This document shows positions 1 to 64,000 of a stretch of DNA of 64,000 nt, piece by piece; the first letter of the stretch is position 1; every line of letters begins with the position of its first letter. Under the pieces are notes generated by a model that worked only from the letters and a program-made list of their open reading frames with translations, was not told where the DNA came from and made no database searches. A program made the position numbers and the translations under genes. Source of the stretch: Cellulomonas sp. Y8 (GTDB lineage Bacteria > Actinomycetota > Actinomycetes > Actinomycetales > Cellulomonadaceae); the NCBI RefSeq assembly GCF_008033115.1, contig NZ_CP041203.1, positions 496,001 through 560,000 of the forward strand, given 5' to 3'.

Positions 1-551
1 GGCACCGGCCCGTCCGGGCCCTGCGCACCGCCGACGACCGGCTCGTGCTCAGCCTGCGGAGCGCGCGCACCCCCGCCGCCCCGTCCGGCAAGGACCTCGC
101 CGCCGTGCTGCGCCTGCAGCGGTCGCTGGCCGGGCTGCTGCCCCTCGGCGCCGAGGCGCGGACCACCCACGCGTGGGGCGTCGCGCTCGCCGGCGGGCCG
201 CTGCCGGCGCTCGGGTTCGACGCGGACGCCGGGATCGCGTGGGCGGACGGCGGCGGGGACGACGGCGTCGCGGCGGGGAACCTCGCGGGGCGGACGCTGG
301 CGGAGCTGCTGACCGGGGGCGACGGGGCGCTGACGCGGCTGCCGTGGGTGGTGCGCGGGCCGGCGGGCCGAGGGGCGGCGGGCCGCGGGTCGGCGCGCCG
401 CGGGTCGCGCGGCCTGGACGGCGCGGCCGCGCGGCGGCTCACGGACCGGGTCGCGGCGACGCTCCGGGACGGCGCGGCAGCCCTGGCCGACCGGGAGGAG
501 CGCGCCACGGGCCGCCCGAGCCGGCTCACCGGTCTCGCGGGCGAGGGCTGA
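1..551 (+). CDS. FAD-dependent oxidoreductase, C-terminal fragment (partial at window edge)
   Basis: The frame is open from the window edge to a TGA at 549-551, so only the last ~183 residues are visible. A segment reading GNLAGRTLAELLTG followed by LTRLPWV resembles the end of DAO-type FAD oxidoreductases (gamma-glutamylputrescine or glycine oxidase-like), where NLAGRTL...LTRLPWV closes the FAD-binding fold. That family deaminates amines with FAD; the substrate cannot be told from the tail. The usual G-Y-x-G-D-G-V-A motif is altered to GGGDDGVA. Residues ~120-140 are a low-complexity Gly/Arg/Ala stretch, so the end may be degenerate. It converges on dxr. The family call is inference from the tail motif only. 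Confidence 0.55.
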   Translation, partial: HRPVRALRTADDRLVLSLRSARTPAAPSGKDLAAVLRLQRSLAGLLPLGAEARTTHAWGVALAGGPLPALGFDADAGIAWADGGGDDGVAAGNLAGRTLAELLTGGDGALTRLPWVVRGPAGRGAAGRGSARRGSRGLDGAAARRLTDRVAATLRDGAAALADREERATGRPSRLTGLAGEG

Positions 552-580
552 CCCGGCACGCGCGACCCGGCGACCCCGCC

Positions 581-650
581 GAGGTCGGTGCCTCCGCCCG
601 AGATCGGTGCGTGGAACCGCCGTTCTCGACGCGAACCACCGTTCTCGACG
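581..650. repeat. Paired short direct repeats between convergent genes
   Basis: Two different direct-repeat pairs are packed here. GAGGTCGGTGC (581-591) recurs as GAGATCGGTGC (600-610). GAACCGCCGTTCTCGACG (614-631) recurs as GAACCACCGTTCTCGACG (633-650). Each pair differs by one base and has a 19-base period. The pairs lie between the end of the FAD oxidoreductase and the end of dxr. Function unknown; this could be a lineage-specific intergenic repeat element. Confidence 0.6.
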
Positions 651-674
651 ACCCGGCGGCCCCGCCGCTCCGGG

Positions 675-1859
675 TCAGGCCGCCGCGACCCGCTCCCGGG
701 CGCGGGCGCGGGCCCAGTCCTCCGCCGCCTGCACGTCCGCGACGTCGCGCACCGGGCCGCCGTCGTGCGCGGCCAGCACCTCCTCGACGGTCTGCACGAT
801 GCCGAGGAACCCGAGCCGCCCGGCGAGGAACGCCGCGACGGCCTCCTCGTTGGCCGCGTTGTACACCGCCGGGTGCGTGGCCGACGCGGCGACCGCGGCC
901 CGGGCGAGCGCCACGGCACCGAACGTGTCCTCGTCCAGCGGCTCGAACTCCCACCGGCCGGACCGCGTCCAGTCGACCGGAGCCGCGGCGTCCGGCAGCC
1001 GGTCCGGCCAGGACAGCCCGAGGGCGATCGGCAGCCGCATGTCCGGCGGGGACGCCTGCGCGATCGTCGAGCCGTCGGCGAACTCGACCATCGAGTGCAC
1101 GACGGACTGCGGGTGGACGACCACCTGGATGTCGGCCACCGGCACGTCGAAGAGCAGGTGCGCCTCGATGAGCTCGAGCCCCTTGTTGACCAGGGTGGCC
1201 GAGTTGATCGTCACGACCGGCCCCATGGACCACGTGGGGTGCGCGAGCGCCTGCTCGGGGGTCACGTCGGCGAGCTCGGCCCGGGTGCGGCCGCGGAACG
1301 GGCCGCCGGACGCGGTGAGCACCAGCCGACGGACCTCGGACCGCCGCCCGCCGCGCAGGCACTGCGCGATCGCCGAGTGCTCCGAGTCGACGGGGACCAC
1401 CTGCCCGGGGCGCTGGACCGCCGCCCGCACGAGCGGCCCGCCGGCCACGAGCGACTCCTTGTTCGCGAGGGCCAGCACGCTGCCGGAGCCGAGCGCGGCG
1501 AGGGTGGGCCCGAGCCCGACGGAACCGGTGATGCCGTTGAGCACGACGTCGGCGCCGCGGGCGGCGAGCTGGGACGCCGCGTCCGGTCCGGTCAGCACCT
1601 CGACGCCGACCTGGCGGAGCCCCGCCTCGGCGGAGGCCCGCACGACCTCGGCGAACACCGTCCCGGCGGCGTCCGGGTCGGCGACGGCGACGGTCTGCGC
1701 GCCGAGCGCCACGGCCTGCCGCGCCAGCGCGACGGGGTCCGAGCCCCCGGCGCTGATCCCGGTGACCCGGAACCGCTCCGGGTCCCGCGTGATGACGTCG
1801 GCGGCCTGGGTGCCGATCGATCCGGTGGAGCCGAGCAGGACGACGGTGCGCGCGTTCAT
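675..1859 (-). CDS. dxr: 1-deoxy-D-xylulose 5-phosphate reductoisomerase
   Basis: This enzyme makes 2-C-methyl-D-erythritol 4-phosphate from DXP using NADPH, the committed cytosolic step of the MEP isoprenoid pathway. The NADPH-binding GSTGSIG is at residues 10-16 and NKESLV is near 133-138. The metal ligands sit in VDSEHSA (D158, E160) and at E229 in NKGLE, and the flexible-loop motif HPTWSMG is present. Its 394 residues are the normal family length. I start at 1859 because homology begins at NARTV and a GGGGCGG stretch precedes it; an in-frame ATG at 1868 would add three residues. A DivIVA-repeat gene lies 25 bases upstream on the same strand. No anomaly seen. Confidence 0.96.
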
Positions 1860-1884
1860 CCGCCCCATCCTGCCCGAGCGGGAC

Positions 1885-2442
1885 TCACTCCGCGGCGAGC
1901 AGCACGTCCACGGCGCGCTCGAGGAACGCGTCGACCGGGCCCTCGGCGTACGCGCGGGCGCCCTTGCGGCGGGTGAACACCGCGGAGCGCACCTCCTGCG
2001 CGGTCAGCGGCGCGTTGGTGTCGAAGTACGCGACGAGGCGGTCGCACAGCGCGTCCACCTCGGCGGCGTCGTACCCGGGCTGGCGGCCCTTCGGGTGCCC
2101 GAACCGCTCGCCCTCCGGGCGGGTCAGCCGGCCGTACAGCGAGCGCGCCTGCTCGGCGAGCGTCTCCATCCACGCCTGGCGCCCGCGGTCGGCGATGAAG
2201 TCGGCGCGGGACCGCGCGACGAACGCCGCCTCGAGCCGGTCGAGCGCGGCGTCGACGGCGGTGGTGGAGTAGCCGTGCCGGACGAGGTCGAACGCGACGG
2301 TCCGCACGTCCCGGCTGGACAGCGCGCCGGCGGGGCCCTGCTCGTAGACCGTCCGGGCGTGGGTGAAGAAGTCGTCGACCTCCTCGGGGTGGTACCCCGT
2401 CCGCATCCCGGTGACCCGCCGGAACATGGCGCCGCCGCTCAT
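1885..2442 (-). CDS. DivIVA-domain repeat protein
   Basis: A 185-residue protein with three spaced copies of the short DivIVA-type motif G-Y-x3-E/A-V-D-x2-[13 protein letters not shown] at 16-26, [18 protein letters not shown] near 57-74, and [18 protein letters not shown] near 123-140. Full DivIVA/Wag31 proteins carry one such N-terminal membrane-curvature motif followed by long coiled coils; here no long coiled coil follows. Its role in polar growth or division is inferred from the motif only. It overlaps or abuts the rlmN stop (2442), so it is probably co-transcribed with rlmN and dxr. Confidence 0.75.
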
Positions 2443-3566
2443 CAGTCCTCCTCAGCCGCCAGCTGGCCGCACGCACCGTCGATGTCGGACCCACGGGTGT
2501 CCCGGACGGTGGTCGGGATGCCGTGTGCGCGCAAGCGTGCCACGAACTCCTGCTCGACCGCGGGATCGCTCGCCGTCCACTTCGAACCGGGCGTCGGGTT
2601 CAGCGGGATGGGGTTGCAGTGCACCCAGCCGCGGCCGCGCCGGTTGAGCTCGGTGCCCAGCAGGTCGGCGCGCCACGCCTGGTCGTTGATGTCGCGCATG
2701 AGCGCGTACTCGATGGACACCCGCCGGCCGGTCGCCTGGAAGTACTCGTAGGCGGCGTCGATCGTCTCCGCGACGCTCCACCGGGTGTTGATCGGCACGA
2801 GCTCGTTGCGCAGCTCGTCGTCCGGGGCGTGCAGCGACAGCGCGAGCGTCACCGGGATGCCCTCCTTCGCGAGCTTGCGCATCGCGGGCACCAGGCCGAC
2901 GGTCGAGACGGTGATGTTGCGGGCGGACATGCCCAGGCCGTCCGGGACCGGGGCGATCATCCGCCGCACCGTCTCCATGACGGTCTTGTAGTTCGCGAGC
3001 GGCTCGCCCATGCCCATGAAGACGACGTTCGACAGCCGGGTCGGACCGCCGGGGACCTCACCGGCCTCCAGCGCGGCGGCCGCGGCGCGCACCTGCTCGA
3101 CGACCTCCGCCGTCGACAGGTTGCGGGTCAGCCCGAGCTGGCCGGTGGCGCAGAACGGGCAGGCCATGCCGCAGCCCGCCTGGCTGGACACGCAGAGCGT
3201 CGACCGGTGCGCGTACCGCATGAGCACGGACTCGACCTTGGCGCCGTCGAACAGGTGCCACAGGGTCTTGACCGTGGTGCCGCCGTCGGCCTGCATGGTC
3301 CGCGCGGCGGTCAGCAGCTGCGGGAACAGGGCCTCGACCAGCTTGTCGCGGCTCGCGGCCGGCAGGTCGGTCATCGCGGCGGGGTCGACCGTCAGGTGGC
3401 TGAAGTAGTGCGTCGCGAGCTGCTTCGCGCGCAGCGGCTTCTCGCCGAGGGCCGTGACGGCCTCGACGCGCTCGGCGGGCGTGAGGTCGACGAAGTGCTT
3501 CGGCGGCTTGCCGCGGGCCCCGCGGGTCGGGGCCGACAGGTTGAGTGCGACGGGCGTGGCGCTCAC
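2442..3566 (-). CDS. rlmN: 23S rRNA (adenine2503-C2)/tRNA methyltransferase, radical SAM
   Basis: RlmN methylates C2 of A2503 in 23S rRNA and A37 of some tRNAs, using radical SAM chemistry with a methyl-cysteine intermediate. The [4Fe-4S] ligands are in CGMACPFC (C132, C136, C139). GMGEPL and the C-terminal mCys motif DGACGQLA (C366) are intact. The start is a GTG at 3566 preceded by GAGGAGGA at good spacing, giving 374 residues, the usual length. The reading frame stays open far upstream, but that part is the shadow of cdsA. It lies downstream of cdsA with an 86-base gap. Confidence 0.96.
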
Positions 3567-3652
3567 GCGGTCCTCCTCGGGGGTGTCGTGGTCAGGGTGT
3601 CGGGTGGTGCTGGGTGCGGGCTGGGAGCCGGTCGGGTCCCGGCCGTGCGGCG

Positions 3653-4509
3653 TCAGGCGCCGGCGACGGGCTGGAGCGCCTCGAGCAGCAGGTAGACCAC
3701 CGGGGCGGCCAGCAGCATCGAGTCGATCCGGTCCAGGATGCCGCCGTGCCCCGGCAGCAGGGTGCCCATGTCCTTGAGCTCGAGGTCGCGCTTGATGAGC
3801 GACTCCCCCAGGTCGCCCAGCGTCGCGACCACGACCGTGGCCACGCCCAGCAGCGCGCCCACGGCGGGGTCCCCGTCGAACATGAGGTGCACGCCCAGGA
3901 CGCCGACCACCGAGGCCAGCACGACCGAGCCGAGCAGGCCCTCCCAGGTCTTCTTCGGGCTGACCGACGGCGCCAGCGGGTGCCGGCCGATCAGCACGCC
4001 GACGACGTAGCCGCCGGTGTCGTTCGCGACGCAGAGCAGGATGAACAGCGCCACCCGCATCGCGCCGTCCTCGGCCGCCAGCATCAGCATGACGAAGCCG
4101 GCCATGAGCGGCAGGTACGCCGCCGCGAACACGCCCGACGTCGCGTCCCGCACCGCCCGCGGGCCGCTGCCGTCCAGCACCCGCCAGAACGATGCCGCCG
4201 ACGGTCAGCACGAACGCGACGAACAGGGCCTCCATCCCCGCGACGTACGCGGAGACGAGGATGCCGACGTCTCCGACGAGCAGCGGCAGCACGGGGATGT
4301 GCACGCCGCGCCGGGCGAACGCCTGCGCGAGCTCCCAGAGGCCCGCGCCCACCGCGGCGACCGCGATGAGCCCGAACGCCTCGCGGCGGATGAACAGCGA
4401 CGCCGCGACGAGGACCAGCAACCCGAGGCCGACGGCGACGGGCGACGGGCAGGTCGCGCCCGGCACGCGAGGTGCCGGGCGCCGGGGCGACGGCGGGCTG
4501 GGACGACAT
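3653..4509 (-). CDS. cdsA: Phosphatidate cytidylyltransferase (frameshifted as read)
   Basis: CdsA makes CDP-diacylglycerol from phosphatidic acid and CTP and is a polytopic membrane enzyme essential for phospholipid synthesis. The signature SPKKTWEG and the C-terminal [14 protein letters not shown] are both present, with about seven hydrophobic segments. Read straight, the gene is broken twice. An extra C near 4440-4449 moves the frame after DLPVA, and two bases are missing near 4184-4188, where homologues read [16 protein letters not shown]. With these repaired it is about 285 residues, normal length. Because the gene is essential and the protein is well conserved in all three frames, I infer sequence error rather than a pseudogene. 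The ATG overlaps the frr stop (TGATG). Confidence 0.9.
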
Positions 4510-5066
4510 CAGACCTCGAGCAGCTCGCTCTCCTTGGAGGAGAGGAGCTGGTCGACCAGGTCGACGTGCCGCTTGGTGACGGCCTCCAGCTCCTTCTCCG
4601 CGCGCACGACCTCGTCCTCGCCGGCCTCGCCGTCCTTGACCAGGCGGTCCAGCTCGTCCTTGGCGCGGCGGCGGATGTTGCGCAGGGAGATGCGCGCGTC
4701 CTCGGCCTTGGTCTTGGCGAGCTTGACGAACTCCTTGCGGCGCTCGGTGGTCAGGGCCGGCAGGGTCACCCGGATGACGTTGCCGTCGTTCGTCGGGTTC
4801 ACGCCCAGGTCCGAGTCGCGCAGCGCCTTCTCGATCCCCTGCATCGACGACTTGTCGAACGGGGAGATGAGGATCGTGCGCGCCTCGGTGACGTTGAACG
4901 ACGCCAGCTGCTGCAGCGGCGTGGGGCTGCCGTAGTAGTCGACCGTGATCTTGTTGAACATCGCCGCGTTGGCACGACCCGTGCGGATCGCGGCGAAGTC
5001 CTCCTTGGCGACCTCGACGGCCTTGTCCATCTTCTCCTCGGCCTCGAGGAGGATCTCGTCGATCAC
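4509..5066 (-). CDS. frr: Ribosome recycling factor
   Basis: RRF splits post-termination ribosomes together with EF-G. The protein is full length (185 residues from the GTG) and colinear with the family: it begins [17 protein letters not shown] and has the RTGRA motif and two long helical arms with [11 protein letters not shown] near the end. I choose GTG at 5066 because GAAGGAG lies just before it; the upstream in-frame ATG at 5084 has no ribosome-binding site. It sits between pyrH and cdsA, the standard bacterial order pyrH-frr-cdsA. Confidence 0.96.
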
Positions 5067-5132
5067 GGTTGCTCCTTCAGTCATGGTCGTGCTGGTGGCG
5101 TGCTGCCGGTCGGGGCGCCGGCGACGACGCGG

Positions 5133-5852
5133 TCAGTCCTCGGTGACCAGCGTCCCGATCTTCTCACCCCGGAGCACCCGGGTGACGTTGCCCGGCTCCT
5201 CCAGCCCGAAGACCCGCATGCGCACGCCGTTGTCGCGGCACATCGACAGCGCGGTCGAGTCCATGACGCCGAGCTCCTGCACGATCGCCTCGGTGTACGT
5301 CAGGTGGTCGAGCTTCGTGGCCGTGGGGTCCGTGCGCGGGTCCGCGGTGTAGACGCCGTCGACGCCGTTCTTGCCCATCAGCACCTCGTCGCAGTGCGTC
5401 TCGAGGGCGCGCTGCACGCAGACGGTGTCGGTCGAGAAGTACGGCATGCCGGCGCCGGCGCCGAAGATCACGACCCGGCCCTTCTCCATGTGCCGGATGG
5501 CGCGCAGCGGGATGTACGGCTCGGCGACCTGGCCCATCGTGATGGCGGTCTGCACGCGCGTGTCCACGCCGGCCTGCTCCAGGAAGTCCTGCAGCGCCAG
5601 GCAGTTCATGACCGTGCCCAGCATGCCCATGTAGTCCGCACGGGCCCGGTCCAGGCCGTTCTGGGCCAGCTCGGCCCCGCGGAAGAAGTTGCCGCCGCCG
5701 CACACGATGGCGACCTGCACGCCGTCGGCGACCGCGGCCGCGATCTCGGCGGCCACGCGGCGCACCACGCCCGCGTCGAGGCCGATCGACCCGCCCCCGA
5801 ACGCCTCGCCCGACAGCTTCAGCAGCACCCGCCGCGGATCGGTCTCGGTCAT
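5133..5852 (-). CDS. pyrH: Uridylate (UMP) kinase
   Basis: A hexameric bacterial UMP kinase of the amino-acid-kinase fold that phosphorylates UMP to UDP with ATP; cytosolic. KLSGEAFGG near 12-20, the CGGGNFFRG loop near 51-59 and the nucleotide-binding TGNPYFSTDT-like segment (here [10 protein letters not shown]) are present. The 239 residues match the family. A strong GGAGG lies before the ATG at 5852. Downstream frr follows after 66 bases. A strong terminator-like hairpin (5897-5932) separates it from tsf, so pyrH-frr-cdsA-rlmN is probably its own transcription unit. Confidence 0.96.
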
Positions 5853-5896
5853 GGGGTACCTCCAGGGTGTCGGCGGGGTGCTGCGGGGATCTCGCG

Positions 5897-5932
5897 CCGG
5901 TGGCCCCGGCCCATCAGGGCCGGGGCCACCGG
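5897..5932 (-). terminator. Intrinsic-type hairpin after tsf
   Basis: A perfect 16-bp inverted repeat (CCGGTGGCCCCGGCCC, loop ATCA, then its complement) lies 12 bases past the tsf stop. No T-run follows, as is common in high-GC actinobacteria. It is placed to end the rpsB-tsf message before pyrH. Confidence 0.75.
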
Positions 5933-5943
5933 GTGTGGCGTCG

Positions 5944-6789
5944 TCAGGCGCCGACGCGGAACCGCACGAAGCCGGTCACCGTGCCGCCGACCTCGGCGAG
6001 CACCTGGGCGATCGACTTCTTCGAGTCCTTCGCGAACGGCTGGTCCAGGAGGACGACGTCCTTGAAGTAGCCGGTCAGGCGGCCCTCGACGATCTTCGGC
6101 AGCGCGGCCTCGGGCTTGCCCTCGTTGCGGGCGGTCTCCTCGGCGATGCGGCGCTCGTTCTCGACCGTCTCGGCCGGGACCTCGTCGCGGGTCAGGTAGG
6201 ACGGCGAGAACGCGGCGATGTGCGTCGCGATGTCGCGGGCCACCTCGGCGCCCTTGGCGTCGGTCGCGACGAGCACGCCGACCTGCGGGGGGAGGTCCTT
6301 GTTCACCTTGTGCAGGTAGACCGAGACCTTCTCGCCGGCGACGCGGGCGACGCGGCGCACGACGACCTTCTCGCCGAGCACGGCGGCCGTCTCGTCGACG
6401 ACCTCCTGCAGCGACTTGCCGTCGACGTCGGCCGAGAGCAGCGCGTCGGCGTCGCGGGCGCCGGAGGCGACCGCCGTGGCGAGCACCTTCTCCGACAGGG
6501 TGATGAACGTGGCGTTCTTGGCGACGAAGTCCGTCTCCGAGTTCACCTCGACGATCACGCCGACCTCGTCCTCGCCGTCGCCGGCGGTGACGACCTCGGC
6601 CGCGACCAGGCCGTCGGAGGCCGAACGGCCCTCACGCTTGGAGACGCCCTTCAGGCCCTTGACGCGGATGATCTCGAGCGCCTTGTCGGCGTCGCCCTCC
6701 GCCTCCTCGAGCGCCTTCTTGACGTCCATCATGCCCGCGCCGGTCTTCTCGCGGAGCGCCTTGATGTCGGCCATGGAGTAGTTGGCCAT
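5944..6789 (-). CDS. tsf: Elongation factor Ts
   Basis: EF-Ts recycles EF-Tu by nucleotide exchange. The protein begins [21 protein letters not shown], the conserved N-terminal module that contacts EF-Tu, and has the core motif SETDFVAKN near 80-90. It is 281 residues, the long form typical of actinobacteria. The ATG at 6789 follows AAGGACGGAA. The frame runs open further upstream, but only as an overlap with the 3' end of rpsB. It lies directly downstream of rpsB (43-base gap), the universal rpsB-tsf operon. Confidence 0.97.
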
Positions 6790-6832
6790 CTGTTCCGTCC
6801 TTCTCGTCAGTACGTGCGATCGGCGGACCGGG

Positions 6833-7786
6833 TCACTTGGACTCGGCGTCGCCCTCGGACTCGGCGGCGGCGGTCTCCGTGGCGGCGGCCTCGGCAGCGG
6901 CCTCGACGGCCGGAGCGGCGTCCTGACCCGGGGTGGCAGCGCCCTCGGCCGGGGTGGCCTCGCCCGCGGGGGCCTCGTCGGCGGTCGCCTGCGTGGCGGC
7001 CAGCGACTCCTCGGCACCGGCCAGGAGCTCGCGCTCCCACTCGGCCAGCGGCTCGGACTCGGCCGACGCGGCCTCGGCGCCACCCTGGCGGCCCGAGTGG
7101 CGCTGCAGCGTGCCCTCGGCGGCCGCGTCCGCGATCACGCGGGTCAGCAGCTGCACGGCGCGGATCGCGTCGTCGTTGCCCGGGATCGGGTAGTCGACGA
7201 CGTCCGGGTCGCAGTTGGTGTCGAGGATCGCGACGATCGGGATGCCGAGCTTGCGCGCCTCGTCGACGGCCAGGTGCTCCTTGTTGGTGTCGACGATCCA
7301 GACCGCGGACGGGGTCCGGGTCATGTCGCGGATGCCGCCCAGCGTCTTCGCGAGCTTGTCCTTCTCGCGACGCATGATGAGGAGCTCCTTCTTCGTGTAC
7401 GCGCTCCCCGCGACGTCGTCGAAGTCGATGAGCTCGAGCTCCTTGAGGCGCTGCAGGCGCTTGTTCACCGTCTGGAAGTTGGTGAGCATGCCGCCCAGCC
7501 AGCGCTGGTTGACGTAGGGCATCCCGACGCGGGCGGCCTGCTCGGCCACCGGCTCCTTGGCCTGCTTCTTCGTGCCGACGAACAGGATGGTGCCGCCGTG
7601 GGCGACCGTCTCCTTGACGAAGTCGTACGCGCGGTCGATGTAGGACAGCGACTGCTGCAGGTCGACGATGTAGATGCCGTTGCGCTCGGTGAAGATGAAG
7701 CGCTTCATCTTGGGGTTCCAGCGGCGGGTCTGGTGCCCGAAGTGGACACCGCTCTCGAGCAGCTGGCGCATGGTCACGACGGCCAT
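6833..7786 (-). CDS. rpsB: 30S ribosomal protein S2
   Basis: Ribosomal protein S2, a component of the 30S head. The conserved core [20 protein letters not shown] through [29 protein letters not shown] is intact. After about residue 255 there is a ~60-residue acidic Ala/Glu/Pro-rich tail, an extension common in actinobacteria and not part of the core fold. The ATG at 7786 follows GGAAGGACCACC. It is 317 residues in total. It heads the rpsB-tsf operon and has a long GC-rich leader with two hairpins (7799-7821 and 7868-7900). Confidence 0.97.
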
Positions 7787-8051
7787 GGTGGTCCTTCCGC
7801 GCGCCCGCGTCGGGGGCGCGCACAGTGATCGCGGGCCCGCCTCGGCGCACCCGCTCGTCCGGTTGTCGGCGCCTCCCGAGCGGGAAGCACCCCTGGCGCC
7901 ACGCCCTTGCCGACACCGGGCCCCTCGGGGACCCGGACCGCTGCCGGCGCCGGCCCTCCGCACGCACCTGTCCCGCCGGGGCGGTGGGGTGTGAGCGTCG
8001 GTGATGACGCGCGATGTCGACCGGCACGTACCGGTCGCAGGAAGGAGTCTA
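7787..8051 (-). promoter_or_regulatory. rpsB leader with two hairpins and putative promoter
   Basis: About 250 bases lie between rpsB and a possible -10 box TAGACT (minus strand, 8046-8051). No convincing -35 is visible. Hairpin GCGCGCCC/GGGCGCGC (7799-7821) abuts the ribosome-binding site, and a second, GGCGCC...GGCGCC (7868-7900), lies upstream. A leader that lets S2 repress its own translation is known in other bacteria; here it is inference from position and structure. Confidence 0.4.
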
Positions 8052-8218
8052 CCGGACGGGCACCAGGGCCCGGACCGGCGCAGGCCCGCGACGGCGTGAC
8101 GTGCGCGACGCGGCGCGACGCGGGTGCCGAGTCCTCCACAGGGTCCACGGTCGCGTCGCGTCCCCAGGGCGGTCGCGGCCGGCCTGCGCGTGGGCCGCGG
8201 TCCCTGGACGCTCGGACC

Positions 8219-8757
8219 GTGCCCGCCGTCCCGCTCCCCCGCCGCGTCGTCGCCGCCGTCGTGCTGCTCGCCCTCGTCGCCGTGCCGCTGCCGCTCGCCC
8301 ACGCCGCGCTCGGGCCGGGGCGGCCGCGGGCGGTCGGTGCGACGCACGCCGATGCGTGGCGGGCTCCGGTCGACCCGGGTCGTCGTCGTCGAGCCGTTCG
8401 ACGGCCCGGCGGTGCCGTGGGCTCCGGGTCACCGCGGCGTCGACCTCGACGCACCCGTCGGGACGCCCGTGCTGGCGCCGCGCGCCGGGGTGGTGGCGTT
8501 CGCCGGGGTGGTGGTCGACCGGCCCGTGCTGACCGTCCGGCACGACGACGGTCTGCGGAGCTCCGTCGAGCCGGTCGCCGCGACCGTCGCCGCGGGCGAC
8601 CGGGTCGCGGCGGGGTCGGTGATCGGCACCGTCACCGCCGACCGCAGCCACTGCGAGCCGAACCTGCCTGCACTGGGGCGTGCGCGACGGCGACGTCTAC
8701 CTCGACCCGATGCTGCTGCTCCGGGGCGGGCCGGTCGTCCTGCTCGCCCGCGGCGGG
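8219..8757 (+). pseudogene. Secreted M23-family peptidase/LysM-type hydrolase remnant, frameshifted
   Basis: Pieces of a murein endopeptidase-like protein lie in three frames. First comes a signal peptide from a GTG at 8219 (hydrophobic run ending ...PLPLAHA). Then [23 protein letters not shown], the M23 metal-site region (H, D). Finally HCEP, then LHWGVRDGDVYLDP, where the second histidine motif is HWG. The frame shifts near 8373-8379 and again near 8660-8663 (one extra base; without it the protein reads HCEPTCLHWG). No stop precedes the convergent sigma gene; in the last frame the first stop is at 9052-9054. With three defects it may be a true pseudogene, but the same kind of indel affects essential genes nearby. 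The family cleaves peptidoglycan cross-bridges. Confidence 0.65.
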
Positions 8758-9786
8758 TCAGCCGCGGTCGGCCTCCGTCAGCCGCGCGCGCAGGCGCAGC
8801 ATGGCGGCGGTGTGCATCTGCGAGATGCGCGACTCCGTCACCCCGAGGACGCGGCCGATCTCGGCGAGCGTCATGCCCTCGTAGTAGTAGAGGACCAGCA
8901 CGAGCTTCTCCCGCTCGCCGAGCTGGTCGATCGCCCGGGCCAGCAGGAACTTCGTCTCCTGGGCCTCGAAGGAGTTCTCGGGGTCCGGCGTGCGGTCGTC
9001 GCCGAGGGTGTCGAGCAGCGACAGCCGGTCGCCGCGGTCCTCCCCCGCGCCTAGCAGCTCGTCCAGCGCCGCGACGTTCACGGTCGACAGCTGCGTGAAC
9101 AGCGCCCGGAGCTCGCGGATGTCCATCTGCAGCCGCGCGGCCACCTCGGACTCGGTCGGGACCCGGTGCAGGCTGCTCTCGAGCTCGGCGTACGCGCGGT
9201 CCACCGCGCGGGCCTTGGTCCGCACCGAGCGCGGGATCCAGTCCATCGCGCGGAGCTCGTCGATGATCGCGCCGCGGATGCGGGCGCTCGCGTAGGTCTC
9301 GAACTTGACCGACCGGCCGGGCTCGTACTTCTCGATCGCGTCGATCAGGCCGAACATGCCGTAGGACACCAGGTCGGCCTGCTCGACCATCGCCGGCAGG
9401 CGCATGCCCACGCGACCGGCCACGGCGGTGACCAGCGGGGCGTAGTGCAGGATCAGCCGCTCGCGGACCAGGCGGTCTCCGCCCGCCTTGAACAGCTGCC
9501 AGTCCAGGGCGACCGGGTCGGCCGCCGCGCCCGCGAGCGCCTCGAGGTCGTCCAGCTCCGGGTCGTCGACCGCGGTGAGCGTGACGACGGCTTCGAGGTC
9601 GACGTCCTCGAGCGCGGCCTCCGCGACCTCGGCGGCCACGGCGACCACACCGGCGGCGTCCAGCTCGAGCTCGTCGGTGTCCAGCGACTGCTGCCGCGGG
9701 ATCACCCCGAGGGGCGCGGACGGCGCACCGGGCGCACGGCGCGACGAGGCAGCCAGCGGGACGGTGTCCTCAGCCGGAACTGACAT
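8758..9786 (-). CDS. whiG: WhiG/FliA-type RNA polymerase sigma factor
   Basis: A group 3 sigma-70 factor. Region 2 reads [15 protein letters not shown] and [20 protein letters not shown]; region 3 starts at [10 protein letters not shown]; region 4 has [22 protein letters not shown] as its helix-turn-helix. This is the FliA/WhiG branch, which drives flagellar genes in motile bacteria and sporulation genes in Streptomyces; no flagellar gene is in this window. I use ATG 9786 because GGAGAGG precedes it, giving 342 residues; ATG 9810 overlaps the xerC stop (ATGA) but lacks a ribosome-binding site. Before region 2 there is an unusual acidic ~95-residue extension. Co-transcription with xerC is likely. 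Confidence 0.88.
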
Positions 9787-9806
9787 GGGCCTCTCCATCT
9801 CGGACG

Positions 9807-10694
9807 TCATGCGCGGGGGTGAGCCTGCTCGAAGGACGCGCGGAGGCGGTCCGCGGTCACGTGGGTGTAGCGCTGGGTGGTGGCGAGGCTCGCGTGCCCC
9901 AGCACCTCCTGCACGCTGCGGAGGTCGGAGCCGCCCTCCAGCAGGTGCGTCGCGGCCGAGTGCCGGAGCGCGTGGGGGGCCACGTCGCTCACCCCGGCGG
10001 CGGCCGACACGTCGTGCACCGCCCGGCGCAGCTGGCGCTGGTCCGCCCGGGCGCCGCGGCGGCCGAGCAGGAGCGCCGGGCCGGAGGTCTCCGTGGCGAG
10101 CGCCGGCCGGCCGCGGGCCAGCCAGGCCTCGACCGCCTCGACCGCCAGCTCCCCGACCGGGACGACTCGCTGCTTGTCGCCCTTGCCGGTGAGGCGCATC
10201 GTGCGCGTCGCCAGGTCCAGGTCGTCGACGTCCGCGCCGCACAGCTCGCCGACGCGCGCGCCGGTCGCGTACAGCAGCTCGAGCGCCGCCCAGTCCCGCA
10301 GGTGCACCGGGTCGCCGTCGTCCGCGCGCACCCGGGCGGTGTCGAGCAGCGCGGCGGCCGCGCCCTGGTCGAGCACGGTCGGCAGGTGCGACGCCGGGCG
10401 GGCGCTCGCCAGACGCAGCGCCGGGTCCTGCGCGACGCGGGCGGTCCGCGCCGCCCAGGCGTAGAACGTGCGGGCGGCGGCGCCGCGCCGGGCGAGCGTG
10501 GCGCGGCTGCGCTCGGCGGTCGCCATCGAGGCGAGCCAGCCGCGCAGGACCGTGAGGTCGACGGCGAGCAGGTCGGCCACGCCGTGGCGCCGCGCGTACC
10601 CCGCGAGGTGCTCCAGGTCGCCGAGGTAGGCCCGCACGGTGTTCTCGGAGAGGCCGCGCTGGGTGCGCAGGTGGAGCGCGAACGCGTCGGTCAC
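9807..10694 (-). CDS. xerC: Tyrosine recombinase XerC
   Basis: A site-specific recombinase that resolves chromosome dimers at dif together with XerD. The N-terminal SAM-like core-binding domain is [20 protein letters not shown]. The catalytic set is complete: R in [10 protein letters not shown] in [19 protein letters not shown] in [11 protein letters not shown] and the nucleophile Y in QRYTHV. I start at GTG 10694, just before homology (VTDAFALHL), with GGGGGA upstream; this gives 295 residues. A GTG at 10796 preceded by AGGGG would add 34 non-conserved residues and is possible. Its stop overlaps a possible upstream start of the sigma gene. Confidence 0.88.
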
Positions 10695-10796
10695 CGGGGA
10701 TGTCCCCCGGCCCGGTCCCGCTGCAGCCCCCGTGTGCACGGCACTACGGTCACCTGTCACACCTCCGGGCGACAAGCGGTCTGTGGCGCGTTTCAC

Positions 10797-11165
10797 CCAC
10801 CCCTGTACGAATCACGGTCAAATGTCCGATTCCACGACGCAATTTCCTACCGTTCGGCAGCGGTTCCGCGGCGTTCGCGTCCACCTGTCGGACACCTCGG
10901 GGCGGCGCTGGATGTGCGCCGGGCGGGTGAATGCGTTTTCCCACGCGCGAAATCGCCGGAGCGCAGCCGCGGCCCGCTGACGAGGGGCCGCACGGGTGAA
11001 CCGCGGCCGCCCCGAAGGCCTCCGCCCGCAGAACGCGTGCGTCACCGACCGAATGTGTGGTTTTACCTCCCGGTCGTGCCCGCGCGGCTCAGCGCGTCGG
11101 TTCGAGCACCACCGCTCCGTGCCGCGGCCGCACGGCACACCGACACGGCGCCGCCCCACGGCGGG
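10797..11165. other. Intergenic region between xerC and dprA
   Basis: A 369-base gap with several AT-richer patches, unusual here (for example around 10810-10850 and 11050-11065). On the minus strand a TTGACC (near 10816) could be a -35 for xerC, but no clear -10 follows. A plus-strand frame from ATG 10822 (52 codons, Arg-rich) has no ribosome-binding site and no family features. No RNA gene recognised. Confidence 0.35.
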
Positions 11166-11237
11166 TCACCACCCCGGCGCCACCGCCCCGCCACCTCGCG
11201 GCGGCTCACCACCCCGACGCCACCGCCCCGCCACCGG
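11159..11237. repeat. Two-copy tandem repeat at the 3' end of dprA
   Basis: A roughly 40-base unit (starting CGGCGGGTCACCACCCC and CGGCGGCTCACCACCCC) occurs twice in tandem, with two or three differences. Both copies carry GCCACCGCCCCGCCACC. Each copy ends with a TGA in one of the dprA frames, so the duplication added the last ~13 codons or moved the stop. Confidence 0.6.
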
Positions 11238-12519
11238 GGTCGCGTCCCCCGCGAGCTCGAGCAGGCCGAGCGCCGCGACCACCTCGCCCTCGCCGAGGCC
11301 GGAACGCCGGGCGACCTCCGCCACGGTGCGGGCCCGCCGGCGGTCGAGCGCGTCGAGGGTGCGGGCCGCGGGGCTGTCCGACCGGTCGGCGGGACCCGGC
11401 GGCCGACCCGCGCCCGAGGGTTCCAGCACCGACCCCGACCCCGACGCCGCGCGGCCGTCCGCCTCGCCGCCCGCGTCCGGCGGGTCGAGCAGCTCGACGA
11501 CCTCCGCCGCGTCGGTCACGCACACGGCCGCTCCGTCCCGCAGCAGCCGGTGGCACCCGGCGGACGCGACGGACGTGACGGGGCCGGGCACGGCGCCGAC
11601 GGGACGCAGCAGCTCGCCCGCGCGCGCGGCGGTGCTCAGCGCCCCGCTGCGCCACGCGGCCTCGACGACCACGGTCGCCCTCGCGAGCCCCGCGATGACG
11701 CGGTTGCGCTGGAGGAACCGGGCGCGGCTCGGCGGCGTGCCGGGCGGGCTCTCGGCGACGAGGGCGCCCCCGGCGTCGACGATCCGCTCCAGGACGGCGA
11801 GGTTGCCCGCCGGCGACGGGCGGTCGATGCCGCCCGCGAGTAGCGCGACCGTCTGCCCGCCCACCGCCAGGGCGCCGCGGTGGGCGGCGACGTCGACGCC
11901 GAACGCCCCGCCCGAGACCACGGTGACGCCCCGGTCGGCCAGCCCGGCACCGAGGTCGCCCGCGACGCGCTCGCCGTAGGCCGTGGCCGCCCGGGCCCCG
12001 ACGACCGCCGCCGACCGCGCCGCCGCGCCCGCGAGGTCCGGGTCGCCGCGGACCCAGAGGCAGAGCGGCGCGGCAGGCCCGAGGTCGTCGAGCGCGCGCG
12101 GCCAGGCCGGATCGCCCGGCACCAGGAGGATGCCGCCCCGCGCCGCGAGGTCGTCCAGCGCAGGTCGAGGGTCGAGGTCCGCCAGCCGCAGCCCAGCGGG
12201 GCACCGCCCGTGCGAGCACGCGGTGGGTGCCCGCCGGCCAGGGGTCGGCGGCACCCGCACCGACCGGTCCGAGTCCCCCGTCGGTCTCGGCCGAGGCGGC
12301 TGTCCCGGCGTCGGCACGCGCCAGCTCGCGCAGCCGGCGCGCGGCCTCCGTCGGCGTCGCCGTCACCGCCCAGAGCGCCCAGGCGAGCGCCGCCGGGGCG
12401 CCCAGGGCAGCCACGACGGCACCCGCCGTCGTGTCGCCGGGCTCCGCGACGATGCTCCACGCGGCCCGAGCCCACGCCTCGCCGCCCCGCTCGGCGGCCA
12501 CACTCTTCTCCGCGCTCAC
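11166..12519 (-). CDS. dprA: DNA-processing protein DprA (frameshifted as read)
   Basis: DprA loads RecA on incoming single-stranded DNA during transformation. The Rossmann core is present: VVGARAATAYGERVA, then VVSGGAFGVDVAAHRGAL, LAGGIDRPSPAGN, and ESPPGTPPSRARFLQRNRVI. A C-terminal winged-helix (ARTVAEVARRSGLGEGEVV) follows. The N-terminal ~100 residues (from GTG 12519, MSAEKSVAAERGG) lie in another frame; an extra G near 12188-12200 restores one protein of about 450 residues (span 1354 = 3x451+1). The GTG overlaps the comM stop (GTGA). The 3' end contains a near-perfect tandem duplication that sets the final residues. Confidence 0.85.
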
Positions 12520-14045
12520 GCCCCCTGCCCCCGGGTGCGCAGCGCGACGGCCCGTCCGACGTCGTCCGTCGAGGGGGCCGCGCGGCCCGCGAGGTCGGCG
12601 ACGGTCCAGGCCAGGCGCAGCACCCGGTCGGCGCCGCGGAGGGTGAGCGTGCCCCGGTCGATCCCCCGGTCGACGAGCCCGAGCAGCGCGCGGCCCGGTC
12701 CCAGCCGGTCACGGAGCACCCGCCCCGGCACGTCGCCGTTGAGCCGCCAGGGGGTCCCCGACCACCGTCCGGCCTGGGCGCTCCGGGCGGCGGCGACGCG
12801 CGCGGCGACGGTGGCGGTGCTCTCGGCGGGCTCCCCGAGCTCGGCCCTCCGGACCGCGGGGACCTCGACCTGGACGTCGACGCGGTCGAGCAGCGGCCCG
12901 GAGATCTTGCCGAAGTACCGCCGCCGCTCGAGCGAGCGGCAGGTGCACGCGATCCCGGTCCCGACGGCCCGCCCGCACGGGCAGGGGTTGGCCGCGAGGA
13001 CGAGCTGGAACCGCGCCGGGTAGCGGGCGGCGCCGGCTGCGCGGTGCACGACGACCTCGCCGTGCTCGAGCGGCTGCCGGAGCGTCTGCAGGACGGCCGT
13101 CGGGAACTCAGGGGCCTCGTCGAGGAACAGCACCCCGCGGTGCGCCCGGGACGCCGCGCCCGGCCGCGGCATCCCGGAGCCGCCGCCGACGATGCTGGCG
13201 GGCGTCGCGGTGTGGTGCGGGTCCTCGTAAGGGGGCCGGTGCAGCAGCCCGCCGTCGGGGTCGAACGTGCCGGCCACCGAGTGCACGGCGGTGACCTCGA
13301 CGGCCTCGGCCTCGTCCAGGTCGGGCAGCAGCCCGGGGAGCCGGGAGGCCAGCATGGTCTTGCCCGCCCCGGGCGGCCCCACGAGCAGCAGGTGGTGCCC
13401 GCCCGCCGCGGCGACCTCGACGGCCGCACGGGCCTCACCCTGCCCGAGCACGTCGGCGAGGTCCCCGGACGGGGCGCGGTGCGCCCCGCCGACCCGTGCG
13501 GGCGGCACGGCTGGGACGTCCGGGACGGCGACGGCCCCGCCGTACCGCCGGACGACCTCTGCGAGGCTCCGGCAGGCGACGACGCGCGCGCCCGGGACCA
13601 GGGCGGCCTCGGGCGCGTCGGCCTCCGGGACGACGACGTCGGGGTGCCCGGCGGCGACGGCGGCGGCGACGGCCGGCAGGACGCCCCGCACGGGGCGGAG
13701 GCGCCCGTCCAGGCCGAGCTCGCCGAGGTGCACGACGCCCGCGGCCCGCGGCGCCTCCAGGAGCTCGGCCGCGGCGAGCACGGCGACGGCGACCGCGAGG
13801 TCGAACCCAGGCCCCGACTTGGGCAGGGCGGCGGGCGACAGGTTGACCGTGATGCGGCGGTTCGGCCAGGTGAGGCCGGTGGACCCGACGGCCGCCCGCA
13901 CGCGGTCCCGCGCCTCGGCGAGCGAGGCGTCCGGCAGCCCGACCAGCGCGAAGGCGGGCAGCGACGGCGCGAGGTGCGCCTCGACCTCGACCAGGTGCCC
14001 GGTGAGCCCGACGAGCCCGACGGCCCGGGTGCGCCCGAGCGCCAT
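12516..14045 (-). CDS. comM: ComM-family AAA+ ATPase (YifB/Mg-chelatase-like)
   Basis: In other bacteria ComM is a hexameric branch-migration helicase that helps integrate transforming DNA. The N-terminal Lon-protease-like fold starts MALGRTRAVGLVG and includes NLSPAALPKSGPGFDLA. Walker A GPPGAGKT is at 223-230 and Walker B GVLFLDE at 304-310, with Cys motif NPCPCG followed by CTC. The C-terminal Mg-chelatase domain ends near GRAVALRTRGQG. At 509 residues it is normal length. Its ATG overlaps the yraN stop (TGATG) and its own stop overlaps dprA, giving yraN-comM-dprA as a translationally coupled operon. This genomic trio is conserved in actinobacteria. Confidence 0.93.
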   Translation of the reverse strand: MALGRTRAVGLVGLTGHLVEVEAHLAPSLPAFALVGLPDASLAEARDRVRAAVGSTGLTWPNRRITVNLSPAALPKSGPGFDLAVAVAVLAAAELLEAPRAAGVVHLGELGLDGRLRPVRGVLPAVAAAVAAGHPDVVVPEADAPEAALVPGARVVACRSLAEVVRRYGGAVAVPDVPAVPPARVGGAHRAPSGDLADVLGQGEARAAVEVAAAGGHHLLLVGPPGAGKTMLASRLPGLLPDLDEAEAVEVTAVHSVAGTFDPDGGLLHRPPYEDPHHTATPASIVGGGSGMPRPGAASRAHRGVLFLDEAPEFPTAVLQTLRQPLEHGEVVVHRAAGAARYPARFQLVLAANPCPCGRAVGTGIACTCRSLERRRYFGKISGPLLDRVDVQVEVPAVRRAELGEPAESTATVAARVAAARSAQAGRWSGTPWRLNGDVPGRVLRDRLGPGRALLGLVDRGIDRGTLTLRGADRVLRLAWTVADLAGRAAPSTDDVGRAVALRTRGQGA

Positions 14046-14407
14046 CAGCCGATGCCCGCGAGGTGCTCGGCACGGGGCGGGCGCCCGTCGCGCAGCTCCA
14101 CGGCCACGAGGTCGAGCCGGATCGAGCCGGCGTGCACGTCGTGCTCCGCGAGCCAGGCGGCGAGCAGGACGCGCAGCCGCTGCACCTTCCGCGGCGTCAC
14201 GGCCTCGTGCGGCGTCCCGTAGGTCGCCGTCCGGCGCGTCTTCACCTCGACGCCGACGACGGCGTCCTCGTCGGGGTCGAGGGCGACGAGGTCGAGCTCG
14301 CCGCCCGGCCCGAACCAGTTCCGGTCGAGGACCGTCCAACCCTCGTTCTCCAGCAGCCGCGCCGCCAGGTCCTCACCCAGCCGGCCCGTCTCGTTCCGCG
14401 TGCGCAT
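14045..14407 (-). CDS. yraN: YraN family (UPF0102) endonuclease-like protein
   Basis: A small protein with a restriction-endonuclease-like fold. The family pattern G-E-x-L-A-A-x-x-L...GWxxLxRNW...GElDLva...vVFVEVKtR is seen here as LGEDLAARLLENEGW, GELDLVALD and VGVEVKTRR. The D/E-x-K core is kept, so nuclease activity is possible but untested. I use ATG 14407 because GGAGG lies eight bases before it (120 residues); an ATG at 14425 would add six residues. It overlaps comM downstream, consistent with a role near DNA uptake and repair. Confidence 0.88.
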   Translation of the reverse strand: MRTRNETGRLGEDLAARLLENEGWTVLDRNWFGPGGELDLVALDPDEDAVVGVEVKTRRTATYGTPHEAVTPRKVQRLRVLLAAWLAEHDVHAGSIRLDLVAVELRDGRPPRAEHLAGIG

Positions 14408-14536
14408 CGGCACCACCTCCGGCACCGAGGCTGCCGGGGCCGGGAGGCGACCCGCCGCCCCGCCCCGGCGGTGCTGGGGACGACGCGCGCAGCCGCGCCT
14501 GTGGAGGACTCGGCGCCCGCCCCCCGAGCGGGAGGG

Positions 14537-14878
14537 CTACCGCCCGAAGCCGCCGCCCGAGCCGAGATCCAGGTCGGCCTTGACCAGCTCCTCGACGTTG
14601 ACGTCCTTGAACGTCACCACGCGCACGGACTTCACGAACCGCGCGGACCGGTAGACGTCCCACACCCACGCGTCGGCGAGCGTCAGCTCGAAGTACACCT
14701 CGCCCGCCGCGGAGCGGACCTGCAGGTCCACGTGGTTCGCCAGGTAGAACCGGCGCTCGGTCTCGACGACGTACGAGAAGAGGCCGACGGCATCGCGGTA
14801 CTCGCGGTACAGCGCGAGCTCCATCTCGGTCTCGTAGTTCTCCAGGTCCTCGGCGCTCACCGACCCATCATCCCCCAT
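14537..14878 (-). CDS. DUF2469 domain protein
   Basis: A 113-residue cytosolic protein of a family restricted to actinobacteria, typically encoded between rnhB and yraN, exactly as here. It is recognised by SAEDLENYETEMELALYREYRD and the end VKSVRVVTFKDVNVEEL. No catalytic motif or membrane segment is visible; function unknown. The start may instead be GTG 14860 (beginning MSAEDLEN), as neither start has a strong ribosome-binding site. The upstream rnhB stop is 45 bases away. Confidence 0.85.
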   Translation of the reverse strand: MGDDGSVSAEDLENYETEMELALYREYRDAVGLFSYVVETERRFYLANHVDLQVRSAAGEVYFELTLADAWVWDVYRSARFVKSVRVVTFKDVNVEELVKADLDLGSGGGFGR

Positions 14879-14923
14879 CCGGGCACATCGGCCCGCAACG
14901 GGCGCCCGCGCCGGGCCGCGACG

Positions 14924-15724
14924 TCAGCCCGCGACGTCGAGCGTCAGCGGCTCGCCGGCCAGCAGCGCGTCGTCGAGCGCGGCGGCGCCCGGCACGCCCG
15001 CGGCGGTGCCCGCACCCACCCCCGCACCCGCCTCGACGCCCGGCAGCCGCCAGGACGTCCGGTGGTGCGGCGTGGGCCCGAGCCGGCGCAGCGCCGCCAG
15101 GTGCTCGGGCGCGGAGTAGCCCTTGTTCTCGGCCCACCCGTACTCGGGGTGGTCGTCGTGCAGCCGGGTCATGATCGCGTCGCGCTCGGTCTTCGCGAGG
15201 ATGCTCGCGGCGGCGACGGCGGCGCACCGCAGGTCCGCCTTCACGATCGTCCGCACGGGCGGCACGACGTCGAGCACGGCCGGTGGCCCGATCAGCGCGT
15301 CCTGCGCCGGTGTGGTCACGTAGTCGTGGTTGCCGTCGAGCAGCAGGGCACCCGGCGCGGTCTCGAGCCCCGCGAGGGCCCGGTGCGCGGCCAGGCGCAG
15401 GGCCGCGATGATGCCGTACGCGTCGATCTCGGCGGGCTCGGCGTGCCCGACCGACCAGCAGGCGGCCCAGCGGCGGATGAGGGGGGCGAGCCGCTCGCGC
15501 TCGGTGGCGCTCAGCAGCTTGGAGTCCCGGACGCCCTGCGGCACGGCGCGGCTCTCGGCGGTCACCACGACGACGCCCACGGTCACGGGGCCGCTGAGGC
15601 TGCCCCGCCCGACCTCGTCGGCGCACGCGAGGGCCGGGACGCCGTCCCGGATGATCTGGCGCTCCACCCGGAGCGTCGGCGCAGCCCGGTTCCAGGCGGT
15701 GCGCGCCCGTCCGGCGGCGGTCAC
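14924..15724 (-). CDS. rnhB: Ribonuclease HII
   Basis: RNase HII cuts RNA in RNA-DNA hybrids and starts removal of misincorporated ribonucleotides. The acidic active site is present: [13 protein letters not shown] (D36, E37), RDSKLLS, then [21 protein letters not shown]. The C-terminal motif [12 protein letters not shown] is intact. The GTG at 15724 overlaps the lepB stop as GTGA, giving 266 residues. A ~35-residue Gly/Ala/Val-rich tail follows the conserved core. The order rplS-lepB-rnhB-DUF2469-yraN is the standard actinobacterial arrangement. Confidence 0.95.
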
Positions 15725-16449
15725 GACGGGTCCGGGACGTCGGCGAACACGTCGCCCGGGTTGCGCAGCAGCCCGATCCGGTCGAGGGGCCACAGCTTGA
15801 CGAACGCGGTGCCGACGACGTCGTCGATCGGCACGGAGCCGCCACCGGGGTCGCCGAGGTGGAACCGCGAGTCCGCGGACTGCTGCCGGTTGTCGCCCAT
15901 GACCCAGACGGACCCGGAGGGCACCACGACGTCGAACGCGATGTGGCTCGGGCTGGCGCCGGGCGCGAGGTACTCGGACTCGTCGACCGGCTCGCCGTTC
16001 ACGGTGAGGGGCGACCCGTCGCCCGTCGAGGCGACCCGGTCCCCGGGCAGGCCGATGACGCGCTTGATGAGGTGGTCCTCGGACTGCTGCGGCATGAGGC
16101 CGATCGCGATGAGGGCGTCCTGGACGACGTTGGTCTCCGGGACGGTCTGCTGGTCCAGCCAGCCGCCGGGGTCCGAGAACACGACGATGTCGCCCCGGTG
16201 GATGTCGAGCGGCCCGGGCGCGAGCTTGCTCACGAGCACGCGGTCGCCCTCGAGCAGGGTGTCGTGCATCGACGCGCTCGGGATGAAGAAGGCCTGCGCG
16301 AGGAACGTCTTGACCAGCCACGACAGCACGATCGCGCTGACGAGGATGATCGCGGTCTCCCGCAGGAAGGAGGTGACGGGTCCGCGCCGTCGCTCCTCGG
16401 ACCTGCCGGCCGCCTCGTGGCCGGCGGGTGCTGCGTGCTGGTCCGTCAC
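15721..16449 (-). CDS. lepB: Signal peptidase I
   Basis: A membrane-bound serine protease that removes Sec/Tat signal peptides outside the membrane. A single transmembrane helix (residues ~32-55, [18 protein letters not shown]) is followed by the catalytic Ser in IPSASM (S60) and the general base Lys in [12 protein letters not shown] (K129). The third box, [15 protein letters not shown], is intact. I start at GTG 16449, giving 242 residues; the frame continues upstream only as an overlap of the rplS region. The N-terminal ~25 residues are charged and cytosolic. Confidence 0.94.
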
Positions 16450-16525
16450 CGGATCACTCTCCCACGTCGTCGGACCCGCGCCCACACCCACGCGCCGGTC
16501 CGCACCGAACCTCTCCGGCACGACC

Positions 16526-16562
16526 GACGGGCGGCCACCCCCGTGAGGGGTGACCGCCCGTC
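16526..16562 (-). terminator. Hairpin downstream of rplS
   Basis: An inverted repeat built on GACGGGCGGCCACCCC and GGGGTGACCGCCCGTC, with one mismatch and a short loop, lies 18 bases after the rplS stop. It is placed to end the rplS message before lepB. Confidence 0.7.
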
Positions 16563-16579
16563 GGCGTGCTGCGGAGGTC

Positions 16580-16948
16580 TCAGGCCTGCTTGGCCGGGAC
16601 CGCGTCGCGCTTCTCCTTGATCTTGGCCTTCTTGCCGCGGAGGTTGCGCAGGTAGTACAGCTTCGCGCGACGGACGTCACCGCGGGTGAAGACCTCGATG
16701 GACTCCAGGGTCGGGGAGTGCACCGGGAAGGTGCGCTCGACGCCGACGCCGAACGAGACCTTGCGGACCGTGAAGGTCTCGCGGATGCCGTCGCCCTGGC
16801 GGGCGATCACGACGCCCTGGAAGACCTGGACGCGGGAGCGGTTGCCCTCGACGACCTTGACGTTCACCTTCAGCGTGTCGCCGGGGCGGAAGTCGGGGAC
16901 GTCGGTGCGCAGCGAAGCCGCGTCGATCGAGTCGAGGATGTGGGACAT
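16580..16948 (-). CDS. rplS: 50S ribosomal protein L19
   Basis: L19 sits at the 30S-50S interface. The protein starts [20 protein letters not shown], continues [19 protein letters not shown] and [13 protein letters not shown], and ends with a basic tail ([12 protein letters not shown]). At 122 residues it is normal length. The ATG at 16948 follows GGGAAAG; the 14 in-frame codons upstream are not conserved. It is flanked by trmD and lepB; a terminator-like hairpin lies on its downstream side. Confidence 0.97.
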
Positions 16949-17143
16949 CGTGTGTCGCTTTCCCGCCGTGCCACAGGTCACGCGCGTCATCGTCGGCGCC
17001 TGGGGCGCCGGGTGGCATGAGGTGCGGTGCGCGGCCGATCGCTCGGCGGGCCGTGGTCGCCTCCCCTGTGGCAGAGGCGGGGCCGTCGGGCACCGACCGT
17101 CAAGTGTGCCACAGCCGAGCCCCCGCGGTCGAAACCGGGGCCG

Positions 17144-17926
17144 CTACTCCCCCGCCGGCACGGGCCCGTCGTCGCCCACGACCCACCCGAGGTCGGTCAG
17201 CACCGCGCGGTCGGCCTTGTCGAGGTCGGCCGGCGCGAGCCGCGCGAGCAGGTCCGGCCGGCGCGCGGCGGTGCGGGTGAGCGCCTGGTCGCGGCGCCAG
17301 CGCTCGACGCGGCCGTGGTGCCCGGACAGCAGCACCTCGGGGACCTCGAGGTCCCGCCAGGCCGGCGGCTTCGTGTACACGGGGTACTCGAGGAGGCTGG
17401 CGGCACCGTGCGACTCCTCCACGAGCGAGTGCGGGTTGCCGACGACCCCCGGCAGCAGCCGGACGACGGCCTCGACGAGCACCATCGCCGCCACCTCGCC
17501 GCCGTTGAGCACGTAGTCGCCGATGGAGTACTCGCTGACCCGCACGCCCGGCCGGGACGCGTAGTGCGCCGCGACCCGGGCGTCGATGCCCTCGTACCGC
17601 CCGCAGGCGATCACGAGGTGCGCGTCGGCGGCCCACGCCTCCGCGTGCCGCTGGGTGAGCGGGGCGCCGGACGGCGTCGGCAGCAGCAGGTGGCTGCCCT
17701 CGGTCACCAGGTCGTCGAGGGCCGCGCCCCAGACGTCGGGCTTCATCACCATGCCGGCGCCGCCGCCGAACGGGGTGTCGTCGACGGTGCGGTGCCGGTC
17801 GGTGGTCCAGTCGCGCAGGTCGTGCACGCGCAGGTCGACCAGGCCGCTCGTGCGGGCCTTGCCCACCAGCGACAGGCCGAGCGGGCTCAGGTAGTCCGGG
17901 AAGATCGAGACGATGTCGATGCGCAC
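17144..17926 (-). CDS. trmD: tRNA (guanine37-N1)-methyltransferase
   Basis: TrmD places m1G37 on tRNAs that read CNN codons, preventing +1 frameshifting; it is a SPOUT knot enzyme. It begins [13 protein letters not shown]. The SAM-binding trefoil knot shows as [11 protein letters not shown] and [29 protein letters not shown] and [11 protein letters not shown] are present. At 260 residues it is slightly longer than the minimal family form, with an extra C-terminal tail. It starts one base after the rimM stop, the classic rpsP-rimM-trmD operon order. Confidence 0.96.
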
Positions 17927-17927
17927 G

Positions 17928-18503
17928 TCAGTCGTCGTCCCCCGTCGCGTCGCCGCGCGTCTCGTCGCTGACCACGAGGTTCGCCGCGTCCGACGCCAGC
18001 AGCCCGCCGGGCGGGTCCAGCACCACCCGGCCGCCGGGGACGTCCACGACCGGCACGATCGCGCGCACGAACGGCACCAGCGTCCGCGCGCCGTCGGGCT
18101 CCCGCAGCACCAGGGCGTCCTGCGCCGGCAGGTGCTCCAGACCGACGACCTCGCCGAGCAGCCGGCCGTCGACGTGCTCGGCGCGCAGCCCGGCGAGCTC
18201 GTGCGGGTACCAGGCGTCCTCGTCGTCGTCGGCGGTGCTCGCGTCGTCCGCGACCTCCACGACCAGGTCGACGCCCCGCAGCGCCTCGGCCGCGGTGCGG
18301 TCGGGCGCCTCCGCGAACGTGACGTACCAGCGCCCCTGCTGCTCGCGGGTGCGCGCGACCGTCAGGGGGCCGCGGTCGGCGGGCTCCGTCGCGAGCACCG
18401 CACCGGCCGCGAGGCGCGCCGCGGGGTCGTCGGTGCGCACGTCGAGGGCGACCTCGCCGCGCAGGCCGTGCGCGCGGCCGATCCGGGCGACCGTCAGCAG
18501 CAT
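17928..18503 (-). CDS. rimM: 16S rRNA processing protein RimM
   Basis: RimM assists maturation of the 30S head by binding S19. The N-terminal RimM domain begins [21 protein letters not shown], and the PRC-barrel has [18 protein letters not shown] and [15 protein letters not shown]. An acidic insert ([11 protein letters not shown]) sits between the domains. The ATG at 18503 follows GAGAGGAACCCC, giving 191 residues. It is separated from khpA by 136 bases that contain a strong hairpin (18562-18596), so rimM-trmD may be expressed at a different level from rpsP-khpA. Confidence 0.94.
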
Positions 18504-18561
18504 GGGGTTCCTCTCGGGGGGTCCGGCTCCGGGCCGGACCAGCGTACGGGTGCGGGCACGA

Positions 18562-18596
18562 CACAGGCCCGGCCCCTGCTCGGGACCGGGCCTGTG
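18562..18596 (-). terminator. Hairpin between khpA and rimM
   Basis: An 11-bp perfect inverted repeat, CACAGGCCCGG / CCGGGCCTGTG, with a 13-base loop lies between khpA and rimM. It could be a partial terminator or a processing site that lowers rimM-trmD expression relative to rpsP. Confidence 0.6.
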
Positions 18597-18639
18597 CCGG
18601 TGTCTCACCGGCCGGCGCGAGGCCGACCGGGTGCGCGGC

Positions 18640-18879
18640 TCACCGCCGGGCGACGTCCACGACGTCCACGCGGACCGGACCCTCGGACGACAGCGCGCCG
18701 ACGACGGTGCGCAGCGCGCGGGCGGTCCGGCCGCCGCGGCCGATGACCCGCCCGAGGTCGTCCGGGTGCACCCGGACCTCGAGCAGGTCACCGCGGCGGA
18801 GCGTGCGGGCGTCGACCCGCACGTCGTCCGGGTGGTCGACGATGCCCCGGACCAGGTGCTCCAGCGCGTCGGCGAGCAT
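18640..18879 (-). CDS. khpA: KH-domain RNA-binding protein
   Basis: A 79-residue single KH-domain protein. The RNA-binding GxxG loop is IGRGGR (within DDLGRVIGRGGRTARALRTVV), and the start [18 protein letters not shown] is typical of KhpA. In Firmicutes KhpA with KhpB affects small RNAs and cell elongation; in actinobacteria it is found between rpsP and rimM, as here. Its ATG overlaps the rpsP stop by one base (TGATG), so translation is coupled. Confidence 0.92.
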   Translation of the reverse strand: MLADALEHLVRGIVDHPDDVRVDARTLRRGDLLEVRVHPDDLGRVIGRGGRTARALRTVVGALSSEGPVRVDVVDVARR

Positions 18880-19310
18880 CAGGCCTGCTCGTCCTCGGCC
18901 GGCGCCTCGTCGGCGGCCGGTGCCTCGGCCGCGGCGGCCTTCTTCTCGGACGCCTTGGCCTTGGCCTTCTCGGCGTCCGCGGCGACGGCGTCGACAGCGG
19001 CCTTCACGTCGGCCGGGGCGGCCTTCGTGCGCAGGGTGCCCTCGGCGCCCGGGAGGCCCTTGAACTTCTGCCAGTCGCCGGTGACCTTGAGGAGCGCCAG
19101 GACCTGCTCGGTCGGCTGGGCGCCGACGGACAGCCAGTACTGCGCGCGCTCCGAGGAGATGTCGATGAGCGACGGCTCCTCGGTCGGGTGGTACTTGCCG
19201 ATCTCCTCGATGACGCGACCGTCACGCTTGGTGCGGGAGTCCGCGACGACGACGCGGTAGTACGGCGCCCGGATCTTGCCGAGACGCTTGAGGCGGATCT
19301 TGGTGGCCAC
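18879..19310 (-). CDS. rpsP: 30S ribosomal protein S16
   Basis: S16 is an early-binding 30S protein. The core is [36 protein letters not shown] and [14 protein letters not shown]. After residue ~95 comes a ~48-residue Lys/Ala then Asp/Glu/Ala-rich tail, common in actinobacteria and not part of the ribosomal fold. The GTG at 19310 follows AGGAGAAG. The gene heads rpsP-khpA-rimM-trmD. Confidence 0.96.
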
Positions 19311-19674
19311 GGTGTGGTCTTCTCCTGGATGTCTGCGAGGCGGCCGTCGCGGTTCGCACGTGGGGCATGCGGTCCGGTCCGGCCTGGAGGACACGGCATC
19401 GAGCGGGTAGAGGGGCCGCGCGCGCCGAGTACAGCAGGCCATTGTGCCAGACCGCCGCCGGTGCGGGCGACCCTGCGCGCGCGTGCCCCGGGTCACGCTG
19501 CTTCCCGCCCCACGACCCCCACCGATTCTCGCGGAACCACCCGCCGGATCGGGCGGGCCGGCGAGAACCGGGAGGGGAACGGGACCCGGCCGCCCGAGCG
19601 TGCCGACCCCGCCCGCCGGAGGGTCACCCGCGCCGGGTGCGTCGCCGCCGCCCGCGCGCTGCCACGATCGCGGC
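19311..19674. other. Divergent promoter region of rpsP and the alpha/beta hydrolase
   Basis: A 364-base gap between two divergent genes. On the minus strand CACAAT (near 19441-19446) is a possible -10 for rpsP, giving a ~120-base leader. A large nested stem-loop lies at about 19522-19571: outer arms CCGATTCTCGC / GCGAGAACCGG with one mismatch, inner arms CCCGCC / GGCGGG. No gene or known riboswitch seen. Confidence 0.4.
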
Positions 19675-20508
19675 ATGACCGCCGTGGACTGGGAGACGCG
19701 CGAGGTGGAGGTCGCCGGGCGCCCCGTCACGGTGCGCGTCGGCCCCGAGGTCCCGGGGGCCACGCCGCTGGTGCACGTGCACGGGTTCGCGGTGTCGGGC
19801 CGGTACCTGCTGCCGACCGCCGCCGCGCTGGCCGACCGCGGCACGACGTACGTCCCCGACCTGCCCGGCCACGGCGCGAGCCCCGGCCCGCGGCCGCCGC
19901 TGTCGATCCCGCACCTCGCGGACGCCCTGCTCGGCACCCTCGACGCGCTGGACCTGGACCGGGTGGTGCTCGTCGGCAACTCGATGGGCGGGCCGGTGAG
20001 CCTGGAGGCCGCGCACCGCGCACCGGACCGGGTCGCGGGGATCGTGCTCGCCTCCCCCGCCGGCGGCGCGCACAACCAGCCGCTGGCGCGCGCCGTGGTC
20101 CAGCTGCTCCGCGACTCGGTCCGCGAGGACGTGCGGATGGGCCGGTACTCGCTGCCGGACTACGCGCACTACGGCGCGGTGCCCGCGCTGGCCGCGTTCC
20201 GGGAGATGGTGCAGTTCCCGTCCCTGGAGCGGCTGCTGCGCACCCCGGTGCCGACGCTCGCGGTGGTCGGGTCGCGCGACCCGCTGATGCCGCCGCCGCA
20301 CCGGGTGCGGGAGCTCGCGCACCTCGGGCCGGGACACCTGACGGTGGTCGTGATCCTGGGCGCGGCGCACGCGATGAACTACAGCCACCCCGACGAGCTG
20401 GCGCACGCGGTGCGGTGCTGGCTCGACGGGCGGCCGATCACGGACGACCCCGCGGCGCACGCCCGGACCCGGGTGCTGCAGGTGGCGCAGGGCGACGCGC
20501 CCGCCTGA
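19675..20508 (+). CDS. Alpha/beta-fold hydrolase
   Basis: A 277-residue cytosolic hydrolase. The oxyanion segment HVHGFAVSG is near residue 35, the nucleophile elbow is GNSMGG, the acid is in [11 protein letters not shown], and the catalytic His is in [14 protein letters not shown]. This is the lysophospholipase/esterase-like alpha/beta family; the substrate is not readable. The ATG at 19675 has no strong ribosome-binding site, but homology starts close after it. It is divergent from rpsP and converges on an amidohydrolase 10 bases away. Confidence 0.82.
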
Positions 20509-20518
20509 GCCGCGCCCG

Positions 20519-21607
20519 TCACGCCACCCGCGCCCCGCGCAGCACCACCGCGCGCGGCGCCGCGAGCACCCCGATGTCCTCCCGCGGGTCCGCGTCGTAC
20601 ACCACGAGGTCCGCGCTCTCCCCCTCGGCGAGCCCCGGCACCCCGAGCCACGCCCGGGTCCGCCACGACGCCGCCGCCACCACCTCGCGCGCGGGGAGCC
20701 CCGCCGCGACCAGCTCGGCCGCCTCGTCCGCGATCCGCCCGTGCCCGATCGTGCCGCCCGCGTCGGTGCCGACCAGGATCGGCACCCCTGCGTCGTGCAG
20801 GTCGCGGACGTGCGCGTACCGGCGCGCGTGCATCCGCCGCATCCGGGCTGCGTACACCGGGTACTTCTCGGCCCGCCCGGCGATCTCCCCGAACTGGGCC
20901 ACCTGCAGCAGCGTCGCCGTCACCGGGATGCCGGCCGCCGCGATGCGGGCGATGTGCCGGTCCTCCGCGCCGGTGGCGTGCTCGAGGCAGTCGACGCCCG
21001 CGTCCAGGAGCCCGTCGAGCGCCTCGCCCGAGAAGGTGTGCGCCGTGACCCGGGCCCCCGCCTCGTGCGCGACCCGCACCGCGGACGCCAGCACGTCGTC
21101 CGGCCACAGCGGCCGCAGGTCGCCGTCGGGGCCGAGGTCCCGGTCGATCCAGTCGGCGACGAGCTTGACCCAGCCGTCGCCCCGCGCCGCCTCCTCGGCC
21201 ACGGCGCCCGGCAGCGCGTCGGCGGACGCGAGCTCCCGCCCGTAGTGCCGCAGGTACCGCTTCGGCAGCGCGAGGTGCCGCCCGGCGCGGATCAGCCGCG
21301 GCAGGTCCTCGCGGGCGTGCACCCACCCGGTGTCGGCGGGCGAGCCGGCGTCGCGGACCAGCAGCACCCCGGCCTCCCGGTCGGCCACCGCCTGCGCCTC
21401 GGCGGTGGCCCGGTCGACGGCCCCCTCGGCGGCGAGCCCGATGTGGCAGTGCACGTCCACCAGGCCCGGGACCACCCACCCGTCGACCGACGTCCAGTCC
21501 CCGCCCGGCCGGTCGAACGTCAGCCGCCCGCCGATGACCCACGCCTCGCCGACGACCCGGTCGTCGTCCAGGACGACCGGGCCGGTCAGGTGCAGCACGT
21601 CCCCCAT
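20519..21607 (-). CDS. Amidohydrolase family protein (imidazolonepropionase/prolidase-like)
   Basis: A metal-dependent TIM-barrel hydrolase of the amidohydrolase superfamily. The metal motif HxH is VDVHCHIG, the carbamylated-Lys candidate is in WVKLVADW, further ligands are in ARVTAHTFSGEA and CLEHATG, and the last Asp is in VGTDAGG. It ends with the usual ADLVVYDADPRED beta-sandwich segment. At 362 residues it is slightly shorter than typical. The substrate is unknown. It converges on the hydrolase gene and is followed upstream by ffh on the same strand. Confidence 0.82.
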   Translation of the reverse strand: MGDVLHLTGPVVLDDDRVVGEAWVIGGRLTFDRPGGDWTSVDGWVVPGLVDVHCHIGLAAEGAVDRATAEAQAVADREAGVLLVRDAGSPADTGWVHAREDLPRLIRAGRHLALPKRYLRHYGRELASADALPGAVAEEAARGDGWVKLVADWIDRDLGPDGDLRPLWPDDVLASAVRVAHEAGARVTAHTFSGEALDGLLDAGVDCLEHATGAEDRHIARIAAAGIPVTATLLQVAQFGEIAGRAEKYPVYAARMRRMHARRYAHVRDLHDAGVPILVGTDAGGTIGHGRIADEAAELVAAGLPAREVVAAASWRTRAWLGVPGLAEGESADLVVYDADPREDIGVLAAPRAVVLRGARVA

Positions 21608-21641
21608 CCACGCCCCCTCGCGCGATCCGGGTCCGCGGCCG

Positions 21642-23246
21642 TCAGCGGCCGAGGAACTTCTGCAGGTCCTCGATGCTCGACGGGTCGAACGCGTCCTGCT
21701 GCTGCGGGGCGCCGCCGCCGATGCCGAACGCCGAGCCCTTCGCGGCGGGCGCGGCGGCCGGCGCGATGCCCGCGGCGCGGTCGGCGGCGGCCTTCTCCTG
21801 CTGCGCGCGCTTGGCCGGGTTGCCGGACTTGCCCTTGGCCTTCTTGGACGGGGCGACGCGGCCGCGGCCCTTCTTGCCCGTGCCCGGCAGGTTGCCCATG
21901 CCGGGGATCGGCATGCCGCCGCCCTTGGCCATCTGCTGCATCATCTTCTGCGCCCCGGCGAACCGCTCCAGCAGGCCGTTGACGTCGGAGACCTCGACGC
22001 CGGAGCCGCGCGCGATGCGGGCGCGGCGGGAGCCGTTGATGATCTTCGGGTTGTCGCGCTCGGCCGGGGTCATCGAGCGGATGATCGCCTCGACCCGGTC
22101 GACCTCGCGCTCGTCGAAGTTCTCGATGGCCTCGCGCATCTGCCCCATGCCGGGGAGCATGCCGAGCATCTTCTTCATCGAGCCCATGTTCTTCAGCTGC
22201 TGCATCTGCTGCAGGAAGTCCGCGAGCGTGAAGCCCTGGCCGGAGGCGAGCTTGCCCGCCATCTCCTCGGCCTGCTCGGCGTCGAACGCCCGCTCCGCCT
22301 GCTCGATGAGGGTGAGCACGTCACCCATGTCGAGGATGCGGGAGGCCATCCGGTCGGGGTGGAACACCTCGAAGTCGGTGAGCTTCTCACCGGTCGACGC
22401 GAACAGGATCGGCCGGCCGGTGACCGACGCGACGGACAGCGCGGCGCCACCGCGGGCGTCGCCGTCGAGCTTGGACAGCACGACGCCGGTGAACCCGACG
22501 CCCTCCTGGAAGGCCGTGGCGGTGGCGACGGCGTCCTGGCCGATCATCGCGTCGATGACGAACAGGATCTCGTCCGGGCTGACGGCGTCGCGGATGTCCG
22601 CGGCCTGCCGCATGAGCTCGGCGTCCACGCCGAGGCGGCCGGCGGTGTCGACGATGAGCACGTCGTGCTGGCGCGCCTGCGCGGTGGCCAGGCCCTCGCG
22701 GGCGACGGCGACCGGGTCGGCGCCGGCGACGACGTCGAGCTCGCTGCCCTGGTTGCCCGGGTGCGGCGCGAACACCGGCACGCCGGCCCGCTCGCCGACG
22801 ACCTGGAGCTGGGTGACGGCGTTGGGGCGCTGCAGGTCGGCCGCGACCAGCAGCGGCGTGTGGCCCTGCGACTTCAGGTGCAGCGCGAGCTTGCCGGCGA
22901 GCGTGGTCTTGCCCGCGCCCTGGAGGCCCGCGAGCAGGATGACGCTCGGCGGGTTCTTCGCGAGGTGCAGCGGCCGGTTCTGGCCGCCGAGGATCGACAC
23001 CAGCTCGTCGTTGACGATCTTGACGACCTGCTGCGCCGGGTTGAGCGCGCCCGAGACCTCGGCGGAGAGCGCGCGCTCCCGCACGGCGCCGGTGAACTGG
23101 CGCACCACCGGGACGGCGACGTCGGCGTCCAGCAGGGCGCGGCGGATCTCGCGCACGGTGGCGTCGATGTCCGCCTCGGACAGCCGCCCCTTGGAGCGCA
23201 GGTTCTTGAAGGTCGACGTCAGTCGGTCGGACAGGGTGGCGAACAC
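21642..23246 (-). CDS. ffh: Signal recognition particle protein Ffh
   Basis: The SRP54 homologue binds signal sequences with 4.5S RNA and docks on FtsY (also in this window). It has the N domain, then the G domain with GLQGAGKTT (107-115), DTAGRLGVD, and SKLDGDARGGAALS. The Met-rich M domain follows (LQQMQQLKNMGSMKKMLGML). A ~60-residue Lys/Ala/Gly-rich tail ends in DLQKFLGR. The start is GTG at 23246. It lies 27 bases after glnD and is likely the last gene of amt-glnB-glnD-ffh, the usual actinobacterial order. Confidence 0.97.
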   Translation of the reverse strand: MFATLSDRLTSTFKNLRSKGRLSEADIDATVREIRRALLDADVAVPVVRQFTGAVRERALSAEVSGALNPAQQVVKIVNDELVSILGGQNRPLHLAKNPPSVILLAGLQGAGKTTLAGKLALHLKSQGHTPLLVAADLQRPNAVTQLQVVGERAGVPVFAPHPGNQGSELDVVAGADPVAVAREGLATAQARQHDVLIVDTAGRLGVDAELMRQAADIRDAVSPDEILFVIDAMIGQDAVATATAFQEGVGFTGVVLSKLDGDARGGAALSVASVTGRPILFASTGEKLTDFEVFHPDRMASRILDMGDVLTLIEQAERAFDAEQAEEMAGKLASGQGFTLADFLQQMQQLKNMGSMKKMLGMLPGMGQMREAIENFDEREVDRVEAIIRSMTPAERDNPKIINGSRRARIARGSGVEVSDVNGLLERFAGAQKMMQQMAKGGGMPIPGMGNLPGTGKKGRGRVAPSKKAKGKSGNPAKRAQQEKAAADRAAGIAPAAAPAAKGSAFGIGGGAPQQQDAFDPSSIEDLQKFLGR

Positions 23247-23273
23247 CGCGCGATCCTCACGCTCTCTCGGCGG

Positions 23274-25070
23274 TCAGGGACGTCCCAGGGTACCCGCCAG
23301 CCGGGCCGACGCCCGCGCCACGAGGTCGTCGACGAGCTGGGCGCGCCAAGCGGTCCACGCGGTGGGTCCGGCGGACGACGCGTCGGCCTCGGTGAGGGCC
23401 CGGAGCAGGGCGAGCAGGTCGGGCCGGTGGTCGACCGCCGCGAGCAGCGCGTCGACCGTCGCCGGGTCGTCCGGGTCGGACCCGGTGGCGAGCTCGGACA
23501 GCGTCAGGTGCTCCCGCACCAGACGCGCGACGTCCGCGGCGTCGTCCGGGCCGAACCCCATGCGGGCCACGACCGGACCCGCCAGGCGCGCGCCCTCGAC
23601 GGAGTGGTCCCCCGCCCCCGCGCGCTTGCCGATGTCGTGCAGCAGGGCGGCGACCAGCAGGACCTCCGGCCGGTCGACGGTCCGGCGCAGCCCGGCGGCG
23701 CGCGCGGCGGCCTCGACGAGGTGCCGGTCGACGGTGTGCCGGTGGATGGGCGAGCGCTGGGGACGGTTCCGCACGCCGGCCCACTCGGGGATCCAGGTGG
23801 TGACCACGCCCGCGAGGTCGAGCGCCTCCCACACCGGCACCTGCGCCGGGCCGGTGGCGAGCAGCTGCACCAGCAGGGTGCGCGCGGCCTTCGGCCAGGG
23901 CTCGGGCAGCGGCGGCGTGCGCTCCAGGCTGGTGACGGTGATGGGCGACAGCGTGAGCCCGGTGCGCGCGGCGGTCGCGGCGGCGCGCAGGGACAGCAGC
24001 GGGTCGGCCGCCGGCTGGGCGTCGGCCGCGAGCACCAGCTCGCCGTCGTGCTCGACCAGGCCCTCGCCGACGGTGCGCAGCCGCGGGGCCGTCCGCCGGC
24101 CGCGCACCAGCACCGGGCGCCGCGCCGGGCGGGCCAGGGCCTGCCGCGCGTTCCGGGCGGTGCTGTCCAGCGCGTAGGACACGACGCGGCCGGCCTCGGC
24201 CAGGCCGGCCAGCAGGTCGTCGCGGTCCCCCACGCCCAGCAGCTCGGCGACCTCGTCCTGGTCGGCGAGCAGCAGCCGGTTCGTGTGCCTCCGGCTGACG
24301 GTCTGCACCGCGTCGCGCACGTCGAGCAGGTGCGCGTGCGCGCGGTCGACGGCGCCGTGCGGGCGGTCGGTCAGCCAGGTCGCGGCCAGCGCGGACAGCA
24401 CGACCGCGTCCCGGATGCCGCCGCGGGCCTCCTTGAGGTCCGGCTCGATCAGGTACGCGAGCTCGCCGTGCCGCTCCGCGCGCTGCCGGGTGGACGCCAG
24501 CAGCTCGGGCAGCCGGCGCCTGGCGGCGGACCGCCAGTCCGCCAGCAGGGCGGACCGGGCCCGGTGGATGATGCCGGGGTCGCCCGCGACGGGGCGCAGG
24601 TCGAGCAGGCCGACCGCCGCGGGCAGGTCCTTCGACGCGACCTGCCGGCACTGGGCCAGCGACCGCACCGAGTGGTCGAGGTCCAGCCCCGCGTCCCAGA
24701 TCGGGTACCAGAGCCGGTCCGCGAGCCCCGCGAGCTCCTCCGCGGAGTGCCCGCGCCCGTCGTGCACCAGCAGCAGGTCGAGGTCGCTGGCCGGGCTCGC
24801 GTCGCCGCGGCCCACACTGCCGACCGCGCCGAGGCCGATGCCCGGCGTCTCGCGCCCCTCGGTGGCGTCCTCCCAGAGCTCGACCAGGCGCCGGAGCACG
24901 AGGTCCGAGACCGCCTGCCGGCGCGCGGCGCCGTCGCCGTCCGGGCCGGACAGCCGCGCCGCGAGGTCGAGCCGCTCGACCCGGAGGTCCCGCACCCCCA
25001 CGTGCTGGGGGTGCGGGACCTCCGGGGTCTCGCCGCCGGCCGTGCCCCCTGACGACCGTGCGTCGATCAT
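23274..25070 (-). CDS. glnD: [Protein-PII] uridylyl/adenylyltransferase lacking ACT domains
   Basis: GlnD modifies the T-loop of P-II in response to nitrogen state. The nucleotidyltransferase core is [20 protein letters not shown], and the GlnD-type PII-UTase middle region contains [12 protein letters not shown]. The HD domain is [18 protein letters not shown]. The protein stops (598 residues) right after the HD domain, whereas canonical GlnD (~750-850) continues with two ACT domains that sense glutamine. No frameshift is obvious at the end; the stop is 27 bases before ffh. The start at ATG 25070 is weak, and a 21-bp perfect inverted repeat (24980-25026) sits in the first 30 codons. Confidence 0.88.
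24980..25026. repeat. 21-bp perfect inverted repeat at the glnD 5' end
   Basis: The arms 24980-25000 and 25006-25026 are perfectly complementary over 21 bp, with core GGTCCCGCACCCCCA on the left and the loop CGTGC. As RNA it would be an extremely stable hairpin directly after glnB and inside the presumed first 30 codons of glnD. It could be a partial terminator or translation control for glnD, or mark that glnD starts downstream. Confidence 0.85.
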
Positions 25071-25089
25071 GCTCGGGCGGACCGCCCGG

Positions 25090-26736
<1,647 letters not shown>

Positions 26737-26820
26737 GTGGAACGCCTCTCCCCTCGCCGGCCGGTCTGCCGGATCGGGCACCAGAGTCGTGCGCGGCCGT
26801 TTCGCGACGGCGCCACCGGT

Positions 26821-26867
26821 GTTACACCGATGTGACGAGCGGTCCGCGCGCGTCAACATCGTGTTAC
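26821..26867 (-). promoter_or_regulatory. Two GlnR-like boxes upstream of amt
   Basis: GTTAC-N6-GTGAC lies at 26821-26836 and GTCAA-N6-GTTAC at 26852-26867, with 31 bases between starts. Half-sites of the form GTNAC spaced by six bases match the actinobacterial GlnR pattern (GTNAC-N6-GAAAC), although neither has the exact GAAAC half. They lie 85-131 bases before amt, a natural place for nitrogen control of amt-glnB-glnD. Inference from motif and position. Confidence 0.45.
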
Positions 26868-26910
26868 GGGACGGCCCGCGTCTCAGGGGGCGGGACGAAC
26901 GGTGGGCGGT

Positions 26911-27999
26911 TCACCGCTCCTTCAACGCTCGGAAGACGGAACCGCGCCCCACCACGAGCAGCCCTGCTACCGGGAAGGTCGCGATGCTGACCAGCAACCG
27001 AGCGCAGTCGAGCAGGGTGAGATCGCGGACGACCTCGTGCGCGAGTTCCGGCGCAACCACGAGCGCCGCCCCTGCGATGCCGACGAGCAAGGGTGTGAGC
27101 ACGAGGACCACGGTGTCGACCGCCAGGAGCAACGCGATCGTGCCAGTGTCTGCGCCGAGCAACCTGTGCAGCGCGAAGTCGGCCCGCCGGGTGCTCCACA
27201 CCGCCAGGATCGCTGACAGCACCACCCCTGCGGCGATGGCCCACCACCAGCCTGACGCCCGTCCGGCCAGCTGGGACTCGGGATCGGCGGCTCTGGTGAA
27301 GTCGGCGAGCGGCAAGGGTGCCGACGCGGTGGAGGAGGACCAGGTCACGAGCGCGGCCAGCACGGCGTCTCGATGGCTGGGGTCGACGTCGACCAAGCAC
27401 CGGGTCCACACGGCCCACGGCGGGAGCCACGGCCAGGATGTGCCGGTCAGCGACCGGCTCGCGGGCTGTCCCCGTGCTGGGCACCGAGGCCACTTCCGCG
27501 CGGCCTCGTGAGCCCGAGGAATCCACCCAGGCGAGGCTGTGGCCCGTGCTCACGCCGGCGCTCGCGGCGAGATAGGGTCCCACAAGCACCTGCCCGGCGA
27601 GGGGAGCGGCCGTCCCCGGCCAGAGCACCTGGAGATAGCCGGACGTGACCTGGTCGAGCTCGTACCGGGCACCGGGTGCGGACACCAGGCGTACCGGCTC
27701 GGTCGAGATCCTGCCCCCGGCCGCTCGGACGCCCGTCCACGACCCGACGACGGCACACGTCGCCGCGTCGACCCCCGCGCCGCGCGGACCCGTGAGAGAC
27801 AGCACGAACCGGCCCGACTGCACGTGCTCGTCCCAGGTCGCGTGGATGTGGGACGTGTCGCGTGACGTCAGCACGAGAGTCGACGCCCCGCACGCACACG
27901 AGAGCACACCGCGACGAGCACGCTGAGGATCCACCGGGCTGTGAGATCGCGGACCGCCTCGCCCACGACATGGCGGAGCCGGGCGCGCGAGCGCGTCAC
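26911..27999 (-). CDS. FtsX/MacB-like ABC permease (two frameshifts as read)
   Basis: A probable permease partner of the ATPase just upstream. It starts at GTG 27999, overlapping the ATPase stop (GTGA), with RLRHVVGEAVRDLTARWIL then a hydrophobic helix. A large extracellular region follows in a second frame (from SCACGASTLVLTSRDTSHI to ~27470). It ends in the first frame with three hydrophobic segments (ASGWWWAIAAGVVLSAILAV, IALLLAVDTVVLVLTPLLVG, LLVSIATFPVAGLLVVGRGS). This one-helix, ectodomain, three-helix plan is the FtsX/MacB topology. One base seems missing near 27906-27912 and one extra near 27465-27475; they compensate. Read straight, the protein would stop after ~43 residues. The substrate is presumably the operon's peptide. 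Confidence 0.65.
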
Positions 28000-28652
28000 C
28001 GCACCCGTCCGTCGACCAGCTCCAGCACCGTGCTGCACCGCTCGGCCACCCAGTAGTCGTGCGTCGCGATGACGACGAGCCGGCCGGCGTCCTCGACCGC
28101 CAGCAGGGCGTCGACGACACGGTCGCGCGAGCGCGCGTCGAGCGACGCGGTCGGTTCATCCGCGATCACGATCGGCGCGCCCTGCGCCAGCGCACGCGCC
28201 ACCGCGACCCTCTGCCGCTCTCCGCCCGACAACCGCCGCACCTGAGTCTGCGCCCACTCCTCCATGCCGAGCTCCGCGAGCACCGCGTCCGCGATCGCGC
28301 ACGACCGTGCTCTCGTGAGTCCCTTGTGCAAGGGGCCGAGCGCGACGTTCGACCGGGCCGAGCGAGCTCCGAGCAGCGCGGTGGTCTGCATGACCCACGC
28401 TGTGTCACGGCTGTCCACCCGCGAGTCGGCGTAGCGGACCACACCAGCGCTGGCCGCGAGCAGACCCCCGATCACGGCGAGCAGTGTCGTCTTGCCCGAG
28501 CCCGAAGGTCCGACCAACGCCACGGAGCACGCCTTGGGCACACGGGCTTCAACCCCGTCGAGCACGCAGCGATCACCGAACGCGACCCGGATGCCCGACA
28601 CCGCCAGGCCTCCGGCGTACTCGCCCTCGACACCTCGAAGGGCGTCGCTCAC
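27996..28652 (-). CDS. ABC transporter ATP-binding protein (LolD/MacB type)
   Basis: A 218-residue stand-alone ATPase. Walker A is GPSGSGKTT (48-56), the Q-loop region is WVMQTTALLGARSARSNV, the signature is LSGGERQ (141-147), Walker B is IVIADEP (161-167) and the H-loop is H198 in IATHDYWVAE. It is closest to the LolD/MacB/FtsE branch, which energises FtsX-like permeases and mechanotransmission-type exporters. Start GTG 28652 overlaps the upstream gene's stop (GTGA), and its own stop overlaps the permease start, so it is fully coupled within the operon. GC content is visibly lower than in flanking core genes. Confidence 0.88.
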   Translation of the reverse strand: MSDALRGVEGEYAGGLAVSGIRVAFGDRCVLDGVEARVPKACSVALVGPSGSGKTTLLAVIGGLLAASAGVVRYADSRVDSRDTAWVMQTTALLGARSARSNVALGPLHKGLTRARSCAIADAVLAELGMEEWAQTQVRRLSGGERQRVAVARALAQGAPIVIADEPTASLDARSRDRVVDALLAVEDAGRLVVIATHDYWVAERCSTVLELVDGRVR

Positions 28653-29767
28653 CTCTCCGCCGCCGAACCACCGGGAACCTGCACGAGGTCCGAGGACGCG
28701 AGCCCGCCGACGACGACCGTTGTCGACACCCCGCCGGACCCGATGATCTCCACATCGACCTCGATCTGAGCTCCGGTCCGTTGCACCCGGACGCTCGGCC
28801 TCCCTTCTGGATCCACGTGCACCGCTGCTGAGGGAACGGCCCAGCTGCCGACCACCGGCTCTGAGACGGCGACGGCGTCGACACCGGCGGCGCCCGGTTC
28901 GATAGCGGCGGCGAGCACGAGCAGACTCGCGTCGTCGACACGGCGCCGGTCCTCGGTCAGTTCCATGGCGGAGCCGCGAACCCGGAGCTCGGCCTCGGCG
29001 GGCACAGTCCGCGCGTCCGTTCCGAGATCGACGCCCTCCGGGAGCATGGACGCGTCACCGTCATCCGGCACCGCCGCTTGACCGGTGACCACCGCGCGCG
29101 CCACCCAGTCCTCGGACGTGACCCGGGCTGCAACGAGGTTGGCCGCGCTCCGGAGGACCTGCGAACCGGGTGCAGGAGCAGGTGCGCCGACTACGAGGTC
29201 GACGGTCGTCACGACCAGCTCAGGTGCGGTCAGGTGCACGAACCACGCAGGGTCGAGGACCTCGGTCTGCGGCGCGCCCAGCTCGGTGGCGAGCGCACGG
29301 ACGCCAGCTGCGGTCTTCCGGTCGAACCGATCGCCCGGGCCGCGTGAGAGCCCACGCTGCTCGAGCAAAGCGTGCAGCACGCCGACATCCGGCCCTCGGT
29401 CGCCACGCCGGAGATGGCGCGAGAACGGCCGTTCACCAGCAAACCCGATGCGAGTCACACCGGCGACGACCGCCACCTGATCACCACTGCGCAGTACATC
29501 CCCCGCGCCCACGTGGAGCACCTCGACGATGCCGTCCCACGCCGGGGCCACGACGACGGGTCCCGCCGTCCATGACAGGGCCAGACCGAGCCGTTGCTCG
29601 ACCTGCCCTGACAGCGGACGGACGGTCGCCCACGCCGGCTCGTCGCCCGCGAGCCGGACACCACCCGCCTCGCGGCTCAAGGCTCCGACCACGGCCACGG
29701 GTCCGCCCACCCACACGAGGACGACCACGCCTGCGAGGGCCAGGCGCACCACACCGGGGGCGTTCAC
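28649..29767 (-). CDS. Membrane-fusion/adaptor protein with peptidoglycan-binding domain
   Basis: About 372 residues. One N-terminal membrane anchor (about 7-30) is followed by a lipoyl-like hairpin half (VVVAPAWDGIVEVLHVGAGDVLRSGDQVAVV), the signature of HlyD/MacA-type periplasmic adaptors. Then comes a PG_binding_1-like domain (LRRGDRGPDVGVLHALLEQRG through FDRKTAAGVRAL) and a C-terminal adaptor beta region. In a Gram-positive such a protein can link an ABC exporter to the cell wall. Start GTG 29767 overlaps the lipoprotein stop (GTGA); its own stop overlaps the ATPase start. A tandem GTG at 29770 is an alternative. Confidence 0.8.
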   Translation of the reverse strand: MNAPGVVRLALAGVVVLVWVGGPVAVVGALSREAGGVRLAGDEPAWATVRPLSGQVEQRLGLALSWTAGPVVVAPAWDGIVEVLHVGAGDVLRSGDQVAVVAGVTRIGFAGERPFSRHLRRGDRGPDVGVLHALLEQRGLSRGPGDRFDRKTAAGVRALATELGAPQTEVLDPAWFVHLTAPELVVTTVDLVVGAPAPAPGSQVLRSAANLVAARVTSEDWVARAVVTGQAAVPDDGDASMLPEGVDLGTDARTVPAEAELRVRGSAMELTEDRRRVDDASLLVLAAAIEPGAAGVDAVAVSEPVVGSWAVPSAAVHVDPEGRPSVRVQRTGAQIEVDVEIIGSGGVSTTVVVGGLASSDLVQVPGGSAAER

Positions 29768-30378
29768 CACGAGACTCCGATGCTCTCGAGCTCTGGACGC
29801 AGCCTGAGGGTGACGTCCGAGATGCACTCCGCGAGCTGGCTCTCAGCATCGCGTCCGATCCGGGACGCCATCTCGCGGGCGTTACGCACCTCCGCGGCTA
29901 TCGGATGCCCGTGATCAGCCATGCAGGCGAGGGTGTCGACCCGGATGTCGACGTCCATCACGGCATCGTGGGTGGAGACGTAAGCAGCCTGAACGGTCCA
30001 CAGGTGCTGTTGCGAGCAGTCGTCGCTGACGGCCCAGACGTCCTCCTCGGCCATCGCGCCGATGGGGAAGCCGAACTCCAGGGTCAAGTTATCGACCGGC
30101 GACAGCACGGGTTCGGTGATGCCGTTGGCTCCACGCTCGGCGCAGGCACGGGTGTTGTCGATCGCCTGCTCGTACTCGGCGGCTGTGACGACGCCGTCCT
30201 CAAGCAACCGGACCTGGCTGTCCCAGCCGTTCGCACGAGCCTCGGCTTCCGCCTCGGCGACGGATTGGTAGACGAGCTCCCGCACCACCTCACTCTCGTC
30301 ATCTCCAGGTCCGCACGCGGAGAGCACCATCCCGCCGCCCCCGAGGGCGACACCGATCAGGAGAGCGTGACGGCGCAC
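29764..30378 (-). CDS. Predicted lipoprotein of the peptide/ABC operon
   Basis: A 204-residue lipoprotein. The start GTG 30378 gives a short type II signal with VRRHALLIGVALGGGG and lipobox LSAC (Cys22), so it should be anchored outside the membrane. The mature part is acidic and mostly helical, with four further cysteines spread as NTRACAERG, SDDCSQQ, TLACMADHG and LAECISD. I do not recognise a named family. Its start lies inside the last seven codons of the peptide gene in another frame (22-base overlap), so translation is strongly coupled. Substrate-binding, immunity or chaperone roles are all possible; none is shown. Confidence 0.75.
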   Translation of the reverse strand: MRRHALLIGVALGGGGMVLSACGPGDDESEVVRELVYQSVAEAEAEARANGWDSQVRLLEDGVVTAAEYEQAIDNTRACAERGANGITEPVLSPVDNLTLEFGFPIGAMAEEDVWAVSDDCSQQHLWTVQAAYVSTHDAVMDVDIRVDTLACMADHGHPIAAEVRNAREMASRIGRDAESQLAECISDVTLRLRPELESIGVSW

Positions 30379-30716
30379 GACGGGCAGCCCTTGTGGCGTC
30401 CGGTCGTGTCTCCGAGCCCCGACGCCGCGTGCCTGGCGGTGCCCCGGACGCTCGGCGACGTCGTCCACTTGACGGCGCCCCCGTGGTTGAGGCCCGCTAC
30501 CAGCTTGTCGTTGCACGAGCCGCTGTAGTGACTGGTGACCGCCTGGCCGTTCGTCAGATCGCCCGAGCTCGAGACCCAGTTGTCGCCGCACGACCTGCTC
30601 ACGGCCCTGTTGAAGCCGAACGCCTCCGCCGGGTCGGCGTGGACGAGCACCGACCCACCGATGACCAGGGCCGTGACGGGAAGGACGGCGACGAGTCGCC
30701 GGAGGAAGGTGGGCAT
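30357..30716 (-). CDS. Small secreted Cys-containing peptide (bacteriocin- or signal-like)
   Basis: A 119-residue precursor with a clear Sec signal peptide: MPTFLRRLVAVLPVTALVIG, then GSVLVHA, cut probably after A26 or after AEA (A32). The mature part (~90 residues) has four cysteines (43, 68, 111, 114; contexts RSCGDNW, SGSCND, KGCPSC), is rich in Ser/Gly/Thr and carries several His. Size, secretion and the linked ABC operon recall lactococcin 972-type bacteriocins, but I do not see that family's aromatic/His pattern clearly, so I leave it unnamed. ATG 30716 follows GGAG at good spacing. It is the first gene of a five-gene overlapping operon. Confidence 0.7.
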   Translation of the reverse strand: MPTFLRRLVAVLPVTALVIGGSVLVHADPAEAFGFNRAVSRSCGDNWVSSSGDLTNGQAVTSHYSGSCNDKLVAGLNHGGAVKWTTSPSVRGTARHAASGLGDTTGRHKGCPSCAVTLS

Positions 30717-30824
30717 GCTGCCGCTCCGTTCGTTCGAACTGCGGCTGATGTCGTCCTGAACGCTAGCGATACCCGCGAGGCGACCACAACGCCAGTTCGA
30801 AGCAGGACCGGCACCCCCGTGGCG
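30717..30824 (-). promoter_or_regulatory. Putative promoter of the peptide operon flanked by an inverted repeat
   Basis: Reading the minus strand, TTGTGG and TAGCGT stand 18 bases apart, a plausible -35/-10 pair. They lie between TTCGAACTG and CAGTTCGAA, which form an exact 9-bp inverted repeat (about 53 bases apart). The second arm lies just before the ribosome-binding site. This could be an operator or a fold in the leader. Confidence 0.5.
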
Positions 30825-32024
30825 TCAGCCCAGGATGCCGTCCACGAACTCCTCCGGGTCGAACGGCGCCAGGTCGTCCGGCCCCTCGCCGAGCCCGACG
30901 AGCTTCACCGGCACGCCCAGCTCGCGCTGCACGGCGACGACGATGCCGCCCTTCGCGGTGCCGTCGAGCTTGGTCAGCACGATGCCGGTCACGCCGGCGA
31001 CCTCCGCGAACACGCGCGCCTGGTTCATGCCGTTCTGGCCGGTGGTGGCATCGAGCACCAGCAGCACCTCGGACAGCGGCGCGGTGCGCGTGATGACCCG
31101 GGTGATCTTGCCGAGCTCGTCCATGAGGCCGGCCTTGTTCTGGAGCCGGCCGGCGGTGTCGACCAGGACCACGTCGACGCCCTCGGCCGCGCCCTCCCGG
31201 ACCGCCTCGAACGCGACCGACGCCGGGTCGGCGCCGTCGCGGTCGGAGCGCACGGTGCGCACGCCGACGCGCGAGCCCCAGGTCTCGAGCTGGTCGGCGG
31301 CCGCGGCGCGGAACGTGTCCGCCGCGCCGAGCAGCACGGTGCGGCCGTCGGCGACGAGCACGCGGGAGAGCTTGCCCACGGTCGTGGTCTTGCCGGTGCC
31401 GTTGACACCGACGACCAGGACGACCGCCGGGACGGTCACGCCGTCCTCCCCGGTCTGCGGGGCGGTCGACAGGGTCCGGTCGAGCGACGGGTCGACCAGC
31501 GCCAGCAGCTGCTCGCGGAGCAGGGCGCGGACCTGGGCCGGGTCCTTCAGGCCCTGGACGCGGGCCCGGGTGCGGATCGACTCGACCAGGTCGGCGGACG
31601 GGCCGGCGCCGACGTCGGCGAGCAGGAGCGTCTCCTCGAGCTCGTCCCAGTCGTCCTCGGTCAGGTGGTCGCGGGACAGCACCTGGAGCATGCGGGCGCC
31701 GAGCGGCGAGCCCGAGCGGGCCAGGCGGTCCCGGAGCCGGGTGAGCCGGCCGGCCGTCGGGGCGGGGACCTCGAGCGCGGGGGCGGTCGCGGCGTCCTCG
31801 GGCGCCGGGGCGCCGGGCGCGGTCGGCGCCTCGGGGCCCGCGGCGTCGGGGACCGGGCGCTCGAGCGTCGAGGTGCCCGTGCCCGATCCCTCCGCGGGGC
31901 GCTCGTCGGTCCGGTCGCGGTCGCCCGCGTTCCGGCGCCGCTGGAGGACGGCAGCGCCGCCGCCGAGGATCGCCAGGGCCGGCACGCCGACGAGGAGCAG
32001 GTTCAGGAGGTCGTTCGAGTCCAC
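30825..32024 (-). CDS. ftsY: Signal recognition particle receptor FtsY
   Basis: The SRP receptor GTPase, partner of Ffh encoded at 21642-23246. An N-terminal hydrophobic helix (residues ~8-27) likely anchors it, followed by an acidic/Pro-rich linker (30-95) that is poorly conserved. The NG domain has P-loop VVGVNGTGKTT (205-215), DTAGRLQNKAGLMDEL, and TKLDGTAKGGI. At 399 residues it is normal for actinobacteria. The ATG is at 32024. It follows smc and a small membrane protein on the same strand, the usual smc-ftsY neighbourhood. Confidence 0.96.
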   Translation of the reverse strand: MDSNDLLNLLLVGVPALAILGGGAAVLQRRRNAGDRDRTDERPAEGSGTGTSTLERPVPDAAGPEAPTAPGAPAPEDAATAPALEVPAPTAGRLTRLRDRLARSGSPLGARMLQVLSRDHLTEDDWDELEETLLLADVGAGPSADLVESIRTRARVQGLKDPAQVRALLREQLLALVDPSLDRTLSTAPQTGEDGVTVPAVVLVVGVNGTGKTTTVGKLSRVLVADGRTVLLGAADTFRAAAADQLETWGSRVGVRTVRSDRDGADPASVAFEAVREGAAEGVDVVLVDTAGRLQNKAGLMDELGKITRVITRTAPLSEVLLVLDATTGQNGMNQARVFAEVAGVTGIVLTKLDGTAKGGIVVAVQRELGVPVKLVGLGEGPDDLAPFDPEEFVDGILG

Positions 32025-32076
32025 CGGGACAGTCTGTCAGGCGGGCGGGCGGGACGCGGCGCGGGGGCGGCGCCGG

Positions 32077-32646
32077 TCAGGCGTCGCCGCGCTGCGGCGG
32101 GACCGACGGCGGGGGCGTCGCGGGACCGGCGACGCTCGCGGCCGGGGTCGGCCGGGCGGCGGCGGGGACCACGGTGGCCCTCCGGACCGGGACGTGGCCG
32201 CTGCGGCGGGGCGCGCGCCGCGCGTGCTCGTGCGGCGCCGGAGGGCGGTCCGGGTCCGCGACGGCGGGCGCGGCCACCCCGTCCTGGACGACCAGGCGCT
32301 CGGCCGGCTCCCCGGCCCCGGCCCGCGGGTAGGGCAGGTGCTCGCGCAGCCGGACGGCGCGCTCGCCCGTCCGCTCGAGCATCTCCGCGAGCTCGTCGAG
32401 CTGCAGGTAGCCGTCGTCGGGCTGGGACGCCTCGGCGAACAGCTGCTCGAACGGGACGTCCACCGGCTCCGCCTCGTCGACGACCGGGGCCTCCGCGTCA
32501 CGGTCCCGGCGCCGGCGCAGCCCGTTGCGGAGGTCGGCCCAGAACGTGCGCAGGTCGGTCCCGCCGTCGCCCGCCGCGTTCGCCAGGACGATCACGCCGA
32601 TGGCCGCGACGAGCGCCAGCCCGATCACCACGAGATAGCCGCCCAT
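32077..32646 (-). CDS. Hypothetical single-pass membrane protein
   Basis: A 189-residue protein starting MGGYLVVIGLALVAAIGVIV, one N-terminal transmembrane helix, followed by a basic stretch (RNGLRRRRDRD), an acidic linker and a Pro/Ala/Arg-rich disordered tail. A short conserved-looking part, DDGYLQLDELAEMLERTGERAVRLREHL, is predicted helical. No family recognised. It lies between smc and ftsY on the same strand; in relatives that slot often holds a small membrane protein, but no function is known. I start at ATG 32646 because the hydrophobic helix begins there. Confidence 0.6.
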   Translation of the reverse strand: MGGYLVVIGLALVAAIGVIVLANAAGDGGTDLRTFWADLRNGLRRRRDRDAEAPVVDEAEPVDVPFEQLFAEASQPDDGYLQLDELAEMLERTGERAVRLREHLPYPRAGAGEPAERLVVQDGVAAPAVADPDRPPAPHEHARRAPRRSGHVPVRRATVVPAAARPTPAASVAGPATPPPSVPPQRGDA

Positions 32647-32729
32647 GGGGACGATTGTCCGCCGTCGACCTGGGAGCCGCGGGGACGGCGCCCGCATCGG
32701 CGGCGAACCCCCACGCGATCTTCACACCG

Positions 32730-35700
32730 TCAGGCGGGGACCTCGTCGCGGAGCCGCTGGGAGATGACCGTCGTGACGCCGTCGCCGCGCATCGTCACGC
32801 CGTACAGGGCGTCGGCGATCTCCATCGTCCGCTTCTGGTGCGTCACGACGATCAGCTGGGAGTCCTCCTGCAGCTCGCGGAAGATCTCCAGCAGCCGGCC
32901 CAGGTTCGCGTCGTCGAGCGCGGCCTCGACCTCGTCCATCACGTAGAACGGGCTCGGCCGGGCCTTGAAGATCGACACGAGCAGCGCCACGGCGGTGAGC
33001 GACCGCTCGCCGCCGGACAGCAGGGACAGCCGCTTGACCTTCTTGCCGGCGGGCCGGGCCTCGACCTCGATGCCGGTGGTCAGCATGTCGGACGGGTCGG
33101 TCAGCACCAGCCGGCCCTCGCCACCCGGGAACAGGCGCGGGAACACCCGGTCGAACTGCTCGGCGGTGTCGCGGTAGGCGTCGGCGAACACCCGCTCGAC
33201 GCGCTCGTCGATCTCCTTGACGATCTCCAGCAGGTCGGCGCGCGACTTCTTGAGGTCGGCGAGCTGCTCGACCAGGAACTTGTGCCGCTCCTCGAGCGCC
33301 GCGAACTCCTCCAGGGCCAGCGGGTTGACCCGGCCCAGCTGCGACAGCGCGCGCTCGGCCGCCTTCAGCCGCTTCTCCTGCTCGGCGCGGACGTACGGCA
33401 CCTCGCGGGGGCCGGCGTCCTCGTCGTCGCCCGCCCCGGCCGCGGGCGGGGTGAGGACCGGGACGGACCGGTGCGGGCCGAACTCCTCGACCAGCACCGC
33501 CGGGTCGATGCCGAGGTCCTCGACGGCACGGATCTGCAGCTGCTCGACCCGCAGCCGCTGCTCCGCGCGCAGCACCTCGTCCCGGTGCGCGGCGTCCGTC
33601 AGCCGGGCGACCTCGCGCTGGGTCTCGTCGACGCGCGACCGCACCGCGGACAGCGCGGTCTCCCGCTCGGCGCGCGCGGCCTCGGCGGCGTCCCGCTCGT
33701 CGGCGGCCCGCTGCAGCGCGTGCTCGATCGCCCCGAGGGCCTGGGTCGCGCCCAGGGCGACGGCGGTGGCGACGGCGGCCTGCCGGGCGCGGGCGCGCTC
33801 CCGCTCGGCGGCGCGCTCGCGCGCGGCCCGCTCGGTGCGCGCGGCGCGGTCGAGCGACTCGGCGCGGCCGGACAGCGCCCGCGCGCGCTCCTCGGCGGTG
33901 CGCAGGCTGAGCCGGGCCTCGGTCTCCTTGCCGCGCGCGGCGGTCGCGGCCGCGTTCGCGGCGTCCCGCTCCCCGGTGCGCTCCTCGATCGCGGCGTCGG
34001 TGTCGGCGGGCTCGGCCTCGGCGGCGGCCAGCCGCTCGGTCAGCTCGGCCAGCTCGGCAACGCCGTCGGCGAGGGTCTGCTCGGCGGTGGTCAGCGACGC
34101 CTGGACGCGCTCCGCCTCGTTCCGCGCGGCGCGGGCCGTGGCGCCGAGGTGGCCGAGCTGCTCGGCGACCGCGGCCAGCGCGGCGTCGGACTCGTTGAGC
34201 TCGTCGAGGGTGCGCTGGTACTCGGCGCGGGCGGTCTCCTCGGCCTCGCGCGCGCCCACCAGGGCGAACCGCGCCTGCTCCGCGCGCGCCGCCGCGGCCT
34301 CGGCGCCCTGCCGGGCGTCGTCCAGGGCGGACTGCAGGTGCAGGGCGCTCGGCGCGGTGGCGGATCCGCCGGAGGCGCGGTGCGCGGCGAGCACGTCCCC
34401 GGCGCGGGTCGCGACCACGAGGTCGGGGCGGTCGCGCAGCACGCCTCGCGCGGCGACCAGGTCGTCCACCACCGCGACGCCCCGCAGCAGCCGCCGCACG
34501 GCGGGGACGACGGCCGGCGGCGCCTGGACGAGGTCGAGGGCCCAGTCGGCGCCCCCGGGGGCCGCGCCCTGGTCCTCGTCGCCCGCGTCCGCCGCGTCCC
34601 CGGCCGCGACGACGAGCCCCGCCCGCCCGGCGTCCTGCTCGCGCAGCCAGCGGATGGCGTCCACCGCGGCCTCCACCGACTCGACCGCCACCGCGTCCGC
34701 GGACGCACCGAGCGCCGCCACGATCGCGTCCTCGTCCCCGGCCGCGACGCCGAGCAGCGCGGCGACCGAGCCGACCACGCCCACCAGGTCGTCCGCCGCG
34801 AGCAGCGCGCCGGCGCCGTCCTTGCGGGTCAGGCTGAGCTCGAGCGTCTCGATGCGGGACTCCAGCGCGGCGCGCTCGCGCTCGGCCTCGGTCAGCTGCG
34901 CCGTCAGCTCGGCGACCCGCGCGGACGCGGTCTCGACGGCCTCGGCAGCCGCCTCGTGCGCGGCGTCCAGGTCCTCCTCGCCCTCCTCGACGCCGGCGAC
35001 CCGGGTCTCGAGGGCGGTGAACTCGACGGTCGCCTCGTGCCCGCGGCGCTCGGCGGCGGTCAGCGTCTCGCGGAGCCGGCCGATCTCGGCCTCGGTGGCT
35101 TCCAGCCGGCTGCGCCGCGCGCCGACCTGCCCGGCGAGCCGCGCGAGCCCCTCCCGGCGGTCGGCCGCGCCGCGGAGCACCGTGGCCAGCGCCTTCTCCG
35201 CCGCCGCGGCGGCACCCTCCGCCTCCTGGCGCGACGCCTGCGCGGCCTCCAGCGCGGCGCGGGCGGCGTCCACCTCGGCGGTGAGCTCGGTCTCGGCGGC
35301 GCGCACGCGCTCGGCCTGGCGCTCCAGGTCGTCCGGGTCCTGCCCGCGGGCCGGCTCGGGGCCGGCGCTCCCCAGGAGCCGCGCGCGGTCCGCGGCCAGC
35401 GAGGCCGTCCCGCGCAGGCGCTCGCGCAGCGAGGACAGCCGGTACCAGACGTCGGACGCCTCGCCGAGCGCGGGCGCCGCCTCGGCCGCCTCGCGCTCCA
35501 GCGCCGCGAGCCTGGTGCGGGCGGCGTCCAGCGCCGCCTCCGCCTCGGCCCGGCGGGCCCGCAGGGCCGTGTCGTCGGCGATCTCCTGCTCCAGCTGCGC
35601 GGTGAGCTGCGCCAGGTCGTCGGCCAGCAGCCGGGCGCGGGCGTCGCGCAGGTCGGCCTGCACGGTCTGCGCGCGGCGCGCGACCTCGGCCTGCCGCCCG

Positions 35701-36314
35701 AGCGGGCCGAGCTGGCGGCGCAGCTCCGCGGTCAGGTCGGTGAGCCGGGTGAGGTTCGCCTGCATCGCGTCGAGCTTGCGGAGCGCCTTCTCCTTGCGCT
35801 TGCGGTGCTTGAGGACACCCGCGGCCTCCTCGATGAACCCGCGGCGCTCCTCCGGGGTCGCGCGCAGCACGGCGTCGAGCTGGCCCTGGCCGACGATGAC
35901 GTGCATCTCACGGCCGAGGCCGGAGTCGGACAGCAGGTCCTGGATGTCGAGCAGCCGGCACGCGCGGCCGTTGATCGCGTACTCCGAGCCGCCGTTGCGG
36001 AACAGCGTCCGCGAGATCGTGACCTCGGTGTACTCGATCGGCAGGGCGCCGTCGGTGTTGTCGATGGTCAGCGCGACCTCGGCCCGGCCCAGCGGCGGGC
36101 GGCCGGAGGTGCCGGCGAAGATGACGTCCTCCATCTTGCCGCCGCGCAGCGACTTGGCGCCCTGCTCGCCCATGACCCAGGCGAGCGCGTCGACGACGTT
36201 GGACTTGCCGGAGCCGTTCGGCCCGACGACGCAGGTCACCCCGGGCTCGAGGTTCAGCGTCGTCGCCGAGGCGAACGACTTGAACCCGCGCAGGGTGAGC
36301 GTCTTCAGGTGCAC
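32730..36314 (-). CDS. smc: Chromosome segregation protein SMC
   Basis: A 1194-residue SMC ATPase that compacts chromosomes with ScpAB. Walker A GPNGSGKSN is at 31-39, with the R-loop and the family opening MHLKTLTLRGFKSFASATTL. The hinge lies in the middle (about 510-660, with GAAPGGADWALDLVQAP), flanked by very Ala/Glu/Arg-rich coiled coils. The C-terminal head has the signature LSLLSGGERSLTAVALLVSI and Walker B PSPFYVMDEVEAALDDANLGR. Length is normal. The coiled coil gives long spurious frames on the other strand. It is followed by the small membrane protein and ftsY. Confidence 0.97.
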   Translation of the reverse strand: MHLKTLTLRGFKSFASATTLNLEPGVTCVVGPNGSGKSNVVDALAWVMGEQGAKSLRGGKMEDVIFAGTSGRPPLGRAEVALTIDNTDGALPIEYTEVTISRTLFRNGGSEYAINGRACRLLDIQDLLSDSGLGREMHVIVGQGQLDAVLRATPEERRGFIEEAAGVLKHRKRKEKALRKLDAMQANLTRLTDLTAELRRQLGPLGRQAEVARRAQTVQADLRDARARLLADDLAQLTAQLEQEIADDTALRARRAEAEAALDAARTRLAALEREAAEAAPALGEASDVWYRLSSLRERLRGTASLAADRARLLGSAGPEPARGQDPDDLERQAERVRAAETELTAEVDAARAALEAAQASRQEAEGAAAAAEKALATVLRGAADRREGLARLAGQVGARRSRLEATEAEIGRLRETLTAAERRGHEATVEFTALETRVAGVEEGEEDLDAAHEAAAEAVETASARVAELTAQLTEAERERAALESRIETLELSLTRKDGAGALLAADDLVGVVGSVAALLGVAAGDEDAIVAALGASADAVAVESVEAAVDAIRWLREQDAGRAGLVVAAGDAADAGDEDQGAAPGGADWALDLVQAPPAVVPAVRRLLRGVAVVDDLVAARGVLRDRPDLVVATRAGDVLAAHRASGGSATAPSALHLQSALDDARQGAEAAAARAEQARFALVGAREAEETARAEYQRTLDELNESDAALAAVAEQLGHLGATARAARNEAERVQASLTTAEQTLADGVAELAELTERLAAAEAEPADTDAAIEERTGERDAANAAATAARGKETEARLSLRTAEERARALSGRAESLDRAARTERAARERAAERERARARQAAVATAVALGATQALGAIEHALQRAADERDAAEAARAERETALSAVRSRVDETQREVARLTDAAHRDEVLRAEQRLRVEQLQIRAVEDLGIDPAVLVEEFGPHRSVPVLTPPAAGAGDDEDAGPREVPYVRAEQEKRLKAAERALSQLGRVNPLALEEFAALEERHKFLVEQLADLKKSRADLLEIVKEIDERVERVFADAYRDTAEQFDRVFPRLFPGGEGRLVLTDPSDMLTTGIEVEARPAGKKVKRLSLLSGGERSLTAVALLVSIFKARPSPFYVMDEVEAALDDANLGRLLEIFRELQEDSQLIVVTHQKRTMEIADALYGVTMRGDGVTTVISQRLRDEVPA

Positions 36315-36362
36315 GGGCCGCAGCCTAGTGCGGCCGCGGCCCGTGCCCCGGGAGGTGGTGGG

Positions 36363-36794
36363 TCAGACCGCCAGGGCCGGGAACCAGAGGGCGATCTCGC
36401 GGGCCGCCGACTCCTCGGAGTCCGAGCCGTGCACGAGGTTCTGGGTGACCTTGAGGCCCCAGTCGCGGCCGAGGTCGCCGCGGATGGTGCCGGGCGCGGC
36501 GGTGGTGGGCTCGGTGGCGCCGGCCAGCGAACGGAAGCCCTCGATGACGCGGTGGCCCTCGGCCACGACGGCCAGGACCGGGCCGGACTTCATGAAGTCG
36601 ACGAGGGGCTGGAAGAACGGCTTGCCCTGGTGCTCGGCGTAGTGCTCCTCCAGGAGGGCGTCGTCGGCGGTGCGGAGCTCGACGGCCACGAGGGTGTAGC
36701 CCTTGGCCTCGATGCGGCGGAGGACCTCGCCGGAGAGTCCGCGGCTGACGCCGTCGGGCTTGACCAGGACGAGGGTGCGCTGGATGTCGCTCAT
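36363..36794 (-). CDS. ndk: Nucleoside diphosphate kinase
   Basis: NDK balances nucleoside triphosphates through a phospho-histidine. The active site is NLVHGSDSEESAAREI (His in NLVHGSD), and the N-terminus is RTLVLVKPDGVSRGL. It is 143 residues, slightly long for the family because of the C-terminal end. The ATG is at 36794. It stands 22 bases downstream of the DUF4233 gene; in related genomes folC-DUF4233-ndk are adjacent. Confidence 0.96.
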   Translation of the reverse strand: MSDIQRTLVLVKPDGVSRGLSGEVLRRIEAKGYTLVAVELRTADDALLEEHYAEHQGKPFFQPLVDFMKSGPVLAVVAEGHRVIEGFRSLAGATEPTTAAPGTIRGDLGRDWGLKVTQNLVHGSDSEESAAREIALWFPALAV

Positions 36795-36816
36795 GCCCCG
36801 AACCCTAACGAACCCG

Positions 36817-37278
36817 TCAGGGCTGCGTGGGCGCGGCCGGCGGGTCCTGGGCGCGGGGCGGGAGGCCGCCCTGCGGGGTCTGGTCCGGGTACTCGGCGTC
36901 GAACGCCGCCCGCTCGCGGTCGATCCGCGCGCCCAGGCGCAGGGACACGAACCAGAGCACCGCGAACAGCAGGCCGAGCGCGAACATCAGCGGGATCACG
37001 AACCCGCAGGCGATGACGACCACCTGCGCGACCGACCCGGCGACGTAGCCGCCCGGCGCGGTGACCAGCCGGGACAGCACGACGAGCACGACGAACAGCA
37101 CGCCCGCGACGGTCCAGAGCACCGCCGGCGACGCCGCGACGACGCCGGCCTGCGCCAGCCCGTACGCCGTCAGCGCCGCGAACAGCACCAGCACGCCCTC
37201 GAGGACCAGGATCATCGAGGTGAACTGGGGCTTGGCGGGGCGCTTCTGGCGCACGGGCCGGGAGGAGTGCATGCTCAC
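36817..37278 (-). CDS. DUF4233 membrane protein
   Basis: A 153-residue integral membrane protein with four hydrophobic helices: SMILVLEGVLVLFAALTAYG, VLWTVAGVLFVVLVVLS, VAQVVVIACGFVIPLMFALG and LLFAVLWFVSLRLG. A Pro/Gln-rich cytosolic tail ends it. The family is actinobacterial and of unknown function, normally just downstream of folC. Here it keeps its place before ndk, but folC is 5 kb away, separated by an MFS/TetR pair and the dha operon. Confidence 0.82.
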   Translation of the reverse strand: MSMHSSRPVRQKRPAKPQFTSMILVLEGVLVLFAALTAYGLAQAGVVAASPAVLWTVAGVLFVVLVVLSRLVTAPGGYVAGSVAQVVVIACGFVIPLMFALGLLFAVLWFVSLRLGARIDRERAAFDAEYPDQTPQGGLPPRAQDPPAAPTQP

Positions 37279-37287
37279 CCGCGCAGG

Positions 37288-39777
<2,490 letters not shown>

Positions 39778-40515
39778 TCACACCTCGCCGAAGCCCTCCT
39801 CGACCGCCCCGACGAACGCGTCCACGGCGACCCGCGCCTGCGGACCGGTGGCCGTCACCTCGAGGGTCCGTCCCTGGGTGGCGGCGAGCTGCATGAGCTC
39901 CAGGACGCTCGCGCCGTTCACCCCGTCGACCTGCACGGCGGCGTCGAAGCCGGCCATCATCCGGGCGAGCACCGCGGCCGGGCGGGCGTGCAGGCCCATG
40001 GGGTTGCGCACGACGACGTGCGCGGTGATGGGCGCGGCGGAGTCGCCGGCGTGCGGCGGCGCGGGCGGCGCAGGCTCGGCGGACGCCTCGGGCGCCACCT
40101 CCCCCGGCCCCGCGGCGTGCGGGAAGCCCGCCCCCGCGGCCACGGCGGCGCCGAGCACCTCGCCCACCGGCGCCCCGCCCGCGGCGGTCACCCCGGCGGC
40201 GACCGCCGCCTCGACGAACGGCGCGTCCGCCAGGTGCACCCGGGCCGCGACGTCCTCGTCGAGGAGCTCCAGGACGGACTCGGTGGTGAGGACCGCCGAC
40301 CCCAGGTCGGTGAGCACGACCGCGGACCGGCCGTCGGCCGTCGCCTCGCCGAGCGCCTGCTCGACCAGGTCGAAGCTCGTGCCGAGCCCGCCCGCGCCGT
40401 CGCCACCGGCCGCGACGATCAGCACCTCCGGAGCCATCTGCGCCGCCAGCTCCCGGACGCCCTCGGCCAGCGTCGCCGAGTGCGAGACCAGGACGAGGGC
40501 GACCGGGGCGGTCAT
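39778..40515 (-). CDS. dhaM: DhaM-type phosphotransfer protein: EIIA(Man)-like domain fused to HPr
   Basis: This is the phosphoryl donor subunit of the PEP-dependent dihydroxyacetone kinase. Residues 1-130 are the EIIA-Man-like domain (ALVLVSHSATLAEGV with the active His; TDLGSAVLTTESVLELL). A Pro/Ala linker (~130-165) follows, then an HPr domain with NPMGLHARPAAVLARM (active His) and VDGVNGASVLELMQLA. No EI domain is fused, unlike the E. coli DhaM. It is 245 residues. Its ATG overlaps the dhaL stop (ATGA). Phosphate must come from a general PTS EI encoded elsewhere. Confidence 0.9.
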   Translation of the reverse strand: MTAPVALVLVSHSATLAEGVRELAAQMAPEVLIVAAGGDGAGGLGTSFDLVEQALGEATADGRSAVVLTDLGSAVLTTESVLELLDEDVAARVHLADAPFVEAAVAAGVTAAGGAPVGEVLGAAVAAGAGFPHAAGPGEVAPEASAEPAPPAPPHAGDSAAPITAHVVVRNPMGLHARPAAVLARMMAGFDAAVQVDGVNGASVLELMQLAATQGRTLEVTATGPQARVAVDAFVGAVEEGFGEV

Positions 40516-41157
40516 GCCGTCGCCTCCGCGGTCGCGGCCGCCGCCTCGAGGATCAGGGCGGTCGACGTGGCGCCGGGGTCCTGGTGCCCGGCCGAGCGCT
40601 CGCCCAGGTAGGACGCGCGCCCCTTCGTCGCGACCAGGGGGACCGTCGCCTCGGCCCCGGCGCGCGCCGCCTCGGCCGCGGCCGCCAGCACCGCGGCCGG
40701 GGAGGCGCCCGCGTCGGACGCGGCCACGGCGGCCTCGACCGCCGGTGTCCACGCGTCGACCATCGTCTTCTCGCCGGTCGTGGCCTTCCCGCGCACGACG
40801 ATGCCCTCCAGGCCGGCCTCCAGCAGCGCCACGACCGCTGCGCTGTCGAGCTCCGGCAGCCCGGTCACCTTCGCGGCGCGCAGGTAGGCCGTGCCGTACA
40901 GCGGGCCCGCGGCGCCACCGACGGTGGACATGAGGGTCGTGGCGACGAGCTTGAGCACGGCGCCGACGTCGCCCGGCGGGGCGTCCAGCGCGTCCAGCTT
41001 GGCCGTCACGGCGGTGAACCCCCGGTTGAGGTTCTCGCCGTGGTCGCCGTCGCCGATCTGCCGGTCGAGCTCGATGAGCTCCTCCCGGTGCTCGGCGACC
41101 ACCTGCGCCGTGCGCCGCACCCAGGCGACCGCCCAGCCCGTCCAGAGAACCCGTCAT
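40512..41157 (-). CDS. dhaL: Dihydroxyacetone kinase subunit DhaL (frameshifted as read)
   Basis: The ADP-binding subunit that takes phosphate from DhaM and passes it to dihydroxyacetone on DhaK. The nucleotide/Mg site is LDRQIGDGDHGENLNRGF, with TLMSTVGGAAGPLYGTAYL and GATSTALIL as further family motifs. The start is ATG 41157 (MTGSLDGL...). One extra G/C near 41131-41135 breaks the frame; without it the N-terminus reads LAVAWVRRTAQVVAEHREE. The span is 3n+1, matching one insertion. The last codons overlap dhaM. Confidence 0.9.
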
Positions 41158-41218
41158 GTCCCGTTCCCACCTCCGCCGTCGGACCCACGACCCCGCCCCC
41201 GGGAGGGCGGCGGGCCGG

Positions 41219-42215
<997 letters not shown>

Positions 42216-42311
42216 GGCGATGCTTCCTTCCCGGCACCCGGACCGCGGCGCCCTCGCCGCGACAGTGCTCACACTCGCCGCGCTGGTCGCGGGCCGTCAA
42301 GGGCACGGTGT

Positions 42312-42346
42312 GCGGCGGGGGTGCACGTTCGTGCACCGCCCGCCGC
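42312..42346 (-). terminator. Hairpin after folC
   Basis: GTGCAC-GTTC-GTGCAC is extended by GCGGCGGG / CCCGCCGC with small bulges. It lies 8 bases past the folC stop and separates folC from the dha operon. Confidence 0.6.
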
Positions 42347-42353
42347 GGGCCCG

Positions 42354-43745
42354 TCAGGCGCGGCCGGTGAGCACCCGCGCCTCGGCCACCAGGTAGATCG
42401 ACCCGGTCACGAGGACGGCCGCGCCGCGCTCCACCTCGCGCTCCGCGAGGTCGGCCGCCAGGGTCACGGCCTCGTCGAGCCGCTCGCGGACGTGGACCCG
42501 GTCCTCGCCGAACACGTCGACCGCGATCTCGGCCAGGTCGTCGACCTCCATCGCCCGCGGGTTCGACGCCCGCGTCACGACGACCTCGGCCAGGTACGGC
42601 TCCAGCACCGCGAGGATCGCCTCGGGGTCCTTGTCCGCCATCGCCCCGACCACCCCGACGATCCGCTGGAACGCGAACGCCTCCTCGACCGCCGCGACCA
42701 GCGCCTCCGCGCCCGCGGGGTTGTGCGCCCCGTCGACGAGGACGGTCGGGCTGGACCGGACCAGCTCCAGGCGGCCCGGCGAGTCGACGTCGGCGAACGC
42801 CGCCTCCACCACCGACCCGTCCAGCGCGCCGCCGCCCGCGATCAGCGCCTCGACGGCCGCGAGCGCCGCGAGTGCGTTGTGCGCCTGGTGCTCGCCGTGC
42901 AGCGGCAGGAACACGTCCGTGTAGACGCCGCCGGTGCCGCGCAGCGTGAGCAGCTGCCCGCCGACCGCGACCTGCCGGTCCACCACGTCGATGTCGACGC
43001 CCTCGCGGACCACCCGCGCCCCGTGCTCGGCCGCGGCGTGCAGGATGACGCCCTCGGCGTCCTCCTGCTGCGTCGACAGCACGAGGGTGGCGCCGTCCTT
43101 GACGATCCCCGACTTCTCCCCCGCGATCTCGACGAGGGTGTGCCCGAGCCAGCGCTCGTGGTCGTAGGCGACCGGCGTGATGACCGCGACCTCGCCGTCG
43201 GCGACGTTCGTGGCGTCCCAGCGACCGCCCATGCCGACCTCGACCACCGCGACGTCCACCGGGGCGTCCGCGAAGGCCGCGAACGCCATGACCGTGAACA
43301 CCTCGAAGAAGCTCAGCCGGGGCCGACCGGCCTCCTGCTCCTTGACGTCGACCATGTGCACGTACGGCGCGACGTCCTGCCAGGTGGCCACGAACGCCTC
43401 GTCGGAGATCGGCTCCCCGTCGATCGCGATGCGCTCGGTCACCCGGTGCAGGTGCGGGCTGGTGAACCGGCCGGTGCGCAGCCCGTGCTCGCGCACCAGC
43501 CGCTCGACCATGCGCGCGGTCGACGTCTTGCCGTTCGTGCCCGTGAGGTGCACGACCCGGTACGCCTTCTGCGGGTCGCCGAGCAGCTCGCACACCGCCG
43601 CGACCCGGTCCAGGGTCGGGTCGATGTCGTGCTCGGGCGCCCGTTCGAGGATGCCGGCGTACACCTCGTCCGCGGCGCGGCGGGCGGCTGCGGCGGCCTC
43701 GTCGCGCTGGTGGTCCGCTCCCCCGCGGCCCTTCGCGGCGGCCAT
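42354..43745 (-). CDS. folC: Folylpolyglutamate synthase / dihydrofolate synthase
   Basis: FolC adds glutamate to folates and, in many bacteria, also makes dihydrofolate. The P-loop is HLTGTNGKTSTARMVE, the signature is EVGMGGRWDATN, and the ligase motifs include GEKSGIVK and DGAHNPAG. At 463 residues it is normal. ATG 43745 overlaps the ileS stop by one base (TGATG), so the two are coupled, the usual actinobacterial ileS-folC pairing. In relatives DUF4233 and ndk follow directly; here an insertion of about 5 kb intervenes. Confidence 0.94.
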   Translation of the reverse strand: MAAAKGRGGADHQRDEAAAAARRAADEVYAGILERAPEHDIDPTLDRVAAVCELLGDPQKAYRVVHLTGTNGKTSTARMVERLVREHGLRTGRFTSPHLHRVTERIAIDGEPISDEAFVATWQDVAPYVHMVDVKEQEAGRPRLSFFEVFTVMAFAAFADAPVDVAVVEVGMGGRWDATNVADGEVAVITPVAYDHERWLGHTLVEIAGEKSGIVKDGATLVLSTQQEDAEGVILHAAAEHGARVVREGVDIDVVDRQVAVGGQLLTLRGTGGVYTDVFLPLHGEHQAHNALAALAAVEALIAGGGALDGSVVEAAFADVDSPGRLELVRSSPTVLVDGAHNPAGAEALVAAVEEAFAFQRIVGVVGAMADKDPEAILAVLEPYLAEVVVTRASNPRAMEVDDLAEIAVDVFGEDRVHVRERLDEAVTLAADLAEREVERGAAVLVTGSIYLVAEARVLTGRA

Positions 43746-46700
43746 CAGGCGGCCACCCGCTCGACGCCGACGGTGAGCTCGGAGCCGTCGGTGTCCTCGA
43801 CGACCACCTCCGTCGCCAGCGTCTCCCGCGCGATGAACTCCCGGTGCGCGTCGACCGCCGCGCGGTGCTCCGCCGGGACGCCCAGCGTCAGCCGGATCCG
43901 GTCGGTGACCACGAGGTCGGCCGCCTTGCGGGCGTCCTGCACCGCACGGACCACGTCGCGGGCGTAGCCCTCGGCGAGCAGCGCCTCGTCCAGCGCCAGG
44001 TCGAGCACCACGAACCCGCCCGAGGGCAGGACGCCCGCGGCCAGCGTCGGGGCCTCGCCCTCGGCCGTCGTGACGTCGATCGTGGTCGTCAGCTCGTACT
44101 CGGACGGCTGCATCGGGACGTCGCCGTCGTCGGTGCGCACGACCACCGTGCCCTCGGCGTCCGTCGACCAGTCCCCGGCCTTCGCGGCGCGGATCACCGC
44201 CTGGACGCCGCGGCCCAGGCGCGGGCCCGCGGCGCGGGCGTTCACCGCGAGGTTGCTCCGGACCGCGACGCCGCCGGCGGCGGCCTCCTCGACCGTCGAG
44301 AGCGCGACGTGCTTGACGTTGAGCTCGGCCGCGAGCAGGTCCGCGAACGGCGCCAGCGCCCCGGGCGTCGCCGTGGCGACCCGCAGCTCGTTCAGCGGCT
44401 GGCGGACGCGCAGGCCGTTGGCCTTGCGCAGCGCCAGCGCCGCCGACACCGCCTCCCGCACGCCGTCGACCGCGGCGACCAGGTCGTCGTCGGCCGCGAG
44501 CGCCAGGTCGTCCGCCGAGCCGTCGCCCAGGGTGGGCCAGTCGGTCAGGTGCACCGAGCGGTCGCCGGTCAGGCCGCGCCACACCTCCTCGGAGAGCAGC
44601 GGGGCCAGCGGCGCCATGACGCGGGTCAGCGTCTCGAGCGACGTCCACAGCGTGTCGAACGCCGCCTGGTCCTCGGACCAGAACCGGTCGCGCTGCGTGC
44701 GGACGTACCAGTTGGTCAGCAGGTCCAGGTGCACGCGGACGGTCTCGCAGGCGCCCGGCACGTCGTACGCGTCGAGCTGCGCGGTGACGGTCTCGACCAG
44801 CTTCCGGGTCCGGGCCAGCACGTACCGGTCCATGGTGGTGACCGGGGTGCCGGGCGTGACCCGGCCGGCGGTGAGACCGGTCCCGTCGTTCGCCGCGTTG
44901 GCGTACAGCGCGAAGAAGTACCAGGTGCTCCACAGCGGGAGCAGCACCTGGCGGACCTCCGAGCGGATGCCCTCCTCGGTGACGACCAGGTTGCCGCCCC
45001 GCAGGATCGGCGACGCCATGAGGAACCAGCGCATCGCGTCCGAGCCGTCGCGGTCGAACACCTCGTTGACGTCCGGGTAGTTCCGCAGCGACTTGCTCAT
45101 CTTGCGGCCGTCCGAGCCCAGCACGATGCCGTGCGAGACGGACGTGCGGAACGCCGGGCGGTCGAACAGCGCCGTCGCCAGCACGTGCAGCAGGTAGAAC
45201 CAGCCGCGGGTCTGCCCGATGTACTCGGTGATGAAGTCGCCCGGGTAGTGGTGCTCGAACCAGTCGGCGTTCTCGAACGGGTAGTGCACCTGGGCGAACG
45301 GCATCGACCCGGAGTCGAACCACACGTCCAGCACGTCCGGGATCCGGCGCATGGTCGAGCGCCCGGTCGGGTCGTCCGGGTTCGGGCGGGTCAGCTCGTC
45401 GATGAACGGCCGGTGCAGGTCGGGCTCGCCGGCGTCGTTCAGCGGCAGCCGGCCGAAGTCGGCCTCCAGCTCGGCGAACGAGCCGTAGACGTCGATGCGC
45501 GGGTGCGCCGGGTCGTCGCTCACCCACACCGGGATCGGCGTGCCCCAGTACCGGTTGCGGGACACCGACCAGTCGCGCGCGTTCGCGAGCCAGTTGCCGA
45601 ACTGCCCGTCCTGGATGTGCTCCGGCACCCAGGAGATGTCCTGGTTCAGCTCGACCATCCGGTCGCGGAACGCCGTGACCTTCACGAACCAGGACGACAC
45701 GGCCTTGTAGATCAGCGGGTTCCGGCACCGCCAGCAGTGCGGGTAGGAGTGCACGTAGGACGCCTGGCGCAGCAGCCGGCCGTCGGCGCGCAGCCGCTGG
45801 GTGATCGGCTTGTTGGCCTCGAAGACCTGCTGGCCCTCGAAGTCGGGCACGAGGGACGTGAACTTCCCGCCCTCGTCGACGCTCAGCACCGTCGGGATGC
45901 CGACCGCCTCGCAGGTCTCCTGGTCGACCTCGCCGTACGCCGGGGCCTGGTGCACCACGCCGGTGCCGTCCTCGGTCGTGACGTAGTCGGCGAGCAGGAT
46001 CTGGAAGCCGTGCTCGGCCATGCCCTGCTGGTCCGCCAGGTAGTCGAACAGCCGCTCGTACCGGACTCCGGCCAGGTCGGCGCCGCGCACCTCGCGGGTC
46101 ACAGCGGCCAGGGCGTCCTCGGCGGAGTCGTAGCCGAGGTCCTTGGCGTAGCCCCTGACGAGGTCGCGGGCGAGGAGGAACTGCTCCGCCGTCGCGGAGG
46201 TGCCGTTCGGGCCGGCGGGGACCACCGCGTAGGTCACGTCGGGGCCGACCGCGAGCGCCGAGTTGGTCGGCAGGGTCCAGGGGGTCGTCGTCCAGGCGAG
46301 GGCGGCGACGCCGTCGAGCCCGAGCTCCTGCGCCCGGGGGCCGGTCAGCGGGAACGTGACCGTCACCGTCTGGTCCTGGACGTCCTTGTAGACGTCGTCG
46401 TCCATCCGCAGCTCGTGGTTCGACAGCGGCGTCTGGTCGTTCCAGCAGTACGGCAGCACGCGGTAGCCCTCGTACGCCCAGCCCTTGTCGTAGAGCTGCT
46501 TGAACGCCCAGATCACCGACTCCATGAACGTCGGGTCGAGCGTCTTGTAGTCGTGCTCGAAGTCGACCCACCGCGCCTGGCGCGTCACGTACACCTGCCA
46601 CTCGTCGGTGTACCGCAGCACCGACGTCCGGCAGGCGTCGTTGAACGCCTTGATGCCCATCTCCTCGATCTGCGCCTTGTCGGTGATGCCGAGGATCCGC

Positions 46701-47062
46701 TCCGCCTCGAGCTCCGCCGGCAGGCCGTGCGTGTCCCAGCCGAACCGGCGCTCGACGCGGCGGCCCCGCTGCGTCTGGTACCGGCCGACGATGTCCTTGG
46801 CGTACCCGGTCAGCAGGTGGCCGTAGTGCGGCAGCCCGTTCGCGAACGGCGGGCCGTCGTAGAACACGAACTCGTTCGCGCCGTCGGTGCCGGCGTCACG
46901 CGCGTCGATCGACGCCTGGAACGTGCCGTCGGACTCCCAGTACGCGAGGACGTCCTTCTCCAGCGCCGGCAGGTCCGGGGACGCGGGCAGGCCGAACGAC
47001 GCGCCGGGCGCGACGGGGGCGGCGTGCTTGCCGCTCGGGGTGCGGTGCAGCGGATAGGCCAT
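43745..47062 (-). CDS. ileS: Isoleucyl-tRNA synthetase
   Basis: A class Ia synthetase charging tRNA-Ile, with editing of valine. HIGH is HYGH at 79-82 ([12 protein letters not shown]), and KMSKS is [13 protein letters not shown] near residue 640. The editing domain has [14 protein letters not shown]. At 1105 residues it is the long IleS type common in actinobacteria and eukaryotes, lacking the C-terminal Zn finger form. ATG 47062 is preceded by AGGAG. It is controlled by the T-box upstream. The 3' end overlaps folC. Confidence 0.96.
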
Positions 47063-47074
47063 GGCGGATGGCGC

Positions 47075-47347
47075 TCCTGGTGGTCGGCGGGCCCGGGGGC
47101 TCGCGGTGCGGTGGCGGATCCACGGGGACGACGCCCGCCCGGCTCTCGCCCGGTGCGCACCGCGGTACCACCCCGCTTGCCGATCGCCGGGTCCCGCCGG
47201 GGGCGGGGTCGGCGCGCGACCACTCTCTGCGACGGCTGTGACGGGCCTGCCCCGTCCGGTTCTACTGGGGGCGCCGGTGGTGCTGCCGCCCTGTTCTTCC
47301 GGAGGCTCCCCGGTGATGGCCGGATCGGTGCCTGTGCGCACGAGTGT
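47075..47347 (-). promoter_or_regulatory. T-box riboswitch (Ile) with promoter upstream of ileS
   Basis: On the minus strand the T-box core GGGTGGTACCGCGG lies at 47160-47173; its TGGT pairs with the uncharged tRNA ACCA end. About 140 bases upstream, the isoleucine specifier ATC (47315-47317) stands in ATCACCGGGGAGCC followed by GGAAGAAC, the typical actinobacterial ileS T-box stem I. A -10 box TACACT lies at about 47342-47347. No terminator follows the T-box; the ribosome-binding site lies ~80 bases further on, so control is probably translational, as known for actinobacterial ileS. Confidence 0.85.
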
Positions 47348-47610
47348 AGCGAGGGCGGCCAGCGGGCCGCACCGGGATACCCCGCGGGTGGTCGGAGCGG
47401 GCCGGACGGCACGCCTACGCCTTCCGGCCTCGCCCACGCCGATGGGCGCAGGACGCGCCGGGAGGCGGAGGGCGCGCGCACGCGCACGCCGGCGCGCCCG
47501 CCCCGATCGCCCGGCGGCCCGGGCTCTCCGCCCTTCCGCCCGGGACGTGCCCCGGCCGAGCGTCGTGCCCGGCGGAGGCACCGGGCCTCCCCCTCACGAA
47601 AGGGCTGGAC
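47348..47610. other. Intergenic region, divergent ileS T-box and membrane-protein gene
   Basis: Beyond the T-box promoter this GC-rich stretch holds no recognisable gene. The only clear element is AAAGGG just before ATG 47611, the ribosome-binding site of the next gene. No strong plus-strand promoter seen. Confidence 0.4.
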
Positions 47611-48303
47611 ATGACCACGCACGACACCTCGCCCATGACGACCCCGGCGTCGGCCGCGGCCACCCGGGTGCGCCCCCAGCCGCGCGGCTGGGCGCTCGCC
47701 GGCATCGCCGCCGGGCTGACCGGCCTGGTCGGCATCCAGGCCTCGATGGCGCTCGGCGTGAACTGGGAGGAGACCGCTGGCGACGCGGACGCGATCATCG
47801 CGGACCTGTCCGGGCGCACCGCGACGCTGCTGCTGTTCCACACCGCGACGATCCTGTCGGCGCTGCTGGCCGTCGTCTTCGCCGCAGGCCTGTCGCGGCG
47901 GCTGTCCCAGCAGGCGCCTGCGGGGAGCCTGCTGCCGTCGGTCGCGTCCGGCGGGCTGCTGCTGGTGGCCGTCGCGGGGCTGCTCGGGTCCGGGCTCGAC
48001 ACCCAGTTCATGTTCGGCCTCGCCGACGTCGACCTGATCGTCCCGGAGTCGGGCGCGTTCTTCAGCGACTGGATCGCGACCATCCCGTGGCTGTGGGTCG
48101 GGGCGGGGCTGTCCGGGGTGGCGGTGGCGGTCGCGGCGCTCCGGCACGCGGCGGCGCCGCGCTGGCTCGGCTGGGTCGGTGCCGTGCTCGGCGGGCTCAC
48201 GCTGCTGCTGGGCATCTCCCCGCTGCAGTACATGGCCGGGTTCACCGGGCCGCTCTGGCTGCTGGTGACCGCGATCGGGTTCGCGGTGGGCGACCGGCGG
48301 TGA
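47611..48303 (+). CDS. Hypothetical polytopic membrane protein
   Basis: A 230-residue protein with about six hydrophobic helices, for example WALAGIAAGLTGLVGIQASM, TILSALLAVVFAAGLS, GGLLLVAVAGLLGSG, TIPWLWVGAGLSGVAVAVAAL, WLGWVGAVLGGLTLLLG and GPLWLLVTAIGFAVG. No conserved catalytic motif. It resembles small uncharacterised actinobacterial membrane proteins of the DUF4386 kind, but I cannot confirm that. ATG 47611 follows AAAGGGC. A two-component system follows 60 bases downstream on the same strand; a functional link is possible but unproven. Confidence 0.7.
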   Translation: MTTHDTSPMTTPASAAATRVRPQPRGWALAGIAAGLTGLVGIQASMALGVNWEETAGDADAIIADLSGRTATLLLFHTATILSALLAVVFAAGLSRRLSQQAPAGSLLPSVASGGLLLVAVAGLLGSGLDTQFMFGLADVDLIVPESGAFFSDWIATIPWLWVGAGLSGVAVAVAALRHAAAPRWLGWVGAVLGGLTLLLGISPLQYMAGFTGPLWLLVTAIGFAVGDRR

Positions 48304-48314
48304 TCGTCGCCGTT

Positions 48315-48385
48315 GCGCCCGAACCCTCCCGTTCTGTGGTGGTCTGCCCCTACGGTGACGCCATGGACCGGGAGGGTTCGGGCGC
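48315..48385. repeat. 17-bp perfect inverted repeat around the histidine kinase start
   Basis: GCGCCCGAACCCTCCCG (48315-48331) and CGGGAGGGTTCGGGCGC (48369-48385) are exact reverse complements. The 37-base spacer carries the likely promoter end (TACGGT) and the kinase ATG (48363). It could be an operator for the partner response regulator or an mRNA stem holding the start codon in its loop. Confidence 0.8.
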
Positions 48386-50435
48386 GCGCGACCAGGGACG
48401 CGACGGGGTGCCCCGGGTGGCGCTCGCGATCGCCCTGGTCGCCTGGCTGCTCGCCGGGACCGCCGCCGTGCTGCACGTCGCCGCCGGGGGCGGGATGTCC
48501 GCCGGGGACCTGCTGTTCACCGCCGTCGACGTCACCGTGGCGGCCGTCTACGGCACCGTCGGCGCGGTCATCCTGTCCCGGCGGCGGCACCCCGTCGGCT
48601 GGCTGGTCGCGCTGACGGGCGTCGCAGGCGGGGTGTCGGCGGTCGGCGGCGCCTGGGGGGTGTTCGCGGCCACCCGGCCCGGCGCCCCCGCGCTCGACTG
48701 GCTGACGGGCGCCTTCGGCTGGGTGTGGGTGCCCGGCACCGTCGCGCTGTTCACCGTGGTGCCGTGGCTGGCCCGCGACCGGCGGCTCGGGCCGGTGGCC
48801 CGGGCCGGCGTCGCGCTGGGGACCGGCTCGGCCCTGCTGCTCACCGGGACCCGGCTGCTCGCGCCGATGTCGGACGCGCGGGGGGCGATCGCGCTGGTCG
48901 TGGTCGCCGGGCTGCTCACCGCGGCCGCGACGTGGTGGCGGTACCGCCGCGGGCCGGCGGCCGAGCGCCGCGGGCTGGGGCTGCTCGCCGTCGCGACCGC
49001 GATCATGGCGCTGTCGTTCGTGCCGCTGCTGCTGGCCGACCCCGGGCCTGCGGCGTTCCTCGCCGTGCCGGTGAGCCACCTGGTCTGCCAGGCGCTGTTC
49101 CCGGCCGCGCTGCTCGTGACCGTCCTGCGCAACCGCCTGTGGGGACTCGACCTGGCGATCAGCCGCGCGACGGTCGCGGCGCTGCTGACCCTGACCCTCG
49201 CCGGGGTGTACGCGATCGTCACGGCGGGGGTGTCGGCGCTCGTGGGCGCCACGACCCCCGGCGCGCAGGTGGCCGCGGCGGTCGGCGTCGTGCTGCTGCT
49301 CCAGCCCGTGCGGGGCTGGTTGCAGGTCCGGGTGCGCCGACTCGTCTACGGCGACGCGACCGACCCCGGGCGGGCCGCGCTGCGGCTGGGCCGGAGCCTG
49401 ACGACGCCGGGCGGGTCCGCGGACCTCCTGGCCGGGCTGGCGGCGGGCGTCGGCGAGTCGCTCCGGCTGGAGTCCGTCCGCCTGGCGACCCGGGGCGCCG
49501 ACCCGGTCGCCGCCTCCTGGGGGTCGCCCACCTCCGAGCCGGTCCGCGTGCCGGTCGAGCGCGCCGGCGACGTCGTCGGCGACCTGGCCGTCACCGCCCC
49601 GCCCGGCGAGCGGCTGGACGCCCGGAGCCGCACCGCCCTCGACCAGCTCGCTCCCGTCGTCGCGGCCGGGCTGGCGCTCGCGACCGGCGCCCGGGACCTG
49701 GAACGCGCCCGGGACGCCACGACGTCGGCCCGGCTCCGCGAGCGCCGCGCGGTCCGGCGGGAGCTGCACGACGGGCTCGGCCCGTGGTTGTCGGGGATGC
49801 GCCTCGGACTGCAGGGAGCGGTCAACCTGCTCGACGGCGGCCGGCCCGACGACGTCGAGGCGGCGCGCGCCGCGCTGACCGCACTGCGTGACGAGGCCGA
49901 GCGGCGCGTCGAGGACGTCCGGGACCTCGCCCGTGGGCTGCTGCCGCCGGTGCTCGACGAGCAGGGCCTCGGGCCGGCGCTCGACGACCTGGCCCGGCGG
50001 CTCGGGCGCGAGGGGTTCGCGGTCGAGGTCGCGGGCGACGACCCCGGCGCGCTCGATCCCGTCGTGGCGGCCGCGGCGTACGGGGTCCTGAGCGAGGCCG
50101 CGCGCAACGCGCAGCGGCACTCCGGGGCCGCCGGCTGCCGGATCGTCGTACGCCGGTCCGCGGACCTGCTGGACGTGCGGTGCACGGACGCGGGGCGCGG
50201 ACCGGGACCCGCCGCCGGGTCCGCGCGGCCGGGCGACGCCGTCGGCGTGGGCACCCGCTCGATGCGGGAGCGGACGGAGGAGCTGGGCGGTCGGCTCGAG
50301 GTGGCCGAGTCGGCGCCGGGGACGGTCGTGCGTGCGGTGCTGCCGCTGGTGCCGGGGGCGCCGGTGCCGGGGGCGGGCGGGGTGGGCGCCGGGGTGGGCG
50401 CCGGATCCGACGCCGCCGAGGCGGTGCCGACGTGA
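48363..50435 (+). CDS. NarL-type sensor histidine kinase
   Basis: A 690-residue membrane kinase. The N-terminal half has about eight hydrophobic helices with a short positively charged loop (RRRHPVGWLV); the middle is a GAF-like region (~350-440). The HisKA_3 dimerisation motif with the phospho-accepting His is RRELHDGLGPWLSGMRLGLQ. The HATPase part has SEAARNAQRHSGA and GVGTRSMRERTEELGGRLEV. The N-terminus (HPVGWLV, W/G-rich helices) resembles actinobacterial kinases whose signal is unknown. The tail is Gly/Ala/Pro-rich. Its stop overlaps the response-regulator start (GTGA). A 17-bp inverted repeat surrounds the ATG. Confidence 0.88.
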   Translation: MDREGSGARDQGRDGVPRVALAIALVAWLLAGTAAVLHVAAGGGMSAGDLLFTAVDVTVAAVYGTVGAVILSRRRHPVGWLVALTGVAGGVSAVGGAWGVFAATRPGAPALDWLTGAFGWVWVPGTVALFTVVPWLARDRRLGPVARAGVALGTGSALLLTGTRLLAPMSDARGAIALVVVAGLLTAAATWWRYRRGPAAERRGLGLLAVATAIMALSFVPLLLADPGPAAFLAVPVSHLVCQALFPAALLVTVLRNRLWGLDLAISRATVAALLTLTLAGVYAIVTAGVSALVGATTPGAQVAAAVGVVLLLQPVRGWLQVRVRRLVYGDATDPGRAALRLGRSLTTPGGSADLLAGLAAGVGESLRLESVRLATRGADPVAASWGSPTSEPVRVPVERAGDVVGDLAVTAPPGERLDARSRTALDQLAPVVAAGLALATGARDLERARDATTSARLRERRAVRRELHDGLGPWLSGMRLGLQGAVNLLDGGRPDDVEAARAALTALRDEAERRVEDVRDLARGLLPPVLDEQGLGPALDDLARRLGREGFAVEVAGDDPGALDPVVAAAAYGVLSEAARNAQRHSGAAGCRIVVRRSADLLDVRCTDAGRGPGPAAGSARPGDAVGVGTRSMRERTEELGGRLEVAESAPGTVVRAVLPLVPGAPVPGAGGVGAGVGAGSDAAEAVPT

Positions 50436-51094
50436 CGGTGCGGGTCGCGCTCGTGGACGACCACCCCGTGTTCCGGATCGGCATGGCGGCGCTGCTGGGG
50501 TCCCTCGCGGGTGTCGAGGTCGTCGGGACGGCGGCCGGGGCCGCGGAAGCGCGGGCGCTCCTGACCGGCGACGGCGCTCCCGGTGCGGACGTCGTCGTCA
50601 TGGACCTCGACCTCGGCGACGGGTCGGGGATCGACGTCACGCGGGAGGTCGTCGCCGCGCGGCCGGGGACCGCCGTGCTCGTCATGAGCATGCACGAGGA
50701 CGACGACGCCGTGGTCGCCGCCGTCCGGGCGGGGGCACGCGGGTACCTGGTGAAGTCCGCGCCGCCCGAGCAGGTCGAGCGCGCGGTCCGCGCCGTCGCC
50801 GCCGGGGAGATGATCCTCGGGCCGACGGTGGCGGAGCGGGCGATGGCCTACGTCCTCGGCGGGCGCTCGGCCGTCCGGGTGCCGTTCCCGCGGCTGACCG
50901 ACCGCGAGCGCGAGGTGCTCGACCTGGTCGCCGGCGGGCACGACAACGTGGTCATCGCGCGGCGGCTGGGGCTGTCGGCGAAGACGGTCCGGAACCACGT
51001 GGCGAACGTGCTGACCAAGCTGGAGGTGCCGGACCGGTCGGCGGCGATCGTGCGGGCGCGGGCCGAGGGCCTGGGCGGCGCGGCGGCGGGCTGA
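50432..51094 (+). CDS. NarL/LuxR-family response regulator
   Basis: A 220-residue regulator partnered with the kinase just upstream. The receiver domain has VALVDDHPVFRIGMAALL (acidic pocket DD), the phospho-Asp in VVVMDLDLGDGSGID, and the conserved Lys in RGYLVKSAPPEQV. The LuxR-type HTH is LTDREREVLDLVAGGHDN followed by RRLGLSAKTVRNHVANVL. The start GTG 50432 overlaps the kinase stop. The 17-bp repeat at 48315-48385 could be its own operator, though that is only a guess. Confidence 0.93.
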   Translation: MTVRVALVDDHPVFRIGMAALLGSLAGVEVVGTAAGAAEARALLTGDGAPGADVVVMDLDLGDGSGIDVTREVVAARPGTAVLVMSMHEDDDAVVAAVRAGARGYLVKSAPPEQVERAVRAVAAGEMILGPTVAERAMAYVLGGRSAVRVPFPRLTDREREVLDLVAGGHDNVVIARRLGLSAKTVRNHVANVLTKLEVPDRSAAIVRARAEGLGGAAAG

Positions 51095-51115
51095 GACACG
51101 GTGCCCCGGCCTGAT

Positions 51116-51177
51116 CCCCACCCGATCGTCACGCCGCACCCCGATCGATCGGGTGGCTGCGCGACGATCGGGTGGGG
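51116..51177. terminator. Bidirectional terminator with nested palindromes
   Basis: Outer arms CCCCACCCGATCGTC (51116-51130) and GACGATCGGGTGGGG (51163-51177) are perfectly complementary over 15 bp. Inside lies the perfect palindrome CCCGATCGATCGGG (51140-51153). It sits between the convergent response-regulator and hypothetical genes, so a terminator for both is likely. CGATCGGG occurs three times. Confidence 0.7.
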
Positions 51178-51198
51178 TTCGGCGCGCAGCCCCCGGGG

Positions 51199-51621
51199 CT
51201 ACGTCCCGCAGGCCTCGTCGAACAGCGCCACCGCCCGGGCGTCCCCGGCGAGCAGCGCCGCCGCGTGACCCTCCTCCTCGACGAGCGTCGGGTAGCCCCA
51301 GACCGCGACGACCGGCTCGCCCCAGAGCGTCCGGTGTCCGGCCCGCGCCCCGGAGTCGAGGGCGAACACCCAGCCCGCGGGCACGACGGTCGAGACGCCC
51401 GCGAACAGCTCCGCGGGCACGAACGCCGGGCCGCCCCAGTCGTCGCGCACCAGCACGCTCAGGTGGTCGGCGAGCGCCAGGACCCCCGCCGCCTCGTACG
51501 TGCGTCCGGGCGTCACCGCGTACGCAGACGCCTCGCTGGTGCCGCGTGGTCGGCGGCCCGCGGGGAGGAACGCGCCGCGGGCCGCCACGCAGCGCAGCCG
51601 CAGCACGGACGGGCCCCGCAC
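51199..51621 (-). CDS. Hypothetical protein
   Basis: A 140-residue soluble protein without signal peptide or membrane helix. Visible segments are LRCVAARGAFLPAGRRPRG, EAAGVLALADHLSVLVRDDWGG, VFALDSGARAGHRTLWGEPVVAVWG and a helical end ALLAGDARAVALFDEACG. I do not recognise a family. The start is uncertain; the next in-frame starts downstream would cut into the even composition. It lies 25 bases after the phosphoribosyltransferase gene on the same strand, so the two may be co-transcribed. Confidence 0.5.
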   Translation of the reverse strand: MRGPSVLRLRCVAARGAFLPAGRRPRGTSEASAYAVTPGRTYEAAGVLALADHLSVLVRDDWGGPAFVPAELFAGVSTVVPAGWVFALDSGARAGHRTLWGEPVVAVWGYPTLVEEEGHAAALLAGDARAVALFDEACGT

Positions 51622-51646
51622 GCGGCCGCCCCCGCCGACCGCGCCG

Positions 51647-52153
51647 TCAGTCCGTGACCGGCGGCTGCGCCGACCAGGGGAACGTGATCCACCGGTCCGT
51701 CCGACGCCACACGAAGTCCGGCGCGACGATCGAGTGCGACTTCGCGTACAGCACCGCGGTGCGCGCCTCCTCGCAGTGCTCGGCGACGAGCCGCTGCACC
51801 AGCGCCAGGGTCTCCCCCGTGTCCGCCACGTCGTCGACGACGAGCGCCCGGCGGCCGACCAGCGCCGCGTTGTCGAGCAGCGGGGGCAGCACGACGGGCT
51901 CGGGCAGCCGGGCGTCGATGCCCGTGTAGAACTCGACGTTCAGCGTGCCGCAGGCCTTGAGGCCCAGCGCGTAGGACAGGGCGCCGGCGGGCAGCAGGCC
52001 GCCCCTGGCGACCGCCACCACGACGTCGGGCTCGAAGCCGGAGGCCACCACCGCGCGGGCCAGGTCGCGCGCCGCCTCGCCGAACTCGTCCCAGCCCAGG
52101 ATCTCGCGCTCGTCGGGCAGGTCCTGGCCGGGTGCGGCCTCCGCAGTCGTCAT
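51647..52153 (-). CDS. Phosphoribosyltransferase (purine PRT family)
   Basis: A 168-residue type I phosphoribosyltransferase. The PRPP-binding loop is ALVVDDVADTGETLALVQ, preceded by VVAVARGGLLPAGALSYAL, the segment that binds pyrophosphate and gives the family its Arg-Gly. The end DRWITFPWSAQPP resembles the xanthine-guanine PRT family, including related uncharacterised actinobacterial members. The base specificity is not readable. The start ATG 52153 lies close to an 18-residue poorly conserved lead. It is upstream of the hypothetical gene at 51199. Confidence 0.82.
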   Translation of the reverse strand: MTTAEAAPGQDLPDEREILGWDEFGEAARDLARAVVASGFEPDVVVAVARGGLLPAGALSYALGLKACGTLNVEFYTGIDARLPEPVVLPPLLDNAALVGRRALVVDDVADTGETLALVQRLVAEHCEEARTAVLYAKSHSIVAPDFVWRRTDRWITFPWSAQPPVTD

Positions 52154-52201
52154 GCCGGCCAGGCTAGCGGCCGGACGTGTGCGCCAGGTTGCGCGGGGCT
52201 G

Positions 52202-52729
52202 TCAGGACCCGGTGACGGCGGCCGCGTGCTCCACGATCCGCCGGACGTCGTGCAGGTGGTGCAGGGCGTCGTGGGCGTTGTTCCGGGCGACGTCTTCGGC
52301 GCGCTGCGGCCCGCGGGTGGCGTGGTCGAGGACGACTCCCTCCGCGAGCGCCGCGGACACGGCGTCGACCCAGCCCGGCACGACGCGCCGCAGGGCCAGC
52401 AGCGACGCCCCGACGGTCGCGTGCGCGTAGTCCCGCGCCGCCGCGAGGGCGTCCGGGTCGTAGCCGGCCGTGGTCGTGCGGCCGTCGCAGCGCGCGGCGT
52501 CCAGGCGGTACGCCCAGGTCTCGAGGTTGTCGGCGACGTGCCGGACGTACGCGGCGGTCGACCAGCCGAGGTCCGGGTGCCGCAGGGGCTCCGGCGCCCC
52601 GACGAGGACCGCCGCGAACCGTCCCGGCACCTCGGACACGGCGTGCACCGCCTCCTCCGGGGTGCGGACCCAGGTGTAGCCGCACCCGGTGCACGGCTCC
52701 CCGTACAGCGCGGCGCCCCACAGCTCCAT
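52202..52729 (-). CDS. DinB-like protein with an N-terminal CxxC segment
   Basis: A 175-residue protein. Residues ~50-175 have the DinB four-helix pattern: AYVRHVADNLETWAYRL, ARDYAHATVGASLLALRR, and ARNNAHDALHHLHDVRRIV. His residues at the helix ends (H in RHVAD, HDALHHLHD) are in the metal-site positions of DinB/mycothiol-transferase families. Before it, residues 1-45 carry C13-x2-C16 (EPCTGCGYTW), a possible small zinc or redox site not usual for DinB. Function unknown; mycothiol-dependent transferase is possible. It lies upstream of the phosphoribosyltransferase gene. Confidence 0.68.
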   Translation of the reverse strand: MELWGAALYGEPCTGCGYTWVRTPEEAVHAVSEVPGRFAAVLVGAPEPLRHPDLGWSTAAYVRHVADNLETWAYRLDAARCDGRTTTAGYDPDALAAARDYAHATVGASLLALRRVVPGWVDAVSAALAEGVVLDHATRGPQRAEDVARNNAHDALHHLHDVRRIVEHAAAVTGS

Positions 52730-52784
52730 CCCGGCACCGTACCGCCGGGGCGCGCAGAGACGGTCCGGGCGGCGGCCGGGTGGC

Positions 52785-55046
52785 TCAGGCGCTCTCGCGC
52801 AGGGCCCGCCGGCGGGTCTCGTGCTCGAACAGCTCGCGCGCGAGGTCGCGGTACCCGTCCGGGTCGGCCTGCGCGTCCATCCGCTGCAGGCGTCCCCGCA
52901 GGTCGGCGATGTGCCGGGTGAGCTCCATCTCGACCAGCGCCATCACCAGCCCGCGCGCGTAGCCGGGCAGCCGGTCGGGACGGTCCTCGGGGAGCGGCGC
53001 GACGGCGAGCCGGGTGATCAGGCCCTCGACCGGCGACGCGGCCTCCTCGCGGACGGCCTCCACCCAGCCGACGGCCCCGCCCGGTCCCTGGGCGGCGACC
53101 CTGGCGCGCGCGGCGGCGGCCCCGCCCGCGGCGCGGATCGCGGCGTGCACGGCCCGGTACGCGGGCGCGCTGAACGCCTCGGGCGGCAGGTCGTCGAACT
53201 CCGGCGGCACGGCGTCCGGCATCTGCAGGACGGCCTCGAGCGCGCGCCGCTCGGTCGCGGTGACCGGGTCGCGCGGGTCGGGCATCGCCATCTGGGGCGC
53301 GGGCAGCGGGGTCGCGGCGTCGCCGGCCCGGTGGAGGTCGCGCGGGGGCGCGTCGTCGTACGGCTCCGGCGGCGGCTCGTCGAACCGCTGCCCGTAGCCC
53401 TGGCCCGGGTTGGACGGGCCGCGCCCGCCGCCCTGGCCGAACCGGTCGCCCCCGCGCCGGTCGTCCCAGCGCCCGCCGCCGCCGCGCGACCCGCCGCCCT
53501 GGCCACCGCCGGGTCGTCCGCCGCCCTTGCCGCCGCGCCCGCCGTCCCGGCGCCAGCCGCCCTCCTCCGGGCCCGGGGGCACGAACGCCGTCCGGCCGGC
53601 GTCGCTGCCGTAGCCGCCGCCCTGGCCGTAGCCCGAGGACGGAGCCCCCCGCCCGGCGTCCCGGCCGCCCGACGAGGACCGCCCGCCGCGCGAGGCCTGC
53701 TGGACCGCGCGCTGCACGGTCTCGATGTCCATGCCGAGCCAGCCCGCGAGCATGCGGGTGTACTCGGGGCGCAGCGCGGCGTCCCGGATGCCGCCGGGGA
53801 TCGGGGCGGCGGCGCGCAGCGCGGCCACCCGGCCCTCGGCGGTGTGCAGGTCGAACCCGTCGAGCGTGGTCCGGATGACGAACTGGAACAGCGGCTGCCG
53901 CGCCTTCACCAGCGCGCGCACCGCGTCAGGTCCCTGGGCCTGGCGCAGGTCGCACGGGTCCATGCCGCCGTCGGCCACGGCCACGAACGTCTGGGCGCTG
54001 AACGCCTGGTCCTCGCCGAACGCGCGCATCGCGGCCTTCTGCCCGGCGGAGTCGCCGTCGAAGGTGAACACGACCTCGCCGCCGACCGACTCCCCCGACG
54101 CCAGCTGGATGCCGGAGCCGGCCCCGCCCGCGCCCATGAGCCGCCGCACGATGCGCGCGTGGTCCGAGCCGAACGCCGTGCCGCAGGTCGCGACCGCGGT
54201 CCCGACGCCGGACAGGTGCATGGCCATGACGTCGGTGTAGCCCTCGACGACGACGACCTGCTTGTTCTTCGCGATCTCGCGCTTGGCCAGGTCGATGCCG
54301 TAGAGCACCTGGGACTTCTTGTAGAGCGGGGTCTCCGGGGTGTTCAGGTACTTCGGGCCCTGGTCGTCCTCGTAGAGCCGGCGGGCGCCGAACCCGACCG
54401 TGTCGCCGGTGACCTCGCGGATCGGCCACACCAGGCGGCCGCGGAACCGGTCGTACAGCCCGCGGTTGCCCTGGCTCATCAGGCCGCTGGCGGTGAGCTC
54501 GGCCTCGGTGAACGAGCGCCCGCGCAGGTGCCGCAGCAGGTGGTCCCAGCCCTGGGGCGCGTACCCGATGCCGAACTGCTCGGCGGCCGCGCGGTCGAAC
54601 CCGCGCTCCGCGAGGAACTGCCGCGCGGTCGCACCCTCCGGCGAGAGCAGCTGCTCGGCGAAGTACTCGGCCGCGACCCGGTGCGCCTCCAGCAGCCGCT
54701 GCCGCTTGCCGGGCTCGTGCCCGGGGCGCGGCCCGCCGCCCTCCTCGTACCGCAGCGTGACGCCGGCGCGGCCGGCCAGATACTCGACCGCCTCGGTGAA
54801 GGGCAGGCCGTCGATCTTCTGGATGAAGTCGATGACGTCGCCGCCCTCGCCGCACCCGAAGCAGTGGTACAGCCCGACCTGCGGGCGGACGTGGAACGAC
54901 GGCGACTTCTCGTCGTGGAACGGGCACAGGCCCTTCATCGAGCCGACGCCTGCGGTCTTGAGGCTGACGTGCTCGCCGACCACGTCCTCGATCCGCGCAC
55001 GCTCGCGGACCGCCTCCACGTCCTCCCGCCGGATCCGTCCCGCCAC
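52785..55046 (-). CDS. dnaG: DNA primase
   Basis: DnaG makes RNA primers for replication. The N-terminal zinc finger uses C41, H44, C62, C65 (CPFHDEKSPS...YHCFGCGEGG). The RNA polymerase core has GYAPQGWDHLLRHLR, the TOPRIM motifs VVVVEGYTDVMAMH and VFTFDGDSAGQKAAMRAF, and RRLMGAGG. A very Gly/Arg/Asp-rich low-complexity linker (about residues 455-570) leads to the DnaB-binding C-terminal helical domain. At 753 residues it is long because of that linker. It begins at GTG 55046. It is flanked by dgt and the ECF sigma genes, a common actinobacterial neighbourhood. Confidence 0.96.
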   Translation of the reverse strand: MAGRIRREDVEAVRERARIEDVVGEHVSLKTAGVGSMKGLCPFHDEKSPSFHVRPQVGLYHCFGCGEGGDVIDFIQKIDGLPFTEAVEYLAGRAGVTLRYEEGGGPRPGHEPGKRQRLLEAHRVAAEYFAEQLLSPEGATARQFLAERGFDRAAAEQFGIGYAPQGWDHLLRHLRGRSFTEAELTASGLMSQGNRGLYDRFRGRLVWPIREVTGDTVGFGARRLYEDDQGPKYLNTPETPLYKKSQVLYGIDLAKREIAKNKQVVVVEGYTDVMAMHLSGVGTAVATCGTAFGSDHARIVRRLMGAGGAGSGIQLASGESVGGEVVFTFDGDSAGQKAAMRAFGEDQAFSAQTFVAVADGGMDPCDLRQAQGPDAVRALVKARQPLFQFVIRTTLDGFDLHTAEGRVAALRAAAPIPGGIRDAALRPEYTRMLAGWLGMDIETVQRAVQQASRGGRSSSGGRDAGRGAPSSGYGQGGGYGSDAGRTAFVPPGPEEGGWRRDGGRGGKGGGRPGGGQGGGSRGGGGRWDDRRGGDRFGQGGGRGPSNPGQGYGQRFDEPPPEPYDDAPPRDLHRAGDAATPLPAPQMAMPDPRDPVTATERRALEAVLQMPDAVPPEFDDLPPEAFSAPAYRAVHAAIRAAGGAAAARARVAAQGPGGAVGWVEAVREEAASPVEGLITRLAVAPLPEDRPDRLPGYARGLVMALVEMELTRHIADLRGRLQRMDAQADPDGYRDLARELFEHETRRRALRESA

Positions 55047-55113
55047 GGTGACGATCCTAGGTCCCGCCGGAGGTGCACCCTCTCCCCGCTCCCCCCGCTG
55101 CGGCGCAGGTCAC

Positions 55114-55213
55114 CCCGCGAGGTCGAGGGGTTCCGGCGAGGTCGAGGGTCTCCGGGGCCGTCCTGGCGGGAAACCCTCGACCTCGCGGGGGTGGGGGTGG
55201 GGGTGGGGGTGGG
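55114..55213. repeat. Repeated GCGAGGTCGAGGG motif and G-rich tract
   Basis: GCGAGGTCGAGGG occurs at about 55117-55129 and 55136-55148 and inverted (CCCTCGACCTCGCG) at about 55174-55187, able to form a hairpin. Directly after it, 55186-55213 carries five G-runs of at least three separated by single T, GGGGTGGGGGTGGGGGTGGG and more, a canonical G-quadruplex pattern on the plus strand, ending at the stop codon of the next gene. Confidence 0.7.
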
Positions 55214-56182
55214 TCAGCAGGCGTCCCACGAGCGGCAGAAGGTGCCGTCGAGGGACGGCTGGACCGGGACCGCGGCCACGCGGGCGTGCTCGATCACGAC
55301 GGGACCGGCTCCGGCGAGGGAGTCGATCTGGAGGAGCCCGCCCGTCGCCGGGTCCGCGACCAGCTGGATGGGGCCGTCGACTCCCGAGGGCGTGTAGACG
55401 AGGACCTCGCCCGGGCGCCCCGCGGCGTCGCTCCCCGTGGTCACCTCGGACCCCGGGAGCGACCGAGCGACCTGCCACGCGGCCTGCAGGAGCGGCGAGG
55501 GCAGCCAGCTCCCGTCGTTGAGGAGGTCGTAGGCCATGCCGAAGACCTTGTCGTCATCGGTGCCGGAGCGGCGGTCCGGCTCGATGCTGGCCCGGAAGAC
55601 CGCCTCGAGTGCGATCGGGTCCGTAGGCAGCCGAGCGGGGTCGCGCAGCATCTCGATCCACTCGCCGTCGATGCGGAAGCGTCCCACCACGTCCGACGGC
55701 TCGATCACCTCCGCCCCCGCCAGGTCACCGCCGGAGACCAGCAGACCCGGCCGGTCCTGGCTGATCCACGACTCGTGGACCCCGGACGCGCTGGTGTACT
55801 TCGTGTACCAGTACGGCGCCGCCCCCTGCGCGGTGCCGTCCCGGAGCGCCGCGTCGGCCGCAGCCTCGGCCGCGTCCCGCGCGTCCTCGGCGGCCGTGGC
55901 CTCCGCCGACGCGTCCGCCGACGGCTCGGCCGTCGCCACCGGCGTCCCCGTCCCCGCCGGCCCTGCCAGCGTGTGCGTCGACCACGGCGCCCCCGCCCAC
56001 GCCTGCCCGACCAGCACGCCGGCGAGCACCAGCCCGCCGGCCGCGCCCGCCCCGGCCGCACGGGTCCAGGCCCGCCGTCGCCGGGCGCGCGGCACGACGC
56101 CCGTCAGGTGCACGTCGATCGTCGGGGCAGCGGACTCGACGCGGGAGCGCAGGTCGCGGGCGAACTCGTCGTCGGTGCTCAT
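55214..56182 (-). CDS. Membrane-anchored partner of the ECF sigma factor (CU044_5270-like)
   Basis: A 322-residue protein with one transmembrane helix (about 44-63, AGAGAAGGLVLAGVLVGQAW), a short cytosolic N-terminus (MSTDDEFARDLRSRVESAAP) and a ~250-residue extracellular region with GQAWAGAPWSTHTLAGPAG, EPDRRSGTDDDKVFGMAYDLL and a terminal Cys pair (TFCRSWDAC). The arrangement and the PYWYTKY / HESWIS parts fit the actinobacterial CU044_5270 family encoded after sigma-E-type ECF genes. It could be an anti-sigma or a sensor; no zinc motif is seen. The ATG 56182 overlaps the sigma stop (ATGA). Confidence 0.75.
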   Translation of the reverse strand: MSTDDEFARDLRSRVESAAPTIDVHLTGVVPRARRRRAWTRAAGAGAAGGLVLAGVLVGQAWAGAPWSTHTLAGPAGTGTPVATAEPSADASAEATAAEDARDAAEAAADAALRDGTAQGAAPYWYTKYTSASGVHESWISQDRPGLLVSGGDLAGAEVIEPSDVVGRFRIDGEWIEMLRDPARLPTDPIALEAVFRASIEPDRRSGTDDDKVFGMAYDLLNDGSWLPSPLLQAAWQVARSLPGSEVTTGSDAAGRPGEVLVYTPSGVDGPIQLVADPATGGLLQIDSLAGAGPVVIEHARVAAVPVQPSLDGTFCRSWDAC

Positions 56183-56823
56183 CGGGTGCTCCTCGGGTCG
56201 GTGGGGCGGCCGGGGCCGACGGCGGCGTCCTCGCCGAGCGAGGCGCGCAGCCGCGCGAGCGCGCGCGACGCGGTGGACTTCACGGTGCCGACGGTGACGC
56301 CCAGGTCGTCGGCGACCTCGGCCTCGGACAGACCCTCCAGGTGCCGCAGGACGACGACGCGCCGCTGCCGGGTGCTGAGCGTGGCGAGCGCGCGGACCAG
56401 CTGGTCGCGGTCCGCCTGCCGCTGCGCGCCGGACGGCTCGGCGCCGTGCGGGAGGTCGCCGGGATCGGTGAGGACCTCGCGGCGGCGCCGTCGCCAGGTG
56501 TCGATGCGCAGGTTCGCCAGCACGCGCCGGGCGTAGGCCAGCGGGTCGCGCTCCCGCGCCCGCGGCCACGCCAGGTAGGTGCGGACGAGCGCCTGCTGCA
56601 CGAGCTCGTCGGCCTGGTGCACGTCGCCGCAGAGCAGCCACGCGGTCCGGGCGAGCGCCGGCGCGGCGTCGCCCATGAACAGGGCGAACTCCTCGTCGGC
56701 GGTCGCCCGGCGGGTGGGCTCGCGGCGCGCCCCGCGGTCCGAAGCACGGTCGGGCTGCACGGGGAGCAGCAGCTCCGCCGGCGCGTCGGGCCCCTCGGCC
56801 GGGGCGGCGATGGTGACTCTCAC
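56179..56823 (-). CDS. Sigma-E family (SigE70) ECF RNA polymerase sigma factor
   Basis: A 214-residue ECF sigma. Region 2 is FALFMGDAAPALARTAWLL, ADELVQQALVRTYLAWPRAR and RDPLAYARRVLANLRIDTWR. Region 4 is ALATLSTRQRRVVVLRHLEGLSEAEVADDLGVTVGTVKSTASRALARLR. This is the actinobacterial SigE-family type. The start is GTG 56823 (RVTIAAPAEGPDAP); the first ~40 residues are not conserved. It overlaps the membrane partner gene, so the two form an operon with dgt upstream. The signal is unknown. Confidence 0.9.
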   Translation of the reverse strand: MRVTIAAPAEGPDAPAELLLPVQPDRASDRGARREPTRRATADEEFALFMGDAAPALARTAWLLCGDVHQADELVQQALVRTYLAWPRARERDPLAYARRVLANLRIDTWRRRRREVLTDPGDLPHGAEPSGAQRQADRDQLVRALATLSTRQRRVVVLRHLEGLSEAEVADDLGVTVGTVKSTASRALARLRASLGEDAAVGPGRPTDPRSTR

Positions 56824-56858
56824 ACCCGGTACACGCACCGCGGGGCCTGAAGGTTGCG

Positions 56859-58130
56859 TCAGTACCGCGGCGGGGGTGCCAGGCGCGCGTGCCAGGCGGC
56901 CGCGCTGACGTCGGTGAGCGACGCCACCTGGTCCACCACGACCCGGAGCCGGGCCGCGTCGTCGGCCGCCGCGCGCCAGTCCGCCGCGAACGGCGGCTCC
57001 AGCGCCAGCGGCGCCCGCTCGGACAGCACGTGCACGAGGTCGGCCAGGATCTCCCGCTGCCGCTGGTAGAGCGGCTCGAGCTCGCGGGGCGCCATGACGT
57101 AGGCGACGGCGAGGCCCTTGAGCACGAGGATCTCGGCCTGGGTCTCCTCGGGGACGATGAGGTCCGCGGCGTACCGGGTCAGCGGGCCGGGCCCGTACTG
57201 CTCCCGCGTCGCGACCTGCGCGGCGCGGGCGAACCGGCCGATCAGCTGGCTGGTGGTGTCCTTGAGCGCCGCGAGCGCCCGGCGGGTGCCGTCGAACCCG
57301 GGGCGCCACAGCTCGGCGGCGACCAGGCGGTCCATCGCCGCCTCGAGCCCGGCGGCGTCGATCGCGTCGCCGTACCAGGTCTGGATCGCCTCGACGACCC
57401 GCGCGCGCTGGTCCGGGACGGTCAGCACCCACAGGTCGAACCGGCCGCCGACGACCGCGTCCTCGACGTCGTGCACCGAGTAGGAGATGTCGTCGGCGAG
57501 GTCCATGACCTGCGCCTCGAGGCACTTGCGGCCGACCGGGGAGCCGTCGCGCAGCCAGGTGAACACCGGCAGGTCGTCGGCGTAGACGCCGAACTTGTGC
57601 GTCGGCCGGCCGGTCGCGGACAGCGGCCCCTCGCCCACGCCCCACGGGTACTTCACCGAGGCGTCGAGCGAGGCCCGGGTGAGGTTGAGCCCGACCGCGA
57701 CGCCGTCCGGGCCGACGACCTTCGGCTCGAGCCGGGTCAGCAGCCGCAGCGTCTGGGCGTTGCCCTCGAACCCGCCGATGTCCCGGGAGAGGTGGGCCAG
57801 CGCGCGCTCGCCGTTGTGGCCGAACGGCGGGTGGCCGAGGTCGTGCGCCAGGCAGGCGGTGTCGACGACGTCCGGGTCGCAGCCGAGCGTCTTGCCGATC
57901 TCCCGGCCGACCTGCGCCACCTCGAGGGTGTGGGTCAGCCGGGTGCGGACGAAGTCGTCGGTCGACGGGCCGAGCACCTGGGTCTTGGCGCCGAGCCGGC
58001 GCAGGGCCGAGGAGTGCACCAGGCGCGCGCGGTCGCGCTCGAACGGGGTCCGGGAGCGCGACTTGGGCGCCTCGGCGACCCAGCGCTCCCGGTCGGCGTC
58101 GACGTAGCCGTCGGGGTGCTCGCTGGTCAC
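56859..58130 (-). CDS. dgt: Deoxyguanosinetriphosphate triphosphohydrolase
   Basis: Dgt cleaves dGTP (and other dNTPs in many members) to deoxynucleoside and triphosphate. The HD site is RLTHTLEVAQVGREI, ACLAHDLGHPPFGHNGE, and EAQVMDLADDISYSVHD. At 423 residues it is normal for the dGTPase-like family in actinobacteria, where dgt is next to dnaG. The start GTG 58130 lies in the divergent region facing the VapBC pair. Confidence 0.94.
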   Translation of the reverse strand: MTSEHPDGYVDADRERWVAEAPKSRSRTPFERDRARLVHSSALRRLGAKTQVLGPSTDDFVRTRLTHTLEVAQVGREIGKTLGCDPDVVDTACLAHDLGHPPFGHNGERALAHLSRDIGGFEGNAQTLRLLTRLEPKVVGPDGVAVGLNLTRASLDASVKYPWGVGEGPLSATGRPTHKFGVYADDLPVFTWLRDGSPVGRKCLEAQVMDLADDISYSVHDVEDAVVGGRFDLWVLTVPDQRARVVEAIQTWYGDAIDAAGLEAAMDRLVAAELWRPGFDGTRRALAALKDTTSQLIGRFARAAQVATREQYGPGPLTRYAADLIVPEETQAEILVLKGLAVAYVMAPRELEPLYQRQREILADLVHVLSERAPLALEPPFAADWRAAADDAARLRVVVDQVASLTDVSAAAWHARLAPPPRY

Positions 58131-58185
58131 GGGCCCCAGTTTAGGCGGGCAACCCCGGCACCGGCTCCAGGCGCGACCTACCGCC

Positions 58186-58207
58186 GCATGCAGACTGCAT
58201 GCACAAT
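58186..58207 (+). promoter_or_regulatory. Palindrome and -10 box of the vapBC pair
   Basis: GCATGC-N5-GCATGC (58186-58202) overlaps a -10-like CACAAT (58202-58207). Transcription would begin near 58214, which is exactly the second ATG of the antitoxin, so a leaderless mRNA is possible. RHH antitoxins usually bind such palindromes to repress their own operon. Confidence 0.5.
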
Positions 58208-58462
58208 GGCTGTATGGTGGCCCTCCAGATCCGCGACATCCCCGACGACGCGCGCGACGCGCTCACCCGACGCGCGCGGGCCAAGGGTCAGAGCCTGCAG
58301 GCGTTCTTGCGCGAGATGGTGCTCCGGGAGGCGGCGTTCGACCACAACGTCGCGCTGCTGGACGCGATCGCCGCCTGGCGCCGTGAGTCACCCGCCTCCG
58401 GGCAGGACGTGCTGGACGCGCTCGACGCAGCCCGCCGCGACCGGCCGGGCGGCTCGGCATGA
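58199..58462 (+). CDS. vapB: Antitoxin of a VapBC pair (FitA/RHH-type)
   Basis: A small antitoxin. The ribbon-helix-helix starts VALQIRDIPDDARDALTRRA and KGQSLQAFLREM; this is the FitA/VapB pattern of DNA binding and repression. The C-terminal ~35 residues (ASGQDVLDALDAARRDRPGG) likely wrap the toxin. The start is either ATG 58199 (87 residues) or ATG 58214 (82); the second begins right at homology and fits a leaderless mRNA. The stop overlaps vapC (ATGA). It lies next to dgt, divergently transcribed. Confidence 0.85.
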   Translation: MHNGCMVALQIRDIPDDARDALTRRARAKGQSLQAFLREMVLREAAFDHNVALLDAIAAWRRESPASGQDVLDALDAARRDRPGGSA

Positions 58463-58860
58463 TCGTCCCCGACGCCTCCGCATTCGCGCTGCTCTTCACG
58501 GGCGACGACCCCCGGGCAGCCGAGGCCGATCGCGCGCTGCGCGCCGATCCGGCGTGGCTCGTCCCCGAGCAGTGGCATGTCGAGGTGCTCGCCGTGATGC
58601 GCGGCCTGCTCCTGGGCGACAAGATCGGCCAGGCCCGAGCCGACGCGGCGGTGGGTGCACTCGCGGCCGCTACCGTCGCCGTGACGCCAACGGCGCCGCT
58701 GCTGCCACGGATGTGGCAGGTGCGGACGAACCTCTCGGCGTACGACGCCGCCTACGTCGCGGCGGCGGAGGCGCATGACGCGACTCTGGTCACCGCGGAC
58801 GCACGGATCGCGCGCGCGGGCGTCGCCCGATGCCCGATCCGGACGATCACCGCGTCCTGA
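58459..58860 (+). CDS. vapC: VapC-type PIN-domain RNase toxin
   Basis: A 133-residue PIN nuclease. The acidic active site is present: D5 in VPDASAFALLF, E42 in WHVEVLAVMRG, D96 in AYDAAYVAAAEAH and D114 in LVTADARIARA. This family cleaves tRNA or rRNA when freed from the antitoxin. Start ATG 58459 overlaps the antitoxin stop (ATGA). It is followed 10 bases on by the convergent GH13 gene. The pair has no mobile element around it. Confidence 0.88.
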   Translation: MIVPDASAFALLFTGDDPRAAEADRALRADPAWLVPEQWHVEVLAVMRGLLLGDKIGQARADAAVGALAAATVAVTPTAPLLPRMWQVRTNLSAYDAAYVAAAEAHDATLVTADARIARAGVARCPIRTITAS

Positions 58861-58869
58861 CCTGCCGCG

Positions 58870-60804
58870 TCACGCCAGCCGCCACACCTGCACCCCCGGC
58901 CCGTCCCCCGGCAGCCGCAGCCCGCGGGGCTCCACGCCGAGCGCCGCCCCGCCGTGCAGGTTCTCCGGCTGCTCCCCCGCCGCCAGCAGGTGCCCCGGCA
59001 GCAGCGCGCCGCCCCACGGCGCCCGCGCCGCGAGCACCAGCACCCGCTCGTCGGCGGTCTCCCGCAGGTAGGCGATCGCGTCGTCCCGGACCAGCACCCA
59101 GCGCAGGCCGCCCTCGCGGAGCGCGCGGGACGACCGGCGCAGCGCGATCAGCGAGCGGTACGTCTCGAACAGCCCGGCGTCCCACACGGGCCCGCCGCCG
59201 GCGTCGATCTGGTCCCACGGCATCGGGACGCGCGAGTTCTCGCCGTTGCGCCCGACCAGCCCGCCCTCGTCCCCCGCGAACAGCACGGGCGTGCCCGGGT
59301 AGGTCATCAGCAGCCCGACGCCCACCTCGACCAGCTCGCGCGAGCCCGCGATGGTCCGGAACCGCGCGGTGTCGTGCGAGCCCAGCAGGTTCCACTGGTG
59401 GGTGGTGACGCTCCACGGCACGGCCGCGCCGAACTCCCGCATCGCCGCCACGGCCGCGGTGCCGGGCCGGCGCGGGATCCCCACGGGCAGCTCGACGTAC
59501 CGCAGCCCCGCCGCGGCCTCGGACGCCGGGTCGGTCAGCCAGGTCCACACCGGCCGGGTGAACGCGGAGTAGTTCATCGTGCCGTGCCAGCCGCCCGCGG
59601 CCCGGAGGTCGGCGCCGGCGTCGTGGAAGTGCTCCGCGATCAGGACGGCGTCCGGGTTGATCTCGGCCATGGCCGCGCGCATCCGCTCGGCGACCTCGTG
59701 CGTCAGGTCGTCCGCGCCCTGCCGGCCGGTCATGTTCGCGACGTCGACCCGCCAGCCGTCCATGCCGAACGGCTCGGACAGGTAGCGGCCGACGATCGAC
59801 GACGGCCCGCCGAACATCCGGGCGGCCAGCGCGGGCGCGTGGTGGTCGAGCTTCGGCAGCGAGGCGTGGCCCAGCCAGCCGACGTAGCCGGGCGCGGCGT
59901 CCTGCCAGTAGTAGAAGGAGCGCTCCTCCGACGCCGGGTCCCCGAGAGCCCGCCGGAACCAGTCGTGCGCGTCGCCGGTGTGGTTGGTCGTGAGGTCGCC
60001 GACCAGCCGCATCCCGCGGCCGTGCAGCGCCCGGGACAGCGAGGCGAACGCCTCGTCGCCGCCCAGGACCGGGTCGACGTGGTCGAAGGTGCGCGCGTCG
60101 TACCGGTGGTTCGACCGGCCGGGGAACACCGGGGTCAGGTAGAGGGTGTCGACGCCGAGCCGCTGCAGGTGGTCGAGCCGCTGCTCGATGCCCCCGAGGT
60201 CGCCGCCGTACAGCTGCGTCCCGGTGCCGGGCCCGCCGCCGATGGGCTCGTCGCCCCACGCCGCGGGCAGCGCCCAGTCGGGCAGGTCCCCCGCGGGCGG
60301 GCCGTCGTGCCGGCCCGAGGACCGGGCGAACCGGTCGGGGAACACCTGGTAGACCACGGCGTCCCGCGCCCAGTCCGGCCCGGGCGGCGTGGTCGCGAGC
60401 CGGAAGTCGGAGGTGTCCGGCACGTCCCGGGCGATGGTGCCCTCGCCGTTCAGCCACTCCTGGCCGCCGGGGCGGCCGGGGCCGGCCAGCAGGAACCGGT
60501 ACGACGTCACCGGGTTCGTCACCGGCACGTCGGCGGTGAACCAGCGCTCGTGGGCGTCGCCGCCGTCGGCGCGCGCCGGGTACACCCGGGGCTCGCCGTC
60601 CTCGACGACCCGGAGCCACACCTCGGGGTCCGGCCCGGCGCCGACGGGCACCCGCACCCGCACGGGCACCACGTCGCCGAGCGACGGCGTCCCGCCCGGG
60701 ACGTAGAGCGCGGAGCCGTCGTGGTGCGCGCCGAGCCGCACGGGGACGGCGTCGGACGCGGCGGGGCCGGCGGCGTGCCGGCCCCGCGTCGTCGGGTCGG
60801 ACAA
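58870..60804 (-). CDS. GH13 alpha-glucosidase / cyclomaltodextrinase-like hydrolase
   Basis: A 644-residue cytosolic glycoside hydrolase. An N-terminal Ig-like region (GSALYVPGG, VRVRVPVGAGPDPEVWLRVV, NPVTSYRFLLAG) resembles CBM34. The GH13 barrel has the opening DAVVYQVFPDRFARS, region I LVGDLTTNHTGD, the nucleophile Asp in GWRVDVANMTGR, the acid/base in VLIAEHFHD, and the last Asp in LLGSHDTARF. This is the neopullulanase/cyclomaltodextrinase type that breaks small maltodextrins. I start at TTG 60804, six bases past malG's stop, with GAGGCGC before it. It is the last gene of malE-malF-malG-GH13. Confidence 0.88.
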   Translation of the reverse strand: MSDPTTRGRHAAGPAASDAVPVRLGAHHDGSALYVPGGTPSLGDVVPVRVRVPVGAGPDPEVWLRVVEDGEPRVYPARADGGDAHERWFTADVPVTNPVTSYRFLLAGPGRPGGQEWLNGEGTIARDVPDTSDFRLATTPPGPDWARDAVVYQVFPDRFARSSGRHDGPPAGDLPDWALPAAWGDEPIGGGPGTGTQLYGGDLGGIEQRLDHLQRLGVDTLYLTPVFPGRSNHRYDARTFDHVDPVLGGDEAFASLSRALHGRGMRLVGDLTTNHTGDAHDWFRRALGDPASEERSFYYWQDAAPGYVGWLGHASLPKLDHHAPALAARMFGGPSSIVGRYLSEPFGMDGWRVDVANMTGRQGADDLTHEVAERMRAAMAEINPDAVLIAEHFHDAGADLRAAGGWHGTMNYSAFTRPVWTWLTDPASEAAAGLRYVELPVGIPRRPGTAAVAAMREFGAAVPWSVTTHQWNLLGSHDTARFRTIAGSRELVEVGVGLLMTYPGTPVLFAGDEGGLVGRNGENSRVPMPWDQIDAGGGPVWDAGLFETYRSLIALRRSSRALREGGLRWVLVRDDAIAYLRETADERVLVLAARAPWGGALLPGHLLAAGEQPENLHGGAALGVEPRGLRLPGDGPGVQVWRLA

Positions 60805-60809
60805 GCGCC

Positions 60810-61688
60810 TCAGCCCTTCACCGAGCCGGCGGTCAGGCCGCCGACGATGTACTTCTGCAGGAACAGGAACAGCAGCACGACCGGGATCGCGGCGAGCACG
60901 GCGCCGGCGGCGAAGATGCCCCAGCGCGCGTTCCGCTCGTCGGACGCCCAGTTGTAGAGGCCGAGCGCGAGCGTGAACCGCTCGGGCCGCTGCAGCACGA
61001 CCTTGGCGATGATGAACTCGCCGTAGGACGAGATGAACGACAGCAGGCCGACGACGGCGAGGATCGGCGCCACCAGGCGCAGGATGATCGTCCAGAAGAT
61101 CTGCGCGTGGGACGCGCCGTCGATCTTGGCCGCCTCGTCGATCTCCCGCGGGACGGTGTTGAAGAACCCGTACATGAGGAACGTGTTCACGCCGAGCGCG
61201 CCGCCGAGGTAGACGCAGATCAGGCCGAGCTGGGTGTTGAGCCCGATGGCCGGGAACACCTCGGACAGCGACAGCAGCACCAGGAACAGCGCCACGAACG
61301 CGAGCATCTGCGGGAACATCTGCACCAGCAGCAGCGTCGTCAGGCCCGAGCGGCGGCCGCGGAACCGGAACCGCGAGAACGCGTAGGCCGCGGCGGCGCC
61401 CATGAGCACGGTGCCGACGGCGGTCGCGGTGGACACCACGAGCGAGTTGACGGCCCAGTTGTAGTACCCGCGCGAGCCCAGCTCGGTGTAGTTCTCGAGG
61501 CTGAACGTGCGGAACAGCTGGTTCGAGCCCGTGAGCGTGCCGCCCGGGTTGAGCGACGCGGACAGGACGTACAGCAGCGGCAGCAGGCAGATCGCGATCA
61601 TCACGACGCCGACGACGTGCCGCCAGCCGATCTCGGACCACCAGCGGCGGCCGCGCACGGCGGTGTGCAGCTCGGGCGAGCGGGCCAT
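60810..61688 (-). CDS. malG: Maltose/maltodextrin ABC transporter permease
   Basis: A 292-residue inner permease subunit with six helices. The cytosolic loop that contacts the ATPase (EAA motif) is EIDEAAKIDGASHAQIFWTIILRLVAP, followed by the usual LAVVGLLSFISSYGEF. The N-terminal helix is HVVGVVMIAICLLPLLYVLS. The end GGLTAGSVKG is the typical MalG/CUT1 tail. It starts one base after the malF stop and is followed by the GH13 gene. No ATPase gene is in the window; actinobacteria usually share one MsiK elsewhere. Confidence 0.93.
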   Translation of the reverse strand: MARSPELHTAVRGRRWWSEIGWRHVVGVVMIAICLLPLLYVLSASLNPGGTLTGSNQLFRTFSLENYTELGSRGYYNWAVNSLVVSTATAVGTVLMGAAAAYAFSRFRFRGRRSGLTTLLLVQMFPQMLAFVALFLVLLSLSEVFPAIGLNTQLGLICVYLGGALGVNTFLMYGFFNTVPREIDEAAKIDGASHAQIFWTIILRLVAPILAVVGLLSFISSYGEFIIAKVVLQRPERFTLALGLYNWASDERNARWGIFAAGAVLAAIPVVLLFLFLQKYIVGGLTAGSVKG

Positions 61689-61689
61689 C

Positions 61690-63315
61690 TCAGATCTCCT
61701 CGAGGGTGCGGGTGCGACGGAAGCCGAGGTAGGAGATGACCCCGACGATCAGGAAGATGACGATCGACAGCGCGCTGGCGACGCCGTACTGCTTGACCCC
61801 GGACTCGAAGGCCACGGAGTAGACCATCGAGATGAGGATGTCCGTGTGGCCCACGACGTACGGGGTGCCCACGAAGTTCGGGCCGCCGCCGGTCAGCATG
61901 TAGATCAGCGAGAAGTTGTTGAAGTTGAAGGCGAAGCTCGAGATCAGCAGCGGCGCGACCGACACCATCAGCAGCGGCAGCGTGAGCGAGCGGAAGATCC
62001 GCCAGCGCCCGGCGCCGTCGATCCGCGCGGCCTCGGTCATGTCGTGCGGGATCGACTGCAGCGCGCCCGTGCAGATGAGGAACATGTACGGGAAGCCGAG
62101 CCACAGGTTCACGCCGATGATCGCGGCCTTCGCCAGCCACGGGTCGCTCAGCCACGGGATCGACGCCCCGCCGAGCAGCACCTCGTTGATGAGGCCGAAC
62201 CGCTCGTTCAGCATGCCGCGCCACACCAGGGCGGACAGGAAGCCGGGGAACGCGTACGGGAGGATCAGCAGCGAGCGGTAGACCTTCCTGCCGCGCACCC
62301 GGGGCTCGTTGAACGTGATCGCCAGGAACAGGCCCAGCGCGAACGTCGTCACGACGGACAGGAACGCGAACGCGAAGGTCCAGACGAAGATCTGCGCGAA
62401 CGGCCCGGCCATCCGGGAGTCGGTGACCATCGCGGTGAAGTTGTCGAAGCCGACGCCGACCCGCCAGCCCGGGGTCAGCCGCTGGCCGTCCTCGGAGACG
62501 AAGTTGCCGCCCTCGCCGGGCGCGTAGACGGTGCCGGTCTCGGCGTCGGTGAACGTGTCGCTCGCCGCGTCGTACTCGAGCGTCGACTGGAAGACGTAGC
62601 CGGTCGAGCCGTCCTGGGTGCGGACCGAGCCGTCGGCGGGGTCGTCCGAGAACGGCACCCGCAGCGAGGTGATGGCCTCCTGGTCGGCCGCGACCTGCGC
62701 GAAGCCGAGGACCTCCCAGCCGGGCACCTCGGTGATGCGGCCGGACTCGACGGTGGCGTCGACGTCCTCGAACGGCTGCTCGGCGGTGCCGACCTGGGCG
62801 TCGCCGTCCTCGGTGACGACCGCGAAGCCGAGCTCGTCGCCGTTCTGCACGACCGTGAGCGGCAGCGCGGGCGAGCCCTCGACGCGGCGCTCGTTCTGGG
62901 CGGCGATCTGCGTGATCGCGTCGGCCTTGGTCGAGTTGTGGCCGTCGCCGTAGTTCGTGAACGCGACGTAGCCCGTGTAGGCCATGGCGAACAGCTGGTA
63001 GACGACCAGGAACACCAGGCCGGGCACCAGGTACTTCGCCGGCAGCATCCGGCGGGAGAAGTAGGCCCAGTTCGCGACGGCCAGCGCCACGACCAGGAAC
63101 GCAAGGATCCCCCACTGGGACACGGCCCAGGCGGACAGGATCCCGTACACGCCGAGCGCGTCGACCGTGCCGATGAGGATCAGCTTGGCGATGAAGCCCG
63201 GGGAGAAGGAGCGGGCGTGCGACGTGGTGCCGCGGGGCACGCGCCGGCGGCGGGGCGGACGTGCGGTCCCGGGGTCGTCGGGCGCGACCTCCTGGACGGT
63301 CGACTGGTCGGTCAT
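61690..63315 (-). CDS. malF: Maltose/maltodextrin ABC transporter permease with a large periplasmic loop
   Basis: A 541-residue permease. The EAA loop is MTEAARIDGAGRWRIFRSLTL, followed by PLLMVSVAPLLISSFAFNFNN. The C-terminal six helices are standard. Between the third helix (YLVPGLVFLVVYQLFAMAYT) and the next one lies a ~170-residue extracellular domain (about 115-285, acidic, with AAQNERRVEGSPAL and TEDGDAQVGTAEQPFEDVDA), like the P2 loop of E. coli MalF. The N-terminal ~40 residues are basic and cytosolic. ATG 63315 starts the gene. It lies 104 bases after malE, with a hairpin between. Confidence 0.92.
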   Translation of the reverse strand: MTDQSTVQEVAPDDPGTARPPRRRRVPRGTTSHARSFSPGFIAKLILIGTVDALGVYGILSAWAVSQWGILAFLVVALAVANWAYFSRRMLPAKYLVPGLVFLVVYQLFAMAYTGYVAFTNYGDGHNSTKADAITQIAAQNERRVEGSPALPLTVVQNGDELGFAVVTEDGDAQVGTAEQPFEDVDATVESGRITEVPGWEVLGFAQVAADQEAITSLRVPFSDDPADGSVRTQDGSTGYVFQSTLEYDAASDTFTDAETGTVYAPGEGGNFVSEDGQRLTPGWRVGVGFDNFTAMVTDSRMAGPFAQIFVWTFAFAFLSVVTTFALGLFLAITFNEPRVRGRKVYRSLLILPYAFPGFLSALVWRGMLNERFGLINEVLLGGASIPWLSDPWLAKAAIIGVNLWLGFPYMFLICTGALQSIPHDMTEAARIDGAGRWRIFRSLTLPLLMVSVAPLLISSFAFNFNNFSLIYMLTGGGPNFVGTPYVVGHTDILISMVYSVAFESGVKQYGVASALSIVIFLIVGVISYLGFRRTRTLEEI

Positions 63316-63372
63316 GCGGGTGCCTCCGGGCGCGCGGCGGTGCTGGTGCTGCGGGATGGGGGGAAGAGCGGA

Positions 63373-63411
63373 GCGACCGCCGGGGCGCCTCGTGGGCACC
63401 CCGGCGGTCGC
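63373..63411 (-). terminator. Intercistronic hairpin between malE and malF
   Basis: The arms GCGACCGCCGGGG and CCCCGGCGGTCGC are perfectly complementary over 13 bp with a 13-base loop. Such hairpins after binding-protein genes commonly stabilise the upstream message or reduce read-through, giving more MalE than MalF. Confidence 0.7.
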
Positions 63412-63419
63412 GGAGACGA

Positions 63420-64000
63420 TCAGCCGTCGATGGCGTCCTGGATGTTCTGGACCATCGCGTCCCACGCGCCGGCCGGGTCGGCCGTCTGGCCGCCGACGAT
63501 CTGCGCCTCGGTTGCGCCCCAGAAGGACCACACCGAGCTCATCGCGGGGATGGCGGGCATCGGCGCGCCGGTGGCACCCGCGTCGTTGAAGCCCTGGAGG
63601 ACCGGGTCGTCGACCTTGTCCGCGGAGGCGGTCAGCGCCGGCAGGCGGCCGCCGGCCTCGTACAGCGCGTCCTGCGCCGCCTCGGTGGTCAGGTAGTTGA
63701 CCACGAACTCGTTGGCGAGGACCGGGTTGGCCGACTTCGCGGAGATGAACACGCCCTGCACGCCCACGAACGGCTGCGCGGGCTGGCCGCCGGCCGACGG
63801 GACCGGGAGGACGGAGATGTCCATGCCGGCCTCCTCGAACGCCGAGGTGTTCCACGGGCCGGTGACGATGTACGGCGCCTGGCCGTCCAGGAACGCCTGC
63901 TTGGCCTTGTCGCCGTCGACCGACAGGTCGAGGACCTTCTCCTGGCCGAGCTTGGCCAGGTACTGGGCGTACGCGTGGCCGGCGTCGCCGCCGAGCGCCA
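63420..64000 (-). CDS. malE: Maltose/maltodextrin ABC transporter solute-binding protein, C-terminal part
   Basis: The gene runs off the window, leaving ~193 C-terminal residues. It reads AYAQYLAKLGQEKVLDLSVD, then GDKAKQAFLDGQAPYIVTGP and WNTSAFEEAG, the hinge region of group 1 solute-binding proteins. FVGVQGVFISAKSANPVLAN and ALYEAGGRLPALTA follow, and GATEAQIVGGQTADP lies near the end (NIQDAIDG). In Gram-positives this is a lipoprotein at the outer face of the membrane. It is first in malE-malF-malG-GH13; the start and signal peptide are outside the window. Confidence 0.92.
   Translation of the reverse strand, partial: ALGGDAGHAYAQYLAKLGQEKVLDLSVDGDKAKQAFLDGQAPYIVTGPWNTSAFEEAGMDISVLPVPSAGGQPAQPFVGVQGVFISAKSANPVLANEFVVNYLTTEAAQDALYEAGGRLPALTASADKVDDPVLQGFNDAGATGAPMPAIPAMSSVWSFWGATEAQIVGGQTADPAGAWDAMVQNIQDAIDG

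Follow-up and report, generated by a model that had tools for sequence, protein, structure and literature searches.

A secreted peptide, lipoprotein and MacB-type transporter cassette between ftsY and amt in Cellulomonas: a candidate bacteriocin-like system with self-protection

Five minus-strand genes form a compact cassette in the window (the whole stretch of 64,000 nucleotides of Cellulomonas DNA analysed here), flanked by ftsY (30825-32024) on one side and by amt, glnB and glnD on the other. In order, they encode a secreted peptide (30716-30357), a lipoprotein (30378-29764), a MacA-like adaptor (29767-28649), an ABC-type ATPase (28652-27996) and an FtsX-like permease (27999-26911). Consecutive genes overlap by 22, 4, 4 and 4 bases, and the three short overlaps all read GTGA. 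An initial annotation of the sequence had described exactly this arrangement, including the overlaps and the position between ftsY and amt-glnB-glnD. It had also called the stretch less GC-rich than the surrounding core genes and proposed a comparison with the flanks, which bears this out: the GC content of the cassette is 71.2%, as against 75.1% for the window, with equally low values in 2.9% of windows of equal size, and GC3 is 0.80-0.93 in the four intact cassette genes versus 0.97-0.99 in ftsY, glnB, glnD, ffh and smc. Promoter and terminator scans found none, and a tRNA and Rfam search of the window was also negative.

The first gene encodes a protein of 119 amino acids with a signal-peptide-like N-terminus and a mature part of about 87 residues. 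According to our own heuristic (a hydrophobic stretch and an A-x-A site), the N-terminus is a Sec signal peptide, without a dedicated leader. Cysteines are present at positions 43, 68, 111 and 114, and Cys43, Cys111 and Cys114 are invariant in an alignment of nine sequences (the window peptide and eight relatives). A relative from another family of the order (L070; 39% over 103 columns) is likewise encoded close upstream of lipoprotein and adaptor genes. The window peptide matches no bacteriocin family, including the lactococcin 972 models PF09683 and TIGR01653, and does not match Inhibitor_I36 (PF03995). Profile comparison detected no relation to three Lcn972 peptides, and a search of PDB sequences with the peptide profile returned nothing up to an E-value of 1. 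The source name of P0009, 'DUF2690 domain-containing protein', was not upheld, as that protein matched no Pfam family at an E-value of 0.1. Structurally, the window peptide is matched best by PDB entry 9hkj, an 85-residue chain released in December 2025 and known to us from its title, 'Structure of Formosin D'; no paper on it was found among the titles and abstracts of the best-ranked papers, in which 'Formosin' led to diterpenoids and unrelated words.

The companion lipoprotein (204 amino acids, GTG start) carries the lipobox LSAC with its cysteine at position 22, in keeping with the initial reading of the first two products as a secreted peptide and a lipoprotein. Among 27 relatives, Cys22, Cys79, Cys152 and Cys185 are invariant and Cys121 is nearly so. 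No Pfam family scored above its cut-off across the 27 cassette members; Trypco1 was rejected as a candidate, reaching 20.7 of the 24.6 bits needed and matching 4 of the 27 relatives at an E-value of 0.01. The predicted structure is a helical domain (pLDDT 88.8) with no match in the PDB, and a search of plasmid records with the lipoprotein also gave no match. A phylum-wide search with the lipoprotein profile, in which 10 candidates were scored per genome, yielded matches in at least 7 of 296 genomes. At least 10 matches were observed in a single genome far outside the order (G426).

The adaptor (372 amino acids) has an N-terminal hydrophobic segment and a peptidoglycan-binding-like region; together with the 4-base overlap with the ATPase gene, the hydrophobic segment fits a membrane-anchored adaptor within the same operon. 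The peptidoglycan-binding domain originally ascribed to it is supported among relatives, with PG_binding_1 present in 3 of 8 aligned sequences (and a weak Biotin_lipoyl_2 in 1 of 8), but the window protein itself has no Pfam match for such a domain. The ATPase (218 amino acids) was correctly recognised as such, matching ABC_tran at 89.9 bits (cut-off 25). Its nearest solved structure is MacB (E 2.1e-29), and LolD is also among the matches. The best NCBIfam model for the ATPase, TIGR03608 ('putative bacteriocin export ABC transporter'), scored 142.9 bits against a cut-off of 254.85. Because this is far below the cut-off, and because the model is absent from the matches of the ATPases of three other cassettes (L029, L093 and L100) at an E-value of 1e-33, the label was rejected and set aside as evidence.

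The permease gene is broken twice in the assembly. Its start frame reaches a stop after 43 codons; alignment by tblastn with an intact relative (61.7% identity) places the middle of the protein (about 27907-27404) in a second frame and returns to the first for the end (about 27483-26917). Intact relatives are about 370 amino acids long, and the frame is open in two other Cellulomonas genomes (G034 and G354). Pfam FtsX scored 22.8 bits on the C-terminal piece, just under its cut-off of 25.5, and the intact G034 permease matches no Pfam family at an E-value of 0.01. The initial annotation, which had also read the gene as encoding an FtsX-like permease, had missed the two frameshifts and hence the lack of a single open frame. 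The frameshifts might indicate that the system of this strain is decaying and that the permease is a pseudogene, which we regard as rather unlikely: the adjoining amt gene (25428-26859, minus strand) likewise carries a frameshift, near 26510, and has an unbroken frame in G034 and further Cellulomonas genomes. Furthermore, 23 stop-less changes of coding frame on the same strand were counted in 460 kb of the window genome (G000), compared with 5 in 400 kb of a relative (G006), in a tally of sampled DNA; the codon model behind it, built in-house, detected the shift in amt and missed those in the permease. Since amt is also split and frame changes are in excess in the window genome, residual indel errors in the assembly are a plausible cause of the frame breaks. 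The window genes are described here as they stand in the assembly, unmended.

The same gene order, with an intact permease and the 22-base overlap between peptide and lipoprotein genes, occurs between ftsY and amt in G034 and G354. Co-occurrence of the genes in other genomes, on which the initial annotation had made its view of a system depend, is thus established. The two flanking genes are direct neighbours in 12 further Cellulomonas genomes, about 160-375 bp apart and with no cassette gene between them (a check that covered the genomes selected for comparison other than G368, 1 of 14). Of 81 Cellulomonas genomes, 3 matched the peptide profile and 31 the lipoprotein profile. Between the window genome and G034, the cassette proteins are 64% (peptide), 66% (lipoprotein), 57% (adaptor) and 63% (ATPase) identical, compared with 93% for ftsY and 96% for glnB.

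The cassette of G034 is expanded, and reads peptide, lipoprotein, shortened peptide, lipoprotein, lipoprotein, adaptor, ATPase, permease; the peptide and lipoprotein genes are thus duplicated as a pair, and one lipoprotein gene stands alone. In another genome, G056 (L193, G056:C70; L022), three tandem lipoprotein genes, the outermost at a contig end, precede a single adaptor set, with one peptide gene and a 47-amino-acid adaptor fragment between lipoproteins; the arrangement resembles a tandem array that has decayed. If the lipoproteins were immunity genes, solitary copies next to one pump set would be their expected appearance.

Beyond the genus, a search of 297 genomes of the order with an adaptor profile gave matches in 104 at an E-value of 1e-8, many of them only over part of the profile. 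Fifty-four loci were picked by adaptor similarity, and 53 of the 54 fetched stretches contain an ATPase match. Adaptor, lipoprotein and secreted peptide were found together in these more distant genomes, extending the recurrence of the set outside Cellulomonas. Under a strict rule, a Sec-type peptide open reading frame ends within 150 bp of the lipoprotein start in 19 of 37 cases (drawn from the 38 of 54 loci with a lipoprotein by rule, and including the window and G034), against 1 of 28 other lipobox reading frames and 31 of 464 other genes; under a loose rule, the figures are 27 of 49 versus 13 of 66. The five genes form a conserved unit, associated above chance, and are no random operon. 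The class consists of a Sec-type peptide, a five-cysteine lipoprotein, a MacA-like adaptor with a peptidoglycan-binding region, an ATPase and an FtsX-like permease. The initial annotation could assign no existing family to the whole set, and we likewise found no name for the class; no paper describing it emerged from a full-text search seen at the level of titles and abstract starts, with subscription journals mostly outside its coverage.

Between cassettes, the lipoprotein family is constant and the peptide family changes. From the first slot, 28 peptides were assembled, covering 27 of the 54 loci; some were picked by eye, and a candidate at L101 was left out. Two of these match Lactococcin_972 and two match Inhibitor_I36 in Pfam, and 24 of the 28 match neither; a search with a mixed profile of all 28 returned matches of signal-peptide type only.

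A Lactococcin_972 peptide above the Pfam cut-off is followed by lipoprotein, adaptor and ATPase in L029, L100 and L123, where it fills the same slot as the window peptide, and the lipoprotein set containing these three loci is related to that of the window (profile comparison, 94.0%, E 1.5e-7). A search of 297 genomes of the order with PF09683 located 15 sites, spread over 14 genomes; 2 of the sites have an adjoining adaptor and 9 have instead an ATPase and a large or split open reading frame, the layout described in print for loci of lactococcin 972 (PMC11796350). Taken together, both surveys indicate that lactococcin 972 peptides are found with two different sorts of partner genes, and that the cassette accompanies many peptides. 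The usual lactococcin 972 locus has three genes, for the peptide and for immunity and transport proteins of unproven role; according to the authors, the roles of partner genes have been verified in no lactococcin 972-like locus (PMC11796350). Lactococcin 972 and streptococcin B loci (PF09683, TIGR01653, TIGR03608) resemble the window cassette in that a small Sec peptide comes first and an ABC transporter is presumed to confer immunity. The window peptide, however, lies outside the family by sequence, and its cassette has an additional lipoprotein and a peptidoglycan-binding adaptor; its permease has a length of about 370 amino acids in the intact relatives.

YknWXYZ of Bacillus and AS-48EFGH of Enterococcus are also comparable, as Gram-positive systems that combine an adaptor, a separate ATPase and a MacB-type permease with an own toxic peptide; to our knowledge, neither cassette includes a lipoprotein or a linked Sec peptide. 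In the accessible parts of a review of these transporters, their adaptors are not described as carrying a PG_binding_1-type region; YknX binds peptidoglycan, and YknXYZ shields Bacillus against the toxin that it makes itself (PMC5985334). MacAB and LolCDE share with the window system the FtsX-like permease and the ATPase type, but the window system has no outer-membrane duct and carries its own peptide and lipoprotein. Lantibiotic immunity through NisI and NisFEG is based on an anchored lipoprotein and an ABC pump. The window cassette would work similarly, as a functional analogue; the nisin system has no adaptor, and there is no sign of lanthionine genes beside the window peptide. The genes nisI and nisFEG are named as immunity genes (PMC4055356).

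The cassette most likely represents a bacteriocin-type peptide with MacB-type self-protection, outside the lactococcin 972 family. We think it just probable that it serves bacteriocin-like antagonism, with a Sec-exported peptide, and with the lipoprotein and MacB-type ABC complex protecting the producer; on our best reading, YknXYZ, AS-48EFGH and NisI/NisFEG would be functional analogues of this protection. Antibacterial activity, the immunity role, the target and the direction of pumping are what we infer in the following scheme. The peptide would exit via Sec and fold outside the cell, probably into a beta-sheet domain braced by disulfides that acts on the cell surface of close relatives. 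The lipoprotein, anchored on the producer membrane, would bind or block the cell's own peptide. The membrane-anchored adaptor would grip peptidoglycan and, with the ATPase and the FtsX-like permease, constitute a MacB-type mechanotransmitter, which would spend ATP to push peptide off the membrane or its wall target, so clearing the zone between membrane and wall. The initial suggestion of a perhaps bacteriocin-like peptide with the lipoprotein as immunity factor is largely borne out: Lactococcin_972 peptides take the place of the window peptide in related cassettes, and the peptide-lipoprotein pair is duplicated in G034. Counting against such a reading are the lack of any bacteriocin family match for the window peptide and the resemblance of 2 of the 28 slot peptides to protease inhibitors.

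The initial annotation had also proposed a dedicated wall-crossing exporter. On this reading, the adaptor-ABC complex would move Sec-delivered peptide, maybe a bacteriocin, outwards from the membrane-wall zone with the lipoprotein as chaperone. The gene order of peptide, lipoprotein and pump and the peptidoglycan-binding region in adaptor relatives would suit this role, and there are precedents in the MacB-type pumps that export protein-like molecules with their adaptors in Gram-negatives and in AS-48EFGH, reviewed as a possible bacteriocin exporter (PMC5985334). However, MacB-type transporters are reported to act on extracytoplasmic substrates without moving them across the membrane (PMC5985334), and the peptide itself carries a Sec-type signal; protection is therefore likelier than export, which we consider unlikely. 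An exporter would be unneeded given that signal, streptococcin B, a lactococcin 972-like bacteriocin, being itself thought to leave by Sec (PMC11796350), and a peptide of about 87 residues should diffuse through the wall.

Less probable again is a role in signalling, with the peptide as a secreted signal and the lipoprotein and ABC complex as a BceAB-like receptor or processing machine. BceAB-type relatives of MacB do sense cell-wall antibiotics (PMC5985334), and a constant lipoprotein beside a varying peptide would be compatible with sensing, but no regulator or histidine kinase was seen beside the cassette in the window, L020 or L180, and the many unrelated peptide families and the Lcn972 cases argue against a pheromone. 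We give least credence to a function in envelope housekeeping or protection, whereby the peptide would inhibit external enzymes (proteases, wall hydrolases) or modulate the wall, and the ABC complex would be an FtsEX-like regulator. The two Inhibitor_I36 matches and the FtsX-like permease point in this direction; the sporadic distribution of the window's peptide in the genus is unlike housekeeping, as are the low GC content and fast change of the genes and the fact that their site is otherwise empty.

Returning to the bacteriocin-like reading, a broader version of it can be put forward tentatively, at somewhat less than an even chance: a modular antagonism platform of Actinomycetales, with a constant chassis, swapped unrelated Sec peptides including lactococcin 972, and the lipoprotein as cognate immunity. 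The chassis, as part of this tentative proposal, would comprise a new five-cysteine lipoprotein family, a peptidoglycan-gripping MacA-like adaptor, the ATPase and the FtsX-like permease. If this is true, the chassis could guide the discovery of new secreted peptide bacteriocin classes. With its constant lipoprotein and pump beside a shared slot, the cassette also provides a directly testable immunity hypothesis for lactococcin 972-like partner genes, and a means of searching for the small secreted peptides that mostly go unnamed by gene finders and family libraries.

Two further observations concern other cassettes. The window genome contains a second one (G000:C1, about 1502940-1505560; L093 4940-7563), encoding an unrelated secreted peptide of 115 amino acids, a five-cysteine lipoprotein, an adaptor that matches PG_binding_1 at 23.2 bits (cut-off 23) and an ATPase. 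In L028 (4471-5894) and L031 (5141-6556), an Inhibitor_I36-type secreted protein is followed by a 300-amino-acid lipoprotein, an adaptor and a fused ATPase-permease, a more distantly related form of the cassette whose peptide may be a protease inhibitor.
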